NCBI RefSeq assembly: GCF_004571025.1
Contig: NZ_SPQT01000033.1
Span: 1-64,000, forward strand
From: Bradyrhizobium niftali
Lineage (GTDB): Bacteria; Pseudomonadota; Alphaproteobacteria; Rhizobiales; Xanthobacteraceae
Direction: 5' to 3'
Length of the DNA stretch: 64,000 bases
Positions 1 to 64,000 of this stretch are shown one piece after another (the first letter of the stretch is position 1; each line of letters opens with the position of its first letter). A program made the position numbers and the translations under genes. Under the pieces are notes generated by a model. The model did no database searches and was not told the DNA's origin. It was given only the letters and a program-made list of their open reading frames with translations.

Positions 1-1874
1 CCCCTGCGGCACGCCCCGCGCCGCCGCCGCCACCGCCGCCGCCTGCTGCTCCGAAGCAGCCGTCGCCGCCTCCGGCTGCGGCCCCGCAGCAGCACGCCCC
101 GACACCGCCGCCTCCCGCACCACCTGCGGCACGTCCGGCGCCGACTCCGCCTCCTCCCGCGGCACGTCCGACTCCGACGCCTCCGCCGCCGCCTCCTGCG
201 GGCCCCGCGGCGCGGCCCGCGCCTGCGCCCACGGCGACGCCCGCGGCTCCTCCGCCCGCAGCGCCGACGGCCCGCCCCGGCTCGCCTGCGCCGGCAGCCA
301 CTCCCGCTCCGACGCCGACACCCGCACCGACAGCAACACCTGCGCCGACCGCGACGCCGGCTCCGGGCAGCACACCCGGCGCTCCGCCGGTTGGACGCCC
401 CGGTGCACCGCCGCCCGGCGTACGTCCCGGTTCGCCTCCGGCGGCAGGATCGCCGCCAGCTCCAGGCGCTACGCCGGCTCCAACGACCACGCCGGCACCC
501 GGTGGCGCGACGCCGCCATCCGGACGTCCGGGTCCTGCACCGACGCCCGCGCCCGGCGCGGCGACCCCGGCTCCGACGGCAACGCCGGCCCCCGGCGGCG
601 CTCTGACACCGCCGCCCGGACGTCCCGGTGCAGGACCGACGCCCGGACCCCAGGGTGGAACGCCTCCTGCTGGCGCGCCCGCGGCCGGAACTCCGGCTGC
701 CCCGCCCCAGGCCGGCGGCCTCCCGGCCCGGCCCGCGGCCGGTGCCGCAACGCCGAGCACAGTGCCGGGTTCGGCGGCCGCAACGCCGCCACCCAACAGG
801 GCGCAATTCGCAGCACCGACGGTTACGCCTGCCTTCCAGGCCGCGCCGACAGTCGTCGCACCGCTGCCACCTCCGCCGCGGCCGCCGCAGCGTGACCTGA
901 CACCGCTCGCGATCGGTGCAGGCGTCGTGGCTGGCGCCGTGATCGGCGCGACCATCGCCGACTACCGCAACCAGCGACACGAGAGCATCGAGGGTGGCCG
1001 CACCATCTACACCGAACCGGATCGCATCATCATCCGCGATCCGGGCGGGCAGGCCTACGTCCGCGGCAACGATCTCTATCGCTTCCGCTACGGCGCCCGA
1101 GATATCCGCACCGACACCATCGGCGGCGATACCCGCACCGTCGTGATCCGTCCCGATGGCAGCGAGATCATCACGGTGGTCGGTCCGGACGGTCGGTTGC
1201 TGCGACGAATCCGCCGGGACCCCGCCGGGCGCGAGATCATCATCATCGACAACAGCTACCGCGATCCGCGGTCGGTTGGCGGTTTCTATGTCGATGCGCC
1301 GCCGCCGGTCGTGAACATTCCCTACGATCGCTACATCGTCGACGCCCAGGAAGCGTCGCCGGACGTGATCTACCAGACGATGGTGGCACCGCCGGTGCAA
1401 CGGATCGATCGTCGCTACACGCTCGACGAGATCCGCTACAGCCCCAATGTTCGCATGCAAATGCCGAGCATCGACGTCAACACGATCAACTTCGAAACGG
1501 GATCGTGGACGATCCCACCGGATCAGGCGGAGAAGCTGCAGGCGATCGCCGACGGTCTCAACCGTGCGATCCAGGCCAACCCGCGCGTGGTATTCCTGAT
1601 CGAAGGTCACACCGACGCGGTCGGCAACGAGGTCGACAATCTGTCATTGTCGGACCGTCGTGCGCAGTCCGCGGCCGAATTGCTGACCCAGCAGTTCAGC
1701 GTGCCATCGGAGAACCTGACGTCGCAGGGCTATGGCGAGCAGTATCTGAAGGAGCAGACGCAAGGGCCGAGCCTGATCAACCGGCGCGTCACCATCCGCA
1801 ACATCACGCCGCTGCTCAACGGCGGGCAGGCCTCGCTGCCGCCGCCCCCGCCCGGCACCGCGCCGCCGCGGTAA
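1..1874 (+). CDS. OmpA-family outer membrane protein with long Pro/Ala-rich region (5' end outside window)
   Basis: The frame is open from the first base (codons in phase with position 3), giving about 623 visible residues; the start lies upstream. Roughly the first 290 visible residues are Pro/Ala/Thr/Gly low-complexity sequence. A short glycine-rich hydrophobic stretch follows (about 900-960), then a region rich in acidic and Arg residues, and finally an OmpA C-terminal peptidoglycan-binding domain (about 1475-1840) with the motif EGHTDAVGNEVDN and the later NRRVTI segment. OmpA domains bind peptidoglycan diaminopimelate in the periplasm, so this is probably an envelope-anchoring protein; the Pro-rich part may span the periplasm or be exposed. 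A strong terminator follows. Domain call is firm; the biological role is inferred. Confidence 0.85.
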   Translation, partial: PAARPAPPPPPPPPAAPKQPSPPPAAAPQQHAPTPPPPAPPAARPAPTPPPPAARPTPTPPPPPPAGPAARPAPAPTATPAAPPPAAPTARPGSPAPAATPAPTPTPAPTATPAPTATPAPGSTPGAPPVGRPGAPPPGVRPGSPPAAGSPPAPGATPAPTTTPAPGGATPPSGRPGPAPTPAPGAATPAPTATPAPGGALTPPPGRPGAGPTPGPQGGTPPAGAPAAGTPAAPPQAGGLPARPAAGAATPSTVPGSAAATPPPNRAQFAAPTVTPAFQAAPTVVAPLPPPPRPPQRDLTPLAIGAGVVAGAVIGATIADYRNQRHESIEGGRTIYTEPDRIIIRDPGGQAYVRGNDLYRFRYGARDIRTDTIGGDTRTVVIRPDGSEIITVVGPDGRLLRRIRRDPAGREIIIIDNSYRDPRSVGGFYVDAPPPVVNIPYDRYIVDAQEASPDVIYQTMVAPPVQRIDRRYTLDEIRYSPNVRMQMPSIDVNTINFETGSWTIPPDQAEKLQAIADGLNRAIQANPRVVFLIEGHTDAVGNEVDNLSLSDRRAQSAAELLTQQFSVPSENLTSQGYGEQYLKEQTQGPSLINRRVTIRNITPLLNGGQASLPPPPPGTAPPR

Positions 1875-1890
1875 GGCGACCCACAAATGC

Positions 1891-1920
1891 AAAATGGCCG
1901 GGAGCAATCCCGGCCATTTT
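1891..1920 (+). terminator. Intrinsic terminator of the OmpA gene
   Basis: A perfect 13-bp inverted repeat (aaaatggccggga / tcccggccatttt) with a GCAA loop, followed by TGTTT, begins 16 bases after the OmpA stop. The A and T runs on both sides suit bidirectional termination, also serving the convergent phosphatase gene. Confidence 0.85.
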
Positions 1921-1941
1921 TGTTTGAGTCGCGCGGGGCGG

Positions 1942-3699
1942 CTACTGCCCGGCGGCCAGACCGAGCGCTTCGACCATGACGCGAAAGACTTCGGTATTAT
2001 CCATCGAGCCGTGCACGCGCTCGCTGCCCGGCCCGGTCGCCGTCAGGATGACATCCTCGCCCGAATGCACGCTGGCGCCGATCATCGCCGACAGATTGCC
2101 GGGACGCAGCACTGCTCCCGGGACATCCTTGTATTTGTCGTTGGCCTTGAAGGTCCCGTCGTCGCCGGCCTTGACGGTCGGCTCGTTGGGATTGTCGAGC
2201 TTGGGGCGGAAGGTCTCATAGTGATCCGGCAGGCTGGCCGAGAAGATGGCGAGCCGGCGGCTCACATCGACGCGTGACGGATAGCCCTCGGCATCCGGAG
2301 CCGGATAATTCGGGAATCCGGCCTGCTCGTAGACGCCGACGCGCTCGCGCAGCGGCACGTTGGGCGTCGTGCCCATGTCGTCGTTGACCGTTCCGACAAG
2401 GCTGTTGGGGTGATTGTGGTCCGCCAGCACCAGGATGAGGGTGTCGTCGCCGCGCGCACGCGCCCATTCGCGCGTCTGGCGCACTGCATTATCCAGCATG
2501 ATCGTGTCGTAGACCGCCCGCTCCATGTCGAGCAGATGCGCGTATTTGTCGATCAGCCCGGATTCGACCATCAGGAAGAAGCCGGTGTCGTTTCTCGAGA
2601 GGATGTTCAGCGCGGCCTGCACCTGCTCGGTCAGGTCGGGCTGCTCCGGAAACTTCTTCACGCCGCCGCCCTTGAGGAATTTGCGGTCGAGCACGCCGTC
2701 CATGTTTCCGGTGGCGAACAGCCCGAGCAGCCTGCTCGTCTCCGGCTTTGCGGCGGAAACGCCGAGCTCGCTTGCGGTCGTCGCGACCTGATAGCCTGCG
2801 TCGCGAAACTTCGCGATGTAGTCGGCCTCGTCCTTGCGTTTGGAGCCGGCGGCCGACTTCGGCAGGAAATTCGCACTGCCGCCGCCCATCAGCACATCCG
2901 GCTTGGCAGCGAAAAACTGCTCGACGATCTCGTCATAGGCGGCGCGCCGGCGCGTGTGCGCAACCATCGCAGCCGGCGTCGCGTCTTCGATCTCGGTGTT
3001 GGTGACGATGCCGATCGCCATGCCGTTGCGTCTCCGGGCAAGGCTGGTGATGGTTTCGACCCTGGGATCGTCGAACGGGCTTGCGGTGCGGTCCGCATAG
3101 ACGCCCAGCGCGTTGACGGCGCTCTTGTGGCCGGTCGCATAGGCACTGGCCGAGTTTGCGGAATCGGTGATGATGGAGTCCGAGCCAGCGGTCGCCACCA
3201 GCGCCATATGGGGCATGTCGTCAATCGCGAGCTTGCCGCGGCTCTTGCCCTCCGCAATGCCCTTGGACAGGATTCGCGCTGCGACCCGATGCGCCGGCGA
3301 CATGCCGTCGCCGATGAACAGGATGACGTTCTTCGCCTTGCGCGGACCGGTCTCGTAAACCGTCCACGCGATGCTGCGCTGATGCGTGCCGTCGCTCACG
3401 TCCACCGTAACGGTGCCGGGCTTGGCCAGTGTGACGTCGCGCAGGATCAGCGCCGACTGGTCCTTGCCGTCCTCGCGCTCGACGAAGGTCCCGGCGCGGC
3501 CGAACATTTCGGCATAGTCCGCACCGTTCACCGTCACCTTCAGCCTGGCCGGATCGACCGGCCCGGGAAATTCAACCTTGAAGTCGAATTTGGCGCCGGC
3601 CAGAATCTCGGCGCGATCGATCGGATAGATCGTCTGCGCCGACAATGACGACGTCCAACAGAGGACGATGAGAGAGGCTAGTGCCGATCCCTTGACCAT
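1942..3699 (-). CDS. Alkaline phosphatase (PhoA superfamily), secreted
   Basis: 585 residues. A Sec signal peptide covers about residues 1-21 (hydrophobic core ending SLSA-Q). A beta-rich N-terminal extension is followed by the phosphatase domain: FIGDGMS with metal ligand D131, the nucleophile in TDSANSASAYATG (S180), LADHNHPN, and a C-terminal HSGEDV block that matches the metal-binding His of the family. It should hydrolyse phosphate monoesters in the periplasm. The N-terminal 120 residues are longer than in E. coli PhoA. It converges on the OmpA gene across a shared terminator. No Pho box could be identified by eye. Family assignment is secure; substrate is unknown. Confidence 0.9.
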   Translation of the reverse strand: MVKGSALASLIVLCWTSSLSAQTIYPIDRAEILAGAKFDFKVEFPGPVDPARLKVTVNGADYAEMFGRAGTFVEREDGKDQSALILRDVTLAKPGTVTVDVSDGTHQRSIAWTVYETGPRKAKNVILFIGDGMSPAHRVAARILSKGIAEGKSRGKLAIDDMPHMALVATAGSDSIITDSANSASAYATGHKSAVNALGVYADRTASPFDDPRVETITSLARRRNGMAIGIVTNTEIEDATPAAMVAHTRRRAAYDEIVEQFFAAKPDVLMGGGSANFLPKSAAGSKRKDEADYIAKFRDAGYQVATTASELGVSAAKPETSRLLGLFATGNMDGVLDRKFLKGGGVKKFPEQPDLTEQVQAALNILSRNDTGFFLMVESGLIDKYAHLLDMERAVYDTIMLDNAVRQTREWARARGDDTLILVLADHNHPNSLVGTVNDDMGTTPNVPLRERVGVYEQAGFPNYPAPDAEGYPSRVDVSRRLAIFSASLPDHYETFRPKLDNPNEPTVKAGDDGTFKANDKYKDVPGAVLRPGNLSAMIGASVHSGEDVILTATGPGSERVHGSMDNTEVFRVMVEALGLAAGQ

Positions 3700-3803
3700 G
3701 CTCGATGCTCCGCGATTCCGTTCCGGGAAGGAACGGGAAGCCTAGCGATCGCGCATGACACCGTCATTAAGCCGTGCGTCGCCCGGTCGGGCGACCATAG
3801 GCC

Positions 3804-5159
<1,356 letters not shown>

Positions 5160-5234
5160 TCAAGGGGCTGATGGCGGTTGCGGGTCGACCGGGCGAATAT
5201 CAAATTTCGCAGGGCTCGGCACGCATTTAATGGC

Positions 5235-6011
5235 TCAAACTGACGGCTCGGGACCCGTCTTGCGGCCGAACAGGCGCTGGCGGAGCCGGTAGCCGGGCGA
5301 GGCCAGCCGCGTCAGGGCGGCATCGACCGCTGCGTCGGAGAACCGGGTCCGCGGCCAGCGGTAGATCATGGCGTAGGCGAACCAGATCACGACGAAGGTG
5401 ACGAGGCCGGCGATCGAGACATCGGTGAAGAAGTGCCCGCCGAAGGCCATGCGCAGCCCTGACGTCACAAGACCGAACACCACGGCGCCGGCATAGGCGA
5501 GCGGCCGCCATGCCGGCGGGGCCAGCGCGGCAGGGGCCAGCGTCCAGAACGCGGTCGCGCCCTCGCCCGAGAAGAACGAGCAATTGCGCGCGCAGCCGCC
5601 GCGCGGATCCCACCATGGCACAAACTGCTGATCGCCGGCAAACTGCGTCACCACCACCGGGCGCGGCCGGCCCCAATAGGTCTTGAAGGTGAGGTTGGTG
5701 AGGATTCCGGCCGACAGCGTGATCGTCACCAGCAGGAAGATCACCGCGCGCCCCGACACGATCAGCGGCCGGTCCGGGCGGAACAGCTTGACCACGAGCG
5801 CCACCAGGGAGGGCAGCACGAACGCCCAGGCGATCCACATCGCCGCATCACGCGCGACGCCGGCCCAGCCGCTCGATTTGAGCGGAAAGGTCCTGGTTGC
5901 GGGATCGAAGAACAGCGCGGCGAACTTGAGATCGAGTTCGGGATAGAGGCCGAAAACGACGCCGATCACGAGCCACAGCGCCAGGGCGATGAAGAGTCCG
6001 GTCCGGTTCAT
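5235..6011 (-). CDS. PAP2-family membrane phosphatase
   Basis: 258 residues when started at the ATG at 6011, just before the first membrane helix (MNRTGLFIALALW); in-frame sequence further upstream is a palindromic repeat and unlikely to be coding. Six hydrophobic segments are visible. The PAP2 signature is present as K110-TYWGRPRP (C1), FSGEGA around 148-152 (C2) and R187-MAFGGH193-FFTD197 (C3). The family dephosphorylates lipid phosphates such as phosphatidate, undecaprenyl pyrophosphate or lipid A. The C2 motif carries Glu where PSGH has His. Substrate cannot be told from sequence. Confidence 0.88.
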   Translation of the reverse strand: MNRTGLFIALALWLVIGVVFGLYPELDLKFAALFFDPATRTFPLKSSGWAGVARDAAMWIAWAFVLPSLVALVVKLFRPDRPLIVSGRAVIFLLVTITLSAGILTNLTFKTYWGRPRPVVVTQFAGDQQFVPWWDPRGGCARNCSFFSGEGATAFWTLAPAALAPPAWRPLAYAGAVVFGLVTSGLRMAFGGHFFTDVSIAGLVTFVVIWFAYAMIYRWPRTRFSDAAVDAALTRLASPGYRLRQRLFGRKTGPEPSV

Positions 6012-6057
6012 GCCGCGCGGTTTAGCGGAGTGGGGAGGGGATGAAAACCCTTTCACC

Positions 6058-6158
6058 GTCATTCCGGGGCGGCTCGCAGAGCCGAACTCCGGTGCGCCCT
6101 TGCGCACCTGAGAATCTCGAGATTCCGGGTTCAGTCCGACGGACTGCCCCGGAATGAC
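6058..6158. repeat. Intergenic palindromic repeat, CTCGAGATTC family, copy 1
   Basis: Ends are the inverted pair GTCATTCCGGGGC / GCCCCGGAATGAC, with the internal palindrome GAATCTCGAGATTC. Related copies occur at 8038, 16125, 30958 and 42907 (the last lacks the central CTCGAG). Confidence 0.85.
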
Positions 6159-6167
6159 AGCGCCAAA

Positions 6168-6662
6168 CTATCGCGCATCCGGCCTTGAATGCGACGGCAA
6201 CGGCGGAGGCGGCTTGTGCGGGGGCGGCGGATTGCGCCAGGCGCCGGCGTTGCGGCCGGCGATCAGCCAGTAGACCACGCCGGCGACGATGCCGGCGCCG
6301 GTCATGATCTCGAGGTGACGCCGCACGACGCCCTCGAACTGGAACGTGTCGGAGTGAAAGGGAACGAGGCCGAGGTAGCAGGCGAGCCCCACGAGCCCGC
6401 CGCCGACGGCGTAGGCCAGCGCGCTGCGGATGTAGAGCGCTTCAGTTATCGCGACGATCACCGCCGCCGGCACCAGCGCAAAGCCGGAGACGAAGATGAA
6501 ACCGAAGCCGAGCAGGATGTCGATCGTGCCTTGATCGACGGGACCTGCGCCGAGATCGGCGAACTCCGGAAACAGCAGCGCGACGACCACGATCATGCCG
6601 CCGACGAAGCAGGCGGCGAGAAAGCCGATGAAGATGACGACGAGGCGGCCGATCAGGGACAT
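6168..6662 (-). CDS. Conserved hypothetical integral membrane protein
   Basis: 164 residues with four predicted membrane helices (about residues 5-30, 45-70, 78-98 and 118-135) and a Pro-rich, basic cytoplasmic-looking tail (NPPPPHKPPPPLP). No enzymatic motif was recognised. The ATG start is immediately followed by a hydrophobic helix. It lies between rlmN and the PAP2 gene on the same strand, separated from each by palindromic repeats, so co-transcription with either is doubtful. Function unknown. Confidence 0.7.
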   Translation of the reverse strand: MSLIGRLVVIFIGFLAACFVGGMIVVVALLFPEFADLGAGPVDQGTIDILLGFGFIFVSGFALVPAAVIVAITEALYIRSALAYAVGGGLVGLACYLGLVPFHSDTFQFEGVVRRHLEIMTGAGIVAGVVYWLIAGRNAGAWRNPPPPHKPPPPLPSHSRPDAR

Positions 6663-6707
6663 GAGATAAGCAAGTTGCCGATCAACGACATCGCCACGCT
6701 CTCAACC

Positions 6708-6790
6708 GTCATGCCCGGGCTTGACCCTGGCATCCACGACTTTCTCACTTGCGGCTCGACGTGGATGGCCGGGTCAAGCCCGGCCATGAC
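6708..6790. repeat. Intergenic palindromic repeat, GTCATGCCCGGGC family, copy 1
   Basis: The inverted ends are GTCATGCCCGGGCTTGACC / GGTCAAGCCCGGCCATGAC around an inner pair CATCCACG / CGTGGATG. Relatives occur at 45033 and 51924. It lies directly downstream of rlmN. Confidence 0.8.
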
Positions 6791-6813
6791 GGGCGCTGAG
6801 AACGCCGCCATCA

Positions 6814-8016
6814 TCAATCCGTCATCGCCATGGCGCGCAACGTCTGGCGTTCGCGGGCCGAGAGCTTTTCGGTCTCCGACTTGAGCTGGCCGCAGGCGGC
6901 GAGGATGTCGCGGCCGCGCGGGGTGCGCACCGGCGAGGAATAGCCGGCGTTGAAGATGTATTCGGAGAATTTTTCGATCTGATCCCAGTCCGAGCATTCA
7001 TAGGCGGTGCCGGGCCAGGGATTGAACGGGATCAGGTTGATCTTGGCGTGAATGCCCTTGAGCAGCTTCACCAGCAGCTTCGCATCGTCGAGCGAATCGT
7101 TGACGCCCTTGAGCATCACATATTCGAAGGTGATGCGGCGTGCGTTCGAGGCGCCGGGATAGTCGCGGCAGGCCTGGAGCAGCTCCTTGATGGGATATTT
7201 GCGGTTGAGCGGCACGAGCTCGTTGCGCAGCTCGTCGCGCACCGCGTGCAGCGAGATCGCAAGCATGACGCCGATCTCCTCGCCCGCGCGCACGATGTTC
7301 GGCACCACGCCCGAGGTCGACAGCGTGATGCGGCGGCGGGAGATGCCGATGCCTTCGTTGTCGCCGACGATCAGCAGCGCATCGCGCACGGCGTCGAAAT
7401 TGTAGAGCGGCTCGCCCATGCCCATCATCACGATGTTGGTGACGCGGCGCGTGCCGTCCTCGCGATCGGCCCAGTCATTCAGGCGATCACGCGCAACCAT
7501 GATCTGACCAACGATCTCGCCGGCGGTGAGGTTGCGCACCAGGCGCTGCGTGCCGGTGTGGCAGAACGAGCAATTCAGCGTGCAACCGACCTGCGAGGAG
7601 ACGCAGAGCGTGCCGCGGTCGGTCTCGGGGATGTAGACGCACTCGACTTCATGCGCCTTCTCGACATTGTCACCGCTCGGCAGCCGCAGCAGCCATTTGC
7701 GGGTGCCGTCGTTGGAGATCTGCTCGGCCACGACTTCGGGCCGGTCCACCGTGAAGTGCTGTGCGAGCTCGGCGCGAATGCCCTTCGAGATCGACGTCAT
7801 CTCGTCGAAATTCTGGGCGCCACGGAAATACATCCAGTGCCACAGCTGCTGCACGCGCATCTTGCGCTGCGCAGGTGCGACGCCGATCTCACCGAGCCGG
7901 TCGGCAAGCTCGTTGCGCGACAGGCCGATGAGCGAGGGCCTCGCCGGCGGCACATAGGTTTCGAGCGGAGTCTTCTCCACCAATGTTGCGTTGTGCGGCT
8001 CGGTCGTCGTTTGCAT
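6814..8016 (-). CDS. rlmN: 23S rRNA (A2503-C2)/tRNA (A37-C2) methyltransferase, radical SAM
   Basis: 400 residues. RlmN methylates C2 of A2503 in 23S rRNA and A37 of some tRNAs. The radical SAM cluster motif CTLNCSFC gives C145, C149 and C152. The two catalytic cysteines expected for the ping-pong methyl transfer are present: C138 (TLCVSS) and C375 (DILAACGQL). MGMGEPLYN is also present. All key residues are intact. It is transcribed away from the IalB-family gene across a repeat-containing spacer. Confidence 0.97.
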
Positions 8017-8037
8017 CAGATGGGCCTAATTGCTTGG

Positions 8038-8116
8038 TCGTTCCGGGATGGTCCGAAGGACCAGACCCGGAACCTCGAGATTCCGGGTTCGATGCTGCGC
8101 ATCGCCCCGGAATGAC
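8038..8116. repeat. Intergenic palindromic repeat, CTCGAGATTC family, copy 2
   Basis: Contains CCCGGAACCTCGAGATTCCGGG as its core palindrome (22 bases, positions about 8066-8087) and ends in GCCCCGGAATGAC. It lies just upstream of rlmN and may form part of its leader. Confidence 0.8.
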
Positions 8117-8195
8117 GGAAAAACTTGGAACCGGCCCTATATAGCAACCGCAGCCGCCGATTACGACCGTAGAGCTACTGTCGGCAGATAAAGCC

Positions 8196-8858
8196 TTAAC
8201 GCCGGCAATCCTGAGAGATCTTGTCGAGCGCCTGGGCGAGGCCCTTCAGCGAAAACGTGTCGGTCGTCTCCGTTCCCTTGGCCGAGACGCCTTTGACCAC
8301 GAGATCGGCGGATTTGCGCATGGCTTCGACCATCCGCTCCTCCTCGGCCGCGTTCTTGATCCAGAGGCCGTCGCCCTGCGTGTACATGGCGAAAGCGGCG
8401 CCGCCGACCTCGACCGAGGATTCCGATCCCGGCTTCAGCGCGTAGCCGATCATCACCGAGACTTCGTTGTTCACCTTCTCGGCCGGCCGGGTCGAGACGA
8501 AGGCATAGGCGGGATCACGCGGCCGGTTCGGCGGATTGGTCTTCGACGACGAAGGCTTGGCCAGTGCAAAGCAGACCTTCTTGCCGTTGGGCGTGGCCGA
8601 ATAGGCGCCCCAGGTGCCGAACTGGCCGATCAGGGTCGGCTCCGCGCCGCCCGCAACCGCCGCCGCCGGGGCCACCGGCTTGCTCTCGGGTTTCGTTGCG
8701 GTCTTTGCGGCCGTATTGGGCGCCGGCGCAGCCGCTTTCGGTGCAGACTCTTTCGGTGCAGACTTGGGCGCCGGTTGCGCCGTCTGTGCCCGCGCGGAAT
8801 CAGTGATCCCCCACGCCGTCACGCCGGCCATCAAAGCCAAAAATAGCACCCGCCACAT
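8196..8858 (-). CDS. Secreted IalB-family protein (invasion-associated locus B domain)
   Basis: 220 residues: signal peptide (about 1-24, ending ARAQ), an Ala/Pro/Lys-rich linker to about residue 75, and an IalB-type domain from LIGQFGTWGAYSA to the C terminus. The domain begins with the expected W-x-(A/V) segment, has VCFALAKPS near its start and ends with a conserved-looking Cys (ISQDCRR). Family members are periplasmic or surface proteins first named for erythrocyte invasion in Bartonella; in soil bacteria no role is established. The two Cys of the domain could form a disulfide. Confidence 0.85.
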   Translation of the reverse strand: MWRVLFLALMAGVTAWGITDSARAQTAQPAPKSAPKESAPKAAAPAPNTAAKTATKPESKPVAPAAAVAGGAEPTLIGQFGTWGAYSATPNGKKVCFALAKPSSSKTNPPNRPRDPAYAFVSTRPAEKVNNEVSVMIGYALKPGSESSVEVGGAAFAMYTQGDGLWIKNAAEEERMVEAMRKSADLVVKGVSAKGTETTDTFSLKGLAQALDKISQDCRR

Positions 8859-8974
8859 GCTGGAGTGGTTCCCTCAATATTGTGACTGGAAGATGGCCCG
8901 GCCGCGCATTGTCCCCGCGGCAGGGATAGCCGGGAAAGTCCAATTTGGGAAGGCAGTTAGCGGGTTAGCAACAG

Positions 8975-9814
8975 CTAGCCTCGGGATCGCGCGGCGCGCT
9001 GGTCGGCCCATTGCGCGTCGGTCCAGCCGAGCAGGTCCTCGGCGCCCGAACTGCGCAAATGGGCGCCACCGTCGATCACCACCATCTCGCCGTTGATGTA
9101 GCCGGCGCGGTCGGAGACCAGGAAGCAGGCGAGATCGGCGAGCTCGCTGTGGTCCCCGGTCCGGCCAAGCGGGTTCCGCGCGGTCCAGCCGTCGTCGCGG
9201 CCCTCGGGGCGGAGCTGACCGGATGCTCCGGCGGTCGGGAACGGACCCGGCGCGATTGCGACAGTGCGGATGCCCTTCGGGCCCCACTCCACTGCCAGGC
9301 TCTTGGTCATCGCCAGCACCGCCGACTTCGCCATCGCGGACGGCACGGTGAAGGCGCGGCCGGTGATGGTCGAGGTCGAGAGGATCGAGAGCACGACGCC
9401 GCCGCGCTTGCCGTCGATCCAGCGTTTGCCGGCAGCGAGCGTGCAATACATCGCGCCATGCAGCGTCGGCGCCAGAATCGCATCCGCGGCGCGGAAGGAG
9501 AGATGTTCGCTCTGGGCAATGAAGGTCGCTGCGGCATTGTTGACGAGAATGTCGAGCGGCGCCTCGCGCCAGATCGCGTCCATCATGCTCTCGACGGCGG
9601 CTCCGTCGCGGATATCGCAGGCGATGGTCGTGACCTTGCCGCTGGTCTGCGCGCGCATCTCGGCTGCGGTTGCCTCGAGCCGGTCGAGCTTGCGGCCGCA
9701 GATCACGAGCTCGGCGCCGAGCGCGAGGAAGCGGCGTCCCATCGCGGCACCGAGGCCCGAGCCGCCACCGGTGACGAGAATGCACTTGCCCCTCAGCAGA
9801 CCCGTTTCAAACAT
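8975..9814 (-). CDS. Short-chain dehydrogenase, 2,4-dienoyl-CoA reductase-like
   Basis: 279 residues from the ATG at 9814 (MFETGLLRGK); in-frame codons further upstream lie in a repeat. The NADP(H)-binding TGGGSGLG (about 15-22) and NNAA are clear. The block FTVPSAMAKSA matches the FVVPSASAKAG block of mitochondrial 2,4-dienoyl-CoA reductase, which helps break down unsaturated fatty acids, and the C-terminal INGEMVVIDGG fits too. The Ser and Lys of that block are present, but the position of the DECR catalytic Tyr holds Ser. No other beta-oxidation gene is adjacent. SDR call is certain; substrate is likely an acyl-CoA. Confidence 0.85.
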   Translation of the reverse strand: MFETGLLRGKCILVTGGGSGLGAAMGRRFLALGAELVICGRKLDRLEATAAEMRAQTSGKVTTIACDIRDGAAVESMMDAIWREAPLDILVNNAAATFIAQSEHLSFRAADAILAPTLHGAMYCTLAAGKRWIDGKRGGVVLSILSTSTITGRAFTVPSAMAKSAVLAMTKSLAVEWGPKGIRTVAIAPGPFPTAGASGQLRPEGRDDGWTARNPLGRTGDHSELADLACFLVSDRAGYINGEMVVIDGGAHLRSSGAEDLLGWTDAQWADQRAARSRG

Positions 9815-9840
9815 CGTTTGAATCCTTCTTCTTTCTTTTT

Positions 9841-9921
9841 CGTCATTGCGAGCGAAGGGAAGCAATCCAGACTATTTCCGCAGGACGGATTCTGGATTGC
9901 TTCGCTGCGCGCGCAATGACG
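9841..9921. repeat. Intergenic palindrome with GTCATTGCG ends
   Basis: CGTCATTGCG and AAGCAATCCAG are mirrored by CTGGATTGCTTCG and GCGCAATGACG. The ends differ from the other palindromes in this window. It sits in the spacer between the divergent SDR and quinone oxidoreductase genes. Confidence 0.75.
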
Positions 9922-10033
9922 CAAGGATAGGCCTGCGCGCTCCCTTAGACAAAGAATCCGGATTGTAGGCCTGCGCTAAATCCGGCAGAAACGAGCCAAC
10001 TATAATTCCACCTCGAAACGCCTGGGTGCCGCC

Positions 10034-11008
10034 ATGAAAGCCATTCTCTGCTCGCAATATTGCCAGCCCGACGATCTCGTGCTCGCCGAGGTGCCGGATC
10101 CGGTGGCAGGTCCCGGCGAGGCCGTGATCGCGATCAAGGCGGCGGCGCTGAACTTCTTCGACATCCTGATGATTCAGGGCAAGTACCAGATCAAGCCGCC
10201 GTTCCCGTTCTCGCCGGCCGCGGAAGTCGCCGGCGTGATCGAGAGCATCGGCCCCGGCGTGACCGACCTGAAGGTCGGCGATCGCGTGGTCGCCTCCTGC
10301 GGCCATAACGGCGCGCGCGAGAAGATCGCGCTGCCGGCGGCATCGATCGTGAAGATCCCGGACAATCTCGATTACGACCGCGCGGCCGGCATCATCATCA
10401 TCTACGGCACTGCGCTGCATGCGCTGGAAGATCGCGCCAGCCCCAAGCCCGGTGAGACGCTCGCGGTGCTCGGCGCGGCCGGCGGCACGGGCCTCGCCGC
10501 CTGCGAGCTCGGCAAGCTGATGGGCCTCAAGGTGATCGCCTGCGCCTCGTCGGACGAGAAGCTCGAATTCGCGAAAGCCCATGGCGCCGAGCTCACGCTG
10601 AACTACGGCAAGGAAGATTTGAAGGAAGGCCTGCGCAGGCTCACGGATGGCAAGGGCGTCGACATCATCTTCGATCCGGTTGGTGGCGCGTATGCCGAGC
10701 AGGCGCTGCGCTCGATCGCCTGGGAAGGCCGCTTCCTCGTGATCGGCTTTGCCGCCGGCGACATTCCGAAGATGCCGCTGAACCTCGCGCTTCTGAAGGG
10801 CTGCGACATCCGCGGCGTGTTCTGGGGCGCCTGGACTCGGCTCAATCCCGCCAAGAACCGCGCCAATCTCGAGAAGCTCGTGAAGTGGACGGCCGAAGGC
10901 AAGATCTCATCGCATGTCGATCGCACCTTCCCGCTGGCACAGACCGCGGACGCGCTGAAGGTGCTCGCGGGACGCCAGGCCATGGGCAAGGTGATCCTGC
11001 ATCCGTGA
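10034..11008 (+). CDS. Zinc-free NADPH:quinone oxidoreductase (MDR superfamily)
   Basis: 324 residues, the usual length for QOR-type enzymes. The N-terminal GroES-like domain has the substrate-site start AAALNFFDILMIQGKY and EVAGVIESIGPGV; the Rossmann domain has VLGAAGGTGLAACELGK (about 148-164), a glycine-rich NADPH-binding loop. The Cys/His zinc ligands of alcohol dehydrogenases are absent, as expected in this group. It probably reduces quinones or alpha,beta-unsaturated carbonyls in the cytoplasm. It is divergent from the DECR-like SDR, so the two could share regulation; that is inference. Confidence 0.9.
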   Translation: MKAILCSQYCQPDDLVLAEVPDPVAGPGEAVIAIKAAALNFFDILMIQGKYQIKPPFPFSPAAEVAGVIESIGPGVTDLKVGDRVVASCGHNGAREKIALPAASIVKIPDNLDYDRAAGIIIIYGTALHALEDRASPKPGETLAVLGAAGGTGLAACELGKLMGLKVIACASSDEKLEFAKAHGAELTLNYGKEDLKEGLRRLTDGKGVDIIFDPVGGAYAEQALRSIAWEGRFLVIGFAAGDIPKMPLNLALLKGCDIRGVFWGAWTRLNPAKNRANLEKLVKWTAEGKISSHVDRTFPLAQTADALKVLAGRQAMGKVILHP

Positions 11009-11451
11009 GATGATGCGGGCGACGGCGCGACGCTGTCGCTACGCACACACCTGTCATCGCCCGCCTTGGGCGCTCTTGCGCACCGGGGCGGGCGATCCAG
11101 CATTCCAGAGGCGGTCGCGATTGAACCGAGAGGCCGCAGCGTCCCGGATGCCGCGGTCAAGCCGGGGCGGCGGAGTGCGCGGCAGCGTGAACAACGCTGA
11201 CTTCGCGCAGAATTGCGCGCAACCGCCTGGTAGCGCCTTCTCAACCATCATCGCCAAAATTGCGGTGCACTCCCCCGCGCCGCCCGAATCAAACCCAAAT
11301 TTTTCCCGATTCGCCCCAACCGTTGTCGCTTTTTAGGCTGATTCAAATTGCGATTTACCGGTTCCAGTCTGCAGGGCGCTCCTGGACAAAAACAAGAAAA
11401 CTAAAACCGGCATTGCCCCGCGTTGTGTCAGTATTTGGGGGAAGCATCACC
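11009..11451. other. Gene-free 443-base spacer
   Basis: Holds a degenerate palindromic repeat in its first third and an AT-richer segment (about 11280-11400) that probably carries the promoter of the following SEL1-like gene, with the ribosome site GGGGGAAG just before the ATG at 11452. No convincing coding frame was found; the region's open frames look like repeat and leader sequence. Confidence 0.5.
11051..11170. repeat. Degenerate palindromic repeat, CTGTCATCGCCCG family, copy 1
   Basis: Starts CTGTCATCGCCCG and contains GATTGAACCGAGAGGCCGC, a segment shared with the copy at 13534. The right end has decayed (GCCGGGGCGGCGGAG with no clear GACAG end). Confidence 0.7.
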
Positions 11452-12306
11452 ATGGAGACGACGGCATTCCGTCCGTCCTGGGGGTCGAGGGCGCTCGACT
11501 CCGAACAAGCGGCATCACATCCGTCCACCGCATCCTACATTCGTGCGCGCGCTGAACGGATCGATCCTTCATCGCACGATCCCATGCCACTGTTCTTGTC
11601 CGATCCGCTCAGCGCGCCGGATCCACGGGAATTCGCGCCATTGGCCGTGCGCACCAGGGCCAGAAGCGTCCGGCGCATTCTCGCTGCCGTGCTCGCTGCG
11701 TCGGTCATCGCGGTCCCGATCGCGCTGTTTTGGTCCGACATCAACCGGCTGCTCACCATCGACAGCACGTCGTGGATCGGCGCGGCCGCGAACGAGGCCG
11801 CGGCTCCCGCCAATCCGCCCGCCGCACGGCAGGGTCCGGTCAAGGATGCCGCGCGTGTGACCAACACGATGCTGGCGAGCGCTGAGGCGCAGGATGTTCC
11901 TGCACCGGCGGCGCCGAGCCGCGAGGCGATCGCAACCGCCTATCAGAGCGCGCTCCAGGCTCAGGCACCCGCGTCTATACCGGCACCGGTCGCCGCACAG
12001 CCCGCGCCACCGCCGCCAGCCAGGAGCCTCGACGCCGACACCTTGGCCGGCTTGATGGCGCGCGCCAAGAGCCTGTTGACCATCGGCGACATCGCCGCGG
12101 CGCGGCTGCTGCTTGAGCGCGCGGCGAATGCGCAGGATGCGACGGCGGCGTTCCTGCTGGCGCAGACCTACGATCCAGCCGTCCTGGGCACCAAGGACAC
12201 GCGGAGCATCACCGCCGACGCCGTCGCCGCACGCGACTGGTACCAGCGGGCCGCCAGCCTCGGATCGGCGGAAGCGCGAAAGCGCCTCACCCAACTCTCG
12301 AACTAG
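11452..12306 (+). CDS. Membrane-anchored protein with C-terminal SEL1/TPR-like repeats
   Basis: 284 residues from the ATG at 11452, chosen for the GGGGGAAG ribosome site; earlier in-frame codons lie in AT-rich leader. A cytoplasmic N-terminal segment of about 75 residues precedes one membrane helix (ILAAVLAASVIAVPIALFW), an Ala/Pro-rich linker, and a C-terminal repeat pair (LMARAKSLLTIGDIAAARLL and AARDWYQRAASLGSAEARKR) typical of TPR/SEL1 units. The domain would be periplasmic. It lies 18 bases before a TAXI binding-protein gene, so the two are probably co-transcribed. Role unknown; a scaffolding or peptidoglycan-linked function is possible. Confidence 0.75.
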   Translation: METTAFRPSWGSRALDSEQAASHPSTASYIRARAERIDPSSHDPMPLFLSDPLSAPDPREFAPLAVRTRARSVRRILAAVLAASVIAVPIALFWSDINRLLTIDSTSWIGAAANEAAAPANPPAARQGPVKDAARVTNTMLASAEAQDVPAPAAPSREAIATAYQSALQAQAPASIPAPVAAQPAPPPPARSLDADTLAGLMARAKSLLTIGDIAAARLLLERAANAQDATAAFLLAQTYDPAVLGTKDTRSITADAVAARDWYQRAASLGSAEARKRLTQLSN

Positions 12307-12324
12307 AACTCTTCAGAGGATATC

Positions 12325-13485
12325 ATGCGTAACGCTTTGGGAATGGCGCTTGCCGCCATCATGACGATCTGCGCGTTCGCGGCACGCGCCGATCAGACCG
12401 AATACGATCCAGCCAAGGTCTCGGACAGCCTGAAGGCGATCTTCCAGTTCGGCTCGACCTCGACCAAGCAGTCGCTGAACGCCAACACCGTCACGCTGAT
12501 AACAGGCACGATCGGCGGCACCTATGTGCAGTTCGGCGCCGACCTCGCCTCGGTGCTCGACGACGGCAACAAGATCCGCGTGCTGCCGATCGTCGGCCGC
12601 GGCTCGGTGCAGAGCGTCGCCGACATCCTGTTCCTGCAAGGCGTCGATCTCGGCATCGTGCGCGCCGACACGCTCGACTATCTCGAGCGCAAGGGCTTTG
12701 CGAAGGACATCAAGAAACAGTTCACCTATGTGACCAAGCTCTACAATGAAGAGATGCAGGTCATCGCGCCGAAGTCGATCGCGACGCTGAAGGATCTCGA
12801 GGGCAAGAAGGTCAGCGTCGATCTGCCCAATGGCGGGACCTTCGTCACCGCGCTGACAGTGTTCGAGCGGCTCGGGATCAAGGCGAACTTCGTCTATGTC
12901 GAGCAACGCATCGCGATGGAGAAGCTGAAGGCCGGCGAGATCGACGCCGTCATCGTGGTCGGCGGCAAGCCGTACAAATCGGTCTCGACCTTCGGCAATG
13001 ACGGCCGCTTCCATCTTGCGAAGGTCGACTATGCAAAGCCGCTCCAGAGCGACTATCTGCCGGCGACGCTGACCGCAAAGGACTATCCGAACCTGATCAA
13101 GGAGGGCGAGAGCGTGGACACGATCGCGGTGCCTGCGGTGCTGGCGGCCTATAACTGGGCGCCCAACACCGAGCGCTATCGCAAGCTCGCGCTGTTCGTG
13201 GACGCGTTCTTCACGAAATTCCCCGCGCTCCAGAACCCACCCTTCCATCCCAAGTGGAAGGAGGTCTCGCTCGCGGCGCCCCTGTCCGGCTGGAACAGAT
13301 TGCCGGTGGCGCAGCAATGGCTCGACAAGCACGGCGTCGAGCCGGTGACCCGCCAGCGCTTCGAGGCGTTCCTGAAGCAGAGTCCGACGGCAGCGAACGT
13401 TTCTGATGCGGACAAGGAAAAGCTGTTCAGACAGTTCCAGGCATGGGACGCGGAGAAGGCGCGAGCGCAGGCGGAGAAGAAGTAG
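12325..13485 (+). CDS. TAXI-family (TRAP-associated) solute-binding protein
   Basis: 386 residues with a signal peptide (1-22, ending ARA-D). The TAXI/NMT1-like fold is shown by LITGTIGGTYVQFGADLASVL near the start of the mature domain, VLPIVGRGSVQSV, VDLGIVRAD and ISLKDLEGKKVSVD-like sequence (ATLKDLEGKKVSVDLPNGG). These proteins bind small organic acids in the periplasm and normally deliver them to a fused DctQM permease. No permease gene is in the window, so the partner is elsewhere or the protein has a sensory role. The C terminus is charged and helical (about 355-386). Likely co-transcribed with the SEL1-like gene. Confidence 0.88.
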   Translation: MRNALGMALAAIMTICAFAARADQTEYDPAKVSDSLKAIFQFGSTSTKQSLNANTVTLITGTIGGTYVQFGADLASVLDDGNKIRVLPIVGRGSVQSVADILFLQGVDLGIVRADTLDYLERKGFAKDIKKQFTYVTKLYNEEMQVIAPKSIATLKDLEGKKVSVDLPNGGTFVTALTVFERLGIKANFVYVEQRIAMEKLKAGEIDAVIVVGGKPYKSVSTFGNDGRFHLAKVDYAKPLQSDYLPATLTAKDYPNLIKEGESVDTIAVPAVLAAYNWAPNTERYRKLALFVDAFFTKFPALQNPPFHPKWKEVSLAAPLSGWNRLPVAQQWLDKHGVEPVTRQRFEAFLKQSPTAANVSDADKEKLFRQFQAWDAEKARAQAEKK

Positions 13486-13533
13486 CGGTTGTCGTTGCGA
13501 CCAGTAGTGTCGCAGGCGCTAGCCACGCACTCA

Positions 13534-13674
13534 CTGTCATCGCCCGGCTCGACCGGGCGATCCAGTACTCCGAAGCGCCAGTGATTGAACCGAGAGGCCG
13601 CGGCGTACTGGATTCCCCGCCGGAGCCTGTCATCGGGCTCGCCGAAGGCGAGACCCGGTGGCGGGGAATGACAG
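13534..13674. repeat. Palindromic repeat, CTGTCATCGCCCG family, copy 2
   Basis: Begins CTGTCATCGCCCGGCTCGACCGGGCGATCCAGTA (34 bases; hairpin of CGCCCGG and CCGGGCG) and ends GGGGAATGACAG; shares GATTGAACCGAGAGGCCGC with the copy at 11051. It fills the spacer between the convergent TAXI and YkvA-like genes and may serve as a terminator for both. Confidence 0.8.
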
Positions 13675-13693
13675 CGGAGTGTGTGGCGCCACG

Positions 13694-14083
13694 CTACTGC
13701 GCGGCTCTCGCTTCCGCCTCGTCCACGCCCCGCTTCAGCGCGGCGCGGGCGGCTTCGCGGTGCTCCGTCGTGATGTGGCTGGCGACCATGCGGATGGCGG
13801 TGGCGAGCACGGCGGCATCATCGGTGAAGCCGAGGATCGGCATCACGTCGGGGACGAAATCGAACGGCAGGATGAAATAGGCGATCGCCCCCAGCAACGA
13901 CGCCTGGACATGGCGCGGAGTCTGCCGGTCGAACGCGCAGTAGTAGGCTGCGAGCAGGTCTTCGGCGAACGGCAGATGCGCGGCGACACGCTTCAGCTTG
14001 CGCCAGAAGCGGCGGCGAACGCCTTCACGATCTTCCGCGAGCCGATCGGCCGGCTCAAAGCCGACGCTGTGTTCGGCAGCCAT
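13694..14083 (-). CDS. YkvA/DUF1232-family small membrane-associated protein
   Basis: 129 residues. The DUF1232 core is AIAYFILPFDFVPDVMPILGFTDDAAVLATAI, with the family hallmark of a short hydrophobic helix ending in PFDFVPD and then GFTDD. DUF1232 proteins are small membrane-associated proteins of unknown function. The start is the ATG at 14083, with no other good candidate. It is followed on the same strand by nothing close and preceded by the carbinolamine dehydratase gene 90 bases away. Confidence 0.85.
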   Translation of the reverse strand: MAAEHSVGFEPADRLAEDREGVRRRFWRKLKRVAAHLPFAEDLLAAYYCAFDRQTPRHVQASLLGAIAYFILPFDFVPDVMPILGFTDDAAVLATAIRMVASHITTEHREAARAALKRGVDEAEARAAQ

Positions 14084-14173
14084 GCTCCAGAACTCCCCGT
14101 TCCGCCGGGAGCGGCGGATCGCCGCATCCCCTGCTGATCACAAGATGGGGATGCAGCCGGTCGCTGCAAGACG

Positions 14174-14476
14174 TCAGCCCGGTGTAAGCTTGGCGATGGC
14201 GTTCATCGCCCTGGCGAGCTCGATGTCGAGCGCCGTGACGCCGCCGGCGTCATGGGTCGACAGCACCACCTCCACGGTCTTGTAGACGTTGCGCCATTCG
14301 GGGTGATGATCCATCTTCTCGGCGACCAGCGCCGCGCGGGTCATGAAGCCGAAGGCTTCGTTGAAATCCTTGAAGACAAAGGTTTTCCCGATGGCGTCGC
14401 GGCCCGAAACTTCGGTCCAATCAGGTATTCCGCCCAGCGCCTGCTTGCGCGCCTCCGTCGTCAGCCGTTCTGCCAT
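14174..14476 (-). CDS. phhB: 4a-hydroxytetrahydrobiopterin dehydratase (pterin-4a-carbinolamine dehydratase)
   Basis: 100 residues, the family's standard size. It dehydrates 4a-hydroxytetrahydropterin so that the pterin cofactor of aromatic amino acid hydroxylases can be recycled. The active-site block KMDHHPEW (54-61; H57, H58) and the third His in [10 protein letters not shown] (H75) are intact. No phenylalanine hydroxylase gene is adjacent; in bacteria the protein can also act with molybdopterin enzymes or as a moonlighting regulator. It is on the minus strand, divergent from the second TAXI gene. Confidence 0.93.
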
Positions 14477-14627
14477 GATCGTCTCCGTGCTTCAGGGGAA
14501 CTTTACCCTAACACCGTGCTTACGCCCGGGTTCATGCGGGATTTGCCCCATCCGCTAACCATGACGGAGAAGTAACCCCGCCGGACAAGAAATTTGCTAC
14601 AATTGCGGGCGTAAATCGCCGGCCAAG

Positions 14628-16073
14628 ATGAAACTGAGCCTCAAGCGCCTGTTTGGGAGATCGATGACCGGGGGATTGGACCTGGCCGAAGCGCCCACCC
14701 CGCCTTCGCCGCGATCATCGGCGCGGAAGACGGCACTCGTGTCTCTGGCGCTGGTGCTTGCGATCATCGGCGCGCTTGTCGGCGGCTACTATTTCGCGAT
14801 GCGCCCTGTGACGCTGAAGATCGCGGTCGGTCCGGCCAATAGCGACGACCTCAAGGTCGTGCAGGCGCTGACGCAGGCTTTCGCGCAGCACAAGAACTAT
14901 GTGCGGCTACGCCCGATCCAGACCGACGGCGCCACCGCCAGCGCCGATGCGCTCGCGGAAAACAAGGTCGATCTCGCCATCGTGCGCGGCGACGTCGACG
15001 TGCCGAAGAATGCGCAAGCCGTCGCGACCCTGCGCAAGAACGTCGTGGTGCTGTGGTCCGTGCCCGGCAAGGGCAAGAAGAAGGGCGCCAAGATCACCAA
15101 GATCGCGCAGCTCGCCGGCCATCGCGTCGGCGTGGTCGGCCGCACCCAGGCCAACGTCAACCTGCTCAAGGTGATCCTCCAGCAATACGGCGTCGATCCC
15201 GCCAAGGTCGAGATCGTGCAGTACCCGGCCAACGAAGCCGCCGAGGCGATCAAGACCCAGAAGGCCGATGCCTATCTCGCGGCCGGCCCGGTCAACAGCA
15301 AGATCACGTCGGACGTAATCGCGGCTTCCGCCAAGGACAGCGGCACGCCGACCTTCCTTGCGATCGATTCCGCGGATGCGATTGCGCAGAACCATCCGGT
15401 CTATGAAGCGTCGGAGATTCCCGCCGGCACCTATGGCGGCTCGCCCGATCGTCCCGACGACGAGGTCAAGACCATCAGCTTCTCGCACCACATCGTGGCG
15501 CGCAAAGCCGTGTCCGACACCACCATCGCGGCGTTCACGCGCCAGCTCTTCGCCGTGCGCCAGCAACTGGTGGCGGAATTCCCGATGGCGGCGAAGATCG
15601 AGACGCCCGACACCGACAAGGATGCGGTGATTCCCGTGCATCCGGGCGCAGCCGCCTTCGTCGACGGCGAGGAAAAGACCTTCCTCGACAAATACAGCGA
15701 TTACATCTGGTGGACCCTGATGGCGCTCTCGGCGATGGGCTCGCTCGGCGCCTGGTTCGCGGGCTACCTGAAGAAGGACGAACGCGACAACAACAGCCAC
15801 TTGCGCGACCGCTTGTTCGACATGATCGCGGCGGCGCGCAAGAGCGAGACGACGGAAGAGCTCGACCAGATGCAAACCGAGGCTGACGAAATCTTGCGCG
15901 ACACGCTGCGCTGCTTCGATCACGGCGCAATCGAAGAGGGCGGGCTCACCGCCATCAACATCGTGCTCGACCAGTTCCACGCCGCCGTCGCCGACCGCAA
16001 GGCCGTGCTGTTTGCCATGCCGCAAAGCCTGCAGCGCGCAGGTGCGCAATTCAGGGCCGCCGGCAACGCGTAA
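14628..16073 (+). CDS. Membrane-anchored TAXI-family solute-binding protein
   Basis: 481 residues. A cytoplasmic N-terminal segment is followed by a membrane helix at about 35-57, then a TAXI-type binding domain (LKIAVGPANSDDLKVVQAL through about 350), a second helix at about 359-380 (WWTLMALSAMGSLGAWF), and a charged, probably coiled-coil cytoplasmic tail of 100 residues. Ordinary TAXI proteins are soluble periplasmic proteins; this one is tethered on both sides with an intracellular tail, which suggests signalling or a link to a cytoplasmic partner. No TRAP permease genes are near. It has no close operon partner; a palindromic repeat follows. Confidence 0.82.
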   Translation: MKLSLKRLFGRSMTGGLDLAEAPTPPSPRSSARKTALVSLALVLAIIGALVGGYYFAMRPVTLKIAVGPANSDDLKVVQALTQAFAQHKNYVRLRPIQTDGATASADALAENKVDLAIVRGDVDVPKNAQAVATLRKNVVVLWSVPGKGKKKGAKITKIAQLAGHRVGVVGRTQANVNLLKVILQQYGVDPAKVEIVQYPANEAAEAIKTQKADAYLAAGPVNSKITSDVIAASAKDSGTPTFLAIDSADAIAQNHPVYEASEIPAGTYGGSPDRPDDEVKTISFSHHIVARKAVSDTTIAAFTRQLFAVRQQLVAEFPMAAKIETPDTDKDAVIPVHPGAAAFVDGEEKTFLDKYSDYIWWTLMALSAMGSLGAWFAGYLKKDERDNNSHLRDRLFDMIAAARKSETTEELDQMQTEADEILRDTLRCFDHGAIEEGGLTAINIVLDQFHAAVADRKAVLFAMPQSLQRAGAQFRAAGNA

Positions 16074-16124
16074 ACGCTTGCCCGCGTAATCGCTGCGTCA
16101 CATTGTCTCAATATAGACTTTACC

Positions 16125-16201
16125 GTCATTCCGGAGCGCGCGTAGCGCGAATCCGGAATCTCGAGATTCCGGGTCCGGTCCTTCGGACGGCCCGGAATGA
16201 C
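16125..16201. repeat. Intergenic palindromic repeat, CTCGAGATTC family, copy 3
   Basis: GTCATTCCGGAGCGCGCG at the left end, GGAATCTCGAGATTCC in the centre and GGCCCGGAATGAC at the right. It sits between the TAXI gene and the PhoD-like gene. Confidence 0.85.
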
Positions 16202-16238
16202 GACGCGAGATGCGCACGAGACAACCAGCGAAGCCGCC

Positions 16239-17780
16239 ATGAACATCAAATTCTCCCGCCGCCGTTTTCTCACCACCGGGGCCGGTGCGCTCGGCGCGAT
16301 CGCGATGCCGCACCTGTCGCGCGCGGCCGACCGGCCGGCGGTTACGCATGGCGTTCAGTCCGGCGACGTCACGGTCGACGGTGGCGTGGTCTGGGCGCGC
16401 ACTGACCGGCCATCGCAGATGCTGGTCGAGGTGGCCACGACCGAGTCCTTCAAGGACGCGCGTGCGCTGCCGCCGATCGCGGCGCTGCCGGAGAGCGACT
16501 TCACAGCGAAGATGCTGATCGAGAACCTGCCGGGCGGACAGGACATCTTCTACCGCGTCCGCTTCCGCGACCTCTCGCACAGCGCGATCGAGGGCGAAGC
16601 CGTCATCGGCCGCTTCCGCACCGCTCCGGCCGACCGTCGCGACGTCAGCTTCGTCTGGGGCGGCGACGTCGCAGGGCAAGGCTGGGGCATCAATCCTGAT
16701 GACGGCGGCATGTTCACCTTCTCCGCGATGCGCAAGCATCGCCCGGATTTTTTCCTGCACTCCGGCGACACCATCTACGCCGACGGCCCTATTCAATCCG
16801 AAGTCAAACTCGCCGACGGCAAGACCTGGAAGAACGTCACCATCCCCGAAAAGGCCAAGGTCGCGGAGACGCTGGACGAGTACCGCGCCGCGCACAAATA
16901 CAATCTCACCGACGACAACGTCCGCGCCTTCAATGCCGAAGTGCCGATCTTCGTGCAGTGGGACGACCACGAGGTGACCAACAACTGGTCACTGTCGAAG
17001 GAGTTGCCGGCGTCCTACAAGGTGCGCGACATCTCGCTGCTCGCAGCCCGCGCCGGCCGCGCCTTTCACGAGATGTATCCGATGCGCGAGAGCATCGTTG
17101 AGCCGGGCCGCGTCTATCGCCGGATCTCCTACGGCCCGCATCTCGACGTGTTCGTGCTCGACGAGCGCAGCTATCGCGGCCCGAACGGCGCCAATCTCGA
17201 AACCGCCTACGGCCCCGCCAGCTACTTCCTCGGCCCGGACCAGATCACCTGGCTCAAGCGCGGCCTCCTCAACTCGCGTGCGACCTGGAAGGTGATCGCC
17301 TCCGACATGCCGCTCAGCCTCGTCGTCTCGGACACGCCGAAGGGCGGATCGGAGGCGATTGCGCAGAGCGACGGCCCGGTGCGTGGCCGCGAGTTCGAGA
17401 TCGCCGACATCCTGCGCTTCATCAAGATGGCACCGATCAGCAACACGGTATGGCTGACCGCGGACGTGCACTATGCCGCCGCGCATTACTACGACCCGAA
17501 CAAGGCGCAATTCCAGGATTTCGAGCCGTTCTGGGAATTCGTCTCGGGCCCGCTGCACGCAGGCACCTTCGGTCCGAACGAGCTCGACAACACGTTTGGG
17601 CCGGAGGTGCGCTTCGTCAAGGCGCCCGGCAAGGACAGCCAGAACCTGCCGCCGTCGGCCGGCATGCAGTTCTTCGGTCACGTCAAGATCGACGGCGCCT
17701 CCGGCCAGATGACGGTGACCTTGCGCGACCGCGCCGACGTCGCGCTGTGGTCGACGACGCTGGATCCGAAGCTCGCCTGA
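16239..17780 (+). CDS. PhoD-type alkaline phosphatase/phosphodiesterase, Tat-exported
   Basis: 513 residues from the ATG at 16239, which places a twin-arginine signal (SRRRFLTTGAGALGAIA) at the N terminus; an in-frame ATG at 16197 overlaps the repeat and is unlikely. PhoD domain motifs: VWGGDVAGQGWG, HSGDTIYADGP, QWDDHEVTNNW, and LTADVHYAAAHYYDP, which supply the Ca/Fe metal ligands. PhoD enzymes are folded in the cytoplasm with metal and exported by Tat; they hydrolyse phosphate mono- and diesters. With the PhoA-type enzyme at 1942 this is the second alkaline phosphatase in the window. The downstream response regulator converges on it. Confidence 0.92.
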   Translation: MNIKFSRRRFLTTGAGALGAIAMPHLSRAADRPAVTHGVQSGDVTVDGGVVWARTDRPSQMLVEVATTESFKDARALPPIAALPESDFTAKMLIENLPGGQDIFYRVRFRDLSHSAIEGEAVIGRFRTAPADRRDVSFVWGGDVAGQGWGINPDDGGMFTFSAMRKHRPDFFLHSGDTIYADGPIQSEVKLADGKTWKNVTIPEKAKVAETLDEYRAAHKYNLTDDNVRAFNAEVPIFVQWDDHEVTNNWSLSKELPASYKVRDISLLAARAGRAFHEMYPMRESIVEPGRVYRRISYGPHLDVFVLDERSYRGPNGANLETAYGPASYFLGPDQITWLKRGLLNSRATWKVIASDMPLSLVVSDTPKGGSEAIAQSDGPVRGREFEIADILRFIKMAPISNTVWLTADVHYAAAHYYDPNKAQFQDFEPFWEFVSGPLHAGTFGPNELDNTFGPEVRFVKAPGKDSQNLPPSAGMQFFGHVKIDGASGQMTVTLRDRADVALWSTTLDPKLA

Positions 17781-17804
17781 AGCCGCCTCAGCCAGAGCGG
17801 AGCG

Positions 17805-18212
17805 TCATGAACCGCGCGACCGCAGCGCGGCCTCGAGCGCATCGCTCGAGCACGGCTTTTGCAAACGCGGCCGGTTGACGAAATCGGGAGCGATCCGCGT
17901 CTCGTCGCCATAGCCGGTGACGAAGACGAAGGGAATTTCCAGGGCCGCCAGCCGCTCGGCGACGGCAAAGCTTTTCTCGCGGCTGAGCTCGACGTCGAGC
18001 AGTGCGAAGTCGGGCGCGCGCGCCGCGATCGCGGCCAGCGCCTGCGCCACCGATCCCACGGTGCGCACGCTCGTCACGCCAAATCCGAGCAGGCGATCCT
18101 CGAAATCGATCGCAATGATCGGATCGTCCTCGACGATCAGGACATCGGGGGGGACGTCGGACGAGCCGTCCGGGGAAGCAGGTATCATGATCCTGGCTAT
18201 TGAGGGCTGCAT
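17805..18212 (-). CDS. Single-domain (receiver-only) response regulator
   Basis: 135 residues from the ATG at 18212 (MQPSIARIMIPAS), chosen because it follows GGTAAG and leaves a short lead-in; an upstream in-frame ATG (18323) and one at 18188 are possible. Receiver motifs: VLIVEDD (acidic pair), the phospho-acceptor Asp in ALLDVELS, FVTGYGD with the conserved Thr, and Lys in LQKPCS. There is no output domain, so it acts as a phosphate relay, sink or protein-binding switch. No histidine kinase gene is near. It is divergent from the Crp-family regulator with which it shares an upstream region of about 160 bases. Confidence 0.85.
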   Translation of the reverse strand: MQPSIARIMIPASPDGSSDVPPDVLIVEDDPIIAIDFEDRLLGFGVTSVRTVGSVAQALAAIAARAPDFALLDVELSREKSFAVAERLAALEIPFVFVTGYGDETRIAPDFVNRPRLQKPCSSDALEAALRSRGS

Positions 18213-18375
18213 GTTCTTACCGATCAAGGACAGCCTCATCCCGACGCCTGCGCCCAGCGCACCGGAGGGTTCCCGGAACGAAACCCACCACAGAACAGTT
18301 CTTACGTCTGTCCACTTGTGCACACAGCCGGTGATCGAGACTGGCTAGTGTTGAAAGGAGAGCAGGGGATTTACA

Positions 18376-19143
18376 ATGGACGCGCGTATCGGGAAGGCGA
18401 CGGAGGTCGGCAGCCGGCCAGCCAACAATCTGCTGCGACGCTTGAGTCCGGCCGACTATGCGCTGCTCGCGCCACACGTCATCGTTAACGATGCCGCGGC
18501 CAACGAGCTGCTCTACAGTCCCGGCGACGATGTCCAGGTCGTGCACTTTCCCTGCGGGCCGTCGCTCGCGACCTTTCTCGTTCCCAACGAAGACGGCCGC
18601 GACGTCGAGACCATCCTGGTCGGCCGCGAAGGCGCGGTCGGCGGCATCGTCAGCGAGGGATTTCTGCCGGCCTACACCCGCATCTGCGTGAAATTCGGCG
18701 GGCCGTTTGCGCGCATCCACGTCGGCAAGCTGGAGGCGGCCAAGCTGCGCTCGCCCTCGCTGCGCAACATCTTCGCCCGCTATGCCGACTGCATGCTGGC
18801 GCAGATCTTCCAGTCGACCGCCTGCAACGCGATCCACTCGATCGAGCAGCGCACGGCGAAATGGATCCTGGCGGCGATGGAGCGCACCGGCGACGAGAGC
18901 AGCGTGCCGCTGACGCATGAGCAGCTCGCGACGCTGCTCGGGGTCGGACGCAGCTATGCGAGCCGCGTGCTCCAATCGTTCAGGGCCGAAGACATCCTCG
19001 ACACGCGGCGCGGCTCGATCCTGGTCCGCAACCGCGACGGCCTGCGCCAGCGCGCCTGCCTCTGCAACGAGGCGGTGAAAACCCATTTCGAGGAAGTGCT
19101 GCGCGGCGTCTACCCGACGGAGGAGGCGAGCAGCACCGGCTAA
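18376..19143 (+). CDS. Crp/Fnr-family transcription regulator
   Basis: 255 residues: cyclic-nucleotide-like beta-roll (about 20-130, with LLYSPGDDVQVVHFPCGP and GREGAVGG), a dimerisation helix, and a C-terminal winged helix (LTHEQLATLLGVGRSYASRVLQSF). No FNR-type cysteine cluster is seen, so sensing of oxygen through a [4Fe-4S] cluster is unlikely. The beta-roll lacks the RSS/TSS-type phosphate pocket of true Crp as far as can be judged, so the ligand is unknown. It lies 50 bases upstream of the Lgt-like operon in the same direction and could regulate it; that is inference from position only. Confidence 0.88.
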   Translation: MDARIGKATEVGSRPANNLLRRLSPADYALLAPHVIVNDAAANELLYSPGDDVQVVHFPCGPSLATFLVPNEDGRDVETILVGREGAVGGIVSEGFLPAYTRICVKFGGPFARIHVGKLEAAKLRSPSLRNIFARYADCMLAQIFQSTACNAIHSIEQRTAKWILAAMERTGDESSVPLTHEQLATLLGVGRSYASRVLQSFRAEDILDTRRGSILVRNRDGLRQRACLCNEAVKTHFEEVLRGVYPTEEASSTG

Positions 19144-19193
19144 CCTCTCCGGCGTGCTCCCCCTGAGCTGCCGCTCTGCGGGAGGATGCCGGC

Positions 19194-19949
19194 GTGCGAC
19201 ACCGCACGTCCGCCGTGCTATACCCGCTCCGCATGAGCGGGGCATTCCTTCACACTGTCTTCGATGTTGCGGCGTGGCTGGCGGCGGGGGCGGCGGTCTA
19301 CTGGCTGTCGCGACAGGGCCTGCGGTTTCCGGCGCAATCCTTCGAGCTGCCCTACATCGCCGCGCTGGTGTTCGGCGCCGGCCTTGGCGCCTATCTGTTC
19401 GGGTCCGCCAATCTGTGGCTGTCGGGCGAGGGCGGCCTTGCGCGCTCGGTCGAGGGCGCGCTTGCCGGCGGCATCGTGGCGGTCGAGCTCTACAAATGGA
19501 CCGCCGGCATCGCCTTGCGCACAGGCGCCCGGTTTGCGCTGCCGCTGGCCCTCGGCATCGCGATCGGACGGGTCGGCTGCTATTTTGCGGGCCTCGACGA
19601 TTTCACCTACGGCACGCCGACGGCATTGCCCTGGGGCCATGATTTCGGCGACGGCGTTCTCCGCCATCCCGTGCAGCTCTACGAGAGCGCCGCGATGGGC
19701 GTGTTCGCGCTGCTCTACGTGCTGGCGGTCTTGAACCGGAGCGCGTTCGCGATCACCAATGGTTTCTACCTGGTTCTGCTCTACTATGGAGCGCAGCGCT
19801 TCCTGTGGGAATTCCTCAAGCCCTATGGCACGCTGATCGGCCCCCTCACGCTGTTTCACCTGCTGTCGCTGTCCATCCTGCTCTACGCCGCAATCATGCT
19901 GGCGACGGCGCCCAAAGCGAGACCTGTGCATGAACGCGCCGTTGCGTAA
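19194..19949 (+). CDS. Lgt-like (prolipoprotein diacylglyceryl transferase family) membrane protein
   Basis: 251 residues from the GTG at 19194, preceded by GGGAGG; an ATG at 19233 is in frame but has no ribosome site. About seven hydrophobic segments. The Lgt signature region is recognisable as GRVGCYFAGLDDFTYG (125-140) and RHPVQLYE (157-164). However, the HGG motif carrying the catalytic His of canonical Lgt reads ALAGG (A91 before GG). Lgt moves a diacylglyceryl group from phosphatidylglycerol to lipoprotein Cys; this paralogue may bind the same lipid but do another job. Its end overlaps the radical SAM gene by 20 bases, so they are translationally coupled. Confidence 0.8.
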   Translation: MRHRTSAVLYPLRMSGAFLHTVFDVAAWLAAGAAVYWLSRQGLRFPAQSFELPYIAALVFGAGLGAYLFGSANLWLSGEGGLARSVEGALAGGIVAVELYKWTAGIALRTGARFALPLALGIAIGRVGCYFAGLDDFTYGTPTALPWGHDFGDGVLRHPVQLYESAAMGVFALLYVLAVLNRSAFAITNGFYLVLLYYGAQRFLWEFLKPYGTLIGPLTLFHLLSLSILLYAAIMLATAPKARPVHERAVA

Positions 19950-21375
19950 GTCGCGCCCCTACGTCTTCTGGGGCCAGACCCAATCCCTTTGCGAAATCTG
20001 CCTGAAGCTGGTGCCGACCAAGATCCAGATCCTCGACAACGAGGTCTGGTACGAAAAGCGGTGCAGGGAGCACGGCGTCCAGTCGACGCTCGTGTCCACC
20101 GACGCGGCCTATTGGCGTCTGTGCAAGGACTTCATCAAGCCGGGCGACCGCCCGCTGCAATTCCAGCACCGCACCGAATTCGGCTGCCCCTATGATTGCG
20201 GCCTCTGCCCGGACCACGAGCAGCATTCCTGCCTCGCGCTGATCGAGATCACCGAGCACTGCAATCTCACCTGCCCGGTCTGCTTCGCCGAATCCGCGCC
20301 AACGCGAACCAAATTCACCCCGCTCGCGACGGTCGAGAAGATGCTCGACGCGCTGGTTGCCAGCGAGGGCGAACCCGACCTCGTGCAGATTTCCGGCGGC
20401 GAGCCGACATTGCACCCGGACTTCTTCGAGATCCTGGACGCCGTGCGTGCCCGCCCGATCCGCCATGTCATGATCAACACCAACGGCCTGCGCATCGCCC
20501 GCGAAAAGGATTTCGTGGCGCGGCTCGCCGAGAACAAGCGCGGGCTCGAGGTCTATCTCCAGTTCGATTCGCTGCAGCGCGATGCACTGGTCAATCTGCG
20601 CGGCGCGGACCTGCGCAAGATCCGCCAGCAGGCGCTGGAGAATCTCGAGCATTTCGGCGTGTCGACCACGCTGGTGGCGACCATCAAGCGCGGCGTCAAT
20701 GATGCCGAGATCGGCGACATCGTGCGTCACGCGCTGACATGGAAATGCGTTCGCGGCGTCACGCTCCAGCCGGTGCAGGATGCCGGCCGCAACGAGAATT
20801 TCGACAAGACCACCGATCGCATCATGCTGTCGGAGATTCGCAAGCGCGTCGTCGAGACCGGCGTTTTCGGCGACAAGGACATGATCCCGCTGCCCTGCAA
20901 CCCCGAGAGCATCTCGATCGGCTACGGCCTGCGCAACGGCGAGAAGGTGCTGCCGCTGACGTCGCTGATTCCGCAGGAGCAGCTGGTTGCGGTGATGCCC
21001 AACACCATCAGCCCGGAGAAATATCCGGTGCTGCGGGAAAAATTCGTCGACCTGTTCTCGCTGTCGTCGGGGCCGCTCAACACCTCCGAACGGGTCTGCG
21101 AATTGCTGTGCTGCCTGCCGAGCTTCGAGGTGCCGGAAGGACTTTCTTACGAGAACGTGTTCCGCGTCACCATCGTGCAGTTTCTCGACCGCTTCAATTT
21201 CTGCGTCGGCAACGTCAAACGAAGCTGCATCCATTTCGTGACGGAGCAGGGTGCGATCATTCCGTTCGACACCTACAATCTGTTCTACCGCGACGGAAAG
21301 ATCGACGGCATCCGCGCGGCGCTGGCCGGGCAGACGTATCGGGACGTGAGGCAGGGCGAAGAGGTGCCGCGGTGA
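19930..21375 (+). CDS. Radical SAM enzyme of the tetraether lipid synthase/MJ0619 type
   Basis: 481 residues. N-terminal rubredoxin-like site: C21, C24 and C45 (LCEICLK, KRCREHG). Next CPYDCGLCPDHEQHSC gives C86, C90, C93 and C101 for an auxiliary [4Fe-4S] cluster, then the radical SAM triad CNLTCPVC (C111, C115, C118), QISGGEPTLHP for SAM binding, and later cysteines C323, C390, C394, C395, C425 and C433 that could hold a third cluster. This order matches the archaeal MJ0619/Tes family, which joins lipid tails by C-C bonds; other bacterial members may be methyltransferases or membrane-spanning lipid synthases. It overlaps the Lgt-like gene upstream and a small membrane gene downstream. Family firm, product unknown. 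Confidence 0.85.
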   Translation: MNAPLRKSRPYVFWGQTQSLCEICLKLVPTKIQILDNEVWYEKRCREHGVQSTLVSTDAAYWRLCKDFIKPGDRPLQFQHRTEFGCPYDCGLCPDHEQHSCLALIEITEHCNLTCPVCFAESAPTRTKFTPLATVEKMLDALVASEGEPDLVQISGGEPTLHPDFFEILDAVRARPIRHVMINTNGLRIAREKDFVARLAENKRGLEVYLQFDSLQRDALVNLRGADLRKIRQQALENLEHFGVSTTLVATIKRGVNDAEIGDIVRHALTWKCVRGVTLQPVQDAGRNENFDKTTDRIMLSEIRKRVVETGVFGDKDMIPLPCNPESISIGYGLRNGEKVLPLTSLIPQEQLVAVMPNTISPEKYPVLREKFVDLFSLSSGPLNTSERVCELLCCLPSFEVPEGLSYENVFRVTIVQFLDRFNFCVGNVKRSCIHFVTEQGAIIPFDTYNLFYRDGKIDGIRAALAGQTYRDVRQGEEVPR

Positions 21376-21629
21376 GCGATACCGGTGCGCCTCCTCCGAC
21401 TCCGAAGCCGCCGCTTCAAGCGGACGCGCCTCCGCTAGCGCCGCCACGGCGCGACGGTTGCCTGACCGCTTTCATGGTGGTCGCCGGCGTGGTGCTGCTT
21501 TTCCCCGGCCTGTGCTTCCTGGCATTCGGCGGCCAAGGCGCCCCCTTTGTCCTGATTGGGTTTGTCCTGATCGGAATTGCGATCTTCCTCTTCATCCGCG
21601 CGGCGACCCCACCCAAGCCCCGGCAGTAG
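21372..21629 (+). CDS. Small membrane protein A of the Lgt/Tes-like operon
   Basis: 85 residues, starting with GTG in a GTGA overlap with the radical SAM stop, which supports coupled translation. Residues 1-28 are Pro-rich; then RRDGCLTAFMVVAGVVLLFPG starts the first of two helices (about 31-52 and 56-75), with a short basic tail (TPPKPRQ). It is clearly paralogous to the next gene through GCLTA-x-M-x3-GV and PGLC-x-L. No known function was recognised. The conserved Cys after Gly (GC) near the membrane resembles a lipobox position but no signal cleavage context is present. Confidence 0.72.
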   Translation: MSDTGAPPPTPKPPLQADAPPLAPPRRDGCLTAFMVVAGVVLLFPGLCFLAFGGQGAPFVLIGFVLIGIAIFLFIRAATPPKPRQ

Positions 21630-21641
21630 CGTCGCATCATC

Positions 21642-21917
21642 ATGAGCAACATCGAACCCCCGCCTCCGCTTTCGCTGCCGCCGCCGAACCAGCGCGGCGG
21701 CTGCCTGACCGCCCTGATGACAGGCTTCGGCGTCCTCATGCTGCTGCCGGGCCTCTGCGCGCTCCTGTTTGGCGGAATGTCGGTGTTTGAGGACGGCAGG
21801 ATCGCCTCCGACATCGCGCCACTGGTCTTCCTGGGACTGGTCGTCGGCATCGGAGGCGTCGCCCTGATCTGGGCGGCCATCAAGGGGCGGAACGCCCCCA
21901 CCCATCCCGGAACCTAG
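21642..21917 (+). CDS. Small membrane protein B (paralogue of the preceding gene)
   Basis: 91 residues, 12 bases after protein A. Pro-rich N terminus (EPPPPLSLPPPNQRGG), then GCLTALMTGFGVLMLLPGLC and a second helix (about 62-80, LVFLGLVVGIGGVALIWAA). It shares the pattern of protein A, suggesting a tandem duplication. It is the last gene of the operon; a hairpin with a T-rich tail follows about 105 bases on. Function unknown; an accessory subunit for the membrane-bound lipid enzymes upstream is the simplest guess. Confidence 0.72.
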   Translation: MSNIEPPPPLSLPPPNQRGGCLTALMTGFGVLMLLPGLCALLFGGMSVFEDGRIASDIAPLVFLGLVVGIGGVALIWAAIKGRNAPTHPGT

Positions 21918-21974
21918 CCTTAAGCCCCGGGAATCCCCGGACAAAATTCAGTCAACCAACCAGCAAAGAACACA

Positions 21975-22002
21975 TTGTTTTTTGGCGGTTTTTGCATATA
22001 TT
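21975..22002 (+). promoter_or_regulatory. Possible sigma-70 promoter upstream of typA
   Basis: TTGTTT and TATATT spaced by 16 bases, in a short AT-rich patch. It lies before the hairpin at 22023, so transcripts from it would cross that hairpin before typA. Seen by eye only. Confidence 0.35.
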
Positions 22003-22022
22003 GCGCCGCAAACGCGTAGGGT

Positions 22023-22052
22023 GCCCGGTCGAGCTGACCGGGCTTCCTTTTT
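22023..22052 (+). terminator. Hairpin with T-rich tail between smp operon and typA
   Basis: Perfect 8-bp stem GCCCGGTC / GACCGGGC with loop GAGCT, followed by TTCCTTTTT. It fits either the terminator of the Lgt/Tes-like operon or an attenuator in the typA leader. Confidence 0.55.
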
Positions 22053-22162
22053 GGGCGAAACAGGCCCCGTTTTCCACGTTTCCAGCGTTGTCCGTGAAGA
22101 GGTCCCGGTCTGACCGGCGAGATCGCGCTTAACCCATTGTTCGAACGTAAAGAAGCTCACTC

Positions 22163-23989
<1,827 letters not shown>

Positions 23990-24005
23990 GCTACGCTCTT
24001 AATGA

Positions 24006-24110
24006 CTGTCGTGCCCCGGCTTGACCGGGGCACCCAGTACGCCGCGACTTCTCAGTAGACGACTACTGTCTCTGGAATACTGGATCACCCGCTTTCGCGG
24101 GTGATGACAG
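24006..24110. repeat. Palindromic repeat with TGTCGTGCCCCGG / GGTGATGACAG ends
   Basis: Contains hairpin GTGCCCCGGC-TTGA-CCGGGGCAC at the left and ATCACCCGC-TTTC-GCGGGTGAT at the right, with CCAGTA and TACTGGAT in between. It directly follows typA and may terminate it. The fragment at 43329 resembles its left arm. Confidence 0.75.
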
Positions 24111-24161
24111 CTGTGCACGTGACGGCTTCAGCACCCCCAGCGAACGTGCTAGAGCCCGCCC

Positions 24162-25409
24162 ATGAGCTCCCTTCCCTCCTCCGTTGATGTCGCGATCATC
24201 GGCGCCGGTGCCGCCGGGCTTGGCGCGGCGCACGCGCTGGCGGGCTCAGGCCTCTCCGCCATCGTGCTGGAGGCGCGGGACCGGCTCGGCGGCCGCGCCT
24301 GGACCGTGCAGGCCTCGCCCGAGGTGACGTTCGACGTCGGCTGCGGCTGGCTGCATTCGGCGGATCAAAACTCCTTCGTCGCAATCGCAAAGCAGCTCGA
24401 TTTCGAGGTCAACAAGGACCTGCCGCCCTGGCGCGAGCGCGCCTTCGGTAACGCGTTTCCGCAGAGCCAGCGCGACGAATTCATGCGCGCGATGGACGCG
24501 TTCTATGAGCGCCTCTGGCAGGCCGCGCAAAAGGGCAAGGACGAGCCCGCGAGCCTGAGCCTCGAGCCCGGCAATCGCTGGAACCCGATGATCGACGCGA
24601 TCTCGACCTACATCAACGGCTGCGAGCTGAAGGACATGTCGACGCTCGACTGGGATGCCTATGAGGACACCAACTTCAACTGGCGCATCCGCCGCGGCTA
24701 CGGCACGCTGGTTGCGGCCTATGGCGCGCCCTGCCCGGTGGCGCTGAACTGCATGGTCACGCTGATCGATCATTCCGGCCAGCACGTCCGCCTCGAGACG
24801 TCGCAGGGCACGCTGACCGCCGGCAAGGTGATCGTCACCGTGCCGACCAATCTGATCGCCGATGAGGCGATCCGCTTCTCGCCACAGCTCCCGGCCAAGG
24901 TCGATGCCGCAGCCGGCCTGCCGCTCGGCGTCGACGACAAGGTGACACTGGCGCTTAGCGATGCCGACGCCTTCCCTAGGGAAGGCAATTTGCGCGGCGC
25001 CACTATGCGCACCGCGATGGGCACCTACCACATCCGCCCGTTCGGCCAGCCCTGCATCGAAGGCTTTTTCGGCGGCAGTTTTGCAAGGGAGCTTGAGGAC
25101 GCCGGCGAAGGCGCGATTGCCGCGCAGAGCATCAACGAGATCGCGGGCTTTCTCGGCAACGACATCCGCCGCAAGCTGAAGCCGCTGTATGAGTCGCGCT
25201 GGGCGCGTGATCCCTTTGCCCGAGGCTCGTATTCACATGCGCTCCCGGGGCATGCAGGGGATCGGGCGGTCCTGGCGGCGCCGGTGGATGGCCGACTGTT
25301 CTTTGCCGGAGAAGCGACGTCGCCGAACTTCTTCACCACGGCGCATGGGGCGCGGGATTCAGGAGAGCGGGCGGCGACGGAAGTGCTGGCGGCGATTGGG
25401 AATCGCTAG
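24162..25409 (+). CDS. FAD-dependent amine oxidase-like oxidoreductase
   Basis: 415 residues. The N-terminal dinucleotide-binding motif GAGAAGLGAAHALAGSGL (about 12-29), then EARDRLGGRAWT, identify the flavin monoamine oxidase/phytoene desaturase-like fold. The C-terminal FAD-binding stretch is LFFAGEATSPNFFTTAHGARDSGERAA. Amine oxidases use oxygen to oxidise amines, with a flavin; a polyamine or amino acid substrate is possible, but no motif decides. It stands alone in the plus direction and meets the HNH gene tail to tail, overlapping by four bases. Confidence 0.88.
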   Translation: MSSLPSSVDVAIIGAGAAGLGAAHALAGSGLSAIVLEARDRLGGRAWTVQASPEVTFDVGCGWLHSADQNSFVAIAKQLDFEVNKDLPPWRERAFGNAFPQSQRDEFMRAMDAFYERLWQAAQKGKDEPASLSLEPGNRWNPMIDAISTYINGCELKDMSTLDWDAYEDTNFNWRIRRGYGTLVAAYGAPCPVALNCMVTLIDHSGQHVRLETSQGTLTAGKVIVTVPTNLIADEAIRFSPQLPAKVDAAAGLPLGVDDKVTLALSDADAFPREGNLRGATMRTAMGTYHIRPFGQPCIEGFFGGSFARELEDAGEGAIAAQSINEIAGFLGNDIRRKLKPLYESRWARDPFARGSYSHALPGHAGDRAVLAAPVDGRLFFAGEATSPNFFTTAHGARDSGERAATEVLAAIGNR

Positions 25410-26305
25410 CCCTTGAATATTTTGTCTCTATGAAATTTTAGAAAGAGTGCGTTCGGGTAGAACGCTGGATCATTTGGCAGATTAATCGTGCGGCTTTGAT
25501 TGAGGAGCCGCAGGGCGTCGCCCGGCACATGATTTTCCGCGGTTAGGATTTTGTAGTCATCTCCTATCGAGACAAGACCTCGGTCAAACATCCAGTGTAC
25601 CGTTCCGGAAAGCGCTAGCCCATTGCGAACCGAGTCGGGCCCCTTCTCTGCTACGGGCTGAATGTGCGCCGCCTGAACTTCAGGGCGGCCGCCTCCATTG
25701 ATAAGTCGGAGTCCGGTCATCGCACATCGATTCTCGTACGCAGCGCGAACGTTGTACATGAATGACTTTTCGCGGAATGGACGCGAAATTGTCATCTCGA
25801 TGATTGGGCGTTCGAAGGGAGTGTTCGGCTCAGATATTTCGAATTGACGCGACTGATGGCGCGGCGGCCCCTCTCCGAGGATCGGCGCGAATCCGGCTTT
25901 CAAAATCTGATCGAACTCCGTATCCGGTATCAACCTAACAGCCCGACCAAAAGCACCCTTGTTAGTACTTCCATCTGACTTTCTTAGGGCGCTTTCGTAG
26001 TAATGGCTGCCCTCAGCGAAGGGCACCGGTCGGTCGAAATCCAGATAGTCATCTACGAGAGCGTAGTAGTGATCTGCTTTGTTCTTGTCTTCGATGAGGT
26101 TCACTATGCGAGCGACTCCGAAGTACGATTGCCGCCCACCGAAGCTCGATAGCTCTACTGTCGTGCGCCTGGGCTCATAATAGAGAACATAGTCTCCGAC
26201 CGCCTGCTGAACCTGATTGAGATAGGTACGAGGAAAATGGTAGCGGACCTCTGGCAGGTCTTTGTACCCCGGAGTTACTTTCGTTGTGAGAACTGCCTTC
26301 GACAT
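25406..26305 (-). CDS. HNH endonuclease with N-terminal PUA/EVE-like domain
   Basis: 299 residues. The C-terminal HNH motif is RCAMTGLR (C194), AAHI (H214), NGLALSGTVHWMFDRG (N228, H237). The first 140 residues have no nuclease motif but show GDYVLYYEPRRT and SYFGVARI-VNLIED, a pattern like PUA/EVE-type modified-base readers; that link is inferred from pattern alone. Such a fusion would suit a modification-dependent restriction enzyme. GC is about 50 percent, clearly below its neighbours, which suggests horizontal transfer. It overlaps the FAD oxidase end by four bases and has no methylase next to it. Confidence 0.8.
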   Translation of the reverse strand: MSKAVLTTKVTPGYKDLPEVRYHFPRTYLNQVQQAVGDYVLYYEPRRTTVELSSFGGRQSYFGVARIVNLIEDKNKADHYYALVDDYLDFDRPVPFAEGSHYYESALRKSDGSTNKGAFGRAVRLIPDTEFDQILKAGFAPILGEGPPRHQSRQFEISEPNTPFERPIIEMTISRPFREKSFMYNVRAAYENRCAMTGLRLINGGGRPEVQAAHIQPVAEKGPDSVRNGLALSGTVHWMFDRGLVSIGDDYKILTAENHVPGDALRLLNQSRTINLPNDPAFYPNALFLKFHRDKIFKG

Positions 26306-26375
26306 TCCCTAGACTTTATAGCTCCCGAGGTTTGTCTCCTTATAGACTAACAGCAGATTCTCAGCACAACCAAAA

Positions 26376-26783
26376 TCATTCGATCACCCTCGCCCGCGAC
26401 TCCGCATCAGGCACGAAGCAGGAATCATACTTCCCGAAGATGCGATAGCGGTTGCGGGCGATGAGGCTGTACACCGCATCGCGCAGTGGCTTGGGCACGG
26501 CGAATAGCATGCGCACCCAACCCCATCCCGGCAATTGCGACAGCACCGTCAGCGCTGCATCCGACTTCATGAACGCCTCGCCGCCGTGGATCACGGCGTT
26601 GGTGTCGGGATCATCAGGATCGATGCCGAACGTTCGTGCGAGCCGCGTTCCATAGTCCGACTGGATCGGCGTGAAACGAAACCTCTTCGCCTTATCGCGC
26701 TTTGCCACGAAGCGGACCCAGCGCGAGCAGAAGATGCAGACGCCGTCGAACAGGATCACGTCGTCGTCGGGCCATTTTGGCAT
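26376..26783 (-). CDS. DCC-family (DUF393) thiol-disulfide oxidoreductase-like protein
   Basis: 135 residues. The family signature is DGVCIFCSRWVRF near the N terminus (CxxC), followed by FTPIQSDYGTRLA and a conserved middle. DUF393 proteins carry a DxxCxxC motif predicted to act on disulfides; function is largely uncharacterised. It shares its start base with the stop of the upstream SDR-DoxX gene (26783), indicating co-translation, and ends a four-gene minus-strand operon that starts with the hydrolase at 29464. Confidence 0.85.
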   Translation of the reverse strand: MPKWPDDDVILFDGVCIFCSRWVRFVAKRDKAKRFRFTPIQSDYGTRLARTFGIDPDDPDTNAVIHGGEAFMKSDAALTVLSQLPGWGWVRMLFAVPKPLRDAVYSLIARNRYRIFGKYDSCFVPDAESRARVIE

Positions 26784-28105
26784 CAGCGATTATCCAACAT
26801 CAAGAGCGCGACGAACATCAAAACGATCGCCGGTCCCGTCTTGACCAGCGCACCGAGCGGCTCGATCCAGAGATCCGGCGTGAGGATCGCCGCGCCGAAC
26901 ATATAGCCGAGCGAGGCGGCGATGCCTGCACCCAGGCCGATCGCCGCGGTGCGGCGGAAGGCGATCAGCACGCCGATGCTCATGTCCATCAGGCTGGTGC
27001 CGATGGTGATGGGATCGACCAGCGCAGGCGGAAAATTGTGCGCGCTCAGAATGCCGGCGGCGGCGCGGTAGGAGACGAACAGCGCGATGAAGCCGGAGAC
27101 GAGCCAGAACGCGACCAGGCTCGCGAAGATCAGCGCCTTGACCAGGAACAGCCGCGCGAACCATTTGTCCTGGATGGTGGCGGGGTGGCGCCCGATCGTC
27201 TCGGTCAGCGTCTTCGGCACGATGCCCGTGGCGGCAATCCACGCCGAGGGATCACCTCGCACGCCGCGGCGCAGCTCGGCGATGGCGGTGGAGCGCATCG
27301 GCGGCATCCAGCCGAGATGACTGGCGAAATCGCCGATTTTCGCGCCGAGATCGAGCATGAAGGACGGCATCGTGACGCGTGGCCAACCAGCCGTGCCGAA
27401 CGCGAGCCGAAAATGCTTGATGACGCCAGCCATGGTGACCGGCTCTGATAGCATCAGGTCCCAGCTCACTGATTTCACGGATGCATCGTCGCTGTCGCGC
27501 GCGGCGAGCCAGGCGATGGTGGCAGCGATGTCCTCGACGGCGACGGGCTGGAACGGCATCGCCATCTCCGCGCGCGGCAAGTCGAGTGGAAAGGCCGCGA
27601 GCGCGCGCAGCATGGCGCTGCCGCCATAGGCTGACGGTGCGACCACGAAGCCGGGCCGCAGGATGGCGTGGTCAATTCCGGAGGCCGCGATCAACCGTTC
27701 GGCTTCGCGCTTGGTCGTGGCGAAAGCGGTGCGGTCGGCTTCGGCCATTCCCGGAATCGAGATGTGCACGAGGCGGATCGCGCGGCCGCTGCCGCCGATC
27801 GCCTGAAGCAGACGCGCGACGAAATCGCGATGCACCGCGCCTGTGTCGCTGCCCGGCCCATCCTGCAGCACGCCAAGACAATTCACGACGACATCCACGG
27901 CCTGCTCGCGCAGCAGGCGCGTCAGCGCGCCTGCATCGAGCGAGAGGATCGGCAGCTCAATGTCCAGCGCGCTCATCTTCTGCGCGGGCGACAGGCTGCG
28001 CGCCACGCCGACGACGCGAATGCCTCGCGCGCGCAGATCGTCGGTGACGAAGCGGCCGATCAGGCCGGAGGCGCCGAGCACCAGGATGGTTCGCTGGTTC
28101 ATCAT
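26783..28105 (-). CDS. SDR (NAD(P)-binding) domain fused to a DoxX-like membrane domain
   Basis: 440 residues. N-terminal atypical SDR/NAD(P)-binding domain with VLGASGLIGRFV (about 8-19) and a Rossmann fold to about residue 300; C-terminal half has four hydrophobic helices (about 325-355, 370-385, 388-410 and 415-437) and a DoxX-like arrangement. Fusions of this kind may couple a reductase to a membrane quinone pool. A second in-frame ATG one codon later is an alternative start. It overlaps the DCC gene and lies just 4 bases after the DUF2269 gene end, so it belongs to one operon. Confidence 0.8.
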   Translation of the reverse strand: MMNQRTILVLGASGLIGRFVTDDLRARGIRVVGVARSLSPAQKMSALDIELPILSLDAGALTRLLREQAVDVVVNCLGVLQDGPGSDTGAVHRDFVARLLQAIGGSGRAIRLVHISIPGMAEADRTAFATTKREAERLIAASGIDHAILRPGFVVAPSAYGGSAMLRALAAFPLDLPRAEMAMPFQPVAVEDIAATIAWLAARDSDDASVKSVSWDLMLSEPVTMAGVIKHFRLAFGTAGWPRVTMPSFMLDLGAKIGDFASHLGWMPPMRSTAIAELRRGVRGDPSAWIAATGIVPKTLTETIGRHPATIQDKWFARLFLVKALIFASLVAFWLVSGFIALFVSYRAAAGILSAHNFPPALVDPITIGTSLMDMSIGVLIAFRRTAAIGLGAGIAASLGYMFGAAILTPDLWIEPLGALVKTGPAIVLMFVALLMLDNR

Positions 28106-28109
28106 TCCC

Positions 28110-28577
28110 TCAAAACGGCTTGGCGACCATCAGCCAGAGGATCAACATCGTCGCGCCGAAGCCGGGGAAACCGAACGCGAACCAGCGGCGGAACAAGACG
28201 AAGTAACGCTCCGGCAGGACGGTGCGCTGCTCGGAAGCCTTGCGCGCGAGATCGCGCATCTCGATCTGCATGAAGACGACGGGGATCCAGAACAGGCCTG
28301 CGACGGCATAGAGCGCGAGCGAAACGAGCAGCCAACGCTCCGTGAACGACGTGGCCGAGAGCATCATCAGCAGGCCGCCGCTGACCGGCTGCAAGATCAC
28401 CGCTGACAGCGTGAAGATGGCGTCCGCAATCACCACCACCGAAGCGGTGCGCGCAATGAAGTCCACATCGTTCGTGCGATGCGCCATCAGCATGAAGAAG
28501 GCGATGCCGGTGCCGGTGCCGAGGATGACGATGGCGCCAAGCACGTGCAGGTATTTGACCAGGAAATACAGCGTCAT
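28110..28577 (-). CDS. DUF2269-family integral membrane protein
   Basis: 155 residues, four hydrophobic helices. N-terminal LYFLVKYLHVLGAIVILGTG with the family's conserved KxxHVLxA and a later FxxMAHR (residues about 28-34). DUF2269 proteins often travel with DoxX-type or YgaP-like genes and may bind heme or quinone; this has not been shown. It overlaps the hydrolase gene by four bases, so the operon order is hydrolase, DUF2269, SDR-DoxX, DCC. Confidence 0.82.
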   Translation of the reverse strand: MTLYFLVKYLHVLGAIVILGTGTGIAFFMLMAHRTNDVDFIARTASVVVIADAIFTLSAVILQPVSGGLLMMLSATSFTERWLLVSLALYAVAGLFWIPVVFMQIEMRDLARKASEQRTVLPERYFVLFRRWFAFGFPGFGATMLILWLMVAKPF

Positions 28578-29464
28578 GGTTTCTTCGCCAACGCCGGCTT
28601 CAGCGCGCGCTCGAGTTCGCTGCTGGCGGCTTTGACGCCGGCTTCGGTTTCGATCATCCAGTGCCCCTCGCTGCCCGCCGCGGGCAGTGCGCGGAAATCG
28701 ACCTTGCCGCCACCGCCGCGAAATGCATCTGCCAGCGACTTCGAAAATGCCGGCGGGAAATAGCTGTCATTGCCCGCAACGAGCCATGTAACGGGAATGC
28801 GCGCCGCCTTGCCGAATTCAGCGGCAGCCGCGAGAAGCGTGTGTGGCGCACAGATCCGGTTCGGTTCGTCATCGGCATGGCCGCCGCGCCCCGGCGCAAA
28901 CACTGTGATCGCGGAGATCGCCTTCGGATCGGCATTGGCGAGGCCCAGCGCGCCCCAGCCACCGGCGGAATGGCCGACCACGATCGCGCCATCCCGGCGG
29001 ATGAAATCCTGCTTTCGCAAATGGTCCAGTGCCAGCGAAATTTCTCCGGCCGTCGCACGACCCGAGCGCGCGTAGTCCGCTTCGTCGCAGCCGCCCTGGT
29101 CCTCGACATAGCGACCACCGGTTGCACCATGGCCGAGCCGTTCCGGCACCAGCACGGCAAAGCCGCGCGCGACAAGGAAGGCTGCGAGCGCGCGGTATTC
29201 CGGCTGCGGCATTTGTGCGCGACGCAACACATTCTGCGTCGAGGCATGCGCGATGACCGCAAGTCGGAATGGGCCGGCTCCGAACGGGCGAAACAGCAGC
29301 GCATGCGCGGCAATGTCGCTATCCGGCGACGGCACACGCCATTCCTGCCGGCGAAACGGCTCGCCTTCCTCGCCCGATGCACCGAACGTGACCTGAGCGC
29401 ACAGAGGCGGCGCGGTCAGCAGGGCCAGCAGAGAAAGGAGCGCAAGGATGTTGAAGAGCCGCAT
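28574..29464 (-). CDS. Secreted alpha/beta hydrolase (dienelactone hydrolase-like)
   Basis: 296 residues from the ATG at 29464, which yields a Sec signal peptide (MRLFNILALLSLLALLTAPP) that the longer in-frame start would bury. The nucleophile elbow GHSAGGWG is present, with a preceding LIYRPFGAGPF-type segment (LLFRPFGAGPFRL) and the oxyanion-hole region HASTQN. It likely hydrolyses an ester or lactone in the periplasm. The first gene of the four-gene operon. Family assignment is good, substrate unknown. Confidence 0.83.
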   Translation of the reverse strand: MRLFNILALLSLLALLTAPPLCAQVTFGASGEEGEPFRRQEWRVPSPDSDIAAHALLFRPFGAGPFRLAVIAHASTQNVLRRAQMPQPEYRALAAFLVARGFAVLVPERLGHGATGGRYVEDQGGCDEADYARSGRATAGEISLALDHLRKQDFIRRDGAIVVGHSAGGWGALGLANADPKAISAITVFAPGRGGHADDEPNRICAPHTLLAAAAEFGKAARIPVTWLVAGNDSYFPPAFSKSLADAFRGGGGKVDFRALPAAGSEGHWMIETEAGVKAASSELERALKPALAKKP

Positions 29465-29730
29465 GAATTGCCGGAGGCGAACACGGACAGCGAGGGCCAC
29501 ACTAACGGGAACGAATCATCCTGGGCGGACTTTCTGCGTTGCCATCGCCGTTCATTGGTTGCCGCAACGGAGTTTTGCACCGACACATGGCAGTTCGTTG
29601 CCGTTCAAGGCAGCGCCTTGTCCTCTTTCGGTACAACAACCGTTAAATACTGATGCAGAAAGTCCACAGGTTAACCGATAATTAACGTTAGGTCTTGCCG
29701 CCGACGCGGCGACTTGATTTGATCGTGTCC

Positions 29731-30240
29731 ATGAGCACAACCCTGATCGAGGTCCGGCCGGCCAAAGCCGCAGATGCAACTGCGGTGGCGTCAACCCATG
29801 ACGAAGCCTGGCGCTCGGCCTATCAGGGCATCATTCCCGGCGCCGAGCTGGAGAAGCTGATCAACCGCCGCGGTCCGCAGTGGTGGGACAGCGCGATCCG
29901 CAAGGGCAGCCGCGTCAGCGTATTGGTGTTCGGCGACAAGATTGCGGGCTATGCCAATTACGGCCGTAACCGTGCCCGCAGTCTGCACTTCGACGGCGAG
30001 ATCTACGAGCTCTATCTGCGGCCGGAATTCCAGGGCCTCGGCTTTGGCCGTCGCCTGTTCGCCGCCGCCCGCCGCGATCTGATGCAGAGCGGGCTGAAGA
30101 GCATGGTTGTGTGGGCGCTCTCGGACAACGATCCGGCGACCGAGTTCTACCGGGCCCTGGGCGGCCGCATGGTGGCGCGTTCTTCGGAACGATTCGGGCC
30201 GAAGTCGCTCGACAAGGTTGCCTTCGCTTGGACCAATTGA
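29731..30240 (+). CDS. GNAT-family N-acetyltransferase
   Basis: 169 residues from the ATG at 29731; an in-frame codon at 29695 is less likely. GNAT motif A is IYELYLRPEFQGLGFGRRLF, with the R/Q-x-x-G-x-G/A acetyl-CoA loop, and motif B continues to MVVWALSDNDPATEFYRALG. Acceptor could be a small molecule or a protein N terminus. The region upstream (29501-29730) is AT-rich and likely holds its promoter. It does not seem to be in an operon with ppa, 179 bases downstream. Confidence 0.88.
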   Translation: MSTTLIEVRPAKAADATAVASTHDEAWRSAYQGIIPGAELEKLINRRGPQWWDSAIRKGSRVSVLVFGDKIAGYANYGRNRARSLHFDGEIYELYLRPEFQGLGFGRRLFAAARRDLMQSGLKSMVVWALSDNDPATEFYRALGGRMVARSSERFGPKSLDKVAFAWTN

Positions 30241-30419
30241 GCTGCTGAAAGTCTAGCCGGCAGCGTTTCCCATCCGTCGATACCGTTTGCCGCTTGTGCC
30301 GGTGATCGCTGGATTCATTATTTCACAAAAACACGATGGATTGGGGGGCCAAGCCCGCGTATGACAGCGCCCAAATCGCTGCCGGGCGCGATTTAACCTC
30401 GGCAACAACGGAGCCTTGA

Positions 30420-30956
30420 ATGCGTATCGATGCGGTCTCGATCGGGAAGAACGTCCCACAGGACGTCAATGTCATCATCGAAGTCCCCGTGGGCGGTGAA
30501 CCGATCAAATACGAGATGGACAAGGAGGCCGGCACGCTGGTGGTCGACCGCTTCCTCTACACGCCGATGCGTTACCCCGGTAACTACGGCTTCATTCCGC
30601 ACACGCTGTCGGACGACGGCGATCCCTGCGACGTCCTGATCGTCAACACCCGCGCCATCATCCCCGGCGCCGTCATGAGCGTGCGCCCGGTCGGCGTGCT
30701 GTTCATGGAAGACGAAGCCGGTGGCGACGAGAAGATTCTCGCCGTGCCGTCGTCGAAGCTGACGCAGCGCTACGACAAGGTGAAGACCTATTCCGACCTG
30801 CCGGACATCACGCTGCAGCAGATCCAGCACTTCTTCGAGCACTACAAGGATCTCGAGAAGGGCAAATGGGTGAAGATCTTGCGCTGGGGCGGCCCGGAGG
30901 ACGCGCACAAGCTGATCCTCGAAGGCATGGACCGCGAGAAGAAGAAGAAGGGCTGA
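30420..30956 (+). CDS. ppa: Inorganic pyrophosphatase, family I
   Basis: 178 residues, the standard bacterial length. It hydrolyses pyrophosphate to phosphate with Mg2+, pulling biosynthetic reactions forward. The signature [11 protein letters not shown] and the upstream [19 protein letters not shown] with KYEMDKEAG are intact. A strong ribosome site GGAG (GGAGCCTTGA) lies before the ATG. A palindromic repeat follows the stop by one base. Confidence 0.97.
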
Positions 30957-30957
30957 T

Positions 30958-31038
30958 CGCCATTCCGGGGCGCCTCGAAGAGGCGAACCCGGAACCTCGA
31001 GATTCCGGGTTCGATGCTGCGCATCGCCCCGGAATGAC
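30958..31038. repeat. Intergenic palindromic repeat, CTCGAGATTC family, copy 4
   Basis: CCATTCCGGGGCGCCTC at the left, GGAACCTCGAGATTCC in the centre and GCCCCGGAATGAC at the right. Fills the whole spacer between the convergent ppa and folD genes, so it could serve as a transcription stop for both. Confidence 0.85.
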
Positions 31039-31044
31039 GAACAG

Positions 31045-31929
31045 CTACACCGCCGGCTTCGCCAGCCCCGCGATCGCGCAAGCGGCCCGCAGCGTATTCA
31101 CCAGCAAGCACGCGACCGTCATCTGGCCGACGCCGCCCGGCACGGGCGTGATGGCGCCGGCCACCGCGAGCGCTTCCTGATAGGCGACGTCACCGACGAG
31201 GCGCGTCTTGCCGTCGTCCTTCGGGATCCGGTTGATGCCGACGTCGATCACGGTCGCGCCGGGCTTCAGCCAGTCGCCGCGCACCATCTCGGCTCTGCCG
31301 ACCGCGGCGTAGACGAGATCGGCGCGCCTCACGAGGCCGGGCAAATCGCGCGAGCGCGAATGCGCGATCGTCACCGTGGCGTTCTCGTTCAGCAGCAACT
31401 GCACCAGCGGGCGGCCGACCAGGTTGGAACGGCCGATGACGATAGCGTTCATGCCCTCGAGCGAGGCGTGAACGCTCTTGGTCAGGATGATGCAGCCGAG
31501 CGGCGTGCAAGGTGACAGCGCCTCCAAGCCGCCGGCAAGCCGGCCGGCATTGTTCGGATGCAGGCCATCGACGTCCTTGGCGGGATCGATGGCGTTGACG
31601 ACGGCCTCGGTGTTCAGACCCTTCGGTAGTGGCAGCTGCACCAGAATGCCGTGCACGGCCGGATCGCGATTGAGTTTTGCGACCAGCGCCAGCAGATCGC
31701 CTTGCGACACGTCGGCCGGCAGCTTGTGCTCGAACGACGCCATGCCGGCGGCCTGGGTCTGGGTCTGCTTGGAGCGGACATAGACCTCGCTCGCCGGGTC
31801 GTTGCCGACCAGGACCACCGCAAGGCCCGGCACCAGATTGTGCTCGCGCTTGACGCGGGCGACCTCGTCGGCCACGCGCGCCCGGAGGTCCGCGGCAATG
31901 ACTTTTCCATCGATGATCTTGGCCGTCAT
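31045..31929 (-). CDS. folD: Methylenetetrahydrofolate dehydrogenase/cyclohydrolase
   Basis: 294 residues from the ATG at 31929 (MTAKIIDGK), 57 bases inside the longest frame and the normal start for the family. FolD interconverts 5,10-methylene- and 10-formyl-tetrahydrofolate for purine and one-carbon metabolism. Substrate-site [17 protein letters not shown], the NADP-binding segment [17 protein letters not shown] and [12 protein letters not shown] are intact. It follows the DUF167 gene by one base, so they share a transcript. Confidence 0.96.
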
Positions 31930-31930
31930 G

Positions 31931-32284
31931 TCAGTTCCCTTGGTCTGTCGATTTGGCCGAAGCAAGCCGGCGCAGGGCTTCGCCAAGCCGCGCCGGATCG
32001 CCGTCGACCGCGATCTGCTTCAGCCGCGAGGTCGCTCCGGACAGGAGTTTTACGCTGGCCTTGGGGACGCCAAGCGATTTCGCCAGCAGGACCAAGACGG
32101 CCTTGTTGGCCTCGCCACCATCGGCGATCGCGCGCACCCGCACCTTGAGCACGCTGCGGCCATCGGCCAGCCGCTCGATCCCGTCGATGTCGTCGCGGCC
32201 GCCGCGCGGCGTCACCCGCAACGCGATGCTGATGCCCGCGGCCGAGTAACGCCAGGGTTCCTTGCAAGCGTCGTTGGCAACCAA
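31931..32284 (-). CDS. DUF167 (YggU)-family protein
   Basis: 117 residues. The DUF167 core is [18 protein letters not shown], then [23 protein letters not shown] and the stretch [14 protein letters not shown], the family's characteristic pattern of beta strands and a helix with GxANK. Function unknown; in many bacteria it is beside YggT. Here it lies between yggT-like (32300) and folD, with spacing of 15 bases and 1 base, so all three form one operon. Confidence 0.9.
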
Positions 32285-32299
32285 GGCGCTCCAGCCTGC

Positions 32300-32590
32300 C
32301 TAGATCACGTTCGGGTAGATGTAATACAGGATCACCCGCTCGATGAACATGATGAGCAGGATCAGGATGATCGGCGAAATATCGAGCCCGCCGAGGCTGG
32401 GCAGGAAATTGCGAATCGGCGCCAGCAGCGGCTCGGTGATCCGGTAGAGGAACTCCGCCACCGCCGAAACGAACTGGTTGCGGGTGTTCACCACGTTGAA
32501 AGCGATCAGCCAGGACAGGATCGCGGAGGCGATCAGCAGCCAGACGTAGAGGTCGAGCACGATGATGACGATGTCGAGAACGGCACGCAT
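32300..32590 (-). CDS. YggT-family membrane protein
   Basis: 96 residues with two hydrophobic segments (about 5-27 and 70-92). The YggT signature is VAEFLYRITEPLLAPIRNFLP, and the flanking short helices are typical. YggT proteins have been linked to membrane stability, osmotic stress or cell-division positioning, without a settled mechanism. First gene of the yggT-DUF167-folD operon; the region upstream to tRNA-Ala likely holds its promoter. Confidence 0.9.
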   Translation of the reverse strand: MRAVLDIVIIVLDLYVWLLIASAILSWLIAFNVVNTRNQFVSAVAEFLYRITEPLLAPIRNFLPSLGGLDISPIILILLIMFIERVILYYIYPNVI

Positions 32591-32796
32591 GGCTTTTGAA
32601 GACTCTGGCTTTTGAAAACACTGGCTGCGGTCGGGATTGACGCCTTTTGCTAGATATCGGTTCCCCCCGGCCCAAACAAGGGAAGTTCGGGCGCCGGAAT
32701 GGCTAAAACCGCGTTACGCCCGTCCTTGACTTGACCTTGGCAGGGACTTAAATGGCGCCCGGTTGTCGGCCGCGTTTACCAGAGCGGCCAGCAAAC

Positions 32797-32872
<76 letters not shown>

Positions 32873-32884
32873 CGCTTCGCCCTT

Positions 32885-33196
32885 CGGGCTACGCGTGGCG
32901 CAGCCACGAGGAGCCCGAAGGGTGAAGCGTGGTGTCCGGCGAAGCCCAAAGGGCGAAGACGGACCATTTCAGCAAGTCAACAAACTTGGCCAAGACCGCT
33001 CGGGCTACGCGTGGCGCAGCCACGAGGAGCCCGAAGGGTGAAGCGTGGTGTCCGGCGAAGCCCAAAGGGCGAAGACGGACCATTTCAGCAAGTCAACAAA
33101 CTTGGCCAAGACCGCTCGGGCTACGCGTGGCGCAGCCACGGGGAGCCCAAAGGGTGAAGCGTGGTGTCCGGCGAAGCCCAAAGGGCGAAGACGGAC
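32885..33196. repeat. Tandem repeat of 116-bp unit directly after tRNA-Ala
   Basis: Units begin CGGGCTACGCGTGG at 32885, 33001 and 33117, period 116; the third is cut after GACGGAC (about 2.7 copies). Each unit contains CGTGGCGCAGCCACG, an inverted repeat. The first two copies agree throughout by eye; the third has changes in the GAGGAGCCCGAAGG segment. Short plus-strand frames inside it repeat with the unit and are not genes. Confidence 0.88.
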
Positions 33197-33211
33197 TGTT
33201 AGAATCTCCCC

Positions 33212-34024
33212 CTACCTCCCCGTAAACCGCGGCGGCCGCTTCTCCATGAAGCTCGCGACGCCCTCCCGGAAATCGCTGCCGCCCAGCGCCACCATCATCT
33301 CCCGGTTGGCGTCGATCGTGGCCTCGGCCAGCGTCTGGAACGGCACCTCGTAGAGCTGGCGCTTGATCACGGCCATCGCGCTCGGCGAGACGAAATCGGC
33401 GAGGTCGCGCGCATAGGCGTAGGTTTCCTCGCGGAGCTTCTCCGGCGAGCAGAGACGGTTGACCAGCCCGATCCGCAGCGCCTCGTCGCTCGAAACACGG
33501 CGCGCCGAGAGCAACAGATCCATCGCGTTGGCATGGCCGACGATGCGCGGCAGCATCCAGCTGATGCCGTGCTCGGCAATCAGGCCGCGCCGCGCGAAGG
33601 CGGTCGTGAACACGGTATTGTCGGCGGCGAAGCGCAGGTCGCAATAGAGCGCGTGCACGAGGCCGATGCCCGCGGTCGCGCCGTTGAGCATGGCGATGAC
33701 GGGCTTTCCGATCGACGGATAGAAGCCGTAACGCGTCTGCCAGTCCGGACGGCGATTCATGTCGAAGGGCGGCAGGTTCGATGCGCGCCTGACGTCGTCG
33801 GGGTCGAGCCCTTTCAACGCATCCATGTCGGCGCCGGCGCAGAAGGCGCGGCCCGCGCCGGTGAGCACGATGACGCGGACATTGTCGTCGGCGCTCGATG
33901 CTTCCATCGCATGGCGCACGTCGCGCTCCATCGTCGGCGTCCACGCGTTCATGCGGTCCGGGCGGTTGAGCGTGATGGTTGCGACCTTGTCGCTCACCTC
34001 ATAGAGAATGTGTTCATAGGCCAT
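33212..34024 (-). CDS. Enoyl-CoA hydratase/isomerase family protein
   Basis: 270 residues from the ATG at 34024, the normal crotonase start (MAYEHILYEVSDKVATITLN). The oxyanion-hole segment AFCAGADM (about 66-73) and NGATAGIGL (about 108-116) are intact. It hydrates or isomerises a CoA thioester in fatty acid or aromatic degradation. No fadA, fadB or acyl-CoA dehydrogenase gene is near. The region downstream runs straight into the 116-bp tandem repeat. Confidence 0.9.
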   Translation of the reverse strand: MAYEHILYEVSDKVATITLNRPDRMNAWTPTMERDVRHAMEASSADDNVRVIVLTGAGRAFCAGADMDALKGLDPDDVRRASNLPPFDMNRRPDWQTRYGFYPSIGKPVIAMLNGATAGIGLVHALYCDLRFAADNTVFTTAFARRGLIAEHGISWMLPRIVGHANAMDLLLSARRVSSDEALRIGLVNRLCSPEKLREETYAYARDLADFVSPSAMAVIKRQLYEVPFQTLAEATIDANREMMVALGGSDFREGVASFMEKRPPRFTGR

Positions 34025-34125
34025 GACGCTCTCCCTTGTCTGCCGGCGCAATTTCGCGCGCGCTCGTTGGGAGCGAGCCTAGCATATCCAGGGATGAAGC
34101 AAGGGCCGGCGCGCTGTTTGCGCGA

Positions 34126-34929
34126 TCACTCGGCGGCTTGCGCCAGCAGCGGCCGGCGCGTCAGCCAGCCATTGATGAAGTGATCGAGCCAGGCGCGTTC
34201 TGCGACATCGTACACGGCACGGTCCGCGAAATGATGATGCCGCTCGCGCGCACCGGGCGCGCTGAACCCGTCATAGCCGCGCGTGGTCCAGCGATGCATC
34301 ATGGCGTAGGTCACGTCAGGATGAAACTGCACGCCGAAGGCGTTGCCGGCGCGGAACGCCTGCACCGGAAAATCATCGCCTTCCGCAAGCAGCTCAGTGC
34401 CGGCCGGCAGTTCGAATCCCTCGCGGTGCCAGTGATAGACCTGCGCCGGCCAGGCCGGGCAGAGCGCGTGGCCCGCGGCCGTCGGGCGGATCGGGTAGTA
34501 GCCGATCTGGGTCAGGGCCTCCGCATGCGGCGCGACGCGGGCCCCGAGCTGCATCGCCAGCATCTGCGCACCGAGGCAGATGCCGAGGAACGGCCGCTGT
34601 TCGCGGAGCGGAATTTCGATCCAGTCGATCTCGCGGCGGATGTAGTCGTCGGGATCGTTGGCGCTCATGGGGCCGCCGAAAACCACGGCGCCGGCATGCT
34701 GATCGAGCGTCTGTGGAAGGGGATCGCCAAAGCGGGGACGGCGGATGTCGAGGCGATGGCCGAGCGCGCGCAGCGCATTGCCGACACGGCCGGGCGTCGA
34801 GGATTCCTGGTGCAGGACAATCAGAACCGGCAACCGGGCTTCAGGACGAGCAGCAGATGCGCCAGGGGCCCTTCTCTTCGGGAAGGGCACCAATTCCGCG
34901 CCACCAAACCTGTCCGTCCGGAACGACAT
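34126..34929 (-). CDS. Class I glutamine amidotransferase-like protein (GMP-synthase-type fold)
   Basis: 267 residues. Nucleophile motif LGICLGAQMLA (C118), and AFGVQFHPDVTY supplies the catalytic His; both fit a glutaminase. Before the domain is a basic Arg/Pro-rich segment of about 33 residues. Relatives act on glutamine for unknown acceptors or as detoxifying gamma-glutamyl hydrolases. The first ATG is used; no ribosome site clearly decides between starts. No synthase partner gene is next to it. Confidence 0.85.
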   Translation of the reverse strand: MSFRTDRFGGAELVPFPKRRAPGASAARPEARLPVLIVLHQESSTPGRVGNALRALGHRLDIRRPRFGDPLPQTLDQHAGAVVFGGPMSANDPDDYIRREIDWIEIPLREQRPFLGICLGAQMLAMQLGARVAPHAEALTQIGYYPIRPTAAGHALCPAWPAQVYHWHREGFELPAGTELLAEGDDFPVQAFRAGNAFGVQFHPDVTYAMMHRWTTRGYDGFSAPGARERHHHFADRAVYDVAERAWLDHFINGWLTRRPLLAQAAE

Positions 34930-35061
34930 TGCCTTTCCAAATGCTAATCGGTTCAGACCGCCAGCATAGCTAAGCGATGGTTAACATCGTGTGAGTTCGC
35001 GCACACACGACACCGATTAAGGAAGCAAGCTCCGGGCCACGACGGGCGCTTCGAGCGTTCT

Positions 35062-35841
35062 CTAGTGCCTCTGCCGCTGGAAGCGACTGGTGGCGGACAA
35101 AATGAAGCCGCGCGGAAAGAAACGCAGCGCGAATGGAACAATCTTGATGCCGAGACCGGGCAGCACTGCCCGTTTATTTGCCATCAGCCCACGATAGGCC
35201 TCCCGTGCAACGTCGGAGGCAGGAACATTGAGAAGGGCCGTATTATGTCCGGATCCAACGCCGGCGCGCGCCTGGAATTCGGTAGGCACCGGACCCGGGC
35301 AAAGTACGGTGACGCGGACGCCGCGCGGCGCGAGCTCCGCCCGCAAGGCCTCGGTGAGAGAAATCACATAGGCCTTGGACGCGTAATAGACCGCCATGCC
35401 GGGGCCGGGCAGGAAGCCGGCGATCGAGCCGACATTGAGAAGACCGCCCTTGTTCCTGACGAGCTGATCGGCAAATCGCAGCGACAGATCCGTCAGAGCC
35501 CGGACGTTGACATCGACGATGCCAACCTGCTCGTCGCGATCGCACTCGATTGCATCGCCGAACACGCCGAAGCCGGCATTGTTGACGAGATGGTCGAGCT
35601 CGACACCTTCGGCGGCGAGCGCTGCCGCGATCTTTTCTCCGGCGTCTGCTTCCTGAAGATCGCAGGCGATGACGATCGGCTTCTTGCCGCCCTTGGCGGC
35701 GAGCTCGTTCGCGAGCGCCTCGAGCCGGTCCGCACGCCGCGCCGTCAGCGCGAGACGGTGTCCATTCGCGGCGAACACCCGCGCCAGCTCCGTGCCGATG
35801 CCCGCCGAGGCACCGGTGATCAACGTTACCCGCTCAGTCAC
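35062..35841 (-). CDS. Short-chain dehydrogenase/reductase
   Basis: 259 residues. NADP-binding TGASAGIG (about 8-15), NNAG (about 88-91), catalytic Ser in VGSIAGF and YxxxK in AVYYASKAYV; all intact. PGPVPTEFQ follows. It belongs to the classical SDR group with 3-ketoacyl-type features, but the substrate cannot be told. The last 18 residues are basic and could sit on a membrane. Flanking genes are unrelated, so it is probably monocistronic. Confidence 0.9.
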   Translation of the reverse strand: MTERVTLITGASAGIGTELARVFAANGHRLALTARRADRLEALANELAAKGGKKPIVIACDLQEADAGEKIAAALAAEGVELDHLVNNAGFGVFGDAIECDRDEQVGIVDVNVRALTDLSLRFADQLVRNKGGLLNVGSIAGFLPGPGMAVYYASKAYVISLTEALRAELAPRGVRVTVLCPGPVPTEFQARAGVGSGHNTALLNVPASDVAREAYRGLMANKRAVLPGLGIKIVPFALRFFPRGFILSATSRFQRQRH

Positions 35842-36068
35842 GATCGAAGTCTCTTGAATTGAAGTTTTTTAGGCCTGCAATGACGGAACGAGAGCATAGG
35901 CCGTACGTGACAGGCAAGCGGCGCTGACAGCATGGCCGCTTGAGTGGGCACCAGAGAGGGCAGAAAACCCACAGATTTGCCGGCAAACCCGGGACAAGGC
36001 GGCCGGGGGCTACATTAAAGTTTCGTCATGTGATCTGCACAACCGGCCACCCGCCGTGTTGGACGCAA

Positions 36069-36557
36069 TCAGCCGCCGACGGCGCCGTCCTTCACCTGGC
36101 TACCGGCGCGGTCCGCCACGGCGTGCTTCAGGTCGATCCGGTCGCGCTGGGCAATCCCGAGCAGGTCGGAGGCGCGCCAGACCACGTTGTCCTCGAACTC
36201 GGAGACCTGGCCGTCGGCATAGACCAGCTCCCACATCATCTGGACGATGCGCTTACGGCCCGCTTCGTCGAGCGAGCGCATGATGACGCTGGTAAAGTGA
36301 TAGAGGTCGACCGCCTCGCCCTCGACCTGGGTTGCATCGGCGATCAAACGATCGGCGGTGCCGCGATCAAGCCCGAAATGGCTTTCGATCAGGCTGTGCA
36401 GCTTGCGCTGCTCGGCCGCCGTCGGTTGGCCGTCGAGCGAGACCACATGGACCAGCAACGCGGTCGCCGCCAGCCGATAATCGCTGTCGCCGAATGCGCG
36501 GTCCTGGGCTTGGGGAGCCACAATGTCGGCGATGAATTGGCGCAAGCCGTCGAGCAT
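36069..36557 (-). CDS. TerB-family tellurite-resistance-like protein
   Basis: 162 residues, all alpha-helical by appearance. The TerB domain pattern is seen in ALLVHVVSLDGQPTAAEQRK and ELVYADGQVSEFEDNVVW, with two conserved Asp positions suggestive of metal binding, and the last third predicted to form a helix pair. TerB-like proteins are widespread and are not always about tellurite. It lies alone between an SDR and a palindromic repeat. Likely a cytoplasmic accessory protein. Confidence 0.85.
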   Translation of the reverse strand: MLDGLRQFIADIVAPQAQDRAFGDSDYRLAATALLVHVVSLDGQPTAAEQRKLHSLIESHFGLDRGTADRLIADATQVEGEAVDLYHFTSVIMRSLDEAGRKRIVQMMWELVYADGQVSEFEDNVVWRASDLLGIAQRDRIDLKHAVADRAGSQVKDGAVGG

Positions 36558-36721
36558 GAAGTCCTACCGAAATCGATGACGCCGCGGGGGCGCGGCGTCT
36601 ACCAGCCTTATATGAGCGGGAAACTCAACCGGCGCAACGTGTGTCAGCTCCGGGCGCGGCATTACGTTTCGGCAATCTAGAGGGCTGTGATTTTGGCGTA
36701 GAGCAAGCCAAGTCCTCAGAT

Positions 36722-36843
36722 GTCGTCCCGGCGAAGGCCGGGACTCATAACCACAGGCTGTGGTTTGGCGAAGACTTTGGCGACGACCAGCCTGCCCACT
36801 TCAGAAATCACGCGGTATGGGTCCCGGCCTTCGCCGGGACGAC
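36722..36843. repeat. Palindromic repeat, GTCGTCCCGGCGAAGGCCGGGAC arms
   Basis: The left arm (36722-36744) and right arm (36821-36843, GTCCCGGCCTTCGCCGGGACGAC) are exact inverted copies of 23 bases. They enclose 76 bases with CCTGCCCAC. It is between the TerB and cyclase genes. Confidence 0.85.
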
Positions 36844-36849
36844 ACCAAC

Positions 36850-38259
36850 TCACGGTATCTCGTACACCACCATCTTGTCGGCGATGCCGCGCAATGCGGC
36901 CTGCTTCTGGATCGGCTTGATCGCGCGCTGCTCCAGCACTTCCGCCACGGCCGGCGCATCCAGCACTGGCCCCGTGATGTGGATCTCCTGTGCGGTCGAC
37001 AGGCTCTGCACGCGCGCGGCGATGTTGACGGTCTGGCCGAAATAATCCTGACGCTCGTTGAGCATCACCGCGAGGCACGGCCCCTCATGGATGCCGATCT
37101 TGACGATGAGGTCAGCGGTGCCGCGCTGCTTGTTGAGCTCGTCCATCGCCGCGCGCATCCGCAGGCCCGCGACGATCGCGTGCTCGGGACGGATGAAGGT
37201 CGCCATCACGGCATCGCCGATGGTCTTCACCACCGCGCCCTTCTCGGAGGAGATGATCTCGAGCAGCGCATGGAAATGCGCGCGCACGAGATCGAAGGCG
37301 GCGAGATCGCCCACCCGCTCGTAGAGCGCGGTCGATCCCTTCAGATCCGTGAACAGAAATGTCAGGGACGTGATCTGGAGCCGCTGGTCGACACTGAGAT
37401 TGTCCGCCTTGAACACATCGCGGAACGTCTGGTTCGACAACATCCGCTTGGCGGTGAGGAACGGCTTGCGCTTGCCGATGAGGTGATGAAGCGCCTCGGC
37501 CGCGATGAAGACCGACGGCAGCACACGCACGCCGGCCTGGTTCTCCAGCGACAGCCGCAGCGGGCCCGGCCGCATGGTCGTGGTGCCCGTTGGCGCCTGC
37601 ACCCTGTTGTACATGATCGCGAACTGCTGGCGATCCTTGGTCGGCTCGCCCTGCACGTCGATGAAATGAGCGGAGTGCGTCACCGGCTCGAAGATGATGA
37701 TGAAGTCGTTCGGCAGCTGCAGCGACATGGTCGCCTTCTCGCCGGCCGGCAGCTCCATCGTATCCAGCGTCACCTCGTTGGCCAGCGTCGCAAACGATTC
37801 CTTGTTGAAGTCGACGCCGGAGCTCCAGAACACCTGCTTGAAGTACTCCCACACCGGAAGCGTATCCGGGTCGTGCGCCGCGATGCGCCGGACGCGTGGA
37901 TTCACGGTGAAGGAAACCTCGACCTGGTCGTCCACGGAGGCCTTGTAGCCGCAGGCACAGAGTGCGCAGTGGTAATCGTCCGGCTTGAGCGCCTTCAGCG
38001 TCGCGTGAGCACCGAGCACGCCACCGCAGCCCGGACACAGCACGTTCCAGCCGAGATCAAACAGCCCGAGCCGCGCCGCATGCAGGAAGGCGGAGATCGC
38101 GCGCTCTTCGTCGACACCATGCTGCCTGGCGAAATCGAGGACATTGACGCGGTTGAGCTCATGATCCTCGCCGTCCTCGATGAGGCGCGCAATTTCATCG
38201 ACCGCCTTCGGATCGGCGGTCTGCTTCAGAACGGAAAACTGGGCCTGGATGTCGCTCAT
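36850..38259 (-). CDS. Class III adenylate/guanylate cyclase with N-terminal zinc-ribbon-like region
   Basis: 469 residues. An N-terminal alpha-helical segment holds CPGCGGVLGAHATLK and CALCACGY, a zinc-ribbon-like pattern (about 74-110); this architecture resembles DUF5939-cyclases. The C-terminal cyclase domain has FTDLKGST (metal Asp), VVKTIGDAVMA (Lys specifying ATP and second Asp), and GQTVNIAARV with the Asn and Arg for catalysis. It should form cAMP; the lack of a membrane helix suggests a cytoplasmic protein. It is downstream of the P450 gene on the same strand with a 50-base gap, so they may be linked. Confidence 0.88.
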   Translation of the reverse strand: MSDIQAQFSVLKQTADPKAVDEIARLIEDGEDHELNRVNVLDFARQHGVDEERAISAFLHAARLGLFDLGWNVLCPGCGGVLGAHATLKALKPDDYHCALCACGYKASVDDQVEVSFTVNPRVRRIAAHDPDTLPVWEYFKQVFWSSGVDFNKESFATLANEVTLDTMELPAGEKATMSLQLPNDFIIIFEPVTHSAHFIDVQGEPTKDRQQFAIMYNRVQAPTGTTTMRPGPLRLSLENQAGVRVLPSVFIAAEALHHLIGKRKPFLTAKRMLSNQTFRDVFKADNLSVDQRLQITSLTFLFTDLKGSTALYERVGDLAAFDLVRAHFHALLEIISSEKGAVVKTIGDAVMATFIRPEHAIVAGLRMRAAMDELNKQRGTADLIVKIGIHEGPCLAVMLNERQDYFGQTVNIAARVQSLSTAQEIHITGPVLDAPAVAEVLEQRAIKPIQKQAALRGIADKMVVYEIP

Positions 38260-38309
38260 GGCGTAACTCTATCTAGGGTCGATCACGCCATTGGCCAGGC
38301 GATTGCCTG

Positions 38310-39677
38310 TCACCGACGCGTGATGCGGAACATGGGTGAACGGTCCGGCTGGGTCGTGACGACGCCATGCGGGATCACGGGAGCCGTATCGACCAGCTCG
38401 ACGCGGAACGCACCGATCAGCCGGGCCAGCGCCAGCACGGATTCGGCTTGCGCAAACGGCGCGCCGACGCACACGCGCGGACCCGCGCCGAACGGCAAAT
38501 AAGCGAAACGGTCGGGTGCTTCAGTCGACATGAAGCGCTTTGGAACGAACGCGTCCGGCTGATCCCACAGCTTTTCGTGCCGGTGCAGCAGCCAGGGCGC
38601 GATCATGATGATGTCGCCCCTGCCGATCTCGATTCCGGCCACACTGTCCTTCTCGCGCGCGGCACGCGCGATGAGGAAGGCGGGCGGATAGAGCCGCATG
38701 GTTTCCTCGATCACCGCACGGGTGAATTTCTGGCGATCGATGTCGGCCATGCTGTCGAGATGTTCGCCGCGAGTCTCGGACGCCACCTCCTCCTGCGTAT
38801 CAGGATCGAGCGCGAGCAGATAGAGCGCCCAGAACAGCGCGGTCGCCGTGGTTTCGTGACCGGCGAGAATCATGGTCGCGACTTCGTCGATGAGCTGCGC
38901 GTCGGAAAAGCCCTTGCCCGTTTCAGGATCGCGCGCCTCGTCCATGAGGTCGAACAGGTCGCGCGGCGGCGCGCCGTCCTTTTTCCCGGCGGCGCGCCGC
39001 TCGGCGATCAGCATCGCGACGAATTCGGTCCAGCGCTTGCGGAATCGGGCGCGGGCAAAATCCATCGGGCTCGGCCAGGACACCGGCAGCAGCATGTCGA
39101 GGAAATAGGGCCGTCCCAGCCGCTCGCCATATTCCATGACGAAGTTGCGCAAGGTGGGGCCATGCCGGTCCATGCCGAACGAGAACATCGTGCGCCCGGC
39201 GATCTCGAGCGTCATGCGCTGCATGGCCTCGCGCAGATCAACGGTCTCGCCGTTGCGCGCATCCAGCTTCGCGATGGTCTCGTCGAGCACCGCCGTCATG
39301 TGCGGAACGAGATTTGCGGTGGCGCGCGGCGTGAAGGCCGGCGCGAGCGTGCGGCGCTGAAACGTCCAGGCATGACCTTCCGCAATCAGAAGGCCTTCGC
39401 CGAGCACGGGACGCAGCATGCGGATGCCGGCCGGCGTGCGCGTGTAGTTCTCGTAATTGCTGAGCAGGACATGCCGGATCGCGTCCGGACGGTTCAGGAT
39501 GAAGCTCTTATGGAGGAAGAAGCGGCCCTCGAGAACGTCCTCCTCATAGGCGCGCTGCCCCCAGGTTGCGATCATGTTCTGCCTGATCACCGCGACCCGG
39601 CCGAAGAACGACATGTCGTCCGGCGCACGCGGCGGCGTCGGAGGGACGATGGGCCGACGCACGCTGGCGATATTCAT
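38310..39677 (-). CDS. Cytochrome P450
   Basis: 455 residues from the ATG at 39677 (MNIASVRRP). I-helix AGHETT (272-277), ExxR in EETMRLYPP (E325, R328), and the heme loop FGAGPRVCVG with C403 as the thiolate ligand. A soluble bacterial P450 with no membrane anchor; it would hydroxylate a hydrophobic substrate using a ferredoxin and reductase. No redox partner genes are near. Substrate unknown. It follows the Tat-exported hydrolase gene closely (34 bases), so an operon is likely. Confidence 0.93.
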   Translation of the reverse strand: MNIASVRRPIVPPTPPRAPDDMSFFGRVAVIRQNMIATWGQRAYEEDVLEGRFFLHKSFILNRPDAIRHVLLSNYENYTRTPAGIRMLRPVLGEGLLIAEGHAWTFQRRTLAPAFTPRATANLVPHMTAVLDETIAKLDARNGETVDLREAMQRMTLEIAGRTMFSFGMDRHGPTLRNFVMEYGERLGRPYFLDMLLPVSWPSPMDFARARFRKRWTEFVAMLIAERRAAGKKDGAPPRDLFDLMDEARDPETGKGFSDAQLIDEVATMILAGHETTATALFWALYLLALDPDTQEEVASETRGEHLDSMADIDRQKFTRAVIEETMRLYPPAFLIARAAREKDSVAGIEIGRGDIIMIAPWLLHRHEKLWDQPDAFVPKRFMSTEAPDRFAYLPFGAGPRVCVGAPFAQAESVLALARLIGAFRVELVDTAPVIPHGVVTTQPDRSPMFRITRR

Positions 39678-39711
39678 GGCTCTCTCCCGCAGATGTGACG
39701 CAGGCAAATAG

Positions 39712-41082
39712 CTAGTAAGTCAGCTCGGCGACCGCAATCCTGTTCTCGGAGGCAGGCCAGAGGCGTGCCACAATCCGTTCTTCGCCGAACTGGGCCACGA
39801 TGTTACGCCCGATCTCGCTGGCCGGAAGCCGCAATGTTGCTGCCGAATCCGTGGGTACGCCCGGCTTGACGTCGGCCGGCTCCTTGCCGTCGAGCAGAAC
39901 GACATCCCGCGGCAGGCCGAAATAGCCGCGCGGACGTGACATGATCACGACAGCGCCGGCGTCCTTGTCCGCCGGCCCGAGCGGACGCGCGGCGCGCAGG
40001 TGGACGACGTCGGACGAGCGCGGAAAGGGCGAGCGATAGAAGTGCGTGGTCGGCGCATCCGGCGACGCGAGGGCGAATTCGAGCGACCAGGAGGATTCGA
40101 CCTGCGCCGGCCCCCAGCGGCCATCGGCGCCGGTCTTCGAGCTGTGCACCGCATTGCCCTTGCGCTCACCGGTATCAGGATCGACGCGGAAGATATCGAC
40201 GGTTGCGCCCGCTACTGGGCGATTGGTCGGCACGCCGCCCGGCGTTCCCGTGACGAGGCCACTCAGCCTGACGCTCGGTTCCGGCACAATCGCGATGCGC
40301 GCGGGCTCGCGGCCGGCGATGAACTTGTAGATCTCGCGGAAGGCGCGCGGGTGAAACGCCACCTCGCGATGATCGAGCGCTCCGAGCACGAGGTTGGTAG
40401 CCCCCTGCAGCTCCGGCCCCTCGGTGGTGACACCGGTCGGCGTGCCGGGCTTGCCGATGAAGCGGCCGTCGGCTTGCGCGTATTTGTCCATGCCATCGCT
40501 GCGCAAGGTGAGGAAAGCCGTGCCCGGCGTCACCTCGCTCTCGCCCCCGTTCATCCCGCGCAGGAACGCGCCGCGGCCGTTGAACTCGCTGTTGGGCTGG
40601 TCGTCGGTCGCGAACACGCCGTGATTGGGCGTGCCGCACAGGACGGCGTGGCTGACGTCGGCCGTACCGCCGTTCCTGATGACATTGCGGATCGCATAGC
40701 CTCCGCGCGAGCTGCCGACCAGCGCCACGCGAGGTGCGCCGGTGCGGCGCTTCAGCTCGGCGATGGCGGCAATGAGCTCGCGGCGCTGGTCCTCGGTCGA
40801 GGAGCGGTTGGCCTGTTCGACCTTGTCGTCGTTCCGCGCCAGGGGATCGGTGAAGTTGATCGCCAGCATGCGATCGCGCGCAACGCCATTGGATTCCATC
40901 CGCCACATCGTGGTCATCCAGAGCGCGCCGTAATCGCCATTGCCGTGGACGAACAGGATCGGCGGCACTTCGGCGCCCTGCGCCGCGGGCGCAGTTTGAG
41001 CGAAAGCGTCCATCCGGATGCTCGCAAGCGCAAAAGACAACGTGCCGGCACCCTGCAAGATCGTCCGTCGCGACAGCTTCAT
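39712..41082 (-). CDS. Tat-exported alpha/beta-hydrolase-fold protein
   Basis: 456 residues from the ATG at 41082, preceded by GGAGGAACAG; this gives a twin-arginine signal (SRRTILQGAGTLSFALASI, 4-22). The lipase-type elbow is VGSSRGGYAIRN, with FVHGNGDYGALW before it. A C-terminal half of about 200 residues (from FIAGREPARIA) has beta-sandwich character with no recognised active site and may be a carbohydrate-binding or adhesion-like module. It probably acts on an ester in the periplasm. It lies divergently from the MFS gene. Confidence 0.78.
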   Translation of the reverse strand: MKLSRRTILQGAGTLSFALASIRMDAFAQTAPAAQGAEVPPILFVHGNGDYGALWMTTMWRMESNGVARDRMLAINFTDPLARNDDKVEQANRSSTEDQRRELIAAIAELKRRTGAPRVALVGSSRGGYAIRNVIRNGGTADVSHAVLCGTPNHGVFATDDQPNSEFNGRGAFLRGMNGGESEVTPGTAFLTLRSDGMDKYAQADGRFIGKPGTPTGVTTEGPELQGATNLVLGALDHREVAFHPRAFREIYKFIAGREPARIAIVPEPSVRLSGLVTGTPGGVPTNRPVAGATVDIFRVDPDTGERKGNAVHSSKTGADGRWGPAQVESSWSLEFALASPDAPTTHFYRSPFPRSSDVVHLRAARPLGPADKDAGAVVIMSRPRGYFGLPRDVVLLDGKEPADVKPGVPTDSAATLRLPASEIGRNIVAQFGEERIVARLWPASENRIAVAELTY

Positions 41083-41218
41083 CTGTTCCTCCCCGGCAAA
41101 ACCGCCTCTTTGCACCGCTTATAGCGTCCTAAACACTGGACAGCGAAGGACTTTCGCGGGCATCACTGAATTTGCCGGAATCACCAGGACCACTTCTGCC
41201 AGCCCTTTGGAAGGGGAT

Positions 41219-42901
41219 ATGACCGAGCAGCCGAACCGTCAGAAAATCGCGGCCGACGGCATCGCCGCGCCGCTGCGGTACACCGTTTTCCGCCGCATCT
41301 GGCTCGCCAGCCTGCTCTCCAATCTCGGCCTGCTGATCCAGGGCGTGGGCGCCGCCTGGGCGATGACGCAGATGGCGGCCTCGGCCGACAAGGTGGCGCT
41401 GGTGCAGACCGCGCTGATGCTGCCGATCATGCTGATTTCGATGCCGGCCGGCGCCATCGCCGACATGTATGACCGCCGCATCGTCACCCTGGTCTCGCTC
41501 ATGATCGCGCTGACCGGCGCGACCGCGCTCACGATCCTGGCCGGGCTCAAGCTGATCACGCCGGAAACGCTGCTCGCCTTCTGCTTCGTCGTGGGCAGCG
41601 GCAACGCGCTGTTCGGCCCGGCCTGGCAATCCTCGGTCAGCGAGCAGGTGCCGCCCGAAGCATTGCCGTCGGCCGTCGCGCTGAACGGCATCAGCTACAA
41701 CATCGCGCGCAGCTTCGGTCCCGCGGTCGGCGGTGTCATCGTCGCCGCGCTCGGCGCGGTGGCGGCGTTCGCCTGCAACGCGATCCTCTATCTGCCGCTG
41801 CTGGTCGTGCTGCTGCTGTGGCGGCGCAGCACCGAGCCATCGCGACTGCCCCGGGAGAAGCTCAACCGCGCCATGGTCTCGGGCTTCCGCTACATCACCA
41901 ATTCGCCGCCGATCAAGATCGTGCTGCTGCGCACGCTGGTGATGGGCCTGATCGGCGGCGCCGTGATGGCGCTGATGCCGCTGGTCGCGCGCGACCTGCT
42001 GCATGGCGGTGCGCAGACCTACGGCATCATGCTCGGCGCCTTCGGCATGGGCGCGGTCGTCGGCGCACTCAACATCCACGAATTGCGCAAGCGCATGAGC
42101 GGCGAGTCCGCGATCCGGGCCTGCACCATCTCGATGGCCTTTGCGATGGCCGCCCTTGCCGTGAGCACAGAACCGGTGCTGACGGCGGCCGCGCTGGTGC
42201 TGGCCGGCGCGGTCTGGATGGCCGCCGTCGCGCTGTTCAATATCGGCGTGCAGCTCTCGGCACCGCGCTGGGTCGCAGGCCGGTCGCTGGCGGCGTTCCA
42301 GGCCTCGATCTCCGGCGGCATCGCGATCGGCGCCTGGGGCTGGGGCCATCTCACCGACTATGCCGGCGTCGAGGTCGCGCTTCTGGTCGCGGCAGGCCTG
42401 ATGCTGGTTTCGCCGCTGCTGGGAATCTGGCTCACCATGCCGCGCGTCGGCGCCCGCAACGAGGACGCCGAGGTGCTGGCCGATCCCGAGGTCAGGCTGT
42501 CGCTCACCGGCCGCAGCGGACCACTGGTGGTCGAGATCGAATACCGGGTCGCCCAGGAGAACGCGCGCGCCTTCCACAATGTGATGCAGGACGTGCAGCT
42601 CTCCAGGCAGCGCAACGGCGCCTATGGCTGGTCGATCGCGCGCGACATCGCCGATCCCGAATTGTGGACCGAGCGCTATCACTGCCCGACCTGGTTCGAC
42701 TATCTGCGCCAGCGCAACCGCTCGACCCTATCGGAGCGCGCGCTGCATCAGCAGGCGATCGATTTCCACGTCGGCCCCGAGCCGGTGCGCGTCCGCCGCA
42801 TGCTGGAGCGCCCGTTCGGCTCGGTGCGCTGGAAGGAAGAGACGCCGGACCGCGCAAGCGACGAGGTGCTGCCCGTCGTCGCAGCGGGGAGCAGCACGTA
42901 A
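41219..42901 (+). CDS. MFS exporter of the EntS-like MFS_3 group with C-terminal soluble domain
   Basis: 560 residues from the ATG at 41219, preceded by GGAAGGGG. About 12 helices over residues 20-420, with FRRIWLASLLSNLGLLIQG at the start and AIADMYDRRIV as a loop motif. The last 135 residues (from about 425) form a soluble alpha/beta domain; the ferredoxin-like monooxygenase-type fold seen in such exporters fits. Transporters of this type export siderophores or small molecules. It is divergent from the hydrolase/P450 genes and could export their product; this is inference. Confidence 0.85.
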   Translation: MTEQPNRQKIAADGIAAPLRYTVFRRIWLASLLSNLGLLIQGVGAAWAMTQMAASADKVALVQTALMLPIMLISMPAGAIADMYDRRIVTLVSLMIALTGATALTILAGLKLITPETLLAFCFVVGSGNALFGPAWQSSVSEQVPPEALPSAVALNGISYNIARSFGPAVGGVIVAALGAVAAFACNAILYLPLLVVLLLWRRSTEPSRLPREKLNRAMVSGFRYITNSPPIKIVLLRTLVMGLIGGAVMALMPLVARDLLHGGAQTYGIMLGAFGMGAVVGALNIHELRKRMSGESAIRACTISMAFAMAALAVSTEPVLTAAALVLAGAVWMAAVALFNIGVQLSAPRWVAGRSLAAFQASISGGIAIGAWGWGHLTDYAGVEVALLVAAGLMLVSPLLGIWLTMPRVGARNEDAEVLADPEVRLSLTGRSGPLVVEIEYRVAQENARAFHNVMQDVQLSRQRNGAYGWSIARDIADPELWTERYHCPTWFDYLRQRNRSTLSERALHQQAIDFHVGPEPVRVRRMLERPFGSVRWKEETPDRASDEVLPVVAAGSST

Positions 42902-42906
42902 CTCTC

Positions 42907-43008
42907 GTCATTCCGGGGCGCGCCGTCAGGCGCGAGCCCGGAATCCATTTCTCGGGAGATTGCCGCTCGATGGATTCCGGGTTCGCGCTTCACGCGCCCC
43001 GGAATGAC
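42907..43008. repeat. Intergenic palindromic repeat, CTCGAGATTC family, variant copy 5
   Basis: GTCATTCCGGGGCGCG and CGCGCCCCGGAATGAC are the inverted ends, but the centre reads AATCCATTTCTCGGGAGATTG and GATGGATTCCGGG instead of CTCGAGATTC. It separates the MFS gene and a small secreted protein gene that converge. Confidence 0.8.
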
Positions 43009-43010
43009 GA

Positions 43011-43226
43011 TCACTGCCCGTGATCCGTCAGCACCTTGTCGCAGCCTTTGCTCAGCCGCGTGCGATTCTGCTTGAGGCAGGCGAGCACAGCCTGGTCGCC
43101 ATTGTTCATCACGGCGCGGCAAAAGCGCGTGACGTCGCGCGCGCAGGCGTCGTGTCCGGGCTGCTGTTGCGCTGATGCGCCAGATGCGCACAGGAGAAAA
43201 GGAACGATCAAAAGAAATCTGGTCAT
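43011..43226 (-). CDS. Small secreted Cys-rich protein
   Basis: 71 residues: signal peptide (1-19, CASGASA-Q) and a mature part with four cysteines (C28, C36, C50, C62) in an alternating pattern, CARDVTRFC and CLKQNRTRLSKGC, like cysteine-rich repeat proteins. Mature residues are basic. It converges on the MFS gene through a palindromic repeat. A similar gene lies upstream. Function unknown. Confidence 0.78.
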   Translation of the reverse strand: MTRFLLIVPFLLCASGASAQQQPGHDACARDVTRFCRAVMNNGDQAVLACLKQNRTRLSKGCDKVLTDHGQ

Positions 43227-43328
43227 CGCGTAATGCCTCTTACCCGGAAGAAAGTGCGGGGGAAGCTAGTGCGACGATCCCGGAGCCGCAACGGCTTTAT
43301 TGGCAGGAGGCGTCTTCGACGCCGCGTG

Positions 43329-43349
43329 GCCCCGGCTTGACGCCGGGGC
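43329..43349. repeat. Small hairpin GCCCCGGCTTGACGCCGGGGC
   Basis: 21 bases, perfect inverted repeat with an 8-bp stem. Resembles the left arm of the repeat at 24006 and is probably a remnant of that family, lying between two small Cys-rich genes. Confidence 0.55.
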
Positions 43350-43394
43350 ACTGCACGAAGGGAGCTAACCGACGCAACGATCGCTGTGTTGCTC

Positions 43395-43703
43395 TTACTG
43401 CTTGTCCTGGGCGTCAGCGACCTTGCGTGAGGCGCCCCTGGCGAGGTCCTTGTCCATCACCGCGCGGCAGCCGGCGCTCAGGTCCGAGCGATGCTTCATC
43501 ATGCATGCGGTGATCTTCGGGATGTTGGGGATTTCCGACGAGCACAGGCGGAAGGCATCGCCGGTGCACATCTGCTGCGCTTCGGACGAGAAGGCGAAGC
43601 TCGACGTCGTCGAAACGATCGAGACGATGGCGGCCAAGCCCAGAGCGAGGCTGGTGTCGCGGATCTTGCTACTCGAGGACTTGGCGGTAAACGACGTGGT
43701 CAT
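43395..43703 (-). CDS. Small secreted Cys-rich repeat protein
   Basis: 102 residues from the ATG at 43703, with GGGAGC upstream; earlier in-frame codons extend into the divergent promoter region. Signal peptide (to about 42, SSFAFSS) and a mature part with MCTGDAFRLC and ACMMKHRSDLSAGC that has the same cysteine rhythm as the 71-residue protein. The C-terminal end is charged. It is divergent from the NodB-like deacetylase gene across about 250 bases. Function unknown; a periplasmic disulfide-rich protein. Confidence 0.78.
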   Translation of the reverse strand: MTTSFTAKSSSSKIRDTSLALGLAAIVSIVSTTSSFAFSSEAQQMCTGDAFRLCSSEIPNIPKITACMMKHRSDLSAGCRAVMDKDLARGASRKVADAQDKQ

Positions 43704-43955
43704 TTGAAGCTCCCATTGGCACCGCAGGAAGCGGGCCTGTTGTTGATGGGAACTACGATGCTCCAGCAAAACAGTTTCCACTGTGATGATGGTCACGGGC
43801 GGGCCCCAACTGTGACTTCGGTCACATTGGCACACCTCGCTGAAAATCCGGCGCAAACGCCGTCGTGTTGGTGTCACGTTAACTGTTCCTTCGCATTAAT
43901 GGCTCGTCGCGCGGGAAATTCCGCAGGTTTGGTTGCGTAATTGGAAAGAGTAGCG
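43704..43955. promoter_or_regulatory. Divergent intergenic region with likely promoters
   Basis: 252 bases with unusual A/T and GTCACATTGG-type elements (GTGACTTCGGTCAC at about 43811-43824 is an inverted repeat and a candidate operator). Upstream of both the Cys-rich gene (minus) and the deacetylase (plus). Confidence 0.4.
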
Positions 43956-45005
43956 ATGCGTAATGCGTTGGGCCTGATGCTGGCCAGTGTAGTTGCGGCG
44001 GTCGTGATTGCCGCCGGAGGTTGGTTTTATTATTCCTCGCGCGCCGATCAGGCCGCTCCCAAGACAATGGCCGCCCGTGCCGCCGATCAGTTGCCGGCAC
44101 AGGCGAAGCTCGCCGCCAGGGATGACGTCGAGACCACCGCGGCACTCGCGGGCAAGCCGGCGGCAGCCGCCCCGGCGCCAGCGCCCGCTCCGGCCATGCC
44201 GGTTCAGCAGAGATCGACCTGCGCCAATCCGAACGCCCTCGGCGTTTCCCGCGTGGTCGAGATCGACACCACCGGCGGTCCCGGCTTCGGCTTCGAGCAC
44301 TTCAAGCAGTTCGATTTCCTCACCGACAAGGAGGTCGTGCTGACCTTCGATGACGGTCCGTGGCCGGTCAACACGCCCGCGGTGCTGAAGGCGCTCGCGG
44401 ATGAATGCACCAAGGGCCTGTTCTTCTCGGTCGGCAAGCACGCGACCTACCACCCGGAGATCCTGCGCCAGGTTCTGGCCCAGGGCCACACGGTCGGCAC
44501 GCACACCTGGTCGCATGTCAACCTGAACAGCAAGAAGATGACGGAGCAACAGGTCAAGGACGAGGTCGAGAAGGGCTTTAGCGCAGTGAGGTTCGCGCTC
44601 GGCACCAACCCGGCGCCGTTCTTCCGCTTCCCGCAGCTTCAGCACAATCCGGCGATGGTGACCTATTTCGGCACCCGCAACGTCGCGATGTTCTCGACCG
44701 ACATCGATTCCTTCGACTTCAGGAAGGGCGCCACGCCGGAGAAGATCGTCGAGACCGTGATGGGCAGGCTCGACAAGCTCGGCAAGGGCATCATCCTGAT
44801 GCACGACTTCCAGAAGCACACCGGCGAAGCGATGCCGGCGCTGCTCGCGCGGCTCAAGGCCGGCGGCTACAAGATCGTGCAGATGAAGGCCAAGACCACC
44901 TTCCAGACGCTGCCGGAATATGACGAGGCGCTGCTGAAGGACCTGAAGGTGCCGACCTCGAGCGCGCGTCCGATCGGAAGCGTGGTGCAGACGGTTTCGC
45001 AGTAA
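43956..45005 (+). CDS. Polysaccharide deacetylase (NodB-homology domain)
   Basis: 349 residues from the ATG at 43956, with GGAAAGAG upstream. A membrane anchor or signal (about 5-26) and an Ala/Pro-rich linker are followed by the NodB domain: TFDDGP (130-135, metal Asp), GTHTWSH (H183, H187), RFP (224-226) and ILMHD near 280. It should remove acetyl groups from N-acetylglucosamine polymers such as peptidoglycan or an exopolysaccharide on the periplasmic side. Not a nodulation gene by context, as no nod genes are near. All catalytic positions are present. Confidence 0.9.
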   Translation: MRNALGLMLASVVAAVVIAAGGWFYYSSRADQAAPKTMAARAADQLPAQAKLAARDDVETTAALAGKPAAAAPAPAPAPAMPVQQRSTCANPNALGVSRVVEIDTTGGPGFGFEHFKQFDFLTDKEVVLTFDDGPWPVNTPAVLKALADECTKGLFFSVGKHATYHPEILRQVLAQGHTVGTHTWSHVNLNSKKMTEQQVKDEVEKGFSAVRFALGTNPAPFFRFPQLQHNPAMVTYFGTRNVAMFSTDIDSFDFRKGATPEKIVETVMGRLDKLGKGIILMHDFQKHTGEAMPALLARLKAGGYKIVQMKAKTTFQTLPEYDEALLKDLKVPTSSARPIGSVVQTVSQ

Positions 45006-45032
45006 CGCGGAAGATCAATCCGGAACGTTTGC

Positions 45033-45143
45033 GTCATGGCCGGGCTTGTCCCGGCCATCCACGTTCTTGGAGTGAAGAAGAAGACGTGGATGCCCGGGTC
45101 ATCTGGCGCGAAGACGCGCTTCGCGCTGTTGCCCGGGCATGAC
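45033..45143. repeat. Palindromic repeat, GTCATGCCCGGGC family, copy 2
   Basis: Starts GTCATGGCCGGGCTTGTCCCGGCCATCCACG and ends CGTGGATGCCCGGG..GCCCGGGCATGAC; lies after the deacetylase gene. Similar to 6708 and 51924. Confidence 0.8.
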
Positions 45144-45168
45144 GGCGAGAGTGGAGCATGCGGGCCGC

Positions 45169-45540
45169 TTACCAGTAGATGCCGTGGCGATGCAGCTCGC
45201 CGATGATGCGGCGTTCGGTCCAGCTATGCTTCGGCTTGTTGGCTTTCGCCGTGGTCTTCGGCGCAGGCTGAGTTGCGGTCGCGGCGGGCGCTGAAGTCGT
45301 CGTGGTGACGGCGGGAGCCGGTGCCGCGGCAGGGGCAGGGGCCGAGATCGCCGGCGGACGGTCGACATATTTCGGAGCTTCAGTGACGGGTGCGACTTCG
45401 CTCACCCGCGTGGCCGTGGTTGTCGCTTGTGGAGCCGAGGCCTGTTCGCTCGCCGTGGCCAGCGAGAGGCTGCGTGGGCCACCGGCCTGGGCAGATGCGG
45501 AAGCCAGGACCATGGCGGCAACCAGAATGATCTTGCGCAT
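45169..45540 (-). CDS. Small secreted Ala/Pro/Thr-rich protein
   Basis: 123 residues: signal peptide (1-19, ending AQA-G), an Ala/Pro/Thr-rich middle (about 38-95), and a basic C-terminal end (KPKHSWTERRIIGELHRHGIYW, from about 102) that looks like the only conserved part. No known domain recognised. Such proteins are common in Bradyrhizobium-like genomes. It is alone on the minus strand between the deacetylase and tRNA-Thr. Confidence 0.72.
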   Translation of the reverse strand: MRKIILVAAMVLASASAQAGGPRSLSLATASEQASAPQATTTATRVSEVAPVTEAPKYVDRPPAISAPAPAAAPAPAVTTTTSAPAATATQPAPKTTAKANKPKHSWTERRIIGELHRHGIYW

Positions 45541-45709
45541 GTGAAATCTCCCCGTGTTGGCGTGACGGGGACGCTACGCGAGAGACGCGCAGCATTATGT
45601 GATCGCAATCACGCAGGCGACCGGACGATCTTGAACCCGCGCACGCTCACGCCAGCTGGATGCATCGATGAGGACGCTTGTCTGCGACGATCGAATGAAT
45701 TCGGGGCGC

Positions 45710-45785
45710 TGGTGCCGCAAGAGGGATTCGAACCCCCGACCCCGTCATTACGAATGACGTGCTCTACCGACTGAGCTATTGCGGC
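45710..45785 (-). tRNA. tRNA-Thr (anticodon CGT), CCA encoded
   Basis: Read on the minus strand: acceptor GCCGCAA / TTGCGGC, D arm GCTC..GAGC, anticodon loop TTCGTAA (CGT), T arm GGGGG-TTCGAAT-CCCTC, and 3' ACCA encoded. All arms form with one G-U pair in the T stem. Confidence 0.96.
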
Positions 45786-45885
45786 GAACCTTGCCGGGGC
45801 CCGGGCGGTGCCGGCCCCGATACGCGCGCTCCTGATATCGGGCATGGCCCGAATTGGCAAGAACAAGCGGGATGCGAAATGCGGC

Positions 45886-47628
45886 TTAGGCGCCCCAACG
45901 GGACCAGAATCCGCGCCAGCCGCCGGCCTGGGCCTTGGGCGTGCCGATTTGTTCCGTAAATTCATCGCTTGGGCCCTCGTCATCGATGCCGGGATCATCC
46001 GGGGCACGGACGATCGGGATGACAGCGGGAATCGGGGCGGGTGCGGGCTTGCCGAGGTCGGCGCGGGTCCGGAACACGGGCGTTTCCGCCACCGGCGCTG
46101 ATTCGGCCGGCTCGGGGGCCGGTTCAACCGGCTCGGTGGGCGTGACGACGGGCTCTGCCTTTGGCTCTTCCTTGGCCGCCGGAGGTGAATTGTCCTGCTC
46201 GGCCGGGGCCGATGCAGCCGGAGCGGGTTCCATCGGGGTGTCATTCGCAGGCGCCGTGACCCGTTTCGGCGGCGGGGCCGCCAGCATGGCTTCCTCGAAG
46301 GCCGAGGACTCGATCAAGTCGCCCTTGTCGGAAGGAAGGCTCGCGACCGGCGTCTGCCACTGGAAGGCGTCGAGGCGGCCGGTGACCGGGGAGACCGGGC
46401 GCCAGCGATCACTGACATAGCCGTCGGCGGTCCAGGCCGGATCGTGGCGAGCGCGCACCGCGCGCAAGGTCCAGGCGCGGGCGCGGCCGCCGTCGCCGTG
46501 CTCGGTGCGCTCGATCTCGGCCATCAGCAGTGCGACGCGCTGGGTCGGATCGTTGACGTAGGGCGCCAGCACCGCACGCGCGCGGGCAAACTCGGAGGCA
46601 TCGATCGCGGCACGTGCGAGCGCGAGCTGGCCTTCAATATGGCCGGCTCTGTCGGCAGGCGTCTTGGCCGCAAGCGTCTCGATCCGCTGCAAGCGCTGCC
46701 GTGCGGAATCGCCGATCCTCACATGTGCATAGGCCTCGGCCAGATCGGGATGCGGATTGGCGAGCCAGGCGGCCTCGACCAGCTTCATGGCGCGGCGCAC
46801 CTGATGCGCCTCGCTCTCGAATTTTGCGGCGAGCACCGCGGCCGGCACCAGGGTCGGTGCGAGCTTGATCGCCTCCATCACGCTCTCGCGTGCGACGTCG
46901 CGGTCCATCGTTTGCAATTCCAGCGCGCGTGCGGTGAGCAGCACGCCGCGCTGGCGGCGATAGGCCGGCTTGTCGATCAGGCCCGCGGACAGGTTCGAAT
47001 CGAGGATCGCGAGCGCGCCGCTCCAGTCGCCGCGCGCGCAGCGGAAGCCGAGCACGGCATGCGAGGCCCAGGTCGAGGACGGCGACAGCTTGATCGCTTC
47101 CTCCGCGATCATGACGGCGCCGACCGCATCGTCGGCGCGCTGCGCCTCGATGAACAGGCCGCGCAGGCCGAGCAGCCGCGTATCCTCGCGCTCGGCCATG
47201 GCGCGGAAGGCGCGCTGCGCCTCGCCGCGATTGCCTTCGAGCTGCGCCGACTGGGCGTGCAGCAGCAGCGCGAGCGGATCGTTCGGCGCATGCCGCCGCG
47301 CCGTCTCGGCGTGACGGCGGGCAAGCGCGGTATCGCCATGACCGATCGCGAGCAGGCCGTGGGTGATGGCGTGGCGGCCGCGGGCGTGACGCTTTTCATG
47401 GCGGCGGCGGCGCAAACGCCCCGGCGTCCGCCAGATCGTCGTCAGGATGCTCCAGACGAGCACGACGGCCGCGGCAAAGAGGCCCAGCAGGAACACGAAC
47501 CTCGGCAACGTCGTTGAGGCGCGGAAACCGCCCGCGGTCAGGACGAGATCACCGGGCTGATCGGCAACCCAGGCCGCGCCGGCCGCCGCCAGCGCAATCA
47601 AGACGAGGAAAAGGACGATGCGAAGCAT
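45886..47628 (-). CDS. hemY: HemY-like protein (HemY N-terminal domain, TPR)
   Basis: 580 residues. Two hydrophobic segments (about 2-20 and 40-62) with a short periplasmic loop between them form the HemY N-terminal domain, followed by a cytoplasmic TPR-like helical repeat (about 90-400) and a Pro/Ala/Glu-rich C-terminal 150 residues that look disordered. HemY is linked to heme synthesis in gammaproteobacteria but lacks an enzymatic motif; its mechanism is unsettled. It ends the hemD-mitofilin-hemY operon, 36 bases after the mitofilin gene, supporting a link with hemD. Confidence 0.85.
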   Translation of the reverse strand: MLRIVLFLVLIALAAAGAAWVADQPGDLVLTAGGFRASTTLPRFVFLLGLFAAAVVLVWSILTTIWRTPGRLRRRRHEKRHARGRHAITHGLLAIGHGDTALARRHAETARRHAPNDPLALLLHAQSAQLEGNRGEAQRAFRAMAEREDTRLLGLRGLFIEAQRADDAVGAVMIAEEAIKLSPSSTWASHAVLGFRCARGDWSGALAILDSNLSAGLIDKPAYRRQRGVLLTARALELQTMDRDVARESVMEAIKLAPTLVPAAVLAAKFESEAHQVRRAMKLVEAAWLANPHPDLAEAYAHVRIGDSARQRLQRIETLAAKTPADRAGHIEGQLALARAAIDASEFARARAVLAPYVNDPTQRVALLMAEIERTEHGDGGRARAWTLRAVRARHDPAWTADGYVSDRWRPVSPVTGRLDAFQWQTPVASLPSDKGDLIESSAFEEAMLAAPPPKRVTAPANDTPMEPAPAASAPAEQDNSPPAAKEEPKAEPVVTPTEPVEPAPEPAESAPVAETPVFRTRADLGKPAPAPIPAVIPIVRAPDDPGIDDEGPSDEFTEQIGTPKAQAGGWRGFWSRWGA

Positions 47629-47664
47629 GACGATCCCTATACGCGCTGATTATTGCGCGAAGCT

Positions 47665-48870
47665 TTATTGAGCAGGCTTGACGAGATCCGCCATGGCATC
47701 GTCGGCGAACTTGCGGGACGCGGCGAGCGCGGCATCGCGGGCATTGGCCTTGTCGAGCCAGGCCTGCGCCGGCGCGCGATCGGCATCGGGCAGCGTCTTC
47801 AACTCGCGCCGCGCCTCGACGAAATCATTGCGGAGCGCAGCAGCCGTCACCCGCGCCACGATGGCGCCGCGGTCATTGCCGACCCCGTCGGTCCGCTCGA
47901 TGCGGACGAGTTTTGACGCTCCCGCCTGGAGACGCTCGACGATGCCGGTGCCGCTGGACTGGGCATCCGCCGGCGGCGACAGCTTTGGCACGATGTTGAG
48001 GAGCTCGCGGCTCAGCGCAACCGGTGTCGGGATGCCCGACGATGCAAAGGTGTCGAGTGGCTTCAGCATGTCGGGCTTGGCCGCCAGCGACCGCGCCGCG
48101 GCGAGCTGCGCCTCATAGGGATCGCCATGGCGCACGGCGACGTCGAGCAGGGCCGCCGCCACCACATGGCGCAGCGGCTTGTCGTCCATCGTCTTGGCAT
48201 CAGCGATCTTCTCGCCCTGCTGCGCGAGCTCGGCCCGCTCCGTCTTGCTGGCGCGCTCGAGCTGCGCGATGCGGTCGTTGAGCGCGGCAAGATCAGGCGA
48301 AGCGGCGCCCGGCGAAGATTTCGCATCGTTCAGAGCGCTCGCGGTTTTGTCGGACTGCGCGCGCAGATTGGCGATGTCGCTGCGCAGGCTGCCTGCGGAT
48401 TTTTCCAGCGCATCGATCCGCGCCACCATGGCCGGATCGGCGGCGGGCTTGCCAGCCCTGGCTTCGACCGCGGCAACGCGACCATTCAGGGCGTCGACCG
48501 TCGCGCTTGTCACTTGTGGCGCGGCCGGCGGCGCCTGCACGGCGGGCCAGCCCAGCATCCAGCCGACCCCGATCACGACGGCCGCCGCCACCGCACCGGA
48601 GAGCGGTGCAATGACCCAGGGCGAAACCGGAGGCGACGCGGGAGCGGCCGCAGCCTGCGCCTCGGGGCGCTCCGGCTCGGCGTCGGCCTGCTCGGATTTT
48701 GCCTGCTCGGGCTCGATGTGCTCGCTCGCCGGCGAAGCCTCGGGCTCGCCCGCCACCTCCTGCGGCTGGGTCGAGACTTCGGTCGCCTCGAGGTCGATGG
48801 TGGTCGGGGTACGCTTGGCACGACCGGACTCGGGGGCCAATCCTGCGTCTTCAGGCTTGTCGTCGGCCAT
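47665..48870 (-). CDS. Mitofilin-family (Mic60-like) inner membrane protein
   Basis: 401 residues. A long Glu/Ala-rich cytoplasmic-like N terminus (1-80), one membrane helix (about 84-106, APLSGAVAAAVVIGVGWML), a helical coiled-coil segment (about 130-230, with RSDIANLRAQSDKTASALND), and a C-terminal mitofilin-type domain (about 250-400, including ALLDVAVRHGDPYEAQLAA). In alphaproteobacteria Mic60 relatives shape intracytoplasmic membranes and contact the outer membrane. Coupled with hemD (90-base gap) and hemY. Confidence 0.83.
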   Translation of the reverse strand: MADDKPEDAGLAPESGRAKRTPTTIDLEATEVSTQPQEVAGEPEASPASEHIEPEQAKSEQADAEPERPEAQAAAAPASPPVSPWVIAPLSGAVAAAVVIGVGWMLGWPAVQAPPAAPQVTSATVDALNGRVAAVEARAGKPAADPAMVARIDALEKSAGSLRSDIANLRAQSDKTASALNDAKSSPGAASPDLAALNDRIAQLERASKTERAELAQQGEKIADAKTMDDKPLRHVVAAALLDVAVRHGDPYEAQLAAARSLAAKPDMLKPLDTFASSGIPTPVALSRELLNIVPKLSPPADAQSSGTGIVERLQAGASKLVRIERTDGVGNDRGAIVARVTAAALRNDFVEARRELKTLPDADRAPAQAWLDKANARDAALAASRKFADDAMADLVKPAQ

Positions 48871-48960
48871 CGTGACGGTTCCTCACACTTCCATACCTCG
48901 CGCGGATCCTTGGCAAAGGTCCTTGGATGGACCCGATCGCGTTGGATTCGGCCCGACCTC

Positions 48961-49707
48961 TTACGCCAAACGGGTGCGCAAAGCACGCTCCAAGGTGTCA
49001 AATAAGGCATTTTCGTCCGACTTCGCGGCCACCAGAACCTGCGACGCACCGGCATCGCGCAGCACGCTGGCGACCGTCTCGGACAGGCAGCATTGCGGTA
49101 TGGCCAGCGCCGAGATTTCGACGCCTTCGTCCCGCGCTGCATCCAGGAAGGCCCGCGCGCTGCGCCGGGAGTAGTGCAGCACAGCCTCGATCCCATGCGC
49201 GGCGAAGCCCTCGCAGACATCGCGCGGGAGAATCTTGACCGGTGCCATGCGATAGGTGGTCTGCGTAACCACGTTGAAGCCTTCGGTGCCGAGTTCGCCG
49301 CCGAGATCGCGCGACAGATCCGCGCCGGCGAGATAAAGCAGCGTGCTTTTCTTCTTCAGCACCTTGTCGCGCGCACTTTGTATGACCTTGTCGCGCAGGG
49401 CCGCGGAATCGCCGCCGGCAATGATCACCTCGGCAAAGCCGGCGTCGAGCGCGGCAGTCGCGGTGTGCTCGCCGACCGCGAACAGCGGCAGCTTCAACAG
49501 GCCGAGATCCTGCAATTGCGGCGCGACGGCACGGATAGCATTGGCCGATGTGACGATGATGGCGCTATAGTTCGCCTCGCTCTCGTCGTGGAAAGCGACC
49601 GGCTCGAACTTGAGCACGGGCGCGAGCAGCACCACATGACCCCGCGCGCGCAAATTGTCCGCCGTCGCCTCATTTTCGGGATGCGGCCGTGTGACAAGAA
49701 TGGACAT
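48961..49707 (-). CDS. hemD: Uroporphyrinogen-III synthase
   Basis: 248 residues from the ATG at 49707 (MSILVTRPHPENEA); the in-frame part upstream runs antisense over tsaD and is not coding. The HemD fold is two lobes; recognisable pieces are VLVTRP-type start, ATVVITSANAIRAVA-like (IIVTSANAIRAVAPQ) and FAVGEHTATAALDAGF, and near the end AVLHYSRRSARAFLDA. It closes hydroxymethylbilane into uroporphyrinogen III in heme synthesis. First gene of the hemD-mitofilin-hemY operon; divergent from tsaD with 151 bases between. Confidence 0.92.
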   Translation of the reverse strand: MSILVTRPHPENEATADNLRARGHVVLLAPVLKFEPVAFHDESEANYSAIIVTSANAIRAVAPQLQDLGLLKLPLFAVGEHTATAALDAGFAEVIIAGGDSAALRDKVIQSARDKVLKKKSTLLYLAGADLSRDLGGELGTEGFNVVTQTTYRMAPVKILPRDVCEGFAAHGIEAVLHYSRRSARAFLDAARDEGVEISALAIPQCCLSETVASVLRDAGASQVLVAAKSDENALFDTLERALRTRLA

Positions 49708-49858
49708 CGCTTGTGTTCCCGAACCGCGTGACGGTGACGCATTCGCAAGGACGGCTGCGCGTGACGATTGCGCAAGCCGACCCCGGAATGCTACCGGACG
49801 TACCAGAACTCTGCTTTCCGGATGAGCGCAAGGGCGCAAATTGGATAACAATTCGCCA

Positions 49859-50932
49859 ATGCTGGTATTGGGCATCGAAACCACCTGCGACGAGACCGCC
49901 GCGGCCGTGATCGAGCGCGCGCCTGACGGCAGCGGCAAGATCCTGTCCAACATCGTGCGGTCGCAGGTCGAGGAGCATGCCCGTTTCGGCGGCGTGGTGC
50001 CGGAGATTGCCGCCCGCGCGCATGTCGACCTGCTCGACGGCATCATAGACCGCGCCATGCGCGAGGCCGGCATCGACTTCGCCCAGCTCAATGGCGTCGC
50101 GGCGGCCGCGGGACCGGGCCTGATCGGCGGCGTCATCGTCGGGCTCACCACCGCGAAGGCGATCGCGTTGGTGCACGACACGCCGCTGGTCGCGGTGAAC
50201 CATCTGGAGGCGCACGCGCTGACGCCGCGCCTCACCGACGGAATCGAATTTCCGTACTGCCTGTTCCTCGCCTCCGGCGGCCATACCCAGATCGTCGCGG
50301 TCACCGGCGTCGGCCAATATGTGCGACTCGGTACCACGGTCGACGACGCCATCGGCGAAGCCTTCGACAAGGTCGCGAAGATGCTGGGCCTGCCCTATCC
50401 CGGCGGACCGCAGGTCGAGCGCTCGGCGGCAAGCGGCGATGCCGCGCGCTTTGCCTTTCCGCGGCCGATGCAGGGCAGGCCGGATGCCAACTTCTCGCTG
50501 TCGGGATTGAAGACCGCGGTGCGCAACGAAGCGAGCCGTATCGCCGAGATCACGCCGCAGGACATCAGCGATCTCTGTGCAAGCTTCCAGGCCGCCGTGC
50601 TGGACTCGACGGCCGACCGGCTGAGTGTCGGCTTGAGACTTTTCCGCGAACAGTTCGGCGCGCCGCGTGCGCTCGTGGCCGCCGGCGGCGTCGCCGCCAA
50701 TCAGGCGATCCGCGGCGCGCTGCACGACGTCGCGCGGCAGGCCGGGACGCAACTGATCATGCCGCCGCCCGCGCTCTGCACCGACAACGGCGCGATGATC
50801 GCCTGGGCCGGCGCCGAGCGGCTCGCGCTGGGAATGACCGACACGATGGAAGCCCAGCCCCGCGCACGCTGGCTGCTCGACGCGAATGCGACAGCGCCCG
50901 CGGGCTACGGCAAGACGCGAGCGGGATTCTAG
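49859..50932 (+). CDS. tsaD: tRNA N6-threonylcarbamoyladenosine transferase subunit
   Basis: 357 residues from the ATG at 49859 ([15 protein letters not shown]); a TTG 18 bases upstream is in frame and possible. TsaD with TsaB and TsaE transfers threonylcarbamoyl to A37 of tRNAs reading ANN codons. The ASKHA/sugar-kinase-like motifs GIETTCDET, metal-binding NHLEAHAL (H115, H119), ASGGHT, and LSGLKTAVR are intact. It is followed by gpsA with only two bases between. Confidence 0.95.
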
Positions 50933-50934
50933 CG

Positions 50935-51915
50935 ATGACCGCGTTCCAATCCGTTGCGGTGATCGGAGCGGGCGCCTGGGGTACGGCGCTGGCGATGGTG
51001 GCAGCGCGGGCCGGGCGGAGCGTCACGCTCTGGGCCCGCAACGCCGAGCATGCGGCGCGGATTGCATCGACCCGCGACAATCCACGGCTGCCCGGCGTGC
51101 GCCTCGCGCAGGAAATTGTCGTGACGAGCGAGCTGGCGCTCGCCGCGCGCGCGGACATGCTTCTGATCGCAACGCCGGCGCAGCATCTGCGCGGCGCCGT
51201 CAACATGCTGGCCACGCATCTGACGACGCAGACGCCTGTCGTCGCCTGTGCCAAGGGCATCGAGCACGGCACCCACAAATTCATGACCGACGTGATCGCC
51301 GAAGCCGCACTGCACGCGCAGCCGGCGATCCTGTCGGGCCCGAGCTTTGCCGACGACGTCGCACGCGGCCTGCCGACGGCGGTGACGCTGGCGGCCAAGG
51401 AGGAAGAGCTGGCCAGCAGCCTGGTGCAGGCGCTGGGCTCGCCGACGTTCCGGCCCTATCACTCCACCGACGTCCGCGGCGTCGAGATCGGCGGCGCCGC
51501 CAAGAACGTGCTGGCGATCGCCGCCGGAATCGTGGTCGGCCGCAACCTCGGGGCCTCCGCGCTCGCCGCGCTGACCACGCGCGGCTTCAGCGAGCTGGCA
51601 CGGCTCGGCCGCGCCTGCGGCGCGCGCACGGAAACGCTCTCGGGCCTCTCCGGCCTCGGCGATCTGCTGCTGAGCTGTTCGACCGCGCAATCGCGCAATT
51701 TCGCGCTCGGCATCGCGCTCGGCCGCGGCGAGGCGGCGCCGGCGGGCAAGCTTGCGGAAGGCGCATTCACCGCGCCGGTGCTGGTCGAGCTCGCGGCCGC
51801 ACGGAACGTCGACATGCCGGTCTCGCAAGCGGTCGCTGCCATCCTCGACAACAAATTGACGATCGACGCCGCGATCGAAGGGCTGTTGACGCGGCCGTTC
51901 AAGGCCGAGGAATGA
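50935..51915 (+). CDS. gpsA: Glycerol-3-phosphate dehydrogenase [NAD(P)+]
   Basis: 326 residues. NAD(P)-binding GAGAWG (11-16), the catalytic-domain segment [31 protein letters not shown] and [17 protein letters not shown] are intact. It makes sn-glycerol-3-phosphate from DHAP for phospholipid synthesis. Immediately follows tsaD, an order common in Rhizobiales, so they are co-transcribed. Downstream is a palindromic repeat and then the EVE gene. Confidence 0.95.
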
Positions 51916-51923
51916 CATCTTCC

Positions 51924-52048
51924 GTCATGCCCGCTCTTGTCTCGGGCATCCACGTCTTGATATTGAACACGGAAGCAGAGACGTGGATGGCCGGGCATAG
52001 GCGAGCGGAAGCGACGCCGTCCTTCGGACGGCTATGCCCAGCCATGAT
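51924..52048. repeat. Palindromic repeat, GTCATGCCCGGGC family, variant copy 3
   Basis: GTCATGCCCGC at the left, CACGTCTTGA and GAGACGTGGATGGCC in the middle and GCTATGCCCAGCCATGAT at the right. The right arm has drifted. Between gpsA and the EVE gene. Confidence 0.7.
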
Positions 52049-52066
52049 GAACGGATAGGGCGCGTG

Positions 52067-52480
52067 ATGAACTACTGGCTGGTGAAATCCGAACCGTCGG
52101 TGTGGTCCTGGGATCAGCAGGTGGCGAAGGGCGCCAAGGGCGAAGCCTGGACGGGGGTGCGCAATTACACCGCGCGCCAGAACCTCGTCGCCATGAAGAA
52201 GGGCGACAAGGCGTTCTTCTATCATTCCAACGAGGGCAAGGAGATCGTCGGCATCGCGGAGGTCATCAAGGAGGCCTATCCCGATCCGACCGACAAGACC
52301 GAAAAATTCGTCTGCGTCGACATCAAGGCCGACAAGCCGCTGAAGACGCCGGTGACGATGGTCGCGATCAAGGCCGAGAAGAAGCTCGCCGACATGGCGC
52401 TGGTGAAATATTCGCGCCTGTCGGTGCAGCCGGTCACGGCGGAGGAGTGGAAGCTCGTCTGCAAGATGGGCGGGGTTTAG
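52067..52480 (+). CDS. EVE-domain protein
   Basis: 137 residues from the ATG at 52067 (MNYWLVKSEPSVWSWDQQ), the usual EVE start. EVE signature: YWLVKSEP, then WTGVRNYTARQNLVAMKKGD and FYHSNEGKEIVGIAEV. EVE is a PUA-like fold that reads modified bases in DNA or RNA; function here unknown, often beside tRNA/ribosome or restriction genes. It follows gpsA in the same direction but with a repeat between. Confidence 0.9.
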   Translation: MNYWLVKSEPSVWSWDQQVAKGAKGEAWTGVRNYTARQNLVAMKKGDKAFFYHSNEGKEIVGIAEVIKEAYPDPTDKTEKFVCVDIKADKPLKTPVTMVAIKAEKKLADMALVKYSRLSVQPVTAEEWKLVCKMGGV

Positions 52481-52488
52481 TTGCTGCC

Positions 52489-52571
52489 GTAGCCCGGATG
52501 GAGCGCAGCGCAATCCGGAAAAGTCTTCACGCCGCACGATCCCGGATTACGCTTCGCTCCATCCGGGCTAC
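52489..52571. repeat. Palindromic repeat, GTAGCCCGGATGGAGCG arms
   Basis: GTAGCCCGGATGGAGCG at the left and CGCTCCATCCGGGCTAC at the right are exact inverted copies of 17 bases, with CAATCCGG and CCGGATTAC inside. Between the EVE gene and the convergent cyclase. Confidence 0.85.
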
Positions 52572-52582
52572 GATACCCGAGC

Positions 52583-53662
52583 TCACGTCTCCGGCAGCGC
52601 GAAGACCTCGCATGGCGCGGCAATGCCGCGCAGCGAATGCGATCCCAGCGCAACGAGAGCCGTGTCCGTCTCCGCGGCGAGCGCGCCCGACACCAGCACG
52701 GTCTCGCGAAGCGGCTTGCACAATCCCTCGAGCCGGCTGGCGAGATTGACGGCGGGACCGATCGCCGTGAAATCGAGCCGGTTGGCGGCGCCGATATTGC
52801 CCCACAGCATCTCGCCGAGATGGAGCGCGGCGCCAAACGCGAGCGGCGGCAGGCCCTGGTTGCGGCGCTCATTGTTGAGATGGGCCATCCCGGCCCTGGC
52901 CGCGCTGGCGGCGCGCAAGGCCGCATCGCACGCCCGGCGCGGTGATGCCTCGACTACCGGAAAAATCGCGAGCACGCCGTCGCCGATGAATTTCAGCACC
53001 TCGCCGCCAAAGGCGTGGACGGCACCGGCGATGCGGTCGAACCAGGCGTCGAGCGCCGCGATGACCTGGGCCGGCGGTGTGGTTTCCGACAGGATCGTGA
53101 AGTCGCGCAGGTCCGCATAGAGCAGCGCGGCCTGAATGGTTTCGCCGAGGTCGCGCCGCAGCGGTGCCGCCAGCACCCGCGCGGCGCTGCGCTTGCCAAG
53201 ATAGGCATCCAGCGTCGCCCGCAACGTGTCGCGCGCAGCGAGCACGGCAAGGGGCGTCGCGGCAAAACGCGCGGCCTGGCGCAGTTGCTCGATTTCATCC
53301 GCGGTGAACGGACGCGGTCCGATCCAGCCGAGCAATGGCCCATCGGACCGCCCGACGACATCTTCGTGCACGGCACCGTCCGCAATGCCGCGGAGCCAGC
53401 GGCGACCGGCATCGTTGGGCGGGTCGGGTGCCAATCCGCCCGGTGCAAAGCCGAGCGCTTCGATCACCGTGCCGTTCTCGGCTCGCCACAGCCAGGTCCG
53501 CTTCGCGATCAGCGGGTGTGGCACCTCCAGCGTCAGGCTGCCTGCCGCAAGCGGCACGCCGTCGGCGACCAAGTGCGCGCCGAGTTCCGCAAGCAGGCGG
53601 TCGGCTCCGGGACTATCGGAGGCGGCGTCGACGAGCCAGGCGAGGGTCGGAGCGAGGTGCAT
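52583..53662 (-). CDS. Class III adenylate cyclase with N-terminal sensory domain
   Basis: 359 residues from the ATG at 53662 (MHLAPTLAWLVD); an earlier in-frame ATG at 53734 is possible. N-terminal about 170 residues without a recognised fold (includes LGFAPGGLAPDPPND). C-terminal cyclase domain: LYADLRDFTILS (metal Asp), LKFIGDGVLAIFP (Lys for ATP and second Asp), FTAIGPAVNLASRLEGL (Asn and Arg). It should form cAMP. No membrane helix. It ends at a palindromic repeat and is convergent with the EVE gene. Confidence 0.85.
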   Translation of the reverse strand: MHLAPTLAWLVDAASDSPGADRLLAELGAHLVADGVPLAAGSLTLEVPHPLIAKRTWLWRAENGTVIEALGFAPGGLAPDPPNDAGRRWLRGIADGAVHEDVVGRSDGPLLGWIGPRPFTADEIEQLRQAARFAATPLAVLAARDTLRATLDAYLGKRSAARVLAAPLRRDLGETIQAALLYADLRDFTILSETTPPAQVIAALDAWFDRIAGAVHAFGGEVLKFIGDGVLAIFPVVEASPRRACDAALRAASAARAGMAHLNNERRNQGLPPLAFGAALHLGEMLWGNIGAANRLDFTAIGPAVNLASRLEGLCKPLRETVLVSGALAAETDTALVALGSHSLRGIAAPCEVFALPET

Positions 53663-53765
53663 GGCCCGATCATGGCGAAGGCAGGCCGTCTTTGTCACGA
53701 GGCAATCCTTGACGTACCGCTCGGCCGCCGCCATGTCCCAATGTCAGCCCCAGGGATGATCGCCG

Positions 53766-54221
53766 ATGACCGAACCGTTCGTAGTGCGACGCGAGACCCA
53801 GATCGCAGCCCCACGTGCCACCGTCTTCGCCTATTTGACCGATCCCGAGAAGATCTTGAGCTGGATGGGCTCCGACGCGACCACGGAGCTGCATCCCGGC
53901 GGGCTCTATCTGCTCAAGGGCGTCGGCCCGCGCGGCGGCTCAGCCCGCGGCGCCTTCCGCGAGGTCGTGCCGGTGCATCGTCTGGCCTACACGTTTGGCT
54001 GGGAGGGCGGCCAGGAAGTGCAGCCCGGCTCGAGCCTGATCGAGATCGACCTGATCGAGCGCGACGGCGGCACGCTGCTGCGCATGACCCATAGCGGGCT
54101 GCCGACCGAGGAACAGGCCGCCGCACACGCGACGGGTTGGGCGCACTATCTGGAGCGACTCACCGCCGCAGCCGCAGGCAACGATCCCGGTCCCGACAAG
54201 GGTGTTTCAGACAAGATGTAG
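53766..54221 (+). CDS. SRPBCC-family (AHSA1-like) protein
   Basis: 151 residues. The start-related lipid-binding fold is shown by ETQIAAPRATVFAYLTDPEKILSWMG at the N terminus and EVVPVHRLAYTFGWEGG with LLRMTHSGLP later. SRPBCC proteins bind a hydrophobic ligand or act with other regulators; the AHSA1 group is typical for this shape. It is divergent from the cyclase gene and convergent with topoisomerase IB across 11 bases, so no operon. Confidence 0.88.
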   Translation: MTEPFVVRRETQIAAPRATVFAYLTDPEKILSWMGSDATTELHPGGLYLLKGVGPRGGSARGAFREVVPVHRLAYTFGWEGGQEVQPGSSLIEIDLIERDGGTLLRMTHSGLPTEEQAAAHATGWAHYLERLTAAAAGNDPGPDKGVSDKM

Positions 54222-54232
54222 CGGCGGGCGGC

Positions 54233-55402
54233 TTAGACCGCCGCGGTCGCGACCACCTGCGCCAGAAGCTGCTCGCGCCTTGCCTGCGAGCGCTGGCCCT
54301 TCATGGTCGCGGCGAAACGCTCGAGGATGCCGTCCTCGAAGGCGGTGACGATGGTGTCGTGGACATAGCTCTTGCGGCAGATCGCCGGCGTGTTGGAGAG
54401 CTTGTCGGCCGCGGCACGGATCGCGTCCAGCACCTGCTTCTTGCGGCCGCGCTGGCTGGTCGCCGGCGTGATCCGCGACAGCGATTCCACCACAACGGCT
54501 GAGGCCATCAGCGTGCGAAAATCCTTCAGCGAAATCTTGATGCCGGCGATCTCGCGCAAGAACGCGTTCACCTGCGTGGTGTTGACCGCGCGCACGATGC
54601 CGTAGGCATCGCGATACTGGAACATGCGCTTGCCGGGAACGCCGCGCAGGATGCCGATGGCGCGCACCAGCTTGGCCGCGTCGCATTCCTTGCGCACTGC
54701 CTTGCCGCCCTTCGCCTTGAAGGTCAGCACGAAGCAATCGTCTTCCAGCGTCACGTTCGACTTCAGCAGCGTGGTGGCGCCGCGGGTGCCGTTGAGGCGG
54801 GCATAGGATTCGTTGCCGGGACGGATCGCGGTGCGCGCGATCAATTCGATCACGGCCGAGAGCGCGAACTCGCGCGTCGGCTCGTCGCCCGACAGGAACG
54901 CCGAGACCTTGCGCCGGATCTTTGGCAACGCGCCGACGAGCTTCTCCAGGCGATGCGCCTTGCGGTGCTCGCGGACCTTCTCCCAGTCGGCGTGATAGCG
55001 ATATTGCAGCCGGCCCGCGGCATCGCGTCCCACGGCCTGGAGATGCGTGCTCGGATCGGCCGAGTAGCGCACCTCGCGATAGGCCGGCGGCACCGCCATG
55101 GCGTGCAGCCGGCGGATGGTGCGGGCGTCGCGGATATGAGCGCCGTTGGGGCGGACGAAGGAATAGCCCTTGCCGCGCTTGATGCGGCGGATGGTCAGCT
55201 CGTTCTGGTCGCCGAGCCGCAGGCCATGCTCCCTGGCGAGCGCCTCGACTGTCGCCGCGGGCGCCGCGTCGAAGACCTTTTTCGGGCTGAGGCGCGCTGA
55301 TGCGGCCGGTTTCGGCCATTGTCCGAGGGCTTTGGCCAGCGCAATAGCGGAAGGATCGGCGGAAGCGGGCCGCATCGTCCCGAGATTCTGCTGATCCATC
55401 AT
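54233..55402 (-). CDS. DNA topoisomerase IB (poxvirus/eukaryote-type)
   Basis: 389 residues. The catalytic Tyr is in CRKSYVHD (Y346); the N-terminal region (ARLSPKKVF, LTIRRIKRGKGYSFV), and the segment SYARLNGTRGATTLL and RDAYGIVRAVN match the type IB catalytic domain with its RKxxR-type Arg and Lys. It relaxes supercoils by a 3'-phosphotyrosyl intermediate. Type IB enzymes occur in some bacteria, including rhizobia. It is a stand-alone minus-strand gene. Confidence 0.92.
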   Translation of the reverse strand: MMDQQNLGTMRPASADPSAIALAKALGQWPKPAASARLSPKKVFDAAPAATVEALAREHGLRLGDQNELTIRRIKRGKGYSFVRPNGAHIRDARTIRRLHAMAVPPAYREVRYSADPSTHLQAVGRDAAGRLQYRYHADWEKVREHRKAHRLEKLVGALPKIRRKVSAFLSGDEPTREFALSAVIELIARTAIRPGNESYARLNGTRGATTLLKSNVTLEDDCFVLTFKAKGGKAVRKECDAAKLVRAIGILRGVPGKRMFQYRDAYGIVRAVNTTQVNAFLREIAGIKISLKDFRTLMASAVVVESLSRITPATSQRGRKKQVLDAIRAAADKLSNTPAICRKSYVHDTIVTAFEDGILERFAATMKGQRSQARREQLLAQVVATAAV

Positions 55403-55804
55403 AGTGTTACGCCTTAGCCCTGCCTGTTACCGGTCAATGCCGCTGTTCTGATGTTTGTTCCAAGGGGTCTCTTTGGACCCGGGTTGGCCATTTAGGGTGT
55501 TCCGAACCGTATTGCGAGTCCCGAATCAGTGAGAGACGGTTTCTAAATACCTCCGAACGCTGCATGGGGGCTCTGCGCCGGTCCGTTCCGGAGATTTCGG
55601 TAAAGAGCCGAAAGGCGCCTCATGGCCTGTTTCAGATTTGCGACAGCCGGCCTGCGCAGCTTGATCCTCCGCATGGTCGGCCGCTCGCCGAAGGTCCAGC
55701 TTGTGCACCTTGTCGGGTCCGGTTAGCCCGACGCATAATCGGTTCAACGATCAAGTCGGCTCGCCGGTCGCTTGTGTTCGGCTTGCCGCATCTGGAGGGA
55801 AACA
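55403..55804. other. Gene-free 402-base spacer upstream of acsA
   Basis: Between the divergent topoisomerase and acsA genes. It contains no persuasive coding frame. Short inverted segments (CCAAGGGGTCTCTTTGGACC-like and CGGTAAAGAGCCG) are visible but not strong. The end, GGAGGGAAACA, is the acsA ribosome site. Promoters for both genes must lie here. Confidence 0.5.
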
Positions 55805-57751
<1,947 letters not shown>

Positions 57752-58179
57752 CAAGTCGGCGCAAAGTTCGCTTGAGTGCCCCGGACGCGGCGCAGCGCTA
57801 GCGATGCGACGCAGAGCCGGGGCCCATGCCGCTTGCTGGGTCCCGGCTCTGCGCCGCGTCACTTCGTGCCGCGCCTTGTCCGGGACACGCGACCAAACCT
57901 CGCTCCGCACTTTGTCGCCCTCCCGAAACAACAGCCGTTCACACCTTCACGCTCTTGTCAGGGCGCGTGCCGGCTTGGCCGTGTCTTTCCCGCCAAGTGT
58001 TGTTTTCAGGTCATTTACTTTATTTCGAACATTTTCTTTGTTCCCCGTGCTTGCTGGCCCTTGGCGGCCGCGCGTGGAAACCATCCGGTTAACAGGCGCG
58101 GTTAAGAATATCCGGGCATGCGGGCAATTGCCGGTTCTGCGTAGTTTTGGACGATCCGTTCGGGGCAGGGGGAAAGTTG
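57752..58179. other. Gene-free spacer with palindromic repeat, upstream of L,D-transpeptidase
   Basis: 428 bases between acsA and the transpeptidase gene. The first third is a palindromic repeat; the last third is AT-richer with GGGGGAAAG just before the ATG at 58180. No coding frame is convincing. A promoter for the transpeptidase gene is expected at about 58000-58150. Confidence 0.5.
57776..57890. repeat. Palindromic repeat, GTGCCCCGGAC / GTCCGGGACAC ends
   Basis: Left GTGCCCCGGACGCGGCGCAGCG, inner GCAGAGCCGGGGCCC / GGGTCCCGGCTCTGC and right end GTCCGGGACAC. Follows acsA, so may terminate it. Confidence 0.75.
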
Positions 58180-58695
58180 ATGTCGATAAGGATTGCTGTG
58201 GCGCTCGCTGCCACCATCGGGGCGGGGATCTTGATGTCAACGGCGGCAGAGGCGCGGCCGGAAATGGTGGGGGCGCACCTGGCCGACTATTCGCCGGGCA
58301 CCATCGTGGTCAAGACCAACGAGCGGCGGCTCTATCTCATTCTCGATAACGGCCACGCCGTGCGCTATCCGGTCGGCGTCGGCAAGTCCGGCAAGCAGTG
58401 GGCCGGCACGACCCGTATCGACGGCAAATATCGCAATCCGGCCTGGTCGCCGCCCGCCGAGGTGAAGCGCGACAAGCCGCAGCTTCCCGACGTCATTCCC
58501 GGCGGCTCGCCGCGCAACCCGATGGGCGTTGCGGCGATGACCCTCGCCGGCGGCGAATATGCGATCCACGGCACCAACGTGCCGGGCTCGGTCGGCGGCT
58601 TCGTCTCCTATGGCTGCATCCGGATGCTCAACGACGACATCACCGATCTCTACAGCCGCGTCTCCGTCGGCACGACGGTGGTCGTGACGCGCTGA
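58180..58695 (+). CDS. L,D-transpeptidase (YkuD family)
   Basis: 171 residues from the ATG at 58180, preceded by GGGGGAAAG. A signal peptide (about 1-25, TAAEA-R) then the YkuD catalytic domain with H130 in YAIHGTN and C146 in SYGCIRM. These enzymes form 3-3 peptidoglycan crosslinks or attach lipoproteins; no other cell wall gene is near. The ending is right against a terminator hairpin. Confidence 0.92.
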   Translation: MSIRIAVALAATIGAGILMSTAAEARPEMVGAHLADYSPGTIVVKTNERRLYLILDNGHAVRYPVGVGKSGKQWAGTTRIDGKYRNPAWSPPAEVKRDKPQLPDVIPGGSPRNPMGVAAMTLAGGEYAIHGTNVPGSVGGFVSYGCIRMLNDDITDLYSRVSVGTTVVVTR

Positions 58696-58719
58696 TCGAA
58701 GGATCAGGACAAGACAGCG

Positions 58720-58747
58720 AAAGCCGCGTCATTCGACGCGGCTTTTT
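58720..58747 (+). terminator. Intrinsic terminator after the L,D-transpeptidase gene
   Basis: Perfect 11-bp stem AAAGCCGCGTC / GACGCGGCTTT with loop ATTC, followed by TT (TTTTT across 58743-58747). It ends next to the stop codon of the convergent nuclease gene. Confidence 0.85.
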
Positions 58748-58749
58748 CG

Positions 58750-59337
58750 TTACCAGAAGCGCCAGCTGCGCCCGCACCAGCCGTCGCGATGGCCGCCATT
58801 GTAACTGCGCGCATAGCCACCCGCGAGCAACACGGCCGAGACGTTGGCAGTGCGTTTGGTCGCGACGTCGGCGAGAACACGCCCATACTTGTCAGGGCCG
58901 AGATTGGTGATCGTGACGCCGCCCTGGCCGAGCAGATCGCGCAACGCGTCAGTGGCGGCTTCGGCCTTGTCCAGTTCCTCCCGGCAGGACGCCTTCATCT
59001 CGGGCGCGTCGATGCCGCGCAGGCGAACGCGCGCGACGAGAACGCGTCCGTCACGCTGGTGCACGCGAGCGAGAAAGGTATCACCGTCGATCGTGCGAAT
59101 GACGTCGACCGGCTGACGGATGTCCGGATTGGCCTGCTGCAAAATGATCTCGGCATCTCGCGATTGACCGTCGGTCGCATGCGGGAAGGGCCAGTTCGTC
59201 CCGTGCCGGAACGTAAGCACGACGGCCACCACGATCCCGACCACGAACATCCACGGCAACAGCCCCGAAAAGTGACGGCCGAACGGCGAGCCACTGTATG
59301 AGGGCCGGTATGGATGGCTGGGATCGAAACGCGGCAT
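58750..59337 (-). CDS. Membrane-anchored thermonuclease (SNase-like) domain protein
   Basis: 195 residues. A membrane helix at about 27-43 (LLPWMFVVGIVVAVVLTF) is followed by a nuclease domain: VIRTIDGDTFLARV (Asp motif, about 79-92), RVRLRGIDAPEMKASC and NLGPDKYGRVLADV (Arg motif). The catalytic D/R positions of staphylococcal nuclease are present. It likely degrades DNA or RNA at the membrane's outer face; the C-terminal WCGRSWRFW is unusual and hydrophobic. Convergent with the transpeptidase gene. Confidence 0.88.
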   Translation of the reverse strand: MPRFDPSHPYRPSYSGSPFGRHFSGLLPWMFVVGIVVAVVLTFRHGTNWPFPHATDGQSRDAEIILQQANPDIRQPVDVIRTIDGDTFLARVHQRDGRVLVARVRLRGIDAPEMKASCREELDKAEAATDALRDLLGQGGVTITNLGPDKYGRVLADVATKRTANVSAVLLAGGYARSYNGGHRDGWCGRSWRFW

Positions 59338-59406
59338 CCGTGCACGCTAGGGCTGAGTCGGGCGATCCGGCAAGACAACCTAAAAAGACAGCCTAAAAAG
59401 ACAGCC

Positions 59407-59604
59407 TTAAAAGTCCGAGGCGATACCCTTGCGCTCCCAATCGCCGTAGCGGGTGGGCTCAGGGCCCTTCGGTCCCTGCAATTCTTTCGGCGCCGCCTCG
59501 GCGTGGGCAACAGCAGCCTGCCGGCGCGCTTCGGCCTCGGCCAGCGCACGCTGGGCGGCCGGCGTGAGCTGCTTGCGATCGGAAACGGAGGGCTGGTCAC
59601 TCAT
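59407..59604 (-). CDS. DUF1674-family protein (SDHAF4-like)
   Basis: 65 residues. The C-terminal signature PEPTRYGDWERKGIASDF is that of DUF1674, which in mitochondria is SDHAF4, an assembly factor for succinate dehydrogenase. The N-terminal 45 residues are Ala/Glu-rich and helical. No sdh gene is in the window. It is divergent from rsmB with 188 bases between them. Confidence 0.85.
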   Translation of the reverse strand: MSDQPSVSDRKQLTPAAQRALAEAEARRQAAVAHAEAAPKELQGPKGPEPTRYGDWERKGIASDF

Positions 59605-59792
59605 CGTGGAGGTTCCTAGCGCAGGATCACGGGGCGTGCGACGCCCAATAACGCATTGCTGAAATGGTCATGGCGGGCTGTAAACGCGAGAGGCCATTCT
59701 TACATTTGGCATATTCGCGTGCCAGATATCGCTTTCTCAAGGCATGCGCCCATATCGGCGGAACTGCCGCTTGCTCAGAACCTTACTTCCGC

Positions 59793-61139
59793 ATGCCATC
59801 TCAACGTTTCGCCCCACCATCCGAAGTGCCTGGTCTTGCGGCGCGGCGGATTGCCGCCGACATCGTCGACGGCGTCCTGCACAAGCACCGTACGCTTGAC
59901 GATCAGCTCGACGGCGGCGGCGCCCATCCCGGACTGAAGACGCTGGCCGACCGCGACCGCGCACTGATGCGCCGCCTGGTCGCGACCGTGCTGCGCCGGC
60001 TCGGCACGCTCGGCCATGTGCTGTCCCGCCTGCTCGACAAGGGCATTCCCTCCGACGCCCCGCGCGCGCAGAGCGCGCTGCTGATCGGCGCCGCCCAGAT
60101 CCTCTGGATGGACGTGCCCGATCATGCCGCCGTCGATCTCTCCGTCCGCCTCGTGCAATCCGACCGGCGCGCTGCGCGCTATGCCGGCCTCGTCAACGCC
60201 GTGCTGCGCCGCTGTGCGCGCGAGGGCCAGGCGCTGGTCGAGGAAGTTGCCACGCAATCGCTCGACCTGCCGCCATGGCTGCTGGCGCGCTGGAGCGCCC
60301 ATTATAGCGAGGCGACCGCAAGGAACATGGCACTGGCACTCGGCCACGAGCCGTCGCTCGATCTGACCGTGAAGTCGGACACCGAACAATGGGCGAGCCG
60401 CCTGCATGGCGAGACGCTGCCGACGGGGACGGTGCGGATGCTGCTGCATGGCTCGGTGACCATGCTGCCCGGCTTCGCCGAAGGACAATGGTGGGTGCAG
60501 GATGCCGCCGCCGCGTTGCCGGCCCGGCTGTTCGGCGACATCAAGGGTAAGTCCATTGCCGATCTCTGCGCCGCCCCCGGCGGCAAGACCGCGCAACTGG
60601 CGCACGCGGGCGCGCATGTCACGGCGGTCGACCGCTCGCCTGCCCGGGTGGCACGGCTGCGCGAGAATCTGGCGCGGCTGTCGCTCCAGGCCGAGACCGT
60701 CGTCGCTGACGCCGCGGAATGGGCGGGCCCCGCCGAAAGTTTTGACGGTATCCTGATCGACGCGCCCTGCACCTCGACCGGCACGATCCGCCGTCATCCC
60801 GACGTGGCCTGGCTGCGACAGGAGTCCGACATCGCCGCCCTGACCGCGCTCCAGCAGCGGCTGCTGCGAAAATCGGTCGCGTTGCTCAAGCCGGGTGGGA
60901 CGCTGGTCTACTGCACCTGTTCGCTGGAACCTGAGGAGGGCGAGCACGCCATCGCCGCGCTGCTGGCCGCCGAGCCTGCGCTTCGCCGCCTCCCGATCGA
61001 GGCATCGGAGGTCTCGGGGCTGTCCGAGATCATCACCGCCGAGGGTGACCTGCGCACCCTGCCCAGCCATCTGCCGAACGCCGATCCCAAGCTCGGCGGG
61101 CTCGACGGATTCTTCGCCGCCCGGCTCGTTAAATCCTGA
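59793..61139 (+). CDS. rsmB: 16S rRNA (cytosine-5) methyltransferase RsmB
   Basis: 448 residues from the ATG at 59793; longer in-frame starts run into the divergent promoter region. N-terminal NusB-like domain (RNA binding), then a Rossmann domain with LCAAPGGKTAQLAHAG (about 260-275) and the two cysteines C326 (DAPCTSTG) and C376 (YCTCS) that act in catalysis. It makes m5C967 in 16S rRNA. Followed by the heparinase gene in the same direction (120 bases). Confidence 0.93.
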   Translation: MPSQRFAPPSEVPGLAARRIAADIVDGVLHKHRTLDDQLDGGGAHPGLKTLADRDRALMRRLVATVLRRLGTLGHVLSRLLDKGIPSDAPRAQSALLIGAAQILWMDVPDHAAVDLSVRLVQSDRRAARYAGLVNAVLRRCAREGQALVEEVATQSLDLPPWLLARWSAHYSEATARNMALALGHEPSLDLTVKSDTEQWASRLHGETLPTGTVRMLLHGSVTMLPGFAEGQWWVQDAAAALPARLFGDIKGKSIADLCAAPGGKTAQLAHAGAHVTAVDRSPARVARLRENLARLSLQAETVVADAAEWAGPAESFDGILIDAPCTSTGTIRRHPDVAWLRQESDIAALTALQQRLLRKSVALLKPGGTLVYCTCSLEPEEGEHAIAALLAAEPALRRLPIEASEVSGLSEIITAEGDLRTLPSHLPNADPKLGGLDGFFAARLVKS

Positions 61140-61259
61140 TTTTGCACTGGTTTTTACAAACTCGACGTTGATTCCCGCCGTTCAAGGTGGTGTCAGACGG
61201 CCGATTTTGGGATTAATAAGGATTCGTCGGAATCCTCCTCTCCCCCTTCAAGGCAAGGC

Positions 61260-63017
61260 GTGTCGGTCGCTCAACGCAGACGTATCTCGACGCTGGTGAT
61301 GAACCGCTTCGCGCGGAACATGCTCGCGCGCGCGAGCGGCGGTTCCGTTGCGCTGTCGCGGGTCTGGCCCGGCCGCACCGACCGCCTGATCATCGCGCCG
61401 CACGATCTGCGCACGGCGGACGCCACCCGTGCCGCCGAGATCTATGCCGGCCGTTTCGTCTTCGCTGGCAAGATCGTCAATTGCCAAGGCCGTTCGATCT
61501 TCGATCTCGAGCCGCCGTCGGACGATTGGGAGGTTGCGCTGCTCGGCTTCGGCTGGCTGCGCCATCTGCGCGCCGCCGACACCGCGCTGACGCGCGCCAA
61601 TGCGCGCGCGCTGGTCGAGGACTGGATCGCCAATCCCGCCAACAAGCGCCGCCCCGTCGCGCGGCGCGCCGACGTGCTGGCGCGGCGCGTGATCTCGCTG
61701 TTGTCGCAGGCGCCCCTGGTGCTCAACGACACCGACAACAAATTCTACCGCCGCTATCTGCGCGCGCTGGCCCGCGAGATCCGCTTCCTGCGCTACACCA
61801 TGGTCAACATCCCGGACGGGGTGCCAAAGCTCCAGGTGCTGATCGCGCTTTGCTACACGACGCTCTGTCTCGCCAACCAGGCGCGGCACATCCGCAGCGC
61901 CTCGAAAAAACTTTCGGACGAGTTGCAGCGGCAGATCCTGCCCGACGGCGGACACATCTCCCGCAATCCGGGCGCGCTGATCGAACTCCTGATCGACCTC
62001 TTGCCGCTGCGGCAGACCTTCGCCGCGCGCAACATCGCGCCGCCGCCGGCGCTGCTCAACGCGATCGACCGCATGATGCCGATGCTGCGCTTCTTCCGGC
62101 ACGGCGACGGTAATTTCGCGCTGTTCAACGGCATGAGCGCGACGCCCTCGGACCTGCTCGCGACGCTGCTTGCCTATGACGACACCCACGGCGCGCCGAT
62201 GTCGAACATGCCGCATACCGGCTTCCAGCGCCTCGATGCCGGCCAGACCACGCTGATCATCGACACCGGCCCGCCGCCGCCGGCGGGCGTCAGCCACGAC
62301 GCCCATGCCGGCTGCCTGTCGTTCGAATTGTCCTCCGGCATCAGCCGCATCGTAACCAATTGCGGCATGCCGACCACGGGGCGTGACAATTGGCGGCCGT
62401 TCGCGCGCGGCACGGCGGCGCATTCGACGCTGACCTATCACGACACCTCCTCATGCCAGTTCGTGGAGATGTCGGCGATGAAGCGGCTGTTGCATGGTGC
62501 GCCTGTCACCAGCGGCCCCGTCGAGGTCGAGAGCTATCGCGAAATCGTGCAGAACGGCACGCTGCTCACGACGTCGCATGACGGCTATCTCGCCAAATTC
62601 GGCGCGATCCATCGCCGCGTCCTGATGATCGCCAATGACGGGGCGCGCATCGACGGCGAGGACACGCTGTCGCCGCCGCAAGGCGGACGTTTCAAGGGCG
62701 CCGATGCCGATTTCGCGGTCCGCTTCCATCTGCATCCGGCGGTGAAGGCGAGCCGGCTGTCGGATGCCCGCGGCGTCATGCTGGTGCTGCCGAACCGCGA
62801 CGTCTGGACCTTCGAGGCGCTCGACGACAAGGTCGATCTCGAGGACAGCGTGTTCCTGGCCGGCAATGACGGCCCCCGCCGCACCGCGCAGATCGTGATC
62901 CGGCAGGATGCCCGCCAGGCGCCCTCGATCCGCTGGAGTTTTGTCCGCTCCACCGCTTCGCCCGCGGTCACCAATGCCCGCCGCAACGCCCGGCGCGAGC
63001 CGGAACTTCCGCTGTAG
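61260..63017 (+). CDS. Heparinase II/III-family protein
   Basis: 585 residues starting with GTG at 61260 after AAGGCAAGG; an ATG at 61299 is also possible. The first half is an alpha-helical toroid-like region (WPGRTDRLIIAPHDLRTA, GWLRHLRA), and the second half is a beta-sandwich with SFELSSGISRIVTNCG and DGARIDGEDTL, typical for the Heparinase_II_III domain. No signal peptide is visible, which is odd for a polysaccharide lyase. It lies between rsmB and purH, an order common in Rhizobiales. Confidence 0.82.
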   Translation: MSVAQRRRISTLVMNRFARNMLARASGGSVALSRVWPGRTDRLIIAPHDLRTADATRAAEIYAGRFVFAGKIVNCQGRSIFDLEPPSDDWEVALLGFGWLRHLRAADTALTRANARALVEDWIANPANKRRPVARRADVLARRVISLLSQAPLVLNDTDNKFYRRYLRALAREIRFLRYTMVNIPDGVPKLQVLIALCYTTLCLANQARHIRSASKKLSDELQRQILPDGGHISRNPGALIELLIDLLPLRQTFAARNIAPPPALLNAIDRMMPMLRFFRHGDGNFALFNGMSATPSDLLATLLAYDDTHGAPMSNMPHTGFQRLDAGQTTLIIDTGPPPPAGVSHDAHAGCLSFELSSGISRIVTNCGMPTTGRDNWRPFARGTAAHSTLTYHDTSSCQFVEMSAMKRLLHGAPVTSGPVEVESYREIVQNGTLLTTSHDGYLAKFGAIHRRVLMIANDGARIDGEDTLSPPQGGRFKGADADFAVRFHLHPAVKASRLSDARGVMLVLPNRDVWTFEALDDKVDLEDSVFLAGNDGPRRTAQIVIRQDARQAPSIRWSFVRSTASPAVTNARRNARREPELPL

Positions 63018-63074
63018 AAGCGCACGATTCGGCCCCATCTCATCGTTGTGAAAATGACCGAAAGCTGCTATCGA

Positions 63075-63155
63075 GCGCTCGCTCGCGCGACTGGCGACCT
63101 TGGATGGAGCACCATCGGGAAGCGCGGGACTGAGACGCCGCGCGCCTGGGCATAG
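63075..63155 (+). promoter_or_regulatory. ZTP (pfl) riboswitch upstream of purH
   Basis: Contains the conserved blocks CGCGACTGGCGA-like (GCGCGACTGGCGACC at about 63085), ATCGGGAAGCGCGGG (63114-63128) and GCCGCGCGCCTGGGCA (63137-63152), in order and spacing of the ZTP aptamer; the CTGGCG and CGCC elements form its pseudoknot. It lies about 30 bases before the purH ATG. ZTP binding normally turns the gene on when 10-formyl-THF is short. Confidence 0.9.
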
Positions 63156-63183
63156 ACACTCCTTAAGACCGAGGATCTTGCTC

Positions 63184-64000
63184 ATGACTGACCATCCCCG
63201 CCGCGTCACCCGCGCCCTGCTTTCCGTTTCCGACAAGACCGGCCTGATCGAATTCGCCAAGGCGCTTGCCGCCCATGACGTCGAACTGGTTTCGACCGGC
63301 GGCACCGCCAAGGCGATCGCAGCGGCCGGCCTCAAGGTGAAGGACGTCTCCGAGCTGACCGGCTTTCCTGAAATGATGGACGGCCGCGTCAAGACGCTGC
63401 ATCCGAAGGTGCATGGCGGCCTGCTCGCGATCCGCGACAACAAGGAACATGCGGAGGCGATGAAGGCGCACGGCATCGCGCCGATCGATCTCCTCGTCGT
63501 CAATCTGTATCCGTTCGAGGCGACCGTCGAGAAAGGCGCGAGCTTCGAGGATTGCATCGAGAATATCGACATCGGCGGCCCCGCGATGATCCGCGCCGCC
63601 GCCAAGAACCATGACGACGTCGCCGTGGTGGTCGAGGCCGAGGACTACAAGGCGGTGCTCGACGAGCTCGCCGCCAACAACGGTGCGACCACGCTGAAAC
63701 TGCGCCGGCGGCTTGCGGCAAAGGCCTATGCGCGCACCGCGGCCTACGATGCTGCGATCTCGAACTGGTTCAACCGGCAGCTCGAGATCGACGCACCCGA
63801 TTTCCGTGCCTTCGGCGGCAAGCTGATCCAGTCGCTGCGCTATGGCGAGAACCCGCACCAGACCGCGGCGTTCTATGCGACGCCCGACAAGCGGCCGGGC
63901 GTCTCGACCGCGCGGCAGCTCCAGGGCAAGGAGCTCTCCTACAACAACATCAACGACACCGATGCGGCCTATGAATGCATCGGCGAGTTCGACGCCAAGC
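63184..64000 (+). CDS. purH: Bifunctional AICAR transformylase/IMP cyclohydrolase (3' end outside window)
   Basis: 272 codons are visible from the ATG at 63184. N-terminal IMP cyclohydrolase domain: [48 protein letters not shown], and then [19 protein letters not shown] into the AICAR transformylase half ([28 protein letters not shown]). It does the last two steps to IMP, with 10-formyl-THF from FolD-type enzymes. A ZTP riboswitch is its leader. The gene continues past the window. Confidence 0.98.

Follow-up and report, generated by a model that had tools for sequence, protein, structure and literature searches.

It was found that a Bradyrhizobium niftali gene cluster encodes a conserved three-part module: an Lgt-like membrane protein, a radical SAM protein with the fold of the archaeal tetraether lipid synthase Tes, and small membrane proteins with a cysteine motif. 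The same gene set of this soil bacterium is present in many Bacteroidota and in some actinobacteria. Tentatively, and with somewhat less than an even chance of being right, I propose that the Lgt-like enzyme lipidates the small-protein cysteine while the radical SAM enzyme alters the lipid tails.

The gene cluster and its conservation

The cluster lies in the window, the whole stretch of 64,000 nucleotides that was analysed. The four genes of the initial annotation are real and as described there: all are on the + strand, with overlaps of 20 and 4 bases followed by a 12-base gap. The features are listed below. Residue counts refer to 20 Lgt-like rows, unless 44 are given, and to a 96-row radical SAM alignment (without L065 and L066, with L016 beside L044, and without loci lacking a full Lgt-like ORF).

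19194..19949, +, Lgt-like membrane protein (P0002), 251 aa; Pfam LGT match and AF2 model compared with 5azb
19251..19253, +, His20, aligned with E. coli Lgt Tyr26; His in 20/20 rows, invariant in 44 rows
19569..19580, +, Arg126-x-Gly-Cys129 (Arg143 kept, Asn146 replaced by Cys); 20/20 rows
19797..19799, +, Arg202, equivalent to E. coli Lgt Arg239; 20/20 rows
19930..21375, +, Tes-like radical SAM protein (P0001), 481 aa; Pfam, 7tol match, AF2 model compared with 7tol
19990..20073, +, rubredoxin-like site C21, C24, C45, H48; four ligands in 96/96 rows
20185..20217, +, N-terminal auxiliary cluster C86, C90, C93, H96 (CPYDCGLCPDH); 96/96 rows
20260..20283, +, radical SAM triad C111, C115, C118 (CNLTCPVC); 96/96 rows
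20896..20898, +, Cys323 of the C-terminal region, uncertain match to Tes C337 (alignment gap at C337); 96/96 rows
21109..21114, +, Cys394-Cys395 (CCLP), without Tes counterpart; 96/96 rows
21226..21228, +, Cys433, equivalent to Tes Cys456; 95/96 rows, one gap
21268..21270, +, Asp447 at the place of Tes Cys470; Glu in 79, Asp in 16 and Arg in 1 of 96 rows
21372..21629, +, first small membrane protein (P0003), 85 aa, with a Pro-rich N-terminus; sequence and motif set
21513..21515, +, motif Cys48 (PGLC) of small protein 1; sequence and motif set
21642..21917, +, second small membrane protein (P0004), 91 aa, related to its tandem neighbour, small protein 1
21756..21758, +, motif Cys39 (PGLC) of small protein 2; sequence and motif set

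The true start of the Lgt-like gene may be the ATG at 19233 (residue 14), since the matches within the genus mostly start somewhere from residue 7 to residue 14.

The Lgt-like gene lies upstream of the radical SAM gene on the same strand in 96 of 100 clade loci, and a contig end accounts for three of the four exceptions. Of these loci, 19 are from Pseudomonadota and 81 from Bacteroidota; L016, which coincides with L044, and the group B loci L052 and L063 are excluded. The best 80 of at least 584 confirmed matches, ranked by likeness to one Bacteroidota protein, supplied 80 of the Bacteroidota loci. Since order and strand are so constant, the arrangement is beyond chance. The distances of the two large proteins are correlated (r 0.87 for 75 Bacteroidota loci; the best of 999 permutations gave 0.18). 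Within the genus, 146 genomes were compared: both genes occur in 61, the Lgt-like gene alone in one and the radical SAM gene alone in none; these counts exclude G696 and G774, which have only a 37-39% relative each. The gene pair is thus conserved and co-inherited, in support of the reading in the initial annotation. In genome G777, a fusion of the small proteins stands immediately downstream of the Lgt-like gene, and a radical SAM gene was not found. In G729, the radical SAM gene is in two frames. The same trio occurs on two mycobacterial plasmids and in Nonomuraea, and neither the Lgt-like gene nor a motif protein was found within the stretch fetched for any of 16 TrsS-like, group B and haloarchaeal loci.

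Neighbouring ORFs of at least 90 aa around the 100 loci were clustered, a length below which most of the small proteins fall. Besides the pair, no neighbour family was found in more than 30 of the 100 loci (antisense clusters aside). What I take to be a translation GTPase is a neighbour in 29 of the 100, and presumed dihydrouridine-synthase-like, FtsX/LolC-like permease and RbfA-like genes are neighbours in 23, 20 and 19 Bacteroidota loci, respectively. The GTPase, the permease and the other neighbours are taken as local gene order.

The two enzymes

The Lgt-like protein scores 66.8 bits with Pfam LGT, over the cut-off, and 30.5 bits with the Lgt equivalog TIGR00544, whose cut-off is 118.9. 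A separate canonical Lgt (240 bits) is encoded in the same genome. The AF2 model of the Lgt-like protein matches E. coli Lgt 5azb with a Z of 14.2 over 222 aligned residues, and the next match has a Z of 6.4. Y26, H103, R143, N146, G154 and R239 are given as required in E. coli Lgt (PMC13251419, in excerpt). Three of them are kept and three are changed in 20/20 rows: Tyr26 is His, His103 is lost and Asn146 is Cys. Arg143, Gly154, Tyr235 and Arg239 are kept in 20/20 rows, Glu243 is kept in 17 and is Asp in 3, and Arg246 is Lys in 18. Judged by its residues, the predicted phosphatidylglycerol (donor) site is retained. The His of HGGL (His103) was proposed as the binder of the lipobox peptide (PMC4728403, in excerpt). 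The protein had been called a His-less Lgt; this holds for His103, but an invariant new His stands at the place of Tyr26.

In the radical SAM protein, Pfam finds Radical_SAM and Zn_ribbon_HMPTM. A sequence search matches it to Tes 7tol with an E of 7.6e-61, and its AF2 model matches 7tol with a Z of 37.9 (rmsd 3.0, 407 aligned, residues 11-456). After 7tol and 7tom, the next fold match has a Z of 20.0; further matches behind Tes include the peptide enzymes SuiB and SkfB, and MoaA. The likeness to Tes first noticed in the sequence is therefore borne out in the predicted structure.

Three of the four metal sites of Tes are kept, while the region of the C-terminal cluster is altered. The rubredoxin-like spacing, C21-X2-C24-X20-C45-X2-H48, is identical to the C9X2C12X20C33X2H36 given for Tes (PMC9433317, in excerpt). 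The six C-terminal Cys counted by the initial annotation are present (323, 390, 394, 395, 425 and 433). Its claim that the sites follow the order of Tes stands for the rubredoxin-like site, CPYDCGLCPDH and the triad, but the C-terminal Cys diverge. Cys323 may or may not be the counterpart of Tes C337 in the alignment, and pLDDT is below 50 around C394-C395. By alignment and my own numbering, the window protein has Val, Phe and Asp where Tes has Met439, Tyr459 and Cys470, respectively; at the Met439 place, 73 of 96 clade rows keep Met. Met439 is the sole residue named for the C-terminal cluster in the excerpted source text, in which Met439 and Tyr459 are constant in archaeal Tes and dispensable in Tes assays. 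Cys470 would be a further ligand of that cluster.

The protein falls in a clade of its own, outside the Tes/TrsS side of the tree. Its score with the Tes (GDGT-MAS) equivalog NF045702 is 261.6 bits, and two other clade members score 285.2 and 269.3, against a cut-off of 450. The best NCBIfam model is the TrsS equivalog NF045646, with 300.3 bits against a cut-off of 490. The identity with Tes suggested at first is therefore rejected, given the score, the tree and the changed C-terminal residues, and identity with TrsS is rejected by score and gene context. An anti-phage role was also rejected; PADLOC gave weak viperin matches alone, to the radical SAM core.

Small membrane proteins and a possible lipidation route

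The small proteins are the third conserved part of the module. They share a Gly/Ser/Ala-x-Cys motif that sits where a helix is predicted to reach the periplasm. A motif protein lies 3' of the radical SAM gene in 89/97 loci, compared with 9/466 control ORFs (other ORFs of at least 250 aa in Bacteroidota loci, many of which need not be genuine genes), and a small residue is at position -2 of the Cys in 40/40 single-Cys proteins against a background of 27%, the proteins having been picked by a hydropathy rule that favours candidates with a small residue near the Cys. The 97 loci are a set of 99 minus L129 and L144 (contig ends), with L015 outside the set; a further set of 98 loci includes L065, L066 and L016. 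Eight loci have no downstream motif protein (L079, L135, L137, L145, L153, L156, L158 and L163): L137 has two motif proteins between the large genes, L153 has a small membrane protein that lacks the motif, L156 lacks the Lgt-like gene as well, and L158 looks broken.

By charge, the Cys end of 89 proteins is outside in 79, inside in 3 and undecided in 7. The predicted side is that of the Lgt active site, at the outer side of the membrane (PMC4728403, in excerpt). Ile, Thr, Leu and Val are the commonest residues at -1 of the 89 motif sites. The lipobox consensus is [LVI][ASTVI][GAS]C, and neither window protein matches it with its PGLC. Assignment to a known family was rejected: nothing was over the Pfam cut-off in nine small proteins, both window copies included. 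A third copy was not found elsewhere in the genome at an E of 0.01.

Tandem motif proteins, in 2-4 copies, are present in 24 of the 97 loci. Comparison of the copies within five loci gave a likeness of 25-54%, but the motif is kept, as would be expected of substrates. The initial annotation had taken the small proteins for mere helpers, which is unsupported; their tandem copies and strict Cys motif rather suggest that the Lgt-like enzyme acts on them.

The module would then serve dedicated membrane-protein lipidation. In a first step, the Lgt-like enzyme would take a diacylglyceryl group from phosphatidylglycerol at the outer face of the inner membrane and transfer it to the motif Cys at the periplasmic helix end. 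An ordinary lipobox would not be needed, and the usual His103 would be replaced by the new His/Cys pair. In a second, less sure step, the Tes-like enzyme at the inner face may apply 5'-deoxyadenosyl radical chemistry to saturated tails, which it would join or change in another way, either on the protein-bound lipid or on the donor lipid beforehand. In favour of lipidation are the kept donor residues, the lost HGGL His, the shared membrane side, the Lgt-like gene of G777 with the fused small proteins directly after it, and the recurrence of the trio in mycobacterial plasmids and Nonomuraea. Against it are the 8/97 loci without a downstream motif protein and the occurrence of Asn146Cys Lgt in other settings. 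A bolder form is doubtful: after diacylglycerylation of the outer-face Cys by the His26/Cys146 Lgt variant, the Tes-like enzyme would weld a tail to a lipid of the other leaflet, giving ordinary aerobic bacteria a membrane-spanning, protein-anchored lipid. The earlier idea of two enzymes acting on membrane lipid remains a fair reading because of the Tes-like architecture, the co-inherited gene pair and the retained phosphatidylglycerol site, but its helper role for the small proteins and its Tes identity do not.

The Tes fold, the three metal sites and the kept Lgt donor site also suit a membrane-spanning lipid synthase complex. In it, coupling of the tails of free phospholipids would fall to the radical SAM enzyme, binding or positioning of phosphatidylglycerol to the Lgt-like protein, and the small proteins would be scaffold or anchor subunits. 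Production of such tetraether-type lipids has been proposed for bacterial homologues of Tes (PMC8941075, in excerpt). However, the clade is apart from Tes with a different C-terminal cluster region, tandem diverging copies with strict Cys are unlike scaffold subunits, and G777 keeps the Lgt-like gene and the small proteins although a radical SAM gene was not found there. I regard such a complex as possible but rather unlikely.

A peptide-modifying system seems less probable still. The tandem small genes adjoin the radical SAM gene, and SuiB and SkfB are, along with MoaA, among the fold matches. The radical SAM enzyme would alter small-protein side chains (e.g. by a Cys or backbone-carbon link), and lipid addition by the Lgt-like enzyme would yield a modified lipopeptide. 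However, the Tes match is far ahead of these, and the motif Cys, at a predicted periplasmic helix end, is far from a cytoplasmic radical SAM enzyme. There is little to expect from a third account, in which the Lgt-like and small proteins function as a pair that can do without the radical SAM gene, the latter assisting, where present, in a different lipid step: G777 and the split gene of G729 fit it, but this is one clean case against the 61 genomes with both genes, and two unrelated losses could be decay. A TrsS-like function in a pathway shared with the (seleno)protein TrsS is highly improbable, since the model that ranks first is TrsS but its cut-off is missed.

A large group of bacterial Tes relatives is thus tied, in a fixed module of three parts, to an Lgt variant and to dedicated cysteine proteins, and this points to a product other than tetraether-type lipids. 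Caution is needed before counting clade members as lipid-biomarker genes. If the lipidation reading is true, it would give a protein lipidation route without a lipobox and a substrate for Tyr26His/Asn146Cys Lgt paralogues, and the question would be directly testable with three genes.

Comparison with known systems

Among the literature matches listed, subscription papers being outside their scope, no publication links an Lgt paralogue with a Tes-like enzyme, and nothing relevant was listed on the lipids of carrier organisms. Tes (MJ0619; PDB 7tol, 7tom) shares the fold, the CX2CX20CX2H site, the CX3CX2CX2H cluster and the triad. It differs in sequence (30% identity in the structural alignment), in its clade and in lacking the Lgt-like and small-protein partners; in the C-terminal region, C470 is Asp/Glu in the present clade, C394/C395 are new and C337 has no sure counterpart. 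Bacterial Mss has the Tes architecture in models (PMC13274423, in excerpt) and is likened here by description only. TrsS is the best-scoring named model, but 12 TrsS-like loci are without Lgt-like and motif proteins; two of the TrsS-like loci, L057 and L059, were run against the TrsS model and both passed.

E. coli Lgt (5azb) shares the fold, Arg143, Gly154, Tyr235 and Arg239, and differs at positions 26, 103 and 146. The second Lgt of M. smegmatis, MSMEG_5408, shares Tyr26His and Asn146Cys with the Lgt-like protein, by description only; the excerpted text on it does not mention a radical SAM gene, and it places Asn146-to-Cys Lgt in other settings, with one such paralogue presumed to be of low activity (PMC13251419). 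A protease gene was not seen as a fixed part of the module. MYXO-CTERM proteins resemble the small proteins in having an invariant Cys beside a helix, a predicted Lgt-like lipidation and no defined lipobox (PMC11980579, in excerpt). According to the same excerpt, their Cys precedes the helix of exported, protease-cleaved proteins, whereas here it lies at the outer end of the helix.

The Lgt-like gene and its linkage to the radical SAM gene

The four genes of the module lie end to end on the forward strand: the first two junctions overlap by 20 and by 4 bases and the third is a 12-base gap, as closely packed as the initial annotation described. The features of the locus are as follows.

6814-8016, reverse strand: second radical SAM gene in the window, presumably an rRNA/tRNA methylase like RlmN, which its sequence resembles
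18376-19143: Crp-type regulator gene, upstream of the four-gene set
19194-21917, forward strand: Lgt-like gene, Tes-like radical SAM gene, and the genes of small membrane proteins 1 and 2
22163-23989: downstream neighbour, which I take to be a TypA-like GTPase gene

A canonical Lgt is encoded elsewhere in the 9.79-Mb source genome. In 96 of 100 loci of the radical SAM protein's clade, an Lgt-like gene lies upstream of the radical SAM gene on the same strand, and in 79 the two ORFs, measured from stop to stop, overlap or are at most 100 bases apart. L112, L128, and L162 lack it but begin at or near a contig end, while L156 is a true miss. Among 146 genomes of the genus, 61 have the radical SAM orthologue (including two split cases, in two frames in G729 and on two contigs in G702), 62 have the Lgt-like gene, and 61 have both. 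Co-occurrence of the four genes had been suggested earlier as a check; for this pair, it was found both in gene order and within the genus. The distances of one protein track those of the other (r 0.91 over 98 loci; r 0.87 in 75 Bacteroidota loci versus 0.18 for the best of 999 permutations), to which shared host ancestry contributes.

The Lgt-like protein was modelled at pLDDT 87, and the model matched E. coli Lgt with a Z of 14.2. In 20 aligned rows, Arg143, Gly154, Tyr235, and Arg239 (E. coli numbering) are retained, Tyr26 is replaced by His and Asn146 by Cys, and His103 is never His. The paralogue had been called His-less, which is true of the His103 position but not of the Tyr26 position. 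In the accessible parts of two reports, Arg143 and Arg239 are placed at phosphatidylglycerol and the motif of His103 is proposed for the lipobox peptide (PMC4728403, PMC13251419). Since both arginines are retained, the phosphatidylglycerol binding anticipated for this family may persist; the donor side looks kept and, with His103 gone, the acceptor side altered.

Fold, metal sites, and relatives of the radical SAM protein

By sequence, the radical SAM protein has only one strong solved relative, the tetraether synthase 7tol (E 7.6e-61). Its structure, modelled with AlphaFold2 from 47 sequences (mean pLDDT 78), was compared with Tes, as the initial annotation had proposed, and aligned with 7tol at a Z of 37.9 and an rmsd of 3.0 over 407 residues; the best entry besides 7tol and 7tom reached only 20.0. 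All 96 aligned rows, of which L016 and L044 are two readings of one place, have the rubredoxin-like site, N-terminal cluster, and SAM triad. Its NCBIfam scores fall below both the Tes and the TrsS cut-offs. The protein is linked to Tes by its fold and its likely chemistry but is not a member of the Tes family.

The C-terminal cysteines follow the claimed Tes order only in part. C433 aligns with Tes C456, but the position of Tes C470 is Glu (79 rows), Asp (16), or Arg (1), and the invariant C394 and C395 have no Tes counterpart. C323 is also invariant and may or may not correspond to Tes C337, which lies in an alignment gap. I infer the choice of Tes cysteines as cluster ligands; the accessible part of the published text names only Met439. 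The Met439 position is Val in the window protein and Met in 73 of 96 rows, and the Tyr459 position is Phe or Ile; these losses carry little weight because both residues are described there as dispensable in Tes assays (PMC9433317).

In a 41-row tree with long branches and uneven make-up (Tes is one row; Mss is not among the rows), the Lgt-linked proteins of Pseudomonadota and Bacteroidota form one side of a branch with support 98/96. Two actinobacterial Lgt-linked proteins join them (99/93) through a very short inner branch, their own branch being long. On the other side are Tes, TrsS-like proteins, haloarchaeal plasmid proteins, and group B, relatives outside the Lgt-linked clade. Neither an Lgt-like gene nor a motif protein was found in the fetched stretches of 16 loci: 12 TrsS-like (two, L057 and L059, tested against the TrsS model and above its cut-off; ten in the tree), two group B, and two haloarchaeal.

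Several genomes of the window's own order have TrsS-like proteins (L053-L059, L080-L084). In L064, L067, and L063, on haloarchaeal and Mycolicibacterium plasmids, a related radical SAM gene lies directly 5′ of a methyltransferase gene. Three genomes of the genus (G696, G774, G745) have a 37-39% relative of the radical SAM protein, G745 having the orthologue as well. A 4.2-kb contig of another family (L015, G224) carries the module with a radical SAM protein 92% identical to that of the window, reflecting either transfer or a stray contig; G224 has 4% contamination.

Small membrane proteins with a Gly/Ser/Ala-x-Cys motif

The small proteins had been regarded as helpers; instead, they are the overlooked key of the module. 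Under a hydropathy rule, 87 of 97 loci have a small membrane ORF beginning right behind the radical SAM gene, whereas one follows 35 of 478 control ORFs (other ORFs of at least 250 aa in Bacteroidota loci). When the motif was required within 250 bases, the counts were 89 of 97 (Bacteroidota 72 of 79) versus 9 of 466. The −2 position is Gly, Ser, or Ala in 40 of 40 single-Cys proteins (background 27%), although the choice among candidate ORFs favoured such a motif. In 79 of 89 proteins, the net charge before the Cys helix exceeds that after it (3 show the opposite and 7 no difference), by which the Cys end is predicted to be periplasmic. The motif lies near the C-terminal end in Bacteroidota and in the first helix in Pseudomonadota, with an identical predicted side. 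Two to four tandem copies occur in 24 of 97 loci, and copies are 25-54% alike in the five compared (the window, L162, L138, L048, L078).

In modules of this genus, of Hymenobacter, and of Mycobacterium, the small proteins have Pro-rich N-termini before the membrane part (21372-21917 in the window; L041-L043, L162, L164, L174). Mycobacterium avium and M. branderi have plasmids on which the Lgt-like gene comes first, the radical SAM gene last, and between them two small proteins whose C-termini consist of G-x-C-TGLNP and a short tail. In Nonomuraea, both enzymes follow a membrane protein that is Pro-rich and has a similar end. The radical SAM proteins of M. avium and Nonomuraea lack the CPYDCGLCPDH motif.

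By the motif rule, no downstream motif protein was found in eight of 97 loci (L079, L135, L137, L145, L153, L156, L158, L163). L137 has two motif proteins in the interval between the two enzyme genes. L079, one of these eight, has a 272-aa ORF at that spot, which is gene-free in other loci; I take its start to resemble a lipoprotein signal with Cys.

A putative lipid-transfer pathway

In the simplest reading, the Lgt-like enzyme would move lipid from phosphatidylglycerol onto the motif Cys of the small proteins, and the radical SAM enzyme would alter the lipid tails before or after transfer. The gene set, the folds, the retained and replaced residues, and the motif were observed directly, whereas both reactions and their order are proposed. 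Counting against this lipid-transfer reading are the handful of loci that lack a motif protein and a product that is still hypothetical. G777 is the only one of the 146 genomes with the Lgt-like gene in which no radical SAM orthologue was found, either genome-wide at E 1e-40 or within 10 kb around the Lgt-like gene; there, a 247-aa fusion of small proteins follows the Lgt-like gene after 11 bases. This natural deletion is a single case, but it has the arrangement expected if the Lgt-like and small proteins work as a pair. In L172 (G729), the radical SAM gene is in two overlapping frames, by either decay or sequencing error, with the Lgt-like gene still in place alongside several small proteins. 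In 20 of 100 loci, all from Bacteroidota, a gene presumably encoding an FtsX/LolC-like permease lies near the module; lipoprotein release would fit, while local gene order explains it equally well.

The module combines known kinds of chemistry, a combination without description in the literature searched. The Tyr26His and Asn146Cys replacements also occur in the M. smegmatis paralogue MSMEG_5408, according to the accessible part of that report (PMC13251419). For the proposed transfer step, MYXO-CTERM offers a precedent: Cys lipidation without a lipobox is predicted for that system in the accessible part of its description (PMC11980579).
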